Origin: a virus
DNA: 29,714 nt
IMG/VR virus record: IMGVR_UViG_3300031749_000028
Span: 1-29,714 of that record
Reading direction: 5' to 3' (one strand)
The notes under the pieces are model-generated. The model was not told the origin of the DNA. It did no database searches and saw only the letters and a list, made by a program, of their open reading frames with translations. Positions within the stretch are counted from its first letter, which is position 1. Each line of letters starts with the position of its first letter. Shown here piece after piece: positions 1 to 29,714 of the stretch. Both the position numbers and the translations under genes were made by a program.

Positions 1-12
1 GGCCGAAAGAAC
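1..12. repeat. Terminal direct repeat (circular closure), left copy
   Basis: The 12 bases GGCCGAAAGAAC are identical to the last 12 bases of the window (29703-29714). Removing one copy joins the truncated gene at the right end in frame with the open frame at the left end. The repeat is therefore best read as the overlap of a circularised contig rather than a functional repeat. It does not by itself tell a cos-type from a headful-packaged, circularly permuted genome. Confidence 0.85.
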
Positions 13-362
13 TTTCTTCAGCGATTTATTCTTACATAAGAATCGAACCATTTGAAATTCCGCTGATTGATGAAAAAGGAGAAACGATTAAATTCACTGG
101 TTTCGATGGGAAAAGATTTCTCGAAAGATTCGACGTAGCGAGAGTTAACAAGGGAATTCCCGTGGAAGTTAAGCGTTTTCAATTAAATCCGCCGTGGGGA
201 TTGCGGTTTAAAGCCTATATCAAAGATAACCCTAACATTGATGCCGAGTTGCTTCGTTCATTATTAGAAAGGGCGGGCTCTCAAATCGGCCTGGGATGTT
301 TCCGGCCGTTATTTGGAAGATTCGAATTGAAAGAGTTTAAAAGAATTCAAGATAAAGACTAA
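3..362 (+). CDS. Conserved phage protein of unknown function, C-terminal part (wraps around the circle)
   Basis: This is the downstream part of the gene starting at 29501; the frame is open from position 3 to TAA at 360-362. Joined across the 12-bp overlap it gives about 187 residues. The C-terminus carries an IGLGCFRPLFGRF motif. From memory this recurs near the C-terminus of a widespread but unnamed family of about 200-residue tailed-phage proteins, often as IGLGTFRGVFGKF. The family has no function I can name. A GTG at 162 could give a 66-residue protein, but no good SD site precedes it and the family motif layout continues upstream, so the wrapped long form is preferred. It is the last gene of the early module, just before the AGCRR array. 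Confidence 0.85.
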   Translation, partial: PKELSSAIYSYIRIEPFEIPLIDEKGETIKFTGFDGKRFLERFDVARVNKGIPVEVKRFQLNPPWGLRFKAYIKDNPNIDAELLRSLLERAGSQIGLGCFRPLFGRFELKEFKRIQDKD

Positions 363-370
363 AAGCACCG

Positions 371-450
371 GACGAAGCAAAGCAGAGCCGAGTTAAGCTG
401 AGCGGAGCAGAGCGAAGCAGAGCGAAGCAAAGCAGAGCAAAGCAAAGTAA
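371..450. repeat. Pentanucleotide AGCRR array, 16 units
   Basis: Eighty bases divide exactly into 16 five-base units with consensus A-G-C-[AG]-[AG]: for example AGCAA, AGCAG, AGCGA, with a few variants (GACGA, AGCCG, AGTTA, AGCTG, AGTAA). A 5-bp period cannot maintain a peptide repeat, so this is a DNA- or RNA-level element. The + strand is nearly all purine except for the C of each unit. It fills the gap between the last early gene (stop at 362) and the SD site of the first late gene (459-464). Candidate roles are a packaging or regulatory site, a protein-binding array or an mRNA leader. None is proven. Confidence 0.9.
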
Positions 451-470
451 ATTTTAATAGGAGGCTTTAA

Positions 471-1241
471 GTGAAAAAGGTTTTAGTCATCAGCGACCTT
501 CATTGTGGCCATCTTTATGGCTTGACACCACCAGGTTGGCAGGATGGCAATAAAGAGGTTTTGCAATTTCAAAGAAACCTCTGGGCCTTCTATAAATCGA
601 TAATAGAAGAGAACGGGCCGTTCGATATTCTGATTTGTAACGGAGATGCTATAGAGGGAAAATCGGAGCGTTGGGGATCCCGAGAGCTTATAACCGCAGA
701 CCGCCATGAGCAGGTTAGAATGGCGGCTTATGCTATCAATGAAGTCAAGGCGCCGGTGGTCCATCTTACCTATGGGACCAGCTATCACGTGGGAAAGGAA
801 GAGGATTTTGAATCAATCTTGCTTGATTTGATTGAAGCAAAAGAGAAGGCCGCTTGTGGTCATTTATTTTTGAAAGTAGAAGACACGGTGCTGGACGTCA
901 AACACTGGGTTGGTAAATCGACGGTTCCCCATGGTCGGTTTACAGCTCTATTTCGGGCGGTTGTCTGGAATATTCTCTGGGCCGAAAGCAATGAGCGACA
1001 ACCCAGGGCTGATATTCTTATTCGCTCTCACGTCCATTATTATATTTATTGCGGCGATAGCGGGATATTAGCGCTGACAACGCCGGCCTTAACATACAAT
1101 TCAATATATGGCATAAGAAAATGCGAGGGAACGGTCGACGTTGGGTTAATAATTTTTGAAATTGATGGCAATAAGTTCTCTTACTATCCCTATCTTTTAA
1201 AAAGCAAATTTCTTAAAGCTTCGGTTCATGAGGTTAAGTGA
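471..1241 (+). CDS. Calcineurin-like metallophosphoesterase
   Basis: The product (256 residues) starts at GTG 471, six bases after a strong AGGAGG (459-464). Metallophosphoesterase motifs are visible: D9-x-H11 in ISDLHCGH near the N-terminus, N57-G58-D59 in CNGDAIEG, and a late SHVH in place of the usual GHxH. The canonical GNHD block is not obvious; GTSYHVG sits where it would be expected. Members bind two metal ions and cleave phosphomonoesters or diesters, including nucleic acids. The phage substrate cannot be read from the sequence. It is the first gene after the AGCRR array, and its 3' end carries the SD of the lysozyme gene. Confidence 0.8.
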   Translation: MKKVLVISDLHCGHLYGLTPPGWQDGNKEVLQFQRNLWAFYKSIIEENGPFDILICNGDAIEGKSERWGSRELITADRHEQVRMAAYAINEVKAPVVHLTYGTSYHVGKEEDFESILLDLIEAKEKAACGHLFLKVEDTVLDVKHWVGKSTVPHGRFTALFRAVVWNILWAESNERQPRADILIRSHVHYYIYCGDSGILALTTPALTYNSIYGIRKCEGTVDVGLIIFEIDGNKFSYYPYLLKSKFLKASVHEVK

Positions 1242-1242
1242 A

Positions 1243-1734
1243 ATGGAGAAAAAAGCCAGAGAAAAAGCAAAAGAGCTGATTAAAGAATTTGAGGGCCTCT
1301 CGCTGAAGCCATATAAATGTCCTGGGGGCTATTGGACGATTGGATATGGCCATAGAGTACCCAGCGATAGGCCTGAAATATCAATTGAAGAAGCAGAGAT
1401 GTTGCTTGATAAGGATATCGATTGTTCTATCTTTACCCTTAGGCAAACATTGGGAGAGAAATTTGATGAGTTAAATGAAAATCAGCAGGCGGCCTTGATT
1501 TCATTCGTTTTTAACATTGGGGCAAGCAATTTCGAAAAAAGTACAGTAAGGAAATTGATAACGGAGAATGCGCCGTCCAAGGAAATCGCTCGAGAAATGA
1601 GGCGCTGGGTATATGCGGGCGGCAAGGTCCTTTTGGGCCTGGTTAAAAGGAGGAAAAAAGAGGCCGCCGTGTTTTTATCGGAGGAAGAAAATGGGGGAAT
1701 TGGCGATAAAACAAAGGATAAGGCGAGCCGTTAA
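1243..1734 (+). CDS. Endolysin, GH24 phage lysozyme (T4/P22 type)
   Basis: Cleaves the MurNAc-GlcNAc glycan backbone at the end of infection. The catalytic pattern Glu-8aa-Cys-5aa-Thr is clear: E17 in EFEG, C26 in KCPGG and T32 in WTIGYGH, matching the E-8aa-[D/C]-5aa-T triad of P22/P21-type lysozymes. The C-terminal GL-x(2)-RR-x-KE signature is also present. ATG 1243 is chosen because TGAGG (about 1229-1233) lies 9 bases upstream; ATG 1228 is an in-frame alternative giving 168 residues. No signal or SAR sequence is seen, so export should need a holin. The next gene overlaps its 3' end. Confidence 0.93.
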   Translation: MEKKAREKAKELIKEFEGLSLKPYKCPGGYWTIGYGHRVPSDRPEISIEEAEMLLDKDIDCSIFTLRQTLGEKFDELNENQQAALISFVFNIGASNFEKSTVRKLITENAPSKEIAREMRRWVYAGGKVLLGLVKRRKKEAAVFLSEEENGGIGDKTKDKASR

Positions 1735-1951
1735 AAGAGCAAAAAAGCATCTCCTTTTATCGGGGTCATTAGAAATCTTTGAGCTAAAGGAAAAAGATTA
1801 TCACCTGGCGGTTTATCGAGGCCACGGTTTCCCCCTTGAAGTTTATTCAGTTCGTCTAAAAAATGACCCAGACCCGCCACCCAGAAAATACTCTGTTGTC
1901 TGGAGGTGTGAGCCAAATGGGGGAGGCTTTATTTTCAGGCGGATAAATTAA
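1691..1951 (+). CDS. Small basic hypothetical protein
   Basis: Predicted product of 86 residues. The start ATG 1691 has GGAGG (1680-1684) six bases upstream, inside the end of the lysozyme gene, so the two are translationally coupled with a 44-base overlap in another frame. The N-terminal third is strongly basic (many R and K); the rest looks like a small beta-rich domain ending FIFRRIN. I do not recognise a family. Position suggests an accessory lysis or DNA-associated protein, but nothing in the sequence settles this. Confidence 0.65.
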   Translation: MGELAIKQRIRRAVKRAKKHLLLSGSLEIFELKEKDYHLAVYRGHGFPLEVYSVRLKNDPDPPPRKYSVVWRCEPNGGGFIFRRIN

Positions 1952-2073
1952 GGGTTTGTCAATAGGTTAAACCCCGAAGAATCCTTCACCCTTCCCGAAG
2001 AAAACCTTCAGATTTTATATCAATCCCTTCATTGCTAAAAAATTATAGCAAAAATACGCCCTATAATTATGTC
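1952..2073 (+). other. Intergenic region with two small hairpins and a TATAAT box
   Basis: No gene is supported here. An inverted repeat GGGTTT...AAACCC (1952-1957/1969-1974, 11-base loop) directly follows the upstream stop but lacks a T-run, so it is a weak terminator candidate. A second inverted repeat TTGCTA...TAGCAA lies near 2032-2051. A perfect TATAAT occurs at 2062-2067, seven bases before a GTG that could start the protease gene, but no good -35 box is at the usual distance. Confidence 0.4.
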
Positions 2074-2808
2074 GTGAGTCGCAGTTTTCATATCATATGG
2101 GTTGGGCTTTTAGCGGCAATATTATTTTTGCTTCTGCCTACGCCGACCGGGCGTCCGCAGGAGTGGGTGGGGACAGCCGCTAATATCGTTGATTATGCTG
2201 TCGTTATTTTCGTTGTAAATCCTCAAGACAATAGTGGGAGTAATGAGAATCCGCTCATCCTTGCCAATAACCGGCTGTATAGCGTTAATACAGGCGCTGG
2301 CATTTCGATGGAATTAGGAATTCTAACGTGCTTTCATATCGTTGCTCAAAGAAAAGAAAACGGCTTTATTTTCCTTTTTTTTCCGAAACAAGCAAAGGTT
2401 ATTAATGCGATTGTCATTAAGACAGAGCCCGATTTTGACCTCGCCTTATTAGACCAAGCGGATAAAGAAACCATATATTTACCACAAGCAAGAGTCGCTA
2501 AAGAGCTTCCGGGCTACGGAGAAGATATCAGCTTTTTTGGCTGTCCCGCAAGGCAATTGGCGTGGGTAAGATATCAAAAAATAGGCTATATCTCAGCTTA
2601 TGCCGGGAAAGACACAGAGGGAAAATTGAGAATTACAGAACAGCCATATATTCCATTATATCCCGGGTATTTTGGCGATTCTGGCGGCGGCGTATTCAAT
2701 CAGAAAGGCGAGCTTATCGGCATAATTCAAAAAAAAGATAATCAAATGCCGGTGGTTTATGCCTTGATGCTTACGAGAGATTTCCTTAAAGAAATTGGTT
2801 GGCTATGA
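2074..2808 (+). CDS. Exported trypsin-like serine protease (S1/HtrA-like)
   Basis: A full chymotrypsin-fold catalytic triad is visible. Numbering from GTG 2074, these are H88 in LTCFHIV, D122 in DFDLALL and S203 in FGDSGGGVF. A hydrophobic N-terminal segment (about residues 6-20, rich in L, A and I) acts as a signal peptide or membrane anchor, placing the enzyme outside the cytoplasm. No PDZ domain follows; the protein ends soon after the protease domain (244 residues). The start is uncertain: TTG 2032 adds 14 residues, and neither start has an SD site. It overlaps the next gene by ATGA. It could attack cell-envelope proteins during lysis, process a virion protein or modify the host surface. 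Confidence 0.85.
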   Translation: MSRSFHIIWVGLLAAILFLLLPTPTGRPQEWVGTAANIVDYAVVIFVVNPQDNSGSNENPLILANNRLYSVNTGAGISMELGILTCFHIVAQRKENGFIFLFFPKQAKVINAIVIKTEPDFDLALLDQADKETIYLPQARVAKELPGYGEDISFFGCPARQLAWVRYQKIGYISAYAGKDTEGKLRITEQPYIPLYPGYFGDSGGGVFNQKGELIGIIQKKDNQMPVVYALMLTRDFLKEIGWL

Positions 2809-3017
2809 GCAATTATGTTTGGCTTACGGTCCTAACGCTGGCGCAGGCCGTGCTGATAGCATTGAAAATAATTGAGAAACGAAATGGGCGGCGGATGAAT
2901 AATGGAGCGGGCCTTCCCTGCCGAGAACATGGGGAGAAATTAGCCGCCTTGGAAGCCAAGCTTGATATGTTAGAAAAAACGATTGAGAGAATAGAAAGAA
3001 AAGTAAATGGCACATGA
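2805..3017 (+). CDS. Small membrane protein with coiled coil (holin-like candidate)
   Basis: Predicted product of 70 residues starting at ATG 2805 (ATGA overlap with the protease stop). Residues about 3-20 form a hydrophobic helix, followed by a basic stretch, a CREH segment and a heptad-rich helix (LAALEAKLDMLEKTIERIERKV). One membrane helix plus a coiled coil near a lysozyme fits a holin or lysis accessory protein such as the XhlA type, although XhlA has the coiled coil first. Small coiled-coil proteins of this build also occur next to terminase genes with no known role. Confidence 0.6.
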   Translation: MSNYVWLTVLTLAQAVLIALKIIEKRNGRRMNNGAGLPCREHGEKLAALEAKLDMLEKTIERIERKVNGT

Positions 3018-3202
3018 AAAAGATAGCCTTTGAAGCATTGATAAAAGAGCTGAATATAAAAAGCTTGGTTTCTGGCGATAAGCAGGCAAGAGTCCTGCTT
3101 GAGATAAGCTCGCCCAGTGATGAGGTTATTGACGCAATTAACAGGCTCCAGCGGGCTGATAGATTCGTTGCGGTCGCACTGGCAGAAATAAAAAATGAAT
3201 AA
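3014..3202 (+). CDS. Small hypothetical phage protein
   Basis: Predicted product of 62 residues, overlapping the previous stop by ATGA at 3014 and the next gene by a few bases, so it sits in a tight string of coupled genes. It looks mostly helical with a leucine-rich N-terminus. No motif or family is recognised. Its place directly before the small terminase subunit suggests a packaging-region accessory protein, by position only. Confidence 0.55.
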   Translation: MKKIAFEALIKELNIKSLVSGDKQARVLLEISSPSDEVIDAINRLQRADRFVAVALAEIKNE

Positions 3203-3512
3203 AATAACCGAAAAAAAACCGAGGGTGGCGGTTTCGCCCATTAACAACGCCACTCTACCAGTGCCTGGTCCAGGTAGGCCAAAAGGGGCGAAAAATAAAA
3301 TCCCCAAAAGCCTGAAGGAATCGTTTTTAGAAGTTTATGAAATGCTGGGTGGGACAAAAGGTCTTTATCAATGGGCATCGAAATCAGAAAAAAACCGGGC
3401 AATTTATTATCAGATTGTTTCCAAATTATTGCCCCAGGAATTAGAGCATGGCGGCCAATTTAATATAACGATTCATCGCATTATAAGCGAAAAGGCACCC
3501 GAAGATGATTGA
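3195..3512 (+). CDS. Terminase small subunit-like DNA-binding protein
   Basis: Predicted product of 105 residues. The N-terminal basic PGPGRPKGAKNK segment (about residues 25-36) is typical of a class of small terminase-associated proteins annotated as TerS or DUF5681-like. It precedes a helical body and overlaps the large terminase gene by 8 bases. In such phages the small subunit recognises the packaging start site and recruits the large subunit. The assignment rests on the GRPKGAKNK motif plus position; the helical domain itself is not one I can name with certainty. Confidence 0.65.
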   Translation: MNKITEKKPRVAVSPINNATLPVPGPGRPKGAKNKIPKSLKESFLEVYEMLGGTKGLYQWASKSEKNRAIYYQIVSKLLPQELEHGGQFNITIHRIISEKAPEDD

Positions 3513-4734
3513 GGCAAGGGCTAATATTGAAATTCCGATTTACTACCATCCCGGCCAGAAGCGGGTTTTCTTTGATTGCCAGGCGAAAAAAAGAATTGTT
3601 GTTAAGGGCCGGCGCTGGGGGCTGACCAGAGGCATGGCCAATCTGGCAATTGAGCTCTTGCTCGATGGGGTAAGTCCTGGATTATGGGTTGACACGGTGA
3701 ACAGTAATATAGACCGCTATGTTGAGCGATATTTCTTTCCGATATTGCGTTATCTGCCTCCAGCTATTTGGATGTGGCGGCAGCAAAAAAAAGAGCTGGA
3801 AATTAATGGTCATAAGCTCGATTTGCGCTCCGCAGATAGACCAGAGGTGATTGAAGGTTTTGCCTATCGATTTATTTTTCTGAATGAGGCAGGGATTATT
3901 TTGCGGGATGAATACCTCTGGCACAATACAATTCAGCCGATGATGTTAGATTATGACCCCCTGGTCATCATCGGGGGAACGCCAAAGGGAAGCGGGCTTT
4001 TTAAATTACTCGCCGACCAGGCGCAGGAAGGAAAGAACGGCTGGGCTTATTTTCATTTCACGAGCTTCGATAATCCATATCTTACAAAAAGCCAGATTGA
4101 TGAGCTGATGGAAGATATGCCGGAATCAGTGGCAAAGCAGGAAATATATGCTGAATTTATATCTGATGCCTCGAGGGTATTCAAAAAAGTAGAAAAAGCG
4201 ATTGGGGCGAGGCCAGAACCAAAAAAGTCCGATAAAACTTATTATGCCGGCATAGATCTTGCTCGGCTCAAGGATTATACGGTCGTCATAATCCTCGACC
4301 AGAATGGAAATCAAGTGTATATTGACCGATTCAATCTTATCGACTGGGCGATTCAGAGGGAAAGAATTGCTCAGGCATTAAGAGACTATCGGGCCTATGC
4401 TCTTATCGACTTAACGGGAGTCGGCGACCCCATATATGAGGATTTGAGAAATATGGGCCTTAGTATCGAAGGTTATAAGCTAACCAATGAAACAAAGCGT
4501 CATATTATCCAATCGCTGATGGTCGCTTTTGAGACAGAAAGGATTAAGATTTTTGACGACAAGATTTTGGTCAATGAGCTTAATAATTTTGAATGCGAAA
4601 TAACCGAGAGCGGTTCAATCCGATATTCAGCCCCTGAGGGATATCATGATGATTGCGTCATTGCGCTTGCGCTGGCAAATTATGCTAGACAAAAATACGC
4701 TGGCCTGGGGCCGATTATATGGAGACCAGAATGA
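3505..4734 (+). CDS. Terminase large subunit (ATPase and nuclease)
   Basis: DNA-packaging motor and cutting enzyme (409 residues). The ATPase domain has a deviant Walker A, K34-GRRWGLTRG, with Leu at residue 40 where the P-loop lysine normally sits and a Lys at its start. Walker B reads FIFLNEAG (N127-E128), with Asn before the catalytic Glu; GGTPKGSG (157-164) follows as the coupling motif. The C-terminal RNase H-like nuclease has its acidic residues at D251 (AGIDLARLKDYT), D302 (ALIDLTG) and D382-D383 (YHDDCVIALA). Length and motif order are normal for TerL. It overlaps the portal gene by ATGA. Confidence 0.95.
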   Translation: MIEARANIEIPIYYHPGQKRVFFDCQAKKRIVVKGRRWGLTRGMANLAIELLLDGVSPGLWVDTVNSNIDRYVERYFFPILRYLPPAIWMWRQQKKELEINGHKLDLRSADRPEVIEGFAYRFIFLNEAGIILRDEYLWHNTIQPMMLDYDPLVIIGGTPKGSGLFKLLADQAQEGKNGWAYFHFTSFDNPYLTKSQIDELMEDMPESVAKQEIYAEFISDASRVFKKVEKAIGARPEPKKSDKTYYAGIDLARLKDYTVVIILDQNGNQVYIDRFNLIDWAIQRERIAQALRDYRAYALIDLTGVGDPIYEDLRNMGLSIEGYKLTNETKRHIIQSLMVAFETERIKIFDDKILVNELNNFECEITESGSIRYSAPEGYHDDCVIALALANYARQKYAGLGPIIWRPE

Positions 4735-6740
4735 GATTACCGTGGAAAAAGAAACAAATATCAACGGACCAGAAAAGCATTATCGTTGATGCCAAATGGC
4801 TTGATATTCTCGAGAATGCCGAGCCACTCGGGACAAGCCTCAGCTTGCCGTTTGCTTCTGATACCTTTCTCTCTATTATCGAGCTAATTTCCCAGAATGC
4901 TGGCCAAATTCCTTGGTACGCATATCGACAGAGCGGCGAGGAAATTGAGGAGTTGACTGAAGAGCAATCAATTATAGCCAGATTACTAAAATCCCCGGTG
5001 CCGACAGTAGGCTGGGCCGAATTTCTCAAGGGAATTCTCTATCAATATTTTTCAACAGGCAATGCCTTTATAAGGATTCTTTCGGGAAGCGCCAAAAAAT
5101 ATGCAGAGCTCGAGATTTTGCCCTCGAATTTTGTTGATATAATCAATAAGCAATACATTTACCATTATGAGAGGAAAACCGTTCAAATTCCAGAAGAAGA
5201 GATAATTCATTGGAAGTATTTTGAGCAATGGAAAGAATATCAAAAATCGCCATCTCCAACTCGATACGTGAAAAATCTTATTGAGGCTGATGCCGAGATG
5301 GCAAAATGGTATAGGTCAATGTTGAAATATGGACCGAACATTCCCGGCGTTATTTCGGTGAAAAGGCCATTAAGCCCAGATGAAAGAGAATTCATTAGAG
5401 AACAATTTAGGAAAAAATATGCCGGCCACGAAAATGTCGGAATCCCACTCATAATTGAGGCGGATTCTGAATATAAACCCTCACCGATAACGCCAAAGGA
5501 TAATCAATTCATCGAGACGCAGAATTTTATCCGCCGCCGCCTGTGCTCAGTTTTCGGCGTCCCGTCAGAATTAGTCGGAGACGCAGAGAATAAGACTTAT
5601 AGCAACGTGAGGGAAGCTCGAAAGGCATTATTCTCGGAAGTTATTATCCCAAAATTAAGCCAATTGAGAGACCTTTTCAATGCCAAGCTCCCGGCTTATT
5701 TCAATGAGGACGTTTATATTGATTTTGATACCACAGAACTCGAGGTTTTCCATGAGGATAAAGAGGCGCAGGCAAATCGACTTCAGCGGTTAGTTTCTTC
5801 TGGAATCATAACAATTAACGAGGCCCGGGATGCGATGAAATATGACCAGATACCACCCGGTGACCAAATATTAATTCCAGCCTCAGTGATTCCGTTCTCA
5901 GTCGTCGGAAAAGAGGCAGGCGAAAAATCTAAAAAATTAATGAGCCGGGAATTTAAATCTATTTGGCGGCTTCCGGATATGAGGGAGAAAAAGAAAGACC
6001 ATTTCGAATGGCGAGCGAAAGACGGAGAGCGGCTATTTATTGAGCCCGTTAAAGGGTGGCTCAAAAAGAAATGGACCGAGATAATTGATGTGGCGCAAAA
6101 ACACCCCTCGCCAAAATATATAGCCGGCTGGGACGTGGTTCATTCAAAGAAATGGGGAAAAGATTATGCCGAAGAGCTAATGCCTGTATATAAGAAAGTT
6201 TTTATAAGGGGATTCAGGTCGGGAGTGAAAATCACAAAGGGAATCCTGGATGTGATAGAAATCAAACAAGATATTTTCAGTGATGAATATGATGAGATTT
6301 TATACGAGATGGTCGTTAAATCAGGGACGAAAATATCAGAGACGATTATGAGCGAGGTTATTGAATTGCTCGAGCGGGCGCAGGAAGAAAATTGGACGGT
6401 CGAGCAGTTCACTCAATACATTTGGGAACGATTCAAGATTTTCGTCCCCTGGGAGGCTCGACGAATAGCGAGGACAGAGGCGGCGAAAACTGAAAATTTC
6501 GCAGAGCTTGAAGCTTATAAGAGCCAGGGCGCAGAGCTAAAAGGATGGCTATCGGCGAAAATCGAGACGAGCCGAATTGAACATATCGAGGCTGATGATA
6601 GATATTCAGCTGAGCCAATTCCCGTGACAGAGCCTTTCATCGTTGGCGGAGAAGAATTAATGCACCCTGGTGACCCGAGGGGTTCGCCGGGAAATATCAT
6701 AAATTGCCTTTGTACGCTTTTCCCAGCGTGGCGTGAGTGA
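4731..6740 (+). CDS. Portal protein fused to MuF-type minor head protein
   Basis: Predicted product of 669 residues from ATG 4731; GGAG at 4721-4724 favours this start over the ATG at 4719. Residues about 1-390 look like an HK97-family portal, the dodecameric ring through which DNA enters the head. The remainder, from about residue 420, is a Mu F-like (PF04233-type) domain. It is recognised by IARTEAAKTEN, then W and H residues (KGWLSAKIETSRIEHIEADDRY), and the terminal HPGDPRGSPGNIINCLC. In most phages these are two adjacent genes. No stop or frameshift separates the two halves here. Confidence 0.9.
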   Translation: MRLPWKKKQISTDQKSIIVDAKWLDILENAEPLGTSLSLPFASDTFLSIIELISQNAGQIPWYAYRQSGEEIEELTEEQSIIARLLKSPVPTVGWAEFLKGILYQYFSTGNAFIRILSGSAKKYAELEILPSNFVDIINKQYIYHYERKTVQIPEEEIIHWKYFEQWKEYQKSPSPTRYVKNLIEADAEMAKWYRSMLKYGPNIPGVISVKRPLSPDEREFIREQFRKKYAGHENVGIPLIIEADSEYKPSPITPKDNQFIETQNFIRRRLCSVFGVPSELVGDAENKTYSNVREARKALFSEVIIPKLSQLRDLFNAKLPAYFNEDVYIDFDTTELEVFHEDKEAQANRLQRLVSSGIITINEARDAMKYDQIPPGDQILIPASVIPFSVVGKEAGEKSKKLMSREFKSIWRLPDMREKKKDHFEWRAKDGERLFIEPVKGWLKKKWTEIIDVAQKHPSPKYIAGWDVVHSKKWGKDYAEELMPVYKKVFIRGFRSGVKITKGILDVIEIKQDIFSDEYDEILYEMVVKSGTKISETIMSEVIELLERAQEENWTVEQFTQYIWERFKIFVPWEARRIARTEAAKTENFAELEAYKSQGAELKGWLSAKIETSRIEHIEADDRYSAEPIPVTEPFIVGGEELMHPGDPRGSPGNIINCLCTLFPAWRE

Positions 6741-6748
6741 GGTGAGAA

Positions 6749-8023
6749 ATGATGAATAAAGAGACGAAAATTTTTAACCTTGAGTTAACATCAGTTGAGC
6801 AAAATGAGGGCCAGGGGGTTTTCTCTGGCTGGCTTGAAGTTTTCAACGTCGTTGATTCAGTCGGCGATATGGTGGTTCCTGGGGCGTTTAAAAAAACGCT
6901 TTCTGAAAAAAAGAAATTTCCGCTTCTCTGGAATCATAGTTCAGAGCCTGAGCATATCATTGGCGTCTTTACGGCGCAAGAAGAGCAAAAGGGGCTAAAA
7001 GTTGAGGGAAGAATTAACCTTGAGTTTGAAGACGCCAGAAAACTATATGAAAAAATCAAGTGGCTTCATCAGGAAGGCATATCAATCGGCCTCTCTATGG
7101 GATATCAGGTTATCAAGGATGATTATAAAGACATTGCCAATAAAAGAGTGAGACTTTTGAAAGAGGTCAAGCTCTATGAGGGAAGTATTACGCTATTTCC
7201 CGCAAATGAGCTTGCGCTGATTGAGGAGATTAAAATGAGCGAAACAAAGCGAGAGTGGGATACTGCTTACATCAACGATTTGCCCGACGAAGCATTTGCT
7301 GTCATTGAGCCAGCATATAAAAAAGGCGAAACCGAAGATAAGAGAGCTCGCCACCTCCCTCACCATAATAAATCAGTCAAAGACCCAGATGATGATGATA
7401 CAGTTGACCTTCCTCACCTCAGAAACGCATTGGCTAGGATGAATCAGATTAAGCCGATAACTAATTCTATTAGCACAGAAGAGCTAAGGAAAAAGGCCGA
7501 GTCGCACCTCATCGCCCATGCCAAACGATTAGGGATTGGTGATTGGGGAAAATCGACCGAATTTGAGACAAAGCCATATCCCAATGAACACAGCTGCCGC
7601 TTGAATGACCCTGATAAATATGAACGCTTTGCTAGGATGAAAAGAACTCATAATGGCAAGGAATATTCGGTGATTATTGGGTTCAAAAAGGACGGTGGCT
7701 CTGAAGAGCAGGCCTATCGCTATCCCAAAGATACTTGGTCTGAGGAAGAGGCAAGGGCGCACTGTAAAGAACATGGTGGCAGTTTTGAGGCCGCCAGAAA
7801 AGAGAAATCAATAGAGGTCGTTTGCCCATCCTGTGGCAAATCGATTCTCTTGGAAGATGCAGCCCAATCCCTTGATTCACTTGGCGACAGGAAGCCGGAA
7901 TCTTCCACTTCCAAAGCCAAGCCGAAGGGTGGGGTTGAGCCGGAGAAACTCCACTCAATCCTTAGGGAATTAGAAGAGGCTGTGAGTGTGAGAAAGAAAT
8001 GGACGAAAGACTTGAAGTCTTAA
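6749..8023 (+). CDS. Prohead protease with long C-terminal extension and zinc ribbon
   Basis: Residues about 1-165 are an HK97-type prohead maturation protease, a serine protease of herpesvirus-assemblin fold. FNVVDSVGDMVVPGAF marks the fold start, and the catalytic His and Ser lie in LLWNHS and GISIGLSMGY. The remaining ~260 residues hold three further parts. First is an LPHHN...DLPHLRNALARMNQI domain. Second is a YPNEHSCRLNDPDKYERF/HCKEHGGSF domain. Third is a zinc-ribbon-like CPSCGK with a basic/acidic tail. The first two recur as extensions of phage head proteases. The extension may act as a scaffold or capsid-binding part. The gene overlaps the capsid gene by 25 bases. Confidence 0.88.
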   Translation: MMNKETKIFNLELTSVEQNEGQGVFSGWLEVFNVVDSVGDMVVPGAFKKTLSEKKKFPLLWNHSSEPEHIIGVFTAQEEQKGLKVEGRINLEFEDARKLYEKIKWLHQEGISIGLSMGYQVIKDDYKDIANKRVRLLKEVKLYEGSITLFPANELALIEEIKMSETKREWDTAYINDLPDEAFAVIEPAYKKGETEDKRARHLPHHNKSVKDPDDDDTVDLPHLRNALARMNQIKPITNSISTEELRKKAESHLIAHAKRLGIGDWGKSTEFETKPYPNEHSCRLNDPDKYERFARMKRTHNGKEYSVIIGFKKDGGSEEQAYRYPKDTWSEEEARAHCKEHGGSFEAARKEKSIEVVCPSCGKSILLEDAAQSLDSLGDRKPESSTSKAKPKGGVEPEKLHSILRELEEAVSVRKKWTKDLKS

Positions 8024-9135
8024 CTAAAGAAATTCACGAGCTTAGAAATAAAGAAGAAGATTTAACCAAGGCCTTGGCTGGCCGTGAGGCCAAAGAGGCT
8101 GAATTAAAAGAGACTATTGATAAAATTCAAAAAAGGCTTGATGAGCTCGAGGTTAATCGCAAAAGGCTGAATTTAGACCTTAAGAATGAGAAGGCCATTG
8201 AGTTTAAAAAAGCTCTGAATCAATACATTAAGACAGGGAAATGGCCGGCTGAACTTGAGGTTAAGGTTCTTCAAGAAGGAACTGGCGCCTCTGGTGGTTA
8301 TCTCGTCGCTCCCGAATATGCGCAGGAAATTATCGCCGGTATTCGGGAAATTTCTCCCATGCGACAGCTGGTCAGGGTCATGGCTACGAATACGAATAGG
8401 GTTTATTGGCCAATTAAGAGCGGAACCACCTCGGCGGCCTTCGTGACTGAAACAGGCACTCGTTCAGAAAGGACCTGGTCAACCCCTCTGGGCCAAAAGG
8501 CTATCGATATTTACGAGGCTTATCACAGAGTCGACGTGACGAACTGGCTGATTGAAGACGCTTTTGCCGATGCCGAGGCGTTCGTCAGAGAAGAAATTGT
8601 TGAAGCCTTTGCAGCTCTTGAGGGAAACAAAATCCTTCTCGGCACCGGTTCATCTGAACCTTATGGAATTACCGTTGAACTCGATACAAATAACGTTGTC
8701 CAGCTCGCTTCGGTCGGGACAGTAACTGCCGATGAAATCAAAACCGCATATTTCAAAATTAAGAGCGTTTATGCAAAAAATGGAACTTGGCTTTTCAACA
8801 GAAATACGATGCTGGTTTTTTCGCTGTTAAAAGATGATTATGGCCGCTATCTTTTGCAACAGCTCGCTGAAGGACCCGAGTGGGTGCTGATGGGTGCTCC
8901 TGTCGTTGAAGCTCCAGACCTGTCTAATATCGGAAACAACACGGACATTTTTGCCCTCTTTGGCGATTACAAGCGAGCTTATATTTTGATGGAACGGCTC
9001 GATATGACTCTGCTAAGAGACCCCTTCTCTTCAGCTAATACTGGCTCAATCGTGATTCATGCCCGCAAGCGCTGGGGTGGTCGCATGGTTCTTCCTGAGG
9101 CTGTTGCTGCGCTGAAGAATAAGAGCTCGACCTAA
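7999..9135 (+). CDS. Major capsid protein, HK97 fold, with N-terminal delta domain
   Basis: Predicted product of 378 residues. Residues 1 to about 85 form a highly charged coiled coil, as expected of the delta (scaffold-like) domain that the prohead protease removes. The body begins near EGTGASGGYLVAPEYAQEI, the usual start of the mature HK97-type protein. It continues through a GTGSSEPYGI segment in the A-domain region and ends ARKRWGGRMVLPEAVAAL. Cleavage likely falls between about residues 80 and 100, by family analogy. It overlaps the protease gene, and a strong hairpin follows it, typical for the most abundantly made virion protein. Confidence 0.94.
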   Translation: MDERLEVLTKEIHELRNKEEDLTKALAGREAKEAELKETIDKIQKRLDELEVNRKRLNLDLKNEKAIEFKKALNQYIKTGKWPAELEVKVLQEGTGASGGYLVAPEYAQEIIAGIREISPMRQLVRVMATNTNRVYWPIKSGTTSAAFVTETGTRSERTWSTPLGQKAIDIYEAYHRVDVTNWLIEDAFADAEAFVREEIVEAFAALEGNKILLGTGSSEPYGITVELDTNNVVQLASVGTVTADEIKTAYFKIKSVYAKNGTWLFNRNTMLVFSLLKDDYGRYLLQQLAEGPEWVLMGAPVVEAPDLSNIGNNTDIFALFGDYKRAYILMERLDMTLLRDPFSSANTGSIVIHARKRWGGRMVLPEAVAALKNKSST

Positions 9136-9142
9136 TATAGGC

Positions 9143-9174
9143 AATGGGAAGGGGGCTTTGGCCCCCTCCCCATT
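9143..9174 (+). terminator. GC-rich hairpin after the capsid gene
   Basis: A near-perfect 14-pair stem runs from AATGGGAAGGGGGC (9143-9156) to GCCCCCTCCCCATT (9161-9174), with one A-C mismatch and a 4-base loop. No T-run follows, so it is more likely a partial terminator or mRNA 3'-end stabiliser than a full intrinsic terminator. It would raise capsid mRNA relative to the downstream neck genes. Confidence 0.7.
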
Positions 9175-9186
9175 CCTGGATAAAAG

Positions 9187-9369
9187 ATGATGAGAATAAA
9201 AATCTTAAGAACCCCATTCAGGCGTGACCCCCAAAGCGTATGGCTTGCCTGGAAAAAAGCCGGGGCGTCGCCGGGCGATATCATCGATATCGATGATGAT
9301 ATTGCCGAGAAGCTTATCGATTGGCGGCTGGCCATCGCCGTTAAAGTAGAAATCTTGGAGGAGAGATAA
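9187..9369 (+). CDS. Small head/neck hypothetical protein
   Basis: Predicted product of 60 residues, starting at ATG 9187 or 9190 (tandem ATGATG) with no strong SD. The body has an SPGDIIDIDDDIAEKLIDW segment. A similar short stretch (GVPIDRIPGNILEAWKDAGAV) occurs in the small protein at 10962, suggesting that both carry a related small fold. Its position between capsid and connector is commonly occupied by small head proteins. No function is assigned. Its 3' end contains the SD of the next gene. Confidence 0.6.
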   Translation: MMRIKILRTPFRRDPQSVWLAWKKAGASPGDIIDIDDDIAEKLIDWRLAIAVKVEILEER

Positions 9370-9370
9370 G

Positions 9371-9922
9371 ATGGCGATACTAACAAAAGAAGAATTTAAG
9401 ACTTTGGCTGAAATCTCCGGGACTTCTGATGACACCCTCATCGAGTATTCTATTCTTCAGGCCCAGGGGATTGCTGAAGCCTATTGTGGCCGGAAATTTG
9501 ATGAAGCGTCTATTACCGAAAGATATGAAGGCGGTGGCTATTATATCGAGCTTGAGCGCTGGCCCGTGGCCGATATTGTTGAGGTGAAAGAATATGAGAC
9601 GACGCTGACGTCATCTGATTATGAGCTCAAAAGCGAGCGTTTTCTTTTGCGGCTGGATGAGCAAGGATATCCAATTAAGTGGACCTCTGGGAAAGATGTG
9701 ATTTCTGTAACCTACACAGGAGGCTATTCTGATACGAGGGCGCCTCAAGACTTAAAGATGGCAATATATATCATCGCCTTCCTCATCTACAAAAGGACAA
9801 AGATGGCAAATTGGTCTGAATCAAGTCGGTCATTTGAGGGCGGCTCGTTGAATTGGGCCGCTGATATCCCGGACATAGTGAAGCAGACGCTCGAGAAATA
9901 TCGAAGCAAAAGGATTATATAA
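9371..9922 (+). CDS. Head-tail connector (HK97 gp6-like)
   Basis: Predicted product of 183 residues with a good SD (GGAGGAG at 9357-9363). It shows the layout of the gp6/DNA-packaging connector family. An N-terminal helical part (TLIEYSILQAQGIAEAYCGRKF) is followed by a beta-rich middle (RWPVADIVEVKEY, VISVTYTGGY) and a helix with PQDLKMAIYIIAFLIYKR. These proteins form the ring below the portal that joins head to tail. The assignment rests on this pattern and on the position right after the capsid gene. Confidence 0.82.
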   Translation: MAILTKEEFKTLAEISGTSDDTLIEYSILQAQGIAEAYCGRKFDEASITERYEGGGYYIELERWPVADIVEVKEYETTLTSSDYELKSERFLLRLDEQGYPIKWTSGKDVISVTYTGGYSDTRAPQDLKMAIYIIAFLIYKRTKMANWSESSRSFEGGSLNWAADIPDIVKQTLEKYRSKRII

Positions 9923-9923
9923 G

Positions 9924-10484
9924 ATGGTCAATGTAAGGGTTGAATTTAATGGGGAAAGAATGAAAGCGCTGGCTAATGTGCCGGCCGGGTGGAAAAGCGC
10001 ACTTGCGAAATGGCTCGGGAAAACGGCGCAGGAAGTAAAAGAGGAAATCAGGTCAAAGTTTCATATCCGGACGGGACAATTATGGCGAAATATTGGCTGG
10101 CAAATTACGGGTGAAGAGGAAATGATTGGCGAGATAGGAACGGGCGTTGCCTGGGCGAAATCGGTCGTCTATGCCAGAATTCACGAGCTCGGTGGTGATA
10201 TAACGCCAAAGCGTGCGCAAGCGCTGACAATTCCAATGCCGGGTGTTAAGGGTGTGGCAAAAAATTACGGCAAGCTATTTGTGCTAAAAAAAGATGGTAA
10301 ATGTTATTTGGCAAAAAAAGAGGGTTCGACGCTTAAAAGTTCATTCGGGAAGGGAACGGTTAAGATCCTCTTCTTCTTGACTAAACAGGTGTCTATTCCC
10401 GCCAGGCCTTATATGCGCCCAGTATTGAGCCGGAAAGAATCAGAGCTGAGACAAGCAATTGACCAAGTGGTCAGGGGAGTGTGA
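9924..10484 (+). CDS. Neck/tail completion protein (HK97 gp10-like)
   Basis: Predicted product of 186 residues. The segment VYARIHELGGDITPKRAQALTIP is characteristic of the HK97-gp10 neck family. So are the N-terminal helix with KFHIRTGQL and the C-terminal IPARPYMRPVL. These proteins help close the filled head and dock the tail. It lies one base after the connector stop and overlaps nothing, and the next gene starts two bases after its stop. Confidence 0.82.
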   Translation: MVNVRVEFNGERMKALANVPAGWKSALAKWLGKTAQEVKEEIRSKFHIRTGQLWRNIGWQITGEEEMIGEIGTGVAWAKSVVYARIHELGGDITPKRAQALTIPMPGVKGVAKNYGKLFVLKKDGKCYLAKKEGSTLKSSFGKGTVKILFFLTKQVSIPARPYMRPVLSRKESELRQAIDQVVRGV

Positions 10485-10485
10485 A

Positions 10486-10944
10486 ATGCCAGAGATTTCA
10501 AAAAGATATCAGATATTGGTGAGAGCCAAGGAGGTTTTATCTACAATTTCGGCAGGTTATGATTATTTTTTTACGCCTGGACATGTGGAAATTGGTATAA
10601 GGTCAATTGATGAGGTTAAGGCATTTCCCGCTTATTTTCTCTCAATCGGTACGGCCGGTGAGGTAAGTGAATATGGTTCTGGTCTTATGTGGGAAACCTT
10701 TGACCTCGTTGTCGATGGTTGGGTGAAGGGAAATGAAGATTTGCCGCTGATGGTTGAGAAAGCAATTTCAGACGTAAGAAAAGCCATCATGGCTGATTAT
10801 GAAAATTTAACGTCGGGCCTCGGCTCAATTGTCTTAACCCTAAAAATCAAGGGTGGGCCAGAAACTGATGAGGGGGCATTAGCCTCATTGGGGCTTGGAT
10901 TCTTTGAGCAGAGGTTTACGATTACGGTTGAAAATATTCAATGA
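10486..10944 (+). CDS. Tail terminator / minor tail protein (gpU-like, by position)
   Basis: Predicted product of 152 residues; ATG 10486 follows AGGGGAG at suitable spacing. The sequence looks like the small alpha/beta fold of tail terminators: an N-terminal helix, FPAYFLSIG, a central strand-rich part (WETFDLVVDGWV), a helix (MVEKAISDVRKAIM) and terminal strands (FFEQRFTITVENI). Tail terminators cap the tube at its head-proximal end. Family membership is inferred from layout and from its place between the neck and tube genes. Confidence 0.65.
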   Translation: MPEISKRYQILVRAKEVLSTISAGYDYFFTPGHVEIGIRSIDEVKAFPAYFLSIGTAGEVSEYGSGLMWETFDLVVDGWVKGNEDLPLMVEKAISDVRKAIMADYENLTSGLGSIVLTLKIKGGPETDEGALASLGLGFFEQRFTITVENIQ

Positions 10945-10961
10945 GGAAAGGAGTTAAAAAG

Positions 10962-11153
10962 ATGAGGTTGAAAAAAAAGAAATGTGTTTGGGCATTTTCT
11001 AACGCCGTTTTCGTGAATGAAAATGGCGAGTCAATTTTACTTGAAACTGGAAAAGGGGTCCCCATCGATAGAATTCCAGGAAATATTTTAGAGGCCTGGA
11101 AGGATGCGGGGGCTGTAAAAGAGGAAAGAAATGGCACTGACGAAACCGATTAA
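10962..11153 (+). CDS. Small hypothetical protein of the neck/tail region
   Basis: Predicted product of 63 residues from ATG 10962, chosen because AAGGAG (10948-10953) lies eight bases upstream; ATG 10941 is an in-frame alternative with no SD. A basic start (MRLKKKK) leads into a short beta-rich domain with GKGVPIDRIPGNILEAWKDAGAV. This resembles part of the 60-residue protein at 9187. The 3' end overlaps the tail tube gene by 23 bases and supplies its SD. Confidence 0.6.
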   Translation: MRLKKKKCVWAFSNAVFVNENGESILLETGKGVPIDRIPGNILEAWKDAGAVKEERNGTDETD

Positions 11154-12168
11154 ACGACAAATTAAGACAGGGGCTAAGAAAGCAACGACATGGGGAACGG
11201 CCGTCACATTATCGGCTTCTGATGGCCTGCTTTTGCTTTCAGATGGATTGAAAAGCTCGGCTGTTGATTATTTTTATCCCAAAGAGGTTGGGCAGATTCT
11301 TCCCAGGACGCAGATTATTGGATTAGAGAATCCGCCTGATTTTTCGCCAGTTGCGATTCTTCGGTATGACTTGGGCCCGGCTTTGGGACTTCTTATCTCA
11401 GCTCTTTTTGGTTCAGACACCGTTGAGGGTTCCCAAGCTCCTTATAAGCATACTATCGTCTGGCAGAGCGATATTATCGGCAAGTTTTTGACCTTTGTCA
11501 CTCAAAGACCCAATAGCGCCGTCTGGGAAGTTCCATCAGCCAAGGTTGTTGGGCTCACCCTATCACCAGAAGACGCAGGACTAAAGGCGGAATTTAAACT
11601 GAAACCTAATCAAATTAAATTTTCAAACACCACGAACACGAACACCCAATTAGATGCTCTTACCATCCCCGAGCTTGATAAGCCGATTAAATTCTATAGT
11701 TCGCAGGTCGCCATATATCTGAATGATATGAGTGGGGGAGATGTTGTTAATCCTGCCAATAAAATATATCCAAGCTCATTGACGATTTCCTTTGAGCGGG
11801 CTATTGGCGGAGAGAAGGCGTTCGGCGTCGATTATATTCAGGAGCCGATTGATACAGAAAGCAACATAACGGTTAAGCTATCATTACCAAAAGCGTCCTT
11901 ATCTGGTTATGAGGATAAAGCAAAAGCCGGGACGCCTCAAAAAATGGCAATCATTTTCACCGGCCCATCTCTTGGAAGCGGAAACTATGCTTTCAAGCTA
12001 TATTTCCCTTGCTTATTCCTTGACCCGATTCCAGAGGAGCCTGATGATGAGATTATTCCTCTCCACCTGAGCTTCAAGGCAGGGCAAGCGACATCAGCTC
12101 CCACCGGCATGTCTCAAACCGTTCCTTATATTGAGGCTTCGAATAACGATTCAGTGGCTTATATCTAA
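11131..12168 (+). CDS. Major tail tube protein
   Basis: Predicted product of 345 residues, located between the neck genes and the tail chaperone pair, where siphophage tube genes lie. The sequence is rich in beta strands and short loops with few charged helices, typical of tube proteins. It includes the pattern SLTISFERAIGGEKAFGVDYIQEP followed by ESNITVKLSLPKASLSGYE. It is longer than a minimal tube protein (about 200 residues), so it may carry an extra surface domain. No specific family name is claimed. Confidence 0.75.
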   Translation: MALTKPIKRQIKTGAKKATTWGTAVTLSASDGLLLLSDGLKSSAVDYFYPKEVGQILPRTQIIGLENPPDFSPVAILRYDLGPALGLLISALFGSDTVEGSQAPYKHTIVWQSDIIGKFLTFVTQRPNSAVWEVPSAKVVGLTLSPEDAGLKAEFKLKPNQIKFSNTTNTNTQLDALTIPELDKPIKFYSSQVAIYLNDMSGGDVVNPANKIYPSSLTISFERAIGGEKAFGVDYIQEPIDTESNITVKLSLPKASLSGYEDKAKAGTPQKMAIIFTGPSLGSGNYAFKLYFPCLFLDPIPEEPDDEIIPLHLSFKAGQATSAPTGMSQTVPYIEASNNDSVAYI

Positions 12169-12183
12169 TTCTGGAGGTGAATT

Positions 12184-12549
12184 ATGGCCGATATCAGCAA
12201 GCTTTTTGCGACGGCCAGCTTGAAAGTTGAGCTTCAGGGTGTCGGAGAAATCGAATTGATTCTCAGGCCCCCCGACCCTATTGAGCTCGCTAAAATAAGA
12301 ACAGAACATGATTGCGAAAACCTTGAATTGATTGAGGAAATTTGTGCCAGGCACATTGTAGATTGGAAAAATGTTGAATATGAAGGAAGAGCGATTAATA
12401 TTAAAGAGAAAATTGGGGAAGTAGAGGCATTACGGCGAGTGTTGCGAGCGTTGACTGTAGATAATCAGCTCGTAATGACTCATGTTATCAGAGCGTTGAG
12501 CGATAAAGATTTTTTCTTGAAGAATTCAAGCGAACGCTCAGCCTCTTAA
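12184..12549 (+). CDS. Tail assembly chaperone, short form (lambda gpG-like)
   Basis: The unshifted product (121 residues) starts at ATG 12184 after a strong GGAGGTGA. It lies exactly between the tail tube and tape measure genes, the standard place of the G/GT pair. The last 10 residues in this frame look unstructured and follow the slippery site at 12510-12516. The -1 frame beyond that site is open and reads as a sensible continuation. The chaperones coat the tape measure protein and recruit tube subunits during tail assembly; they are not part of the virion. Confidence 0.83.
   Translation: MADISKLFATASLKVELQGVGEIELILRPPDPIELAKIRTEHDCENLELIEEICARHIVDWKNVEYEGRAINIKEKIGEVEALRRVLRALTVDNQLVMTHVIRALSDKDFFLKNSSERSAS
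12510..12516 (+). other. Programmed -1 ribosomal frameshift slippery heptamer
   Basis: The heptamer T-TTT-TTC sits in the correct phase (codons gaT TTT TTC of the chaperone gene), a classic XXXYYYZ site. After a one-base backward slip, translation continues from CTT at 12516 and stays open to TAA 12822-12824. The tail-tube-to-tape-measure position is where such shifts are conserved in siphophages. Confidence 0.85.
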
Positions 12550-12824
12550 TTAACTGGGGACCTTTAATAGGTTCGTCCGAGGAAATAGAGGCTTTGCCAG
12601 ATGACCATCCGTTAAAAAATGAGCCGGAGCCGAGAATAGAGGAGCTAATGCTAATCAAATTGGCAATGCCGCTGATATCAGATATGGGAATTAACTCCGG
12701 GATGCTAAAAGAGTTTATCGACCAGGCCGGAGAAACTTTGGCGGAAAAAATAATCATATTGGAGAAACTGAATATTATGCGCCAGACAATCGAAAAAATG
12801 GCGGCTGAAAAAATGAGGGCATAA
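12516..12824 (+). CDS. Tail assembly chaperone, frameshifted extension (lambda T-like part of GT)
   Basis: This is the -1 frame half of the chaperone pair, read as a fusion with residues 1-111 of the upstream gene to give about 213 residues. It adds 102 residues. It begins LEEFKRTLSLLINWGPLIGS and ends in a helical segment. No start codon with an SD lies near its beginning (first ATG 12594, no clear SD), which supports expression by frameshift only. TAA and ATG of the tape measure gene overlap as TAATG. In lambda the T part binds the tape measure and recruits tube subunits. Confidence 0.82.
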   Translation, partial: LEEFKRTLSLLINWGPLIGSSEEIEALPDDHPLKNEPEPRIEELMLIKLAMPLISDMGINSGMLKEFIDQAGETLAEKIIILEKLNIMRQTIEKMAAEKMRA

Positions 12825-15016
12825 TGGCTGATATCAAATATATCGTCGAGGTTGATACAAAAACAGCACAGGCTTCGATTAAGGAATTTAACGGCGAAAT
12901 TCAAAAAAGCGCCGAATCATTAAAATCAGCCGGTGAAACAGCGACAGAATCTGGTAGCAAATTTAGCGGACTGTGGAAGCAGATTGCTGGGGGAATTCTG
13001 GCTGTTGAGGCTCTTAGAAAAGGATTCCACGAGCTAACTCAATTTGTGGGGGATAGCATTAAGGAGGCGGCTGAAGCGGAAAGAGCGAATCGTTCGCTTG
13101 AAGCGGCGCTCGCTACGACCGGAAGAACAGTTGAGCCCTTAAAAAATCACTTTATTGCTCTCGCCGAAGCAATTCAAAAGGAAACGATATATAATGATGA
13201 TGCGGTAAAAGGCGCCACAACGCTCTTACTTCAATTAACCAACCTTGACCGCCAGGGGATAGAAGCGGCTACAAAAGGAGCGGTTGGCCTCGCCTCTACC
13301 CTTAAAATGGACCTCCAAACGGCGGCTTTGCTTGTGGCCAAGGCGATGGAAGGGAATACAGGGGCGCTAACTCGATATGGCATTAGAGTTTCCGAAAATT
13401 TGCCTCTTGAAGAAAAAAGGCGTCAATTTCTCGAGCAATTATTGGCTCTATATGAGCGAGCCAAAACAGAAACAGAAACCTTTTCTGGCGCTCAAATGCA
13501 ACTAAAAAACTCTTTTGATGATTTGAAAAAAACGATAGGTGAAAACATAATCAAAAATGAAACCTTAAGAAATGCTATAAAAGATTTGAAAGAGTGGGTC
13601 GATAAACTTGCTGAATCTGAGAATTTCAAACTCTGGCTTAGCGCTCTAATTGAGTTGCTCGAAAAGATGACCACAACAGTAGGAAAAGTTACAAGCGCAG
13701 TGGCTAAATTTGGGGAAACAGTAGGAACGTGGATAGCAACTAAAGGAAGAGCTAAAAAAGCCAATGAGGAATATGCCGAATCCTTCATAATTCTTCGGGA
13801 GGCGATTGAGAGAGCAAGAGCGGCTGGACATGACCATGTGGACCGACTGGAAAGGATTAAAGAGGCTTATGAAAAATCGAAACCTGCGATAAATGAAACG
13901 GGGCGAGCTATTGAGAAAATAACCGAAGCGGTTAAAGAAAAAGTAAAAATTACACAGACGGCTATTCCTTTGTGGAATCAATATGCCAGTGTAATGAAAA
14001 ATTGGAGAGTACTCGTAGAAGGCGAGGTGTTGCCAGCAGCAAGAAATCTAAAAGACCTTATTGACCACACCATAACACCTCAGCAGTTATATTATTGGCA
14101 GGACCATTTTGAGCAATATGTGCCTCCAGTTCAAAAAACGACTTCTGAGATTAAAAATTATTTTGATGGCCTTTTCAATGATATTGCCACTGGGTTAGGA
14201 AATCTTATTCAAAAATGGCTTGAGGGCGGCTTAACTTTGAAGAATTTTATGAAGGGAATTTGGGAAAAAATTAAGCAAGCCTTTTTCCGGATGCTTGGAG
14301 AAATGATTGCCACCGAGCTAATCAAAAAGCTCAAGGATGTTCTTTCATCTGCCCTTGATATCGGAAAATCTTTATCATCGGCGGTTTCATCGGCCGCTCA
14401 TGCGGCCACGTCCGTTGCTTCAAGCGTAAGTTCTTCTATCGCCGCCTTCAGCTCGTTATCGATGGCCCTGGGCGGCCTTGGTGGAATTGCGAATTTTGCC
14501 GCTTCAATTTTTAATTGGCTTAAAGGGCCTGAAAAGCATACCGACGTTACCTTTTGGCTTAAACTTATCAAAGATAATTCTCAAATCGTCGTTAATTATC
14601 TTTCAGCCGATTATCTTAATTTGACCAAGGGCATATTCGAAAAACTTGAGGCAATTAATGATGAGGCCTTGAGCTATCAAAATCGATTGCTTGAAGATAT
14701 ATCAGGTTTTGCTGCTGAAATAAGGGAGGCGGCTTATGGCGTTTGGGGTGTGCTGAAGGGGACAAAGAAAGCTCAATTTGGATTCGAGGGCATTGTTACC
14801 AGGCCGACGCTTTTTATGGCAGGTGAAGCGGGGCCGGAACGGGTTGTTATCCAGCCGATACAGGGTGGAAATCAGGTTTCCCAGAGCTTTGTCTTCAATA
14901 TATATGCTTCTGAAACAAATATTGTTGAAGTGATAAAAAAGAAAATCGTGCCAGAGCTGAGCCGCCTGATGCGCTCTGAAGCCTTTTTGGTTCATCCTAA
15001 GTCAGTGAGGGCTTAA
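12824..15016 (+). CDS. Tail tape measure protein
   Basis: Predicted product of 730 residues, the longest helical tail protein here. The N-terminus (MADIKYIVEVDTKTAQASIK) and the following helical segment with MEGNTGALTRYGI are typical of tape measure proteins. Its middle is rich in Lys, Glu and Ala. A hydrophobic Ala/Ser-rich stretch at about residues 510-560 may be a membrane-interacting segment. The end carries FGFEGIVTRPTLFMAGEAGPERVVI, a frequent tape-measure C-terminal motif. By the usual rule of about 1.5 angstrom per residue, the tail would be on the order of 100 nm. Confidence 0.92.
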   Translation: MADIKYIVEVDTKTAQASIKEFNGEIQKSAESLKSAGETATESGSKFSGLWKQIAGGILAVEALRKGFHELTQFVGDSIKEAAEAERANRSLEAALATTGRTVEPLKNHFIALAEAIQKETIYNDDAVKGATTLLLQLTNLDRQGIEAATKGAVGLASTLKMDLQTAALLVAKAMEGNTGALTRYGIRVSENLPLEEKRRQFLEQLLALYERAKTETETFSGAQMQLKNSFDDLKKTIGENIIKNETLRNAIKDLKEWVDKLAESENFKLWLSALIELLEKMTTTVGKVTSAVAKFGETVGTWIATKGRAKKANEEYAESFIILREAIERARAAGHDHVDRLERIKEAYEKSKPAINETGRAIEKITEAVKEKVKITQTAIPLWNQYASVMKNWRVLVEGEVLPAARNLKDLIDHTITPQQLYYWQDHFEQYVPPVQKTTSEIKNYFDGLFNDIATGLGNLIQKWLEGGLTLKNFMKGIWEKIKQAFFRMLGEMIATELIKKLKDVLSSALDIGKSLSSAVSSAAHAATSVASSVSSSIAAFSSLSMALGGLGGIANFAASIFNWLKGPEKHTDVTFWLKLIKDNSQIVVNYLSADYLNLTKGIFEKLEAINDEALSYQNRLLEDISGFAAEIREAAYGVWGVLKGTKKAQFGFEGIVTRPTLFMAGEAGPERVVIQPIQGGNQVSQSFVFNIYASETNIVEVIKKKIVPELSRLMRSEAFLVHPKSVRA

Positions 15017-15017
15017 A

Positions 15018-15761
15018 ATGGCATGCCGATTTCTTTATACGAACATTTGGGATGTGGGAACAATTACCGCAGCCACCGAAGCTTCAGGCTATCCCGGGTC
15101 TAATACCCAGCATCGATGGCATCTAAAGAGTTGGCGGTCAATGACAATAACTCAGGACCAATGGGTTAAATCAACGCTTGACTCTCAAAAATCGGCCCAA
15201 GCGGTAGTCATTTTTGCGAATAATTTAGATTTAATAAGTTCAGATAAAAAATTATATTTCCAAGGGAGTAATGATAACTTCTCTTCAGTTCCGCTTAATT
15301 TAGCCTGGCAGTCTCCATCATATTGTCAGGTTCAATTTTTTAATCAGCAAAGCTATCAATATTATAGGGTATATATTTTGGCCAATAGCTCAAGACAATC
15401 ATTTTTTAGCATTGGTAGAATATTTTGTGGCACTTATTTTGAGCCTCAAAGATATTTTGCTGACCGCAGTATAAAACTTATCGACCCGAGCCCAATTCAT
15501 TATTCAGAGTCAGGGCAGATTGTTACGTTGCTAAAAACAAAATACCGAGAGATGACTTATACTTTTTTTGTTAATGATAGTGATAAGGCCGGGTTTGAAT
15601 TATTATATCAAAAGGTCGGTAACTGGAAAGAATTTTTCTTCTGTGAAGATACATCTAACCCCAATAACACAACCTATTATGTGCGAATTGCTGGTTTTTC
15701 GATGCGCCAGATTCATAAAAATTATTGGGAAATTCAAATTACGCTTGAGCAACTGAGATGA
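15018..15761 (+). CDS. Distal tail (Dit-like) protein
   Basis: Predicted product of 247 residues directly after the tape measure, where the distal tail hub protein lies. The N-terminal ~150 residues look like a beta-sandwich of the galactose-binding/discoidin type, with SDKKLYFQGSNDNFSS and YYRVYILANSS. The C-terminal part (TLLKTKYREMTYTFFVN, then YYVRIAGFSMRQIHKNYWEIQITLEQL) resembles the strand-rich belt domain of Dit proteins. It would form the ring joining tube and tip; the sandwich may bind host glycans. It overlaps the hub gene by ATGA. Confidence 0.72.
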   Translation: MACRFLYTNIWDVGTITAATEASGYPGSNTQHRWHLKSWRSMTITQDQWVKSTLDSQKSAQAVVIFANNLDLISSDKKLYFQGSNDNFSSVPLNLAWQSPSYCQVQFFNQQSYQYYRVYILANSSRQSFFSIGRIFCGTYFEPQRYFADRSIKLIDPSPIHYSESGQIVTLLKTKYREMTYTFFVNDSDKAGFELLYQKVGNWKEFFFCEDTSNPNNTTYYVRIAGFSMRQIHKNYWEIQITLEQLR

Positions 15762-17983
15762 CCTGGAATGTAGATGTCGACCGGCTTATTATTGCCGAGC
15801 TTTATCTTGCCGAGGAAATTAATCTAAGACCCTGGGTGCAGACAGCCGGTCAAATATATACTTTTCAAACGGCAATTTCTGACCTCAACTTTTCAGAAAT
15901 AAGCTCGATTCGTGAAATCAAGGAGAATGGGTCTTCTTATGCGGCCAAATCTTCAATCGCTGAGGTTGAAGCCACGGCTTCATCCTATTACGTCGATTAT
16001 AATAACAAACAATTATATGTTCATACCTCAACCGGTGAATCGCCATCGACGCAGGTTTCGAGCGAATATAAATTTTGCATTCTCATGTTTTTCTGGATGG
16101 GCCTCGCTTCAGGCTTACGGGAGGATGGGGAATCAGCTTTCCCGATTCAGGGAAATTCAAGCAATGTTTTTTATCAACCAATAATTAAAGAGCCGCCCGA
16201 ACTAACGCTTGCTGTAGGCGAATATCACTCGGGGGCAATGCGAGCAGATATGGGTGAGCTTAAGCTCGTCCCTTCTCAATGGCTTCTTTTGGCCCTTAAA
16301 AAATGGATTTTCGAAGGGAAAGAAATAATTGTTAAGGTGGCGAAACCCGGAGATTCTTATTCTTCACTCCAGATCGTTTCGAGAGGCTATATAAAAAACA
16401 TATCAAAAAAAGAGGATGGAATTTCACTGGAAATTGAAGATAGGCGAAATATAGAGCTTGGAGATATTCCGCCCCAAACCTTTTCTCTCTTAACTTATCC
16501 GAATATGGAGGCCCGCTATGACGGCCAGCCAATTCCGATTCCATTTGGACAGGTTGAAAATATCATCCCGATTTTAATCAATTCTTCAACCAGGCGGTAT
16601 AAGGTTTCGCCTTATGCTATTGATTCGTTTCTTTGGGTCAAAAAGGACGGGAATCTATTAACACCAGAGGTTGATTATACGGCATATCCTGATTCCGGAG
16701 AATTTACCTTGGCAGCCGACCCCGGAAACTCCCTTATTACATGCGGAGTCAAAGGTATAAAGATTTCTTATTTTGGTGGGACCGCGGCCTTTTCGGAAAA
16801 TGTGGCAAATGTTTTATATTTCATTTTGACTACGCTTTGCGGGATTGATTCATCTAATCTTGACCAGTCTTCTTTTAATGCCCTTCAATCGGCCCGAACC
16901 CAACAATTATCGTGGTGGTTTGCTCCATCTCAAAAACAACCGGCCACCGAGGCAATAAGGCGAATGATGGCAACATTTCTTTTTCATCTCGTTGCCAGGC
17001 CGGATGGGAAATATTATGTCAAATATTTCGAGCCGGGGGAAACCGGATCCACCGAATTTAAAACAGAAGATATAATTAAATTGGACGATTTCAGGGAAGA
17101 TTATGATTCAATTTATTCTTCCGTTGTCATTCTTTACGATTTCAACCCCCAGACCGGTGAATGGAAAAGAATAGAAAAATCAGACCCAAAAACTGAATAT
17201 CGATATAAAAAGAAAAACAGCCTGGTCATAGAGAGCTTGTTGCGAGATTCGGCAGAGGCCGAAGCCCTGGCTGAAAAATATCTGAAAATGTACCGCAATC
17301 CCGTTCGCAGATTAAATTTATCACTTCAGCCACTGGCCTATGACCTGAAGCCGGCGGATAAAATCAAAATATCAAAGTTGATTTATCCAGAAGGAACGCC
17401 TCTATATCTTCTGGAGAATGCTGTGTATATAATTTTAGAATCGAGAATAAATTTCGCCAATCCTTTTGCCGAAATTCAAGCCATTGATTTAAGCCAGGCG
17501 GCGGGCGCCGTTCATTCCGATGTCGTCCATAAAGACTCGCACGGGGATTCGCATTCCGATGTGGCTCATGGAGATGTGGCTCATGGAGATGAAACTTATA
17601 ACGATTATAATGATACACCTCATTCCGATTCGCATTCCGATTCGCATTCAGACCAAGCTCATCAAGATATTCCCCACGAAGATTCCCATGAGGATTCGGC
17701 TCATTTAGACTATACGCACAGTGACCACGACGATCATTATGATGACCCTCTATATGACGATTGGAACGATTATGTCCATGATGATGTGGCCCATACAGAC
17801 TCATATGCCGACAGCCATACAGATTCGCCCCACCTGGATTCACATGAAGATTCATATTCCGACGTTGCCCATGAAGATGTCTCCCATACAGATTATTCAG
17901 ATTCGCCCCATTCAGATACGTCCCATGAAGATTCTCATTCTGATTCTCATTCTGATACTCCGCATATTGACTCGTGGTATTGA
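15758..17983 (+). CDS. Tail tip/hub protein with C-terminal aromatic-x-Asp repeat domain
   Basis: Predicted product of 741 residues. Residues 1 to about 580 look like a baseplate hub/tail-associated protein: beta-rich, with an ALAEKYLKMYRNPVRRLNLSLQPLAYDLKPADKI-type segment (quoted in part) common in hub domains, and located after Dit. Residues 586-741 are entirely different. About 35 copies of [H/Y/W]-x-D are spaced 4 or 5 residues apart, typically HSDS, HEDS or HGDVA, with no Cys and only one Lys, ending HIDSWY. This domain is strongly acidic and His-rich. The radical SAM gene begins 10 bases after the stop, so the domain is its obvious candidate substrate; metal binding is an alternative role. 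Confidence 0.85.
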   Translation: MTWNVDVDRLIIAELYLAEEINLRPWVQTAGQIYTFQTAISDLNFSEISSIREIKENGSSYAAKSSIAEVEATASSYYVDYNNKQLYVHTSTGESPSTQVSSEYKFCILMFFWMGLASGLREDGESAFPIQGNSSNVFYQPIIKEPPELTLAVGEYHSGAMRADMGELKLVPSQWLLLALKKWIFEGKEIIVKVAKPGDSYSSLQIVSRGYIKNISKKEDGISLEIEDRRNIELGDIPPQTFSLLTYPNMEARYDGQPIPIPFGQVENIIPILINSSTRRYKVSPYAIDSFLWVKKDGNLLTPEVDYTAYPDSGEFTLAADPGNSLITCGVKGIKISYFGGTAAFSENVANVLYFILTTLCGIDSSNLDQSSFNALQSARTQQLSWWFAPSQKQPATEAIRRMMATFLFHLVARPDGKYYVKYFEPGETGSTEFKTEDIIKLDDFREDYDSIYSSVVILYDFNPQTGEWKRIEKSDPKTEYRYKKKNSLVIESLLRDSAEAEALAEKYLKMYRNPVRRLNLSLQPLAYDLKPADKIKISKLIYPEGTPLYLLENAVYIILESRINFANPFAEIQAIDLSQAAGAVHSDVVHKDSHGDSHSDVAHGDVAHGDETYNDYNDTPHSDSHSDSHSDQAHQDIPHEDSHEDSAHLDYTHSDHDDHYDDPLYDDWNDYVHDDVAHTDSYADSHTDSPHLDSHEDSYSDVAHEDVSHTDYSDSPHSDTSHEDSHSDSHSDTPHIDSWY
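17513..17980 (+). repeat. Coding repeat array for aromatic-x-Asp units
   Basis: About 468 bases encode the [HYW]-x-D repeats. At the DNA level the units are variants of CAT-NNN-GAT/GAC-(TCG/GTG), with short perfect duplications. For example, GATGTGGCTCATGGA is repeated in tandem near 17559-17589, and CATTCCGATTCG recurs at 17631-17648. Units alternate between 12 and 15 bases, so the array can grow or shrink by slippage without losing frame. The spread of third-base differences indicates that most units are old rather than freshly copied. Confidence 0.9.
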
Positions 17984-17992
17984 GGAGATGGC

Positions 17993-19144
17993 ATGATTAG
18001 CATTAAGCCAATCGAGTGTAATGGATATTGTGCCTCATGTTATGAGGCGAAAATTAGGGAAACTGGATTTTACCCACGATTTGATTTTTGTGCGCTGAAA
18101 GAAGCTCTAAAGAAATTAATTGAACAGTTAAAACCAGATTCAGAGGTTCCGTGTCTTCACGGTGGCGAGCCCTTATTAATTCCCAAAAATCAGCTTGAGG
18201 AGCTTCTGCGGATTGTATATCAAAGGTTCGGCCGAACCTCAATTCAGACCAATGGATTATTGATAGATGATGACCATATAGAGCTTTTCAAGAAGTATAA
18301 AACGGCGGTCGGAATTAGTCTTGATGGGGACACGCCTGAGCTTAATTATGGTCGGTTAAACGCTCTGAATTTATCGCCTGAGAAAAGAATTGAATTAACC
18401 TTAAGGGTTATAAAAAATATAGCGAAATTGAGGGATGCTAACGTTAACATTTCAATTATCTGCTTATTGCGAAGGTATAATGCCTTGCCCGATAAAATTC
18501 CCGAATTGCTACGATTTTTATTTAGATTAAGAGATGAATTTGGCATTTTCTCGGTCAGGCTAAATGAAGCTATTGTATATGATGAAAAATTGCGCCCTCA
18601 AGAGGAGCTGACGGGTAAGGAATTAGGCCAGGCCTGGATTGTTATATATGAGGCAATGAAAACGGATTGCCGGTTTGATTGGAGGCCGCCGCTTGATTTT
18701 GTAAATAAGCTGTTGGGAAAACCGGCTGTATGCGTCCTGAATCAATGCGATGTCTGGTCAACTGCGGCTGAGGTCTGTATTATAGGGGATGGCTCATTGG
18801 GTTGCTGTCTTCACGGCGGGGCGGCGATTGATGGGATTCAAGCCCTAAGAGCCGAAAAATCCGGGGTTGAAAGATATGAGATTTTGCCTCAAATTCCCCA
18901 GGATGAAGGTGGTTGTCAAGGCTGCCATTTTTGGCTCTATTGTTATGGCGGGTGTCCCGGGGCTGGAATCGATAACGACTGGCGAAATAAGACAAGGTTT
19001 TGCGAAGGCTATAAGATGCTATATGAGCATATATTAAGCGACTCGATTTTTAGGCTCAAGATGATTGAGGGCAAGGCCGAATCAATACAGACCGGCCATC
19101 AAGATTGGCATGGAGACAGACCTCATGGAGACCATAGCGATTAA
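17993..19144 (+). CDS. Radical SAM/SPASM peptide maturase with His-x-Asp tail
   Basis: Predicted product of 383 residues; ATG 17993 follows AGGAG. The radical SAM [4Fe-4S] motif C9-x3-C13-x2-C16 is at the N-terminus, with the SAM-binding G57-G58-E59 (LHGGEPLL) and ISLDGDTPELNYGR. The C-terminal SPASM-type auxiliary-cluster region has C308, C311, C317, C321 and C337 (GCQGCHFWLYCYGGCP...FCEGYK), plus earlier candidate ligands in CVLNQC and GCCLHGG. SPASM proteins mostly modify ribosomal peptides or proteins. The last 16 residues (368-383) are GHQDWHGDRPHGDHSD, the same repeat type as in the hub protein just upstream. The reaction is not known; cross-linking or epimerisation of the hub repeats is inferred. 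Confidence 0.92.
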   Translation: MISIKPIECNGYCASCYEAKIRETGFYPRFDFCALKEALKKLIEQLKPDSEVPCLHGGEPLLIPKNQLEELLRIVYQRFGRTSIQTNGLLIDDDHIELFKKYKTAVGISLDGDTPELNYGRLNALNLSPEKRIELTLRVIKNIAKLRDANVNISIICLLRRYNALPDKIPELLRFLFRLRDEFGIFSVRLNEAIVYDEKLRPQEELTGKELGQAWIVIYEAMKTDCRFDWRPPLDFVNKLLGKPAVCVLNQCDVWSTAAEVCIIGDGSLGCCLHGGAAIDGIQALRAEKSGVERYEILPQIPQDEGGCQGCHFWLYCYGGCPGAGIDNDWRNKTRFCEGYKMLYEHILSDSIFRLKMIEGKAESIQTGHQDWHGDRPHGDHSD

Positions 19145-19973
19145 AGTCGGAAATTATTATCGGATTGTTTGGCTATCCCAAAAGGCCAAAAATGCCTGGG
19201 CGGGCGTATTAGCAGATTTGAGCCGAGATATTTTTGCGCTTGAAATAGAAACAGTCAAACGAGGACTTAGGCCGGCAAGCTGGCAAACCGTCGATGAAAA
19301 ACAATATCTGGGTCTGGCCAGGGCCTGGGTTGATGATGGGCTTGTTTCGCTTCCGGTCAGATATTCCCGGAAATGCGACGGCTTTGCTCATTATCATGAA
19401 GAGCCGAAATTGGGGGAGGCTAAGAATATATCAGTCATAATTAGCAAGGACATTGCCATAGCCAGAGAATTTGTCGGAGCATATGAACGGGGAGACCATG
19501 ATACACAAGGGAAACTTCTTGGCTATCCCGAATGCTGTCGCAAGGCCTTTGCCGAAAGATGGCAGGCCGGATATTTTGACCCAATATGGCAGGCGGCAGA
19601 AGCGACACCAGCGGAGCGAGTAATGAAAAAATCAGAAACCAAAATATGGCTTGTTCCCCATGCTTTCTCAAATCCGATATTACGTTATGCCGGGATTCGG
19701 GTCTCATTTCATATTCCCTGCTCCTTTGCCTGTGAGAACTCAATAGAGATGGCTCAAAAATATTTTGATATTTACCGCCTGATTTCTCCTAATTATCCCT
19801 TAATGGAAGCTCTGTTGAGAATGCCGGTAAGCTGGGATTGCTATCACGGATTAGCGGTAATAAAAACACCAATATTTTATCTCATCATTGGTTCTGTTCC
19901 CGCAAAGAAAAAATATATCGTGGAATGCGATGGCGATTTTATTCCAAAAGAGGGGATAAAATGTTTCTCTTAA
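19125..19973 (+). CDS. LGYPxCC/HxPCxxxC protein, candidate partner of the radical SAM enzyme
   Basis: Predicted product of 282 residues from ATG 19125; GGAG at 19112-19115 lies nine bases upstream, inside the codons for the HGD repeats of the radical SAM tail. ATG 19110 is an in-frame alternative. Two motifs stand out: LGYPECCRKAF (132-142) and SFHIPCSFAC (H196, C199, C203). Together the four Cys and His could hold a metal or Fe-S cluster. The LGYPxCC...HxPCs combination resembles DUF483-like proteins of unknown function, from memory. The 20-base overlap with the radical SAM gene implies coupled synthesis and a shared task. Confidence 0.8.
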   Translation: METIAIKVGNYYRIVWLSQKAKNAWAGVLADLSRDIFALEIETVKRGLRPASWQTVDEKQYLGLARAWVDDGLVSLPVRYSRKCDGFAHYHEEPKLGEAKNISVIISKDIAIAREFVGAYERGDHDTQGKLLGYPECCRKAFAERWQAGYFDPIWQAAEATPAERVMKKSETKIWLVPHAFSNPILRYAGIRVSFHIPCSFACENSIEMAQKYFDIYRLISPNYPLMEALLRMPVSWDCYHGLAVIKTPIFYLIIGSVPAKKKYIVECDGDFIPKEGIKCFS

Positions 19974-20452
19974 AAGCCGATTTTGAAAAAGAAATTAAAA
20001 GAATTAACAGCTTGCTTAACCGTATATTAAGGAGCCATGAGGCTAAGGTTAGGGCCTATCTCGGTTCAAGCCAATTAAATATTCCCAATGCTACCTGGAC
20101 AAGGATTAAATTAAATACTGTATTTTACGATACCAAAGGCGGCTTTGATACCGCTAATAATTATTATGTCATTCCGGTTTCTGGTTTTTACCTTGCTGTT
20201 GCCCGTGTAACATGGGCTAATATCCAGGCGGGACGATATATTGTTTCTATTAATGATGGTTCAGATAGAACTATTCATGAAGACCAACTTTCGACAGTGA
20301 ATAATTATATAGCCTTTAGCTTTTCAGACATTCTTTTTTTGAACAAAGGGAGCAATGTGGCCTTATATGCATATCAAAATACAGGGGGAAATACCCCGGG
20401 GATCCTTGCGGGAATAGCAAGAACTTTTTTGGCTTTATTATTAATTGAATGA
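19961..20452 (+). CDS. C1q/TNF-like tail fibre or receptor-binding protein
   Basis: Predicted product of 163 residues from ATG 19961, after AGGGG, overlapping the previous stop by 13 bases. Residues 1 to about 30 are a helical coil (FEKEIKRINSLLNRILRS), fit for trimerisation. The rest is a jelly-roll with C1q-like features: TWTRIKLNTVFYDTKGGFD, YYVIPVSGFYLAVARVTW, GRYIVSIND, IAFSFSDILFLNKGSNVALYAYQN and a hydrophobic end. C1q-like trimers serve as receptor-binding heads in many phages. Position after the tail tip fits this. Direct receptor data cannot be had from the sequence. Confidence 0.75.
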   Translation: MFLLKADFEKEIKRINSLLNRILRSHEAKVRAYLGSSQLNIPNATWTRIKLNTVFYDTKGGFDTANNYYVIPVSGFYLAVARVTWANIQAGRYIVSINDGSDRTIHEDQLSTVNNYIAFSFSDILFLNKGSNVALYAYQNTGGNTPGILAGIARTFLALLLIE

Positions 20453-20593
20453 TGTGTTACACAATCTTGACCAAAAATTGACCAAAAAAGCGAAAAAAGT
20501 GAATTTTATTGAAATAAATTGAAAGTATATGCAAAATAAATCTTATTGAAAATAAAAGAAAATCAAGATATTTAAGACAGGATTAAGAAATGA
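20453..20593 (+). other. AT-rich intergenic region with 11-bp direct repeat
   Basis: No gene is seen in these ~140 bases. A near-palindrome TGTGTTACACA (20453-20463) directly follows the upstream stop. It is followed by a perfect tandem repeat TTGACCAAAAA (20467-20477 and 20478-20488) and then AT-rich sequence. TTGACC resembles a -35 box but no convincing -10 lies at 16-18 bases. The repeat spacing of one helical turn would suit a bound protein. A separate promoter for the glycosidase gene is possible but unproven. Confidence 0.5.
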
Positions 20594-20623
20594 CTGACTG
20601 AGCTAATAAACCTCAAGCGGCAA

Positions 20624-20779
20624 TTGGCGGAAAACATAATCAAACAAGCTCAGGATGAATATTTTAGAACACTCACTTTAGTGATGAAAGAATTGGGAAT
20701 ACCAGAGGAAGAATTTTCCCAATGGAAGCTGGAGGAAGATAAATTTGTTAAGCAAGAATTGGAAAAAGAACAAAAATGA
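20624..20779 (+). CDS. Small acidic helical protein, start uncertain
   Basis: The frame is open from a stop at 20591 to TGA 20777-20779, which overlaps the next ATG as ATGA, arguing for translational coupling. From TTG 20624 it gives 51 residues, highly charged and helical, ending EEDKFVKQELEKEQK. CTG 20594, preceded by AGGA at 20579-20582, or ATG 20684 are alternative starts. No family is recognised. It was probably missed by standard gene finders because it lacks an early ATG. Confidence 0.45.
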   Translation: MAENIIKQAQDEYFRTLTLVMKELGIPEEEFSQWKLEEDKFVKQELEKEQK

Positions 20780-22029
20780 ATATCCGGAAATGGCTCTGTA
20801 AAATATTCAAAAGTAGGCTGATTGCGAGCTTGCTTAACTGCGACCGATATAAACCAAAACCTCCAAAACCACCAGAACCGCCAGAGCCAAAGCCAATAAA
20901 AATCAAGGTTCAAGTCTGTAAGGAATCGGGCCTAATTCCTAACCCTTATTGTCCTGAAGTGATTGAAGAGGAGTTTGAGATTGGAGATGAGCCGCGAGAG
21001 GTATGCTCAATTCATCATGCACCAGAGCCAAAGTTTAAGCGCTATGTTTTTGCCGCTGATATCATGACTGCTGAGGGTGATTGGAAAAATTTTCTTCGGC
21101 AATGCGCTGAGGCTAAAGCTGATGGTATAAGGATGTTCGCTGTGTATGGGTGGTTTGGAAATGTTTCAAGCCCCTGGAAACAGATTGGCACCTGGCATGC
21201 GGATTATGACGACGCCCCAGAATTGCCCTTTTATGACCTGCGGCAATATGATGAAAAATGGTGGCAAAAATTCAGAGAAATTCTTTGCTATTGCCGGGGC
21301 CTTAGTCTTGAGGTTATTATTTCTCTCGATGATTTTTGCTCATTAAAATTAGACGGATGGGAAAAATATTGGCATCCGGTTTTATCATCAGCCCCGGACA
21401 GAGATATGAAAAATCCAGGTGTTAACCGTTTTCCTAATGGCTATTGGGGGATAGGTGATAATACGATTGAACCGTTTCTGAAAATATATAGAAAAGATAT
21501 AATTTCGGAAATACAAAAAACTGGCGTCAAATATTGGATTGAGACGATGAATGAATATGATGCTCTCGATTGGCCTGATGATTATATGATTATGTGGCAT
21601 GATAGAGTCGTTCGGGAGCTTATCGATTATGGTGTGCCAAGAGAGAGAATAATCGCCTCACCCGGGCGATGTTGGCAAAATATCGCTGGCCAGGTGGGAA
21701 TCCTTTCGATTCATTGCGTAGTGAAAGACTGGCAAGTGCCAGACCTGCCCTGGCCCCATGATAGGGTGATGATTTCGGGAGATGGGGGATATGATGGCTC
21801 TGGAAGAGCGAACCAAAAGGGCGGCCGGGGGCTGGGCCTCAAAGACGTCCCAGCGCTGGCAAAAAGGTTAAAAGAGCTCGGTTATTATGCCTATGAATAT
21901 ATGGACCAAGGGATGTATTTTAAGGATGACAATCGAGCTAACCTTGATGATTTTGACCCCGAGCCACTAATCGCCCTATATGAAAATTCCTTCCATCCTA
22001 CTGGAAGCGAAAGGAGAAAAAATGAATAA
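20776..22029 (+). CDS. Tail-associated TIM-barrel glycosidase-like protein with PBP-type C-x-SG module
   Basis: Predicted product of 417 residues. Residues 26-40 are a proline/lysine-rich linker. Residues 48-80 read C48-KESG-x-IPN-x-YCP...EIGDEP...C77-SIHH. This matches the small Cys-containing module found at the C-terminus of class A penicillin-binding proteins. From about residue 88 a (beta/alpha)8-barrel-like domain follows. WIETMNEY (N259-E260) looks like the clan GH-A acid/base Asn-Glu, and a late YAYEYMDQG could hold the nucleophile. It may degrade host capsule, exopolysaccharide or wall glycans at the tail tip. Substrate and activity are inferred. Confidence 0.72.
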   Translation: MNIRKWLCKIFKSRLIASLLNCDRYKPKPPKPPEPPEPKPIKIKVQVCKESGLIPNPYCPEVIEEEFEIGDEPREVCSIHHAPEPKFKRYVFAADIMTAEGDWKNFLRQCAEAKADGIRMFAVYGWFGNVSSPWKQIGTWHADYDDAPELPFYDLRQYDEKWWQKFREILCYCRGLSLEVIISLDDFCSLKLDGWEKYWHPVLSSAPDRDMKNPGVNRFPNGYWGIGDNTIEPFLKIYRKDIISEIQKTGVKYWIETMNEYDALDWPDDYMIMWHDRVVRELIDYGVPRERIIASPGRCWQNIAGQVGILSIHCVVKDWQVPDLPWPHDRVMISGDGGYDGSGRANQKGGRGLGLKDVPALAKRLKELGYYAYEYMDQGMYFKDDNRANLDDFDPEPLIALYENSFHPTGSERRKNE

Positions 22030-22144
22030 ATGCCAGTGGTGTAAAGGTAGGCTTCTTCCCCCGCAAACGAGGGGGGAGGCCATCGAATTTGAATGCCATC
22101 GGTGGGCACATACGGGCCGGTGGCGAAACCAAGGGGATAGTTAA
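22022..22144 (+). CDS. Small zinc-finger-like protein (40 residues)
   Basis: ATG 22022 has AAGGAG (22011-22016) five bases upstream and overlaps the glycosidase stop by 8 bases. The product has C-x2-C (CQWC) followed by a second C-H...H group (FECHRWAHTGRW), consistent with a single zinc-binding finger. This would be the last gene of the late module. The antisense strand of this stretch carries the truncated helix-turn-helix frame's downstream extension. Function is unknown; many phages make such small zinc-binding proteins that bind host factors. Confidence 0.6.
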   Translation: MNKCQWCKGRLLPPQTRGEAIEFECHRWAHTGRWRNQGDS

Positions 22145-22238
22145 TTAGATTGGCGAGGGCTTGCTGGGTAAGGCCCCTTTTAATTCTTGCCCGCCTTATC
22201 AATATCCCAAATTCTCGCTTATCCATTCTTATAGTCAT
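22140..22238 (-). pseudogene. Truncated XRE-type helix-turn-helix repressor fragment
   Basis: The minus strand from ATG 22238 encodes 33 residues whose core, FGILIRRARIKRGLTQQALANLI, matches helices 1-2 of Cro/CI/XRE DNA-binding domains, in part quoted here. The recognition helix that should follow is absent; the frame then runs antisense through the zinc-finger gene as unlikely protein. No SD precedes the start. It faces away from the early promoter, just where a temperate phage keeps its repressor. Best read as the remnant of a lost immunity region. It is the only convincing minus-strand coding signal. Confidence 0.6.
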
Positions 22239-22272
22239 AATTTAAGGATTTTTAAAAAGAATGAAATTGAAG

Positions 22273-22298
22273 ATTTCCAAAAAATTTCAAAAAAGCAC
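22273..22298 (+). promoter_or_regulatory. Phased A-tracts upstream of the early promoter (UP-like element)
   Basis: Two near-identical 11-base units, ATTTCCAAAAA (22273-22283) and ATTTCAAAAAA (22284-22294), sit directly upstream of the -35 box. A-tracts spaced one helical turn apart bend DNA and, in this position, can act as an UP element for the RNA polymerase alpha subunit or as paired operator half-sites. Confidence 0.45.
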
Positions 22299-22327
22299 TT
22301 GACAATTGCTTTTATTTTGCTTATTAT
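22299..22327 (+). promoter_or_regulatory. Sigma70-type early promoter
   Basis: TTGACA (22299-22304), a 17-base spacer and TATTAT (22322-22327) form a near-consensus sigma70 promoter. Transcription would start near 22334, giving a very short leader that carries AGAGG just before ATG 22346. It fires into the early/replication module, all on the + strand, and is the best promoter in the window. Confidence 0.85.
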
Positions 22328-22345
22328 GAAACTAGAGGTTGCCAA

Positions 22346-22717
22346 ATGGCCGGGGCAAGCGAAAAGCTCCTCTCGTATGACCGGGCCTGGAATCAGCTAA
22401 ATAGGAACCAGGGGGTTCTGGCGGCATTTATTCCCGCCTATACGCTTGCCACCGGCGACCGCCGCCCCCTGGACCTCCTTGCCGAAGCTGCTGGCTATAA
22501 AATTGTTTCAATCCAATCCAAGGAAAAACAGGCGCCTCTCGAAAAACAGCTAATAGAACTTTCAATAGACTGCGGTCGGACTCAAGAGCTGATAGAAAAA
22601 GCATATGAAGATAGACGGATTACCTGTCAAGAATACCGTCGCATTCATTCTCTTTTAAATCAATTTATAGACCTGATTCTTAACCTGGATGAGAAATTAA
22701 AAAGTGAAGCAATTTAA
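22346..22717 (+). CDS. CII-like phage regulatory protein (tentative)
   Basis: Predicted product of 123 residues, first gene behind the early promoter, with AGAGG seven bases before ATG 22346. The stretch AFIPAYTLATGDRRPLDLLAEAAGYKIV resembles the conserved part of the CP76/CII-type phage regulators (PF06892), in which a tGD...LAe..Gy pattern follows the DNA-binding part. The C-terminal half is helical (YRRIHSLLNQFIDLILNLDEKL) and could oligomerise. Being the first early gene supports a control role. The match is from memory and partial, so a plain early hypothetical protein remains possible. Confidence 0.5.
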   Translation: MAGASEKLLSYDRAWNQLNRNQGVLAAFIPAYTLATGDRRPLDLLAEAAGYKIVSIQSKEKQAPLEKQLIELSIDCGRTQELIEKAYEDRRITCQEYRRIHSLLNQFIDLILNLDEKLKSEAI

Positions 22718-22735
22718 TTTAAAGGAGGTTTTTAA

Positions 22736-23614
22736 ATGAAAGAGCAAGAAATTTTGCTTCAGGTTCCCCAGAATGGGGAAGCTGTGGAGACGGTGGTTGA
22801 TGTTATAAAACCTCAATCACCTCCGGCCCCACCCGAAACGTCCCTCGACCAAATTGTAGCCCAAGCCGAGCAAAATGTCCAGCTCGCCAAGCGTCTTATT
22901 CAGGCCGCGCTCAAAATGACAATTGAAGCGGACTGGGTTGACCAGGGTGGAAAGCCTTATCTTACCCATGCGGGGGCTGAGAAAATCGCTCGGAGATTTG
23001 GTGTGTGCTGGGAAAATGTTCGCTGCTGGAAAGAATGGTCTGAAGATGAGAAAGGACGATTTTATATTTATACGTTCACCGGGAAGTTTTATCTTAAATC
23101 GGGGGATTCAATTGAGGCCGTTGGGACATGTAGCCAAAGAGACAAGTTCTTTTCTCTGGCCAACGGCCAACCTCGTCCACTTTCAGAAATCGATGAAACT
23201 AATATAAAAAAGGCCGCATATTCAAATCTAATTGTTAACGGCATTACTCATCTGTTGGGGCTCCGCTCTCTAAGTTGGGACCAGCTAAAAGAAGCCGGGA
23301 TAAATGTCGATAAAATCGCTAAAGTTGAGTTCAAAGAGGCTCCCAAGCAGGCATCGGAAGAAATGAAAAGAAAGAAAGAAGAAATCTGGAAGATGGCGCT
23401 CGAACTCGCAAATGGGGATGAGGAGCTGGCTAAAAATCATATTAAGCTTGCAAGCACGTTCAAGTCGAAAAAAGATGGAAAAGTAGTCACAGTCAACTCC
23501 CTTGACGAAATTAATTCAGATAGATGGCTTAACTACACTCACCACCAGCTTAGCACGCTTTTAGACAAAAAAATTAACAGGAAAGAGGGAGGTAAAAATG
23601 ATCAACCTCGTTAA
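22736..23614 (+). CDS. Candidate recombination protein (ssDNA binding/annealing, tentative)
   Basis: Predicted product of 292 residues with a strong AAAGGAGG. After a proline-rich start, residues 60-190 hold a pattern I recall from uncharacterised phage proteins next to exonuclease genes. It runs as MTIEADWVDQGGKPYLTHAGAEKIA, then YIYTFTGKFYL, EAVGTCSQRDKFFS and KKAAYSNLIVNGITHLLGLR (each quoted in part). The gene overlaps the PD-(D/E)XK nuclease gene by 17 bases. Annealase plus exonuclease pairs are common in phage recombination modules, so a role in single-strand annealing is plausible. No Walker motif is present, which excludes a RecA-type recombinase. Confidence 0.55.
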   Translation: MKEQEILLQVPQNGEAVETVVDVIKPQSPPAPPETSLDQIVAQAEQNVQLAKRLIQAALKMTIEADWVDQGGKPYLTHAGAEKIARRFGVCWENVRCWKEWSEDEKGRFYIYTFTGKFYLKSGDSIEAVGTCSQRDKFFSLANGQPRPLSEIDETNIKKAAYSNLIVNGITHLLGLRSLSWDQLKEAGINVDKIAKVEFKEAPKQASEEMKRKKEEIWKMALELANGDEELAKNHIKLASTFKSKKDGKVVTVNSLDEINSDRWLNYTHHQLSTLLDKKINRKEGGKNDQPR

Positions 23615-24545
23615 AATTCTCGATAAAGAAATAGAAAAGCAAATTAAATTAACCCCCCACCCTTCGAATCGAGCCTCAGAAGCTGGTCATCCTTGCATTC
23701 GTTTTTTGGTTTTAAGTCGACTTAAACCAGAAGAAAAAGAACTACCATCAATTGATTTACAAAGAATTTTTGCTGAGGGTAATCTCCATGAGCGTGATAT
23801 CCTTTTACGCCTCCAGCAGTCTGGTCTCCAAATCATTGAGCAACAAAGACCATTTGAGTGGAAAAAATTTGAGCTAACCGGTCATATTGACGCCAAGATT
23901 TCTATTAATGGCAAAGCAATTCCGCTCGAAATCAAATCCTGTTCACCCAATATTTTCCCCGCAATCAAACCGCTCTCCGGAATGGATTTAGTCAAAGCCA
24001 AGCAGAGCTGGGTCCGCCGATATCCCGCTCAAATTCTTCTTTATATGCTTATGTCAAATAGTGAAGAAGGCATAATGCTCATTAAGTGTAAGGGGACGGG
24101 GGAGATTTCTCAAAAGGAATTCTATTTGACAGAAGAAGCGCTTGAGTATGCTGATGAAATTCTTAAAAAGCTTGAAAAGGTAAATGAATACGTTGCTAAA
24201 AAAGAAGTTCCTCCGGCTGAATGGATAGATGAATGCGAGACTTGCGCGTTTAGGCGGACCGCCTGTCTCCCCGATTTCAAAGCCGATACGCTTAATATTC
24301 AATTTGACCCGGAGCTTGAGGCTAAGCTCAATCGATACTGGGAATTAAAACCCCTCGCCACTGAATTTGATGAAATCGCAAAAGAACTAAGAGAGAGATT
24401 CCAAGGACAAAGCGTCTTACTTTGGCCTTATCTAATCGAGTCAAAAGAATATACTTATACCGCCTACGAAATCCCACCTGATATTAAGTCGCAATACGCA
24501 CAAAAGAGGCAGGGGTTTAGATTTTCGGTTAAAAAGCTGGAGTAA
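23598..24545 (+). CDS. PD-(D/E)XK exonuclease with Cas4/RecB-like Fe-S cluster
   Basis: Predicted product of 315 residues with AGGAGGT before ATG 23598. The nuclease core is GHIDAKI (D98), PLEIKS (E111-x-K113) and the downstream Q145 in YPAQILLYM, the RecB-family QhxxY-type motif. Four cysteines are placed as in Cas4 and AddB: C33 near the N-terminus and C213-x2-C216-x6-C223 after the core. This predicts a [4Fe-4S] cluster that braces the fold. The likely role is 5' or 3' end resection to feed the upstream recombination protein. No CRISPR genes are near, so an adaptation role is not supported. Confidence 0.85.
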   Translation: MINLVKILDKEIEKQIKLTPHPSNRASEAGHPCIRFLVLSRLKPEEKELPSIDLQRIFAEGNLHERDILLRLQQSGLQIIEQQRPFEWKKFELTGHIDAKISINGKAIPLEIKSCSPNIFPAIKPLSGMDLVKAKQSWVRRYPAQILLYMLMSNSEEGIMLIKCKGTGEISQKEFYLTEEALEYADEILKKLEKVNEYVAKKEVPPAEWIDECETCAFRRTACLPDFKADTLNIQFDPELEAKLNRYWELKPLATEFDEIAKELRERFQGQSVLLWPYLIESKEYTYTAYEIPPDIKSQYAQKRQGFRFSVKKLE

Positions 24546-24551
24546 TCTCAT

Positions 24552-24614
24552 GGGGCGGCAAGGTTTTTCTCTTTTTTATCCCTCCAGAATCCCCTCCTTT
24601 TCCCTTGCCGCCCC
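24552..24614 (+). terminator. Perfect 12-bp GC-rich inverted repeat, T-rich flank
   Basis: GGGGCGGCAAGG (24552-24563) and CCTTGCCGCCCC (24603-24614) are perfectly complementary, separated by a 39-base pyrimidine-rich loop and followed by TTTTCCTTTT. It starts seven bases after the nuclease stop. The long loop is unlike a standard intrinsic terminator, though the T-rich tail would suit one. An RNA-level switch for the replication gene just downstream is an alternative. Confidence 0.55.
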
Positions 24615-24673
24615 TTTTCCTTTTAAAGAGGAAAACGATGTCGACCAATTTCCTTTTACGGAGGAAAATAATG
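24615..24673 (+). promoter_or_regulatory. Duplicated SD-start unit, each SD inside a hairpin
   Basis: A 24-base unit containing an SD and an ATG occurs twice, at 24617-24640 and 24650-24673, exactly 33 bases apart and in the same frame. In both, the SD is in the right arm of a hairpin: TTTTCCT/AGGAAAA (24615-24621/24629-24635) and TTTCCT/AGGAAA (24649-24654/24662-24667), with 7-base loops. Translation of the replication protein could thus be throttled, and starts at both ATG 24638 and 24671 are possible. Confidence 0.6.
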
Positions 24674-25513
24674 CCAGGCCGTCAAGATAAAAATCCTTGG
24701 ACGAAATGGTATTGGCAGGATTGGCTTGCCGATACAGGCGTTCGGGCATCGAGTCTTGCCGCTCAGGGGTTATGGATTAACATGCTGGCCATCATGGCCA
24801 AGAGCGAAAAACGTGGTTATTTAATGATAAATGGGAAGCAAATTGAAAGCAAAACTTTAGCAAAACTTTTAGGGGAGCCTGAGGACCTGATTAATGATTT
24901 GCTTTCTGAGCTTGAGCAAAACGGCGTTTTTTCCCGAGATGAAAATGGGACGATTTTTTGCAGGCGGATGGTTCGAGAGGCTGAAATTTCTGAAATCAGG
25001 GCAAAATGTGGTCGTTTAGGGGGTAGAAAAAAGCAAAATGAAAGCAAAATTAAAGCAAATGGCAAAGCAAATTTAAAGCAAAATGAAAGCAAAATGAAAG
25101 CAAAAATTTTACCAGAAGCAGAAGCAGAAACAGAAACAGAAGCATATTCAGAAACAGAATCATATACAGAAGCAGAAAAAGAGAAAAATAATAATATTGC
25201 TCTGACTCGTAAAAAATTACGGTCAGAGCCGCCTCCTGTTTTCGATTTTGAATGCCAGCAATGGCTCAACATTACAGAAGAGCTTAAGAAGGCATGGGGG
25301 GAGACTTACCCGTCCTGTGATATTGACCTTGAGCTTAAGAGAATGCGGGAGTGGATTATCGCTAATCCAGCTAAGGGGAAAAAGAGGAATTGGCGCAGGT
25401 TTATAACCAATTGGCTGGCAAGGACCCAGGATAGAGGGGGCACAAAGGGGGTTAATATTGATAGCCAGCGACGGCTCGAGGCAATCAAACGGGCTCTGGG
25501 GGATGAAAAATGA
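24671..25513 (+). CDS. Phage replication initiator / replisome organiser
   Basis: Predicted product of 280 residues from ATG 24671 (GGAGG six bases upstream); ATG 24638 in the same frame adds 11. Residues about 1-120 form a winged-helix-type domain seen in many phage replication proteins (NPWTKWYWQDWLADTG, LAAQGLWINMLAIM, CRRMVREAEISE). A low-complexity linker follows (Lys/Asn-rich, then Glu/Thr/Ala-rich). The C-terminal domain has WIIANPAKGKKRNWRRFITNWL (quoted in part), typical of the end of such proteins. The linker is encoded by 11-bp iterons, so the gene likely contains its own binding sites, as in lambda O. It probably recruits the host helicase. Confidence 0.78.
   Translation: MPGRQDKNPWTKWYWQDWLADTGVRASSLAAQGLWINMLAIMAKSEKRGYLMINGKQIESKTLAKLLGEPEDLINDLLSELEQNGVFSRDENGTIFCRRMVREAEISEIRAKCGRLGGRKKQNESKIKANGKANLKQNESKMKAKILPEAEAETETEAYSETESYTEAEKEKNNNIALTRKKLRSEPPPVFDFECQQWLNITEELKKAWGETYPSCDIDLELKRMREWIIANPAKGKKRNWRRFITNWLARTQDRGGTKGVNIDSQRRLEAIKRALGDEK
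25030..25107. repeat. Seven AAAGCAAA iterons, candidate replication origin
   Basis: AAAGCAAA begins at 25030, 25041, 25052, 25064, 25075, 25086 and 25097, so the spacing is 11, 11, 12, 11, 11 and 11 bases, about one helical turn. The full unit is AAAGCAAAATG with small variations. Because 11 is not a multiple of 3, the period is a property of the DNA rather than of the peptide. The array lies inside the replication initiator gene and is followed by a hexamer array and an AT-rich stretch near 25176-25200, the layout of lambdoid origins. Confidence 0.75.
25113..25178 (+). repeat. CAGAAR hexamer array next to the iterons
   Basis: Eleven consecutive six-base units, mostly CAGAAG or CAGAAA with three variants (CATATT, CAGAAT, CATATA), follow the iterons. 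A 6-base period is in frame and encodes an E-A/E-T/S-E linker, so unlike the iterons it could be kept as protein sequence or as DNA. The purine-rich strand and the following AT-rich run (to about 25200) could serve as the unwinding region. Confidence 0.7.
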
Positions 25514-26262
25514 AAACAATGTTAACTGATTTTGACCTTGAAGAAATCTTTGCGCCCTTAGAAGCCTTATTTGGCCCCTTAAATTCAGAGCAGAGGGTTA
25601 TATATTATGATTTCTATCGATATTCAGACCCAACAATTTTAAGAGCCGCTGTTAAAATTCTTTTAAGAAGCCACAATAAAAAGACCTTTCCCCTGCCGGA
25701 AGAGATAGACGAGGCAATTAATGAAGCAAGCGATAAGATACGCTCTGAATTGACGACTGATTTTTGTCATGCCTGCCAAAATACCGGTGTTACTTTTATG
25801 GATGAAAAGACCAAAACATGCTCTTGTATTCACGGCCTGAGAGTCGAAGCAATTTTAAAAATGGGAGAATATGATAAAAAGAAAGTCCAGACATATATAA
25901 GAAAAAATTCACCCACGCCAGCAACAAAAGGAATGCTTGAGTGGAATGATCAAATTAAAGACTGGGAGTTATCGCAAGAAGAACATGACAAATGGATGGA
26001 AAGGAAGAGAAAAGAGCTTGAAGAGGCTAAAGTCAAAAAGATTGATGGCGAAATATACGGGCTAAAGAAAACAATGAATGAAATTATAACTGGGATAGAA
26101 AAATTGAAAGAGCATAAAGAAGGAAAATTAATTGATTCTGAGAAGGTTGATGCGGGGGAAAAAGAATTTGAATTGATAAGAGAGCGATTTGAGCACGGTA
26201 TTGATGAGGAAGACGAGGGGCCAGGGGGCCAAAATGATATCGACGAAGAAGTTCCTTTTTAA
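25510..26262 (+). CDS. Replication-associated protein with Cys cluster and SSB-like acidic C-terminal tip
   Basis: Predicted product of 250 residues, overlapping the initiator stop by ATGA. Residues about 1-75 are helical (LEEIFAPLEALFGPLNSEQRVIYYDFY, quoted in part), in the place of a helicase loader or G39P-like protein. A zinc-binding-like C-x2-C...C-x-C group follows (FCHACQNTG, then TCSCIHG), then a long charged helix region. The protein ends NDIDEEVPF, very close to the acidic tip (DDDIPF) through which bacterial single-strand DNA-binding proteins recruit partners. No OB fold is evident, so it is not a normal SSB. A loader or SSB mimic acting with the upstream initiator is inferred. Confidence 0.65.
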   Translation: MKTMLTDFDLEEIFAPLEALFGPLNSEQRVIYYDFYRYSDPTILRAAVKILLRSHNKKTFPLPEEIDEAINEASDKIRSELTTDFCHACQNTGVTFMDEKTKTCSCIHGLRVEAILKMGEYDKKKVQTYIRKNSPTPATKGMLEWNDQIKDWELSQEEHDKWMERKRKELEEAKVKKIDGEIYGLKKTMNEIITGIEKLKEHKEGKLIDSEKVDAGEKEFELIRERFEHGIDEEDEGPGGQNDIDEEVPF

Positions 26263-26275
26263 GGAGAAGTGAAAA

Positions 26276-26446
26276 ATGATTGAAAATCGGCTGGTAAAAG
26301 CAAACGATGAATTTCCATCATGCCCCCATGATTGTCCTCATCGAAATATTTGCGATGGGGAAGAATGTCGCTTTTTAGATGATGAGGAAGATTTAAGGTT
26401 GGTTCTGGTGGAAAGAAAATATGATGAGGAGGCGTTAAATGGCTAA
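26276..26446 (+). CDS. Small Cys/His-rich acidic protein
   Basis: Predicted product of 56 residues; ATG 26276 follows AAGGAG (26261-26266). A compact C-x3-C-x5-C-x4-C group interleaved with His (CPHDCPHRNICDGEEC) suggests one zinc or Fe-S site. The rest is acidic and ends YDEEALNG. It overlaps the next gene by 8 bases. Family unknown; its place among early genes suggests a regulator or host-interaction protein. Confidence 0.65.
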   Translation: MIENRLVKANDEFPSCPHDCPHRNICDGEECRFLDDEEDLRLVLVERKYDEEALNG

Positions 26447-26615
26447 ATTTGAGAAAGATATTGAATGTGAATATTGTGGGCGCAAACCAGCAACGTATGT
26501 TTCGGTTTTGCGTCGCTGGATGTGCGAAAAACATTATATAGAATTTTGTCGGTCTGTTTTCCCCAGTTACGGGGAAAATCTTCAAAATGAACAAAATAAA
26601 AAGGAGGGAAAATGA
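26439..26615 (+). CDS. Small zinc-ribbon-like protein
   Basis: Predicted product of 58 residues; ATG 26439 follows AGGAGG (26427-26432). CEYCGRKPATYVSVLRRWMC is followed by EKHY and FC, giving C-x2-C...C-x2-H spacing typical of a short zinc ribbon. It overlaps both neighbours by a few bases. No named family. It forms a pair of adjacent small metal-binding proteins with the gene at 26276. Confidence 0.65.
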   Translation: MAKFEKDIECEYCGRKPATYVSVLRRWMCEKHYIEFCRSVFPSYGENLQNEQNKKEGK

Positions 26616-26788
26616 AGTACTTATTTTTTGTGGCCGGTAGCATTTTGGGCTTTCTGGTCGCAATCCTCAGCTTATCGCTTTGCTACTCGGCGAAAATTGC
26701 TGAGCTTGAAGCCGAGGCAGATTATTGGCGAATGGTGGCTGAGGATGTGGTGGGAATAAAAAAATTAAAAAATTCTAAGGATGAATAA
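26612..26788 (+). CDS. Small single-pass membrane protein
   Basis: Predicted product of 58 residues; ATG 26612 follows AAGGAGGG. Residues about 4-25 are a hydrophobic helix (YLFFVAGSILGFLVAILSLS), followed by a short charged helical part (KIAELEAEADYWRMV). One N-terminal membrane segment with a small helical domain fits a membrane-bound accessory, possibly in lysis or exclusion. It overlaps the nuclease gene by 8 bases. No family recognised. Confidence 0.65.
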   Translation: MKYLFFVAGSILGFLVAILSLSLCYSAKIAELEAEADYWRMVAEDVVGIKKLKNSKDE

Positions 26789-27191
26789 GCATCAGAGGGG
26801 ACGCCAATTTGAATACTGGTGCCGGAATTGGCTTCAGAAGCAGGGGTATATTGTCCATCTTACTGGTAAAAAAGCCGTCAAATTGGGGGACAAAATTATT
26901 TTTTCGGGCAATGACCTTTTTGGTTTTGCTGACCTCATCGCTATTAAACCGAAAGGCGATGATTGCCCGCATGGAGAGATAAGGTTGATTCAGGTCTCTT
27001 TACACGGAATCAAAAAGAAAAGAGAAGAAAAGGTGCCTCAAATTATCTGGCCCGATAATTGTTTTCCGGAGCTATGGGTTAAAGCAAAGAATGAGGTAGT
27101 GAATATTAATCGGCTAATTGATGGGAGCTTTAAAGAAATAGGCAAAATAATAAGAGGGAAATATTATTCGCTTGAGAACCCAATTGATTAG
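26781..27191 (+). CDS. Resolvase-like PD-(D/E)XK nuclease (tentative)
   Basis: Predicted product of 136 residues. The start GRQFEYWCRNWLQKQGY resembles the first helix of VRR-NUC/Holliday-junction-resolvase-like nucleases. The core then shows DLFGFADLIAIKP and RLIQVSLHG, where D...(x)...Q-V-S stands in for the usual D...E-x-K. Such small phage nucleases resolve branched DNA before packaging. The atypical QVS may still be active, since related phage enzymes often have [EQ]-h-[KS]. Function is inferred; the fold assignment is fairly secure. Confidence 0.65.
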   Translation: MNKHQRGRQFEYWCRNWLQKQGYIVHLTGKKAVKLGDKIIFSGNDLFGFADLIAIKPKGDDCPHGEIRLIQVSLHGIKKKREEKVPQIIWPDNCFPELWVKAKNEVVNINRLIDGSFKEIGKIIRGKYYSLENPID

Positions 27192-27206
27192 GGGGAATAG
27201 CCAAAA

Positions 27207-27467
27207 ATGAGCAGTAATTGCAATAAAACGAAATGTTTATATGAAAACCTTATTTTTCATTTTGCCGGTCAGAAGTTGAGTATTCCAATCAGGTATAAAA
27301 AAGAGGATAAATGGTGGATAGCGAGATGTGCAGAAAATTATATTGTTACGCGCGGCCGCTCGCTTAAAGAAACAAAAGAGCTAATTAAAGAAGCCCTTGA
27401 ATGCTATATTGAAACCTTAAAAGATATTGGCGAATTGCGGCGATTAAAAAGGTTTATTATACCATGA
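27207..27467 (+). CDS. HicB-like protein (orphan antitoxin fold)
   Basis: Predicted product of 86 residues with the HicB/UPF0150 pattern: KKEDKWWIARCAENYIVTRG, then a helix with SLKETKELIKEALECYIETL (both quoted in part). HicB proteins bind and silence the HicA RNase, often also acting as repressors. No HicA-type gene (about 60 residues with a catalytic His) is present on either side. It may neutralise a host HicA or act as a small regulator. It ends in ATGA with the next gene. Confidence 0.65.
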   Translation: MSSNCNKTKCLYENLIFHFAGQKLSIPIRYKKEDKWWIARCAENYIVTRGRSLKETKELIKEALECYIETLKDIGELRRLKRFIIP

Positions 27468-27679
27468 ATAAAGAAAAATATATACGCCAAACAAAATTTA
27501 AGCTAACAATTCTAGCAATCTTTCTTGCCCTCGGCGAGGCCTGCCTCAAGGTTCTCTGGCCATCATTTCCTATTACTGAGCTTTTTTCATTCCAGGCGGC
27601 GGTTGTGGGTGGCTACCTTGGGGCAAAAGCTTTCGTTGATAGGCAAGAGATTAAGGCTAAGAGAAAATCTTCAGATTAA
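27464..27679 (+). CDS. Small two-helix membrane protein (holin-like candidate)
   Basis: Predicted product of 71 residues with two hydrophobic segments. One is at about 13-31 (LTILAIFLALGEACLKVLW) and one at about 41-56 (FSFQAAVVGGYLGAKAFV), followed by a basic tail (KAKRKSSD). Size, two passes and charged tail are what a class II-like holin looks like, but small early membrane proteins can look the same. The lysozyme gene is far away on the linear map, though only about 3.5 kb away across the circle junction. SD is weak. Confidence 0.6.
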   Translation: MNKEKYIRQTKFKLTILAIFLALGEACLKVLWPSFPITELFSFQAAVVGGYLGAKAFVDRQEIKAKRKSSD

Positions 27680-27691
27680 GGAGGATAAACA

Positions 27692-27748
27692 ATGATTTTT
27701 ATTTACGCTTGTCTATCTATGGGAATCATTTTAAAGGAGAAAAAATAA
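27692..27748 (+). CDS. Micro-ORF, 18 residues, strong SD
   Basis: ATG 27692 has a perfect AAGGAGG (27678-27684) seven bases upstream, and the frame encodes 18 residues: a hydrophobic MIFIYACLSMGIILK followed by EKK. It ends two bases before the next ATG and contains that gene's SD. It could be a short membrane peptide or a leader that couples translation of the next gene. The coding claim rests only on SD and position. Confidence 0.4.
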   Translation: MIFIYACLSMGIILKEKK

Positions 27749-27749
27749 A

Positions 27750-28169
27750 ATGCCTAAACTTTCAACGGTGATAAGGGGTTTAGAAAAAGATTTGGTTGTC
27801 ATTTATCTGGCGGGCCCGATTTCCCCCCGGGGGATAAATGAAGAAAAATATTGGGAAAATATTAGAGAGATGGTTTTTACTGAGCACATTTTGCCGGACA
27901 TTCTCGCTTGGACTCGCAAAAAAATCAAAGTAATCAATCCTGCGACGGACGTATTGGTTTTTATGTGCTACGGCTCCCTAAACGGAATAACCGAGGAAAA
28001 ACTGAAGCAAAGAAATTTCATCTCAGTTGAATTGGCAGACGTTGTGTATGTTTTGAAAGGCTGGGAGAAAAGCAAAGGGGCCAAGATAGAGATTGAATAC
28101 GCCAAAAGATTGGGGAAAAAAATCGTTTATGAGGAGGAGAAAAATGAAAATCAAGGAAATCTGGGATGA
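27750..28169 (+). CDS. DUF4406 / nucleoside 2-deoxyribosyltransferase-like protein
   Basis: Predicted product of 139 residues. IYLAGPISPRG near the N-terminus, INPAT in the middle, QRNFISVELADVVYVLKGWEKSKGA and IEYAKRLGKKIVYE (parts quoted) match the DUF4406/deoxyribosyltransferase-like fold. That fold handles nucleosides or nucleotide derivatives. Phage versions may change nucleotide pools, alter bases or break down signalling nucleotides; substrate is unknown. The Asp-Glu pair expected of an active transferase cannot be fixed with certainty here. Confidence 0.72.
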   Translation: MPKLSTVIRGLEKDLVVIYLAGPISPRGINEEKYWENIREMVFTEHILPDILAWTRKKIKVINPATDVLVFMCYGSLNGITEEKLKQRNFISVELADVVYVLKGWEKSKGAKIEIEYAKRLGKKIVYEEEKNENQGNLG

Positions 28170-28443
28170 CCTATGGGTTATTTTAGAAGAAGAAGAAATG
28201 ATTTGCTTTGATTACGTTGATAAGGATGATTTCTCTTTATCAAACAATGGATTTCCGCCTATTAGGATAAAAAATGATGAGGGAATCCTCGCGGCTATTA
28301 TTAGTCCAAACCGCCAAATAAATATCTTAGTCTCTGAAATCGAGGGGGAAATCCTAATCAGAATTTCAAAGAAAAAGCTTGAGCCGCTCTTTGAAAAAGA
28401 AAAAATATTATGGGAATTTAAAAAAGAAAGAGGAGAAAAATGA
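28144..28443 (+). CDS. Small hypothetical protein
   Basis: Predicted product of 99 residues from ATG 28144, after GAGGAGG, overlapping the previous gene by 26 bases. It is acidic at the start (IWDDLWVILEEEEMI), then a beta-rich middle (PPIRIKNDEGILAAIISP, INILVSEIEGEILIRISKK) and a charged helical end. No family recognised. It overlaps the following ATG by ATGA, so it is part of the same coupled string. Confidence 0.6.
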   Translation: MKIKEIWDDLWVILEEEEMICFDYVDKDDFSLSNNGFPPIRIKNDEGILAAIISPNRQINILVSEIEGEILIRISKKKLEPLFEKEKILWEFKKERGEK

Positions 28444-29084
28444 AAAGGTTAATTGATTTTATTTTGGCCAACGCCTCTGTCTTGGCGCTGGCTCTAATCA
28501 TTGTCTATCTTGCTTTCGGCGGTTATGGTGCTTGCGTCCACACAGCTAAATATTATCAGAAAATCGGCGAGATGAATCAGTTGGTTAAAGAAAATATCAG
28601 GAAAATTGATTTTCTTAATCAACAAATTTATCAGCTCGAACAGCAAAACATCTTGATTCAAAAGAGGAATGAAATACTCACCCAAAAAATCAGTCAGCTT
28701 GAACAATCTTTGGCCATTGGCGCTAAAAAGATTGAAGAATTAGAGAAGGCAAGGCCGAATTATCCCGCTGAGTGTGAGCCAATCGTTGACCATTTAACCC
28801 AGGAAATCGAAGCCTGGAAAAATCAATTTAGCCTGGCAATAGCCGACCGAGATGCTTGGAAAGAAAAGGCCTTAAATTTCCAAGCCTTATATGAAAATGC
28901 CGAGAAAATTAATGGATATCAAAAAGAGCAAATTGAGGCATTAGGAGTGCAAATAGCCAAGCAAAATGAGATTATAAAGGAATTGAATAAGCAGGTTAAA
29001 TTCTCGATTTTCAAAGAGAAAGCATTTCAAATTAGCGCCGTCATTGTTGGAGGCCTGATAATTTATAATCTGATAAAAAAATGA
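28440..29084 (+). CDS. Two-anchor coiled-coil membrane protein (candidate spanin)
   Basis: Predicted product of 214 residues. An N-terminal hydrophobic helix (about 8-27) leads to FGGYGAC, a possible but poor lipobox. A long coiled coil (about 40-190, rich in Gln, Lys, Glu and Leu heptads) follows, and a C-terminal hydrophobic helix (about 195-211) ends NLIKK. A protein anchored at both ends with a periplasmic coil fits a single-component spanin (T1 gp11 type), which would imply a Gram-negative host. Long-coil membrane proteins with other roles look similar. The lysozyme gene lies about 1.9 kb away across the circle junction. Confidence 0.6.
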   Translation: MKRLIDFILANASVLALALIIVYLAFGGYGACVHTAKYYQKIGEMNQLVKENIRKIDFLNQQIYQLEQQNILIQKRNEILTQKISQLEQSLAIGAKKIEELEKARPNYPAECEPIVDHLTQEIEAWKNQFSLAIADRDAWKEKALNFQALYENAEKINGYQKEQIEALGVQIAKQNEIIKELNKQVKFSIFKEKAFQISAVIVGGLIIYNLIKK

Positions 29085-29470
29085 GGTTAAACGCAGAGCC
29101 AGCCGGAAATTTTGACGAATTTCTTCTAAAGCTCGTCATTGGACAATACCGGAATTATTTAATAGCACTTAAGGATTTTGGATCCGATTTTTTAAATAAA
29201 CCCCAAAAAGAAATTAAAGACAAAAATCTTTATCGGCAATGGTATATAAGGAGAAAACTCGAGCTCGGAAAAAGTGCTTATAAATTCTTCTTTGATGGAA
29301 ACGATAATAATTTATTCGAAAAAATATGCTTATATTTTGGGATTAATGTAAATGCGGCAAGAGAAAATATTAAATCCATTAGAACAGAAGAGGGGGCCAA
29401 AAATAAACTTAGGGAGTTACATTCTTTAAGCTGTCAATTCAAAAGGGAGAAAAAGTTATGGCAAAGTTAA
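29081..29470 (+). CDS. Hypothetical helical protein
   Basis: Predicted product of 129 residues, ATGA overlap with the preceding gene. Sequence is helical, basic and aromatic-rich (QYRNYLIALKDFGSDFL, NLYRQWYIRRKLELGKSAYKFFF, each quoted in part). No Cys cluster or known motif apart from one Cys near each half. No family recognised. Its short distance to the wrapped gene at 29501 suggests they form the end of the early operon. Confidence 0.6.
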   Translation: MRLNAEPAGNFDEFLLKLVIGQYRNYLIALKDFGSDFLNKPQKEIKDKNLYRQWYIRRKLELGKSAYKFFFDGNDNNLFEKICLYFGINVNAARENIKSIRTEEGAKNKLRELHSLSCQFKREKKLWQS

Positions 29471-29500
29471 TTAAATATCAAATTAAGGAGGTTAATGAGG

Positions 29501-29714
29501 ATGCCTTACGAAATTTATTTAAGGGGGCTTGTGCCGATTCTTTTCAATCGATATTTAGGCAAAGAAGTCGAGCTTCCGACAGAGAGGAAAGCCTATTACC
29601 TGGACGAAAAAGAGAAGATTTTGATGATACCTTGCCTGAACATTTTCTCAATGCTCGCCAATCAAAATTGCATGTCGGCCGTAAAGCTCTTGGGTGGAAA
29701 AAGGCCGAAAGAAC
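29501..29714 (+). CDS. Conserved phage protein of unknown function, N-terminal part (wraps around)
   Basis: ATG 29501 follows AAGGAGG (29485-29491) by nine bases; ATG 29495 in the same frame is too close to the SD. The frame stays open to the window end and continues at position 3 across the 12-bp overlap, giving about 187 residues in all. The visible N-terminal part includes MIPCLNIFSMLANQN and SAVKLLGGKRPKEL. From memory, both resemble the MIP-x-x-NI...SA-x-K start of the common unnamed phage family whose end holds the GLG-x-FR motif. No function is known to me. Confidence 0.85.
   Translation, partial: MPYEIYLRGLVPILFNRYLGKEVELPTERKAYYLDEKEKILMIPCLNIFSMLANQNCMSAVKLLGGKRPKE
29703..29714. 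repeat. Terminal direct repeat (circular closure), right copy
   Basis: Identical to bases 1-12. See the left copy for interpretation; the reading frame of the gene at 29501 crosses this repeat without interruption when the ends are joined. Confidence 0.85.

Follow-up and report, generated by a model that had tools for sequence, protein, structure and literature searches.

Three-residue cyclophane synthases form a bond between an aromatic ring and the Cβ of the residue two positions further on (i to i+2). The described bonds run from Tyr to Cβ(Asp) with YxdB, from Trp to Cβ(Asn/Asp) with OscB, from Phe to Cβ(Asn), from His to Cβ(Ala) with HaaB, and from Tyr or His to Cβ(Arg) with YhhB; dynobactin carries a C–N bond between Tyr Cβ and His N, also at i/i+2 (PMC11002830). 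These triceptide systems (XncB/XyeB, OscB/GrrM, MscB, FxsB, YxdB, HaaB, YhhB) pair a radical SAM (rSAM)/SPASM enzyme with an aromatic-x-(D/N/other) motif in a short leader–core peptide. In the Hxs systems, His-x-Ser repeats are encoded with the rSAM/SPASM maturase pair HxsB/HxsC. A third relevant case is a module of an rSAM protein, a DUF483 protein and an unknown protein, found in the Thermus phages Cumys and phiMa and in prophages (Kolesnik et al. 2024, PMC11437467).

The locus analyzed here has much in common with the triceptide systems: an rSAM/SPASM enzyme, an aromatic-x-acceptor motif in the co-encoded putative substrate, and the i to i+2 spacing. The triceptide bond repertoire is close to the units found here and in related loci (H/Y/F/W at position 1; D/N, rarely K, at position 3). 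There are also differences. The proposed substrate is a large phage structural protein with 35 or more units (741 aa in the window) rather than a short precursor, and short peptides occur only in some cellular members of the DUF483-linked rSAM family. The described triceptide clusters have no counterpart of DUF483, whereas this cassette has one, together with an enzyme that bears the motif itself. The enzyme forms its own clade with related DUF483-linked enzymes, scores below all family cutoffs, and its product is proposed by comparison. The cassette may work like a triceptide system, but we do not file it as a member. It resembles Hxs in its His-x-acceptor repeats encoded with an rSAM/SPASM enzyme, and differs in having D as the third residue (D/N in relatives), a single rSAM gene without an HxsB-level match, and a phage structural protein as the putative substrate.

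Organization of the locus

The window, that is, the whole stretch of DNA analyzed, comprises 29,714 bases and is a virus record of IMG/VR. It shows a siphophage gene order, with terminase, portal, protease, major head protein and tape measure genes. The features discussed below are as follows.

12824-15016, tape measure gene
15018-15761, distal-tail-like gene
15758..17983, + strand, tail-tip/hub-like structural protein, 741 aa, proposed substrate
15758-17512, + strand, N-terminal part of the tail-tip/hub-like protein
17513..17980, + strand, C-terminal repeat domain (residues 586-741) of 35 [H/Y/W]-x-D units, joined through linkers of 0-3 residues (motif counts against shuffles)
17982..17987, + strand, Shine-Dalgarno-like GAGGAG (read from the sequence), overlapping the stop codon of the substrate gene, 5 nt 5' of the rSAM ATG
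17993..19144, + strand, rSAM/SPASM enzyme, 383 aa, proposed repeat maturase (Pfam Radical_SAM, 5e-14)
19097..19141, + strand, C-terminal repeat tail of the enzyme, HQDWHGDRPHGDHSD (seen in the translation)
19110..19973, + strand, DUF483 protein with LGYPECC (PF04467; start at 19110 or 19125, frame open from 19065)

The 741-aa protein is encoded 3' of the tape measure and distal-tail-like genes, and its designation as tail tip/hub-like rests on this synteny. Its sole profile match was phrog_8917, a PHROG of unknown function (E=1e-28), and a tblastn search of phages with the whole protein returned no match. The combination of a hub and repeats is likewise present in three related loci (L012, L064, L176).

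The first-pass annotation had reported about 35 aromatic-x-Asp repeats at the end of the tail protein; we counted exactly 35 non-overlapping units in a domain of 156 aa. The units begin with H (28), Y (6) or W (1) and have D as the third residue in 35/35 cases, so that each of the 28 His residues is followed by D at +2. The domain holds 36 [HYWF]xD matches; 20,000 composition-preserving shuffles gave 9.9 on average and 21 at most. The 585 aa ahead of it contain only two such matches. With one Lys and no Arg, the domain would be cut by trypsin into large fragments. No single tandem DNA array was found under the domain, just short partial arrays of up to ~40 bp, and its H, D and S residues are written with varied codons. 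The repeat pattern is therefore kept at the protein level.

The enzyme and its DUF483 partner

The same annotation had placed an rSAM/SPASM gene close behind the repeat gene, and both its start at 17993 and its cysteine set bear this out. The CxxxCxxC motif is present, with C9, C13 and C16 invariant in 34 relatives. The SPASM signature is complete (C252-x14-G267-x4-C272...C308-x2-C311-x5-C317-x3-C321...C337). All eight cysteines from C247 on are invariant (34 relatives; 28-34 for the SPASM set), and G267 is conserved in at least 90%. The AlphaFold model (pLDDT 87) was matched best by peptide-bound anSME and by the RiPP enzyme ChlB. Both of these closest solved folds act on peptides or proteins, but identity to them is ~20%, and anSME oxidizes Cys/Ser and has no substrate motif in common with the cassette.

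A total of 72 DUF483-linked rSAM proteins, the window enzyme included, formed one clade (99). It stands apart from the FxsB type, as judged with a few outgroup references on long branches (two FxsB and four anSME sequences). The window enzyme fell below every NCBIfam cyclophane-synthase cutoff: it reached 41-64 bits for AmcB, FxsB, GrrM/OscB and YhhB and 38.9 bits for XyeB, against cutoffs of 310-450. The second-best NCBIfam match was the DynA profile, and HxsB was absent among the best matches.

The third gene, previously noted as encoding an LGYPxCC protein that overlaps the enzyme gene, indeed overlaps its 3' end and belongs to Pfam DUF483 (PF04467), with 28.6 bits against a gathering cutoff of 25. 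E45, P140, C142, C143, D157, G195 and C208 are invariant among its relatives, and H201 is nearly so. The conservation of Cys142, Cys143, Cys208, Asp157, Glu45 and His201 suggests a metal site or a role in substrate handling. The predicted structure is confident (pLDDT 95). A sequence search of the PDB found no relative, and Foldseek gave no clear PDB fold match, with E never below 0.14; the highest VIA Z, 9.7 across 103 residues, belonged to 2guk, a protein without an assigned function. Several phages and Bradyrhizobium have a DUF483 protein with a C-terminal methyltransferase domain, which the window copy does not carry. A second chemistry is therefore possible elsewhere, in the versions with this domain.

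Co-occurrence of repeats and enzyme

The association was examined with an unbiased DNA pattern of four H-x-D units, which matched at least 120 viral loci. Among the matches listed, 40 loci encoded a non-trivial (diverse) aromatic-x-Asp repeat protein, and the enzyme lay inside the locus in 33 of them. The loci are often truncated, and three more have the enzyme elsewhere in the record, giving 36/40 among the matches listed when whole records are counted. The controls among the matches listed were 59 of the 120 loci without a dense repeat ORF and 21 simple DNA tandem arrays, and none of these 80 had the enzyme. The Fisher test (33/40 vs 0/80, among the matches listed) gave p=5e-23, a value that is only indicative since related contigs were counted separately. 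Repeats and enzyme are almost never found apart, so the proposed link between enzyme and substrate withstood the refuting condition set in the first-pass annotation, namely related phages that routinely carry the one without the other.

The counts also speak against chance, in which a composition-biased tail protein would adjoin an rSAM gene of unrelated metabolic function. Simple repeats rich in His and Asp do occur, and 21 of the 61 dense-repeat viral loci among the matches listed are simple arrays without the enzyme. The co-occurrence nevertheless refutes chance for the association, and the motif-level purifying selection described below and the recurrence in unrelated phages and cells weigh against it too; we assign this reading a negligible probability.

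Related cassettes in phages and cells

The Thermus phages Cumys, phiMa and phiLo contain the same three genes at 31-41% identity, with the rSAM and DUF483 genes side by side (tblastn). In Cumys and phiMa, both laboratory phages of T. thermophilus HB8, a protein packed with H-x-D (Cumys_13 in Cumys) is encoded just upstream of the enzyme, after baseplate and tail-collar-fibre genes. In phiLo, three large repeat proteins lie ~4 kb off. When viral_contigs was searched with the window enzyme as the only query sequence, no relative was returned, but an alignment seeded from the Thermus phages did find relatives. Alignment-based scans yielded 40 rSAM loci and 9 DUF483 loci in IMG/VR, and related loci from bacteria and archaea as well. 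All three genes recur in dozens of IMG/VR phages, in bacteria and in an archaeon. The rSAM and DUF483 genes are adjacent in 54 non-redundant loci, fused in 7 and otherwise arranged on the same strand in 10.

Several enzyme loci (L135-L151, L179, L182, L183, L186, L187, L191-L194, L204) had seemed free of repeats. This reading was rejected, as they contain variant, sparse or single motifs. One phage group (L135-L151) has HxN and FxN repeats across several consecutive ORFs, and Fulvivirga (L187) has HxK repeats. An acidobacterium (L182) encodes a small His-x-Asp peptide, Plesiocystis (L186) a protein ending in FVDIIPHIDYVDLGGY, and Bradyrhizobium, Tahibacter and a Lysobacterales genome (L191-L194, L204) peptides of ~90 aa with a single-unit end, HIDIL or HVDV. 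Short fragments (L128-L130, L132, L134, L138, L162, L177) and a locus with a weak candidate ORF (L195) were assigned neither to the repeat-bearing nor to the repeat-free group.

The module of Cumys and phiMa is the same as the window cassette: its rSAM and DUF483 proteins are homologous to those of the window, and a repeat protein accompanies them in the same order. It was tentatively ascribed to DNA modification, since cyanobacterial homologues lie near deazapurine DNA-modification genes; the repeats of the third protein and of the enzyme were not reported (PMC11437467). These repeats point to protein modification. DNA modification by the rSAM–DUF483 pair, with its position beside the repeat gene accidental, appears highly improbable to us: the cyanobacterial neighborhoods speak for it, but the third gene of the Cumys/phiMa module encodes an aromatic-x-Asp repeat protein, the enzymes bear the same repeat, and the presence of repeats predicts the enzyme. 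Of the window ORFs covered by the scan, none was seen to be a gene for DNA modification.

Selection on the repeat units

Fifty-one repeat regions with 1851 His residues were compared. The residue at +2 of His is D in 88.6%, N in 8.7% and E in 0.6%; conversely, position -2 relative to D is occupied by H in 79%, Y in 7.4%, F in 2.3% and W in 1.7%. Linkers range from 0 to 12 residues without fixed geometry, and Pro occurs once among ~2,070 middle residues. In gap-free comparisons of related phages, which limit the bias of an alignment towards matching H and D, differences affected 3.5% of position 1 and 1.0% of position 3, but 50% of the middle residues and 41% of those in linkers. Codons at positions 1 and 3 often differed synonymously. 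Roughly half of the position 1 changes exchanged one aromatic for another, with H, F, Y and W interchanging, and Asp was exchanged with Asn, hardly with Glu.

Because positions 1 and 3 are held while the middle and the linkers vary, the functional atoms are those of the aromatic residue and of Asp/Asn, and each three-residue unit is autonomous; the overall fold and spacing are not conserved, as read from these comparisons. A cross-linking enzyme would need exactly these two residues, so the selection supports the link between enzyme and substrate.

The same data weigh on the idea, raised in the first-pass annotation, that the repeats might be loaded with metal. The repeats would then be part of a spike that binds metal, such as iron, with the rSAM and DUF483 proteins helping metal insertion or being incidental. 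His and Asp are metal ligands, and some phage spikes bind iron. However, Phe, Tyr and Trp replace His, Asn (8.7%) far exceeds the nearly absent Glu (0.6%) in place of Asp, whole proteins are built from HxN/FxN or HxK, and the linkers of 0-12 residues impose no geometry. A full SPASM enzyme is also conserved alongside the repeats. Metal loading is therefore disfavored, and we regard it as unlikely. The cross-link reading fits the substitutions better, since under metal binding Glu should be tolerated and Phe and Asn should be absent, and the data show the reverse.

Proposed modification

With the above results in hand, we propose that the three genes work together as a cassette for protein maturation. 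In it, the rSAM/SPASM enzyme, with DUF483 as an obligate partner, would act on every aromatic-x-Asp/Asn unit at the C-terminus of the tail tip. Hydrogen would be taken from the beta carbon of Asp/Asn, and this carbon would then be bonded to the aromatic ring two residues earlier. Each unit would gain one small ring and lose 2 Da, which amounts to ~-70 Da over 35 units. The tail tip would thereby carry an appendage that is constrained and probably rigid and resistant to proteases. DUF483 would handle the substrate or provide an auxiliary metal site. Fe-S enzymes are oxygen-sensitive, and activity of the enzyme during infection is assumed.

We consider it highly likely that the units are modified by the enzyme, whatever the chemistry. 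That it installs one i-to-i+2 cross-link per aromatic-x-Asp/Asn unit, as comparison with the described synthases suggests, we hold to be probable, with less assurance. The original proposal of an enzyme and its substrate has gained from the association and from the selection on both residues; we infer the occurrence of the modification, the bond type, the role of DUF483 and the effect on the virion, including the stiffening of a spike.

The strongest competitor keeps the two proteins acting on the same units by another chemistry: a bond from His N to Asp Cβ, epimerization, Asp decarboxylation or, in the versions with a methyltransferase domain, methylation. All evidence for the substrate link fits it equally. 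The rank of DynA among the profile matches, together with the i/i+2 C–N bond of dynobactin, and the methyltransferase domain of some DUF483 proteins lend it further weight. On the other side, Phe- and Trp-x-D/N units and the exchange of H for F, Y or W suit a general aromatic-carbon bond better than one to a His nitrogen, and epimerization has no need for a fixed aromatic residue at i and Asp/Asn at i+2. We judge another chemistry to be possible, at perhaps one chance in a few.

Since the enzyme and its helper accompany such triplets in many phages and bacteria, it is very probable that phages cross-link their own tail proteins, or alter them chemically in another way, at many sites. We further lean, by a small degree, towards a widespread, hitherto unrecognized maturation class of phages and some bacteria and archaea, in which a self-tagged rSAM enzyme and DUF483 would place tens to ~100 consecutive intramolecular aromatic-Asp/Asn cross-links in tail tips, with the genetically encoded staple polymer as a virion part. 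The first-pass annotation was aware of no precedent among phage structural proteins. The literature searched, with subscription journals outside coverage, still holds no report of an rSAM-modified one, although the rSAM–DUF483 module itself was reported in 2024 (PMC11437467). The Campylobacter phages CP220/CPt10 and the Aeromonas phage 332-Vera have many unrelated rSAM genes, which were ascribed to metabolism or left open.

If the cross-link reading is true, this would be the first phage structural protein in the literature searched to be modified by a radical enzyme, and its run of such modifications would be by far the densest on one polypeptide. DUF483 would gain a role, and the suggestion that the Thermus phage module modifies DNA would be superseded. 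The enzymes, including thermophilic ones from culturable phages, could serve for stapling repeat polypeptides, and tail-protein models built from the unmodified sequence would be wrong for such phages.

The repeat tail of the enzyme

The window enzyme ends in HQDWHGDRPHGDHSD, a small version of the substrate repeat that had been overlooked in the earlier annotation; this segment is predicted to be disordered (pLDDT about 40). Similar tails were found in 67/81 viral rSAM loci vs 5/22 cellular enzymes, to be read against a baseline in which 22% of shuffled tails reach two units. As the tails are largely confined to phage enzymes, they may be docking or co-assembly elements, or may be modified by the enzyme itself. 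In Cumys and phiMa, the C-terminus of the enzyme reads EHGDYTDHGDAPHGDHWDG, and the repeat tail of the phiLo enzyme is longer.

Proteins and peptides beside the module in other genomes

In the Thermus phage phiLo, the radical SAM/SPASM enzyme (rSAM), the proposed repeat maturase, lies about 4 kb from three large repeat proteins. The Nannocystis locus L183 is a case of the module being employed outside phages: a fusion of rSAM and its partner protein DUF483 adjoins a crystallin-type protein. At L187, from Fulvivirga marina, an enzyme of the same rSAM family as the window's was found next to a variant repeat protein (coordinates are locus-internal).

L123 (phiLo), 14804-19022, strand opposite to rSAM: three large aromatic-x-Asp repeat proteins
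L183, 6587-9988: protein with beta/gamma-crystallin repeats, C-terminal end HVDIPLPHVDHVDVPVIGHIDDY
L187, 6826-9966: repeat protein with H-x-K in place of H-x-D at its end (PHIKHIKAPHIK)
L046, 10075-11541: DUF483 protein with a C-terminal methyltransferase domain, ~490 aa
L191, 11110-12564: the same architecture, ~490 aa

The methyltransferase domain of the last two proteins suggests that part of the DUF483 family carries out a second modification, e.g., methylation.

In Bradyrhizobium, Lysobacterales, and Tahibacter (L191, L193, L194, and L204), the rSAM/DUF483 pair was adjoined, 5' of rSAM, by peptides of ~90 aa whose C-termini hold one HIDIL, HVDV, or HIDV. Two B12-binding-type radical SAM proteins lie close to the pair at L191. 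These loci are candidates for a peptide natural-product cluster of a new kind.

Sets of 8-12 radical SAM genes are known from other phages, Aeromonas phage 332-Vera (PMC12390700) and Campylobacter phages CP220/CPt10 (PMC2853527). Those of 332-Vera are sited within the structural cluster (PMC12390700). The enzymes of these phages may target structural proteins too.

Genes downstream of the cassette

Two genes directly downstream of the cassette in the window are possibly receptor-binding and depolymerase genes.

19838-20452: C1q-like protein, score below the cutoff
20776-22029: glycosidase-like protein by the look of its sequence; no match among the Pfam and PHROG families compared

Follow-up and report, generated by a model that had tools for sequence, protein, structure and literature searches.

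A phage radical SAM enzyme carries at its C-terminus a short run of His-x-Asp (H-x-D) units like those that form a long array in the protein encoded directly upstream. Judging from sequence comparison, this tail is a functional element of the enzyme that selection maintains, because dozens of related viruses retain both the repeats and the tail, and the enzyme probably modifies viral tail fibres. It is encoded in a 29,714-nt stretch of viral DNA (IMG/VR record IMGVR_UViG_3300031749_000028; hereafter, the window), within a module that comprises a tail-hub/fibre array protein, the enzyme and a DUF483 protein, all encoded together.

Results

The enzyme ORF (17993-19144, + strand) specifies 383 amino acids, and its final 16 codons (19094-19141, + strand; stop codon 19142-19144) specify residues 368-383, GHQDWHGDRPHGDHSD. 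These residues comprise HQD, HGD, HGD and HSD, whereas the other 367 residues include no H-x-D at all, and none of 300,000 random 16-mers of the enzyme's own composition had four such units. The suggestion in the initial annotation that the last 16 residues repeat the H-x-D unit of the upstream protein is thus confirmed. In the AF2 model of the enzyme, residues 368-383 are the sole stretch with pLDDT below 50, coinciding exactly with the tail, which is therefore predicted to be a floppy, disordered segment.

The remainder of the protein is a radical SAM/SPASM enzyme (PF04055, 5e-14). The three cysteines of its CxxxCxxC cluster motif (C9, C13, C16) are invariant in 62 relatives, and the cysteines of the SPASM region (C247, C252, C272, C308, C311, C317, C321, C337) contain the two-auxiliary-cluster pattern CX9-15GX4C ... 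CX2CX5CX3C ... C, with C252/G267/C272, C308/C311/C317/C321 and C337 invariant across the 62 sequences. A model built with these 62 sequences (pLDDT 90.3, pTM 0.88) replaced an earlier one from 23 sequences that was too weak (pLDDT 66). Its closest solved fold is the sulfatase maturase anSME (4k38, Z 28.9 over 329 residues), followed by ChlB (9gm3, Z 28.6), and the profile match to anSME is 6.5e-28; the enzyme is thus predicted to have the fold of a known SPASM protein/peptide maturase. It reaches none of the curated NCBIfam maturase cut-offs: it scores 74.8 bits against the anSME model TIGR03942 (cut-off 349), and among models of cyclophane maturases 63.6 bits for YhhB (445), 41.1 for GrrM/OscB (310), 38.9 for XyeB (450) and 73.9 for DynA (450). 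The enzyme also differs from anSME at the position following an auxiliary-cluster Cys, where anSME has D277, which we take to be its catalytic base; most members of the window family have Gly there, and the window enzyme has Leu. We saw no sulfatase nearby. One match from a faecal contig (L005), which looks like an ordinary sulfatase maturase adjoining a sulfatase, was excluded.

A single-sequence search of viral contigs yielded no relatives of the enzyme; alignment-based searches succeeded. Relatives in Thermus phages were found with tblastn, as were those on two haloarchaeal plasmids, and alignment-guided scans added about 90 loci from viruses and a few from bacteria. Grouped at 85% identity, these relatives form 68 family clusters. 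At least two H-x-D units follow the SPASM domain in 50 of the 68, as opposed to none of 67 unrelated radical SAM proteins that came out of the same scan (Fisher 5e-22, computed without correction for ancestry). The tail is kept across enzymes that are only ~35% identical, usually with a core consensus of its own, H-G-D-H-[T/W]-D, and the enzymes of the cultured phages Cumys, phiMa and phiLo all end in H-x-D tails. In 201 pairs from 57 sequences, which are not independent but give a large contrast, tail His and Asp residues changed in 8.1% of comparisons, compared with 43% for the linkers, 46% for the spacer and 24% for the enzyme core, while synonymous change was ordinary (36% at tail H/D codons, 34% in the core). 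The His and Asp residues of the tail are therefore under purifying selection. Conservation of the tail in related enzymes was the check that the initial annotation had proposed for a functional tail; its outcome is positive, and together with the selection on His and Asp it supports that reading. In one record with a tandem pair of radical SAM genes (L318/L324), the first has 12 H-x-D units in its final 120 residues, arranged as repeated RPHGDHTD modules.

On a phylogeny from which the tail was left out, its presence or absence takes 7 changes, as against 16 with shuffled labels. All five members of the window's clade have a tail, and none of the six bacterial chromosomal members does; the haloarchaeal members likewise go without. 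The tail is an accessory part of the enzyme, because 18 of the 68 clusters lack it, about ten of them phage clusters with arrays. Tail-less homologues beside H-x-D proteins, the case that the initial annotation had named as telling against its reading, thus do occur in part: array proteins lie near the tail-less enzymes of L006, L009, L011, L013, L019, L138, L141, L146, L150 and L157, so the tail is unnecessary for the partnership of enzyme and array.

The same annotation had offered a second explanation, in which the tail is what remains of a repeat array that was there before the enzyme gene was inserted. An array does lie directly upstream, and tail and array have CATGGAGA words in common, with array copies at 17567-17574 and 17582-17589, so that the resemblance to bases at about 17574-17590 that had been pointed out is real. 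It adds no independent evidence, however, because shared amino acids and codon usage account for it: the best local DNA alignment of tail to array scores 13, codon-resampled tails average 13.4 and 69% of them reach 13, so the tail DNA resembles the array no more than the encoded amino acids require. Nor does the array resume 3' of the enzyme gene. The middle residue (X2) is Gly in 134 of 234 tail units but in 292 of 1832 array units, and the third (X3) is Asn in 6 of 226 tail units but in 213 of 1751 array units; in most genomes with arrays that are 40-64% H-x-N, the tails consist almost wholly of H-x-D units, for the most part H-G-D. Tail composition does not track that of the neighbouring array (Spearman 0.07, p 0.62). 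An origin as leftover array is contradicted by the selection on the tail, by its distinct X2 and Asn content and by its spread over the tree, and we regard it as highly improbable.

The tail might instead be a by-product of the DUF483 start site, since both tail copies of CATGGAGAC fall within the start region of that gene, providing the GGAGA (19112-19116) of a ribosome-binding site and the ATG at 19125. This reading is contradicted by loci that have the tail without the overlap. The enzyme gene of Cumys and phiMa (L002/L003), which have a like tail, ends at 8245 and DUF483 starts at 8247, and tails persist where DUF483 begins 330-440 nt downstream (L016, L024, L045). We consider an origin by overlap to have almost no likelihood.

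The protein encoded upstream (15758-17983, + strand) is probably a tail hub or tail-tip protein, because its N-terminal part matches phrog_8917 (1.3e-28) and its gene is the second after that for the tape measure protein (12824-15016, + strand; phrog_58, 3.7e-18). The array proteins of L134 and L137 share the phrog_8917 match; the hub protein itself is not significantly similar in sequence to any solved structure. At its C-terminus, 156 residues (17513-17980, + strand) form an Omega-x-D array of 28 HxD, 7 YxD and 1 WxD, the likely substrate of the enzyme. Across arrays, Asp or Asn stands at +2 from His in 95% of cases, over a background of 24%, and among the residues tested only Phe, Tyr and Trp also show raised D/N at +2 (33-39%, versus 4-8% for Ala, Ser, Thr, Gly, Pro and Val). 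Array units are H-x-[D/N], sometimes F-x-N or Y-x-D, and the array of L009 is mainly F-x-N. X3 is Asp, Asn or, rarely, Glu or His, all of which are metal ligands; the array at L136:12805-13200 alternates H-x-H with H-x-D, and that at L161:5081-7264 includes H-x-E units.

Enzyme and array are linked in both directions. An array lies within 300 nt upstream of the enzyme gene in 46 of 65 clusters and farther upstream in 11 more, and none of 67 control radical SAM proteins has an array nearby. In the converse search, 80 pattern-matched loci were sorted before the enzyme was searched for; of the 21 that a script marked as arrays, 12 were judged by eye to be irregular and fibre-like, the others being simple or out-of-frame repeats. 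The enzyme was present in all 12 records with fibre-like arrays (five already known, seven new) and in none of the seven simple-repeat records searched, and in six of the seven new records it has a tail. We conclude that the arrays are very probably the substrate of the enzyme. Arrays of at least 20 units accompany 44 of 48 tail-bearing enzymes and 5 of 15 tail-less ones, a link that weakens once common ancestry is taken into account (5 independent pairs, median p 0.6).

The third member of the module, a DUF483 protein (19125-19973, + strand; PF04467, 1.4e-6), has its start codon within the tail codons of the enzyme. DUF483 is found in 53 of the 54 clusters with more than 3 kb of downstream sequence, and does not depend on the tail (17 of 17 tail-less enzymes have it). 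DUF483 proteins have no comparable H-x-D runs, and comparison of the window's DUF483 sequence with solved structures gave no significant match. In phiLo, the DUF483 gene sits next to that of the enzyme; three large array genes (phiLo_135-137) are found on the opposite strand, at a distance of several kb. In the marine clade L016-L032, a protein of ~120 aa between the two genes (L024:9329-9685, L032:9327-9704) has two HADHVDxTGxY motifs, the motif of that clade's own enzyme tail (HADHTDETGRY). Bacterial chromosomal versions (L059, L064, L055-L057) resemble a RiPP cluster, in which a tail-less fusion of rSAM and DUF483 is accompanied by small H-x-D peptides (69-87 aa in L059). The trio of array fibre, enzyme and DUF483 also occurs on a haloarchaeal plasmid (L191:3329-6489) that carries a baseplate J gene.

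Discussion

The module has been described before in part. The report on Cumys presents the trio as an rSAM, a DUF483 and an unknown protein and proposes that it modifies DNA (PMC11437467); the passage of that report describing the 'rSAM module' mentions neither repeats nor tail (PMC11437467). As in the window, the Cumys and phiMa modules have the trio in the order array protein (Cumys_13, with an H-x-D array), rSAM and DUF483, and the Cumys enzyme likewise has an H-x-D tail, SPEHGDYTDHGDAPHGDHWDG. In favour of DNA as the target, that report points to homologues in cyanobacteria that lie close to deazapurine genes (PMC11437467). Against this stand the reciprocal linkage of the enzyme to H-x-D arrays and its nearest folds, anSME and ChlB, which act on peptides or proteins, and we consider modification of DNA by the rSAM/DUF483 pair very unlikely.

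The chemistry may well be a cyclophane-type cross-link, a proposal that we hold at about even confidence because the aromatic-x-[D/N] shape of the motif matches the substrates of three-residue cyclophane enzymes. The substrate motif of those enzymes is Omega1-X2-X3, with precedents for Tyr-Asp, Trp-Asp/Asn, Phe-Asn, His-Ala and His-Arg (PMC11002830). As with the triceptide maturases (XncB, OscB, YxdB, HaaB, YhhB) and the dynobactin enzyme DynA, an rSAM/SPASM protein here adjoins an Omega-x-[D/N] protein rich in such motifs, and DynA aligns with the window enzyme over residues 4-347. The window enzyme differs from all of these in lying far below the curated cut-offs and in its H-G-D tail, and its candidate substrates are large virion proteins of about 10-100 units rather than short leader peptides. 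In the open-access literature, we found no earlier report of a phage with a cyclophane or with His-Xaa-Asp.

We propose that the enzyme acts on the arrays of tail-fibre and tail-hub proteins, where it most likely links the residue-1 aromatic ring with the residue-3 side chain of each Omega-x-[D/N] unit. The tail would hold the enzyme on the long array by pairing of like repeats, directly or through a bound metal, and this retention would allow tens of sites to be modified. Our tentative reading, which we place slightly short of an even chance, is that a phage maturase of such arrays has in its tail a built-in mimic of the substrate, conserved and disordered; that the tail serves as a docking or tether element is plausible, at somewhat less than even confidence. 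Several findings count against this reading: the tail does not track array composition, as would be expected of a simple copy of the enzyme's own substrate; there are 18 tail-less clusters, some ten of them from phages with arrays; the link between tail and longer arrays weakens with ancestry considered; the X3 residues are all metal ligands; and no curated maturase cut-off is reached. The broadest form of the proposal, that tens of radical-SAM-made His-x-Asp or Phe-x-Asn cross-links strengthen the tail fibres or hubs of many bacterial tailed phages and of some haloarchaeal elements, and that a substrate-mimic tail makes the phage maturase processive, is speculative and on balance doubtful.

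A close rival is that the enzyme cross-links the H-G-D units of its own tail, for activation, shut-off or attachment to the virion. The tail units obey the Omega-x-D grammar, the selected positions are His and Asp, the constancy of the H-G-D consensus might reflect a sequence preference of the enzyme, and the predicted disorder of the C-terminus suggests that it could reach an active site. The existence of bacterial and haloarchaeal members without a tail argues against self-modification, which we consider unlikely. Alternatively, tail and arrays may be H/D segments that are sticky or bind metal; the tail would then bind either metal or an unvarying partner, for instance DUF483, and the chemistry would be other than a His-Asp cross-link. 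Metal binding stays under consideration because the X3 residues are all metal ligands, and this reading would also fit an HGDH[T/W]D consensus that is fixed independently of the array, the mixture of H-x-H and H-x-D in L136, the near-constant presence of DUF483 and the marine-clade neighbour with its HADHxDxTGxY motif in two copies. F-x-N and Y-x-D units, and above all the mainly F-x-N array of L009, would nonetheless make poor metal sites, and DUF483 is equally frequent with tail-less enzymes; we judge this alternative rather unlikely.

A radical SAM maturase devoted to a structural component of the virion, with as many as ~100 candidate sites in each protein, would bring RiPP-style chemistry to phage tail assembly, and the tail offers a handle on the standing question of how maturases recognise repetitive substrates that have no leader. 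The cultured Thermus phages phiMa, Cumys and phiLo bear the module, so the idea is testable by mass spectrometry.

Three further genes of the window merit mention. The product of 20776-22029 (417 aa) looks by eye like a glycoside hydrolase and has no Pfam match; that of 19979-20452 is a C1q-like virion protein (PF00386, 0.00085, below cut-off; phrog_13989); and that of 2032-2808 has an N-terminal hydrophobic stretch and a GDSGG motif, like a trypsin-type protease.
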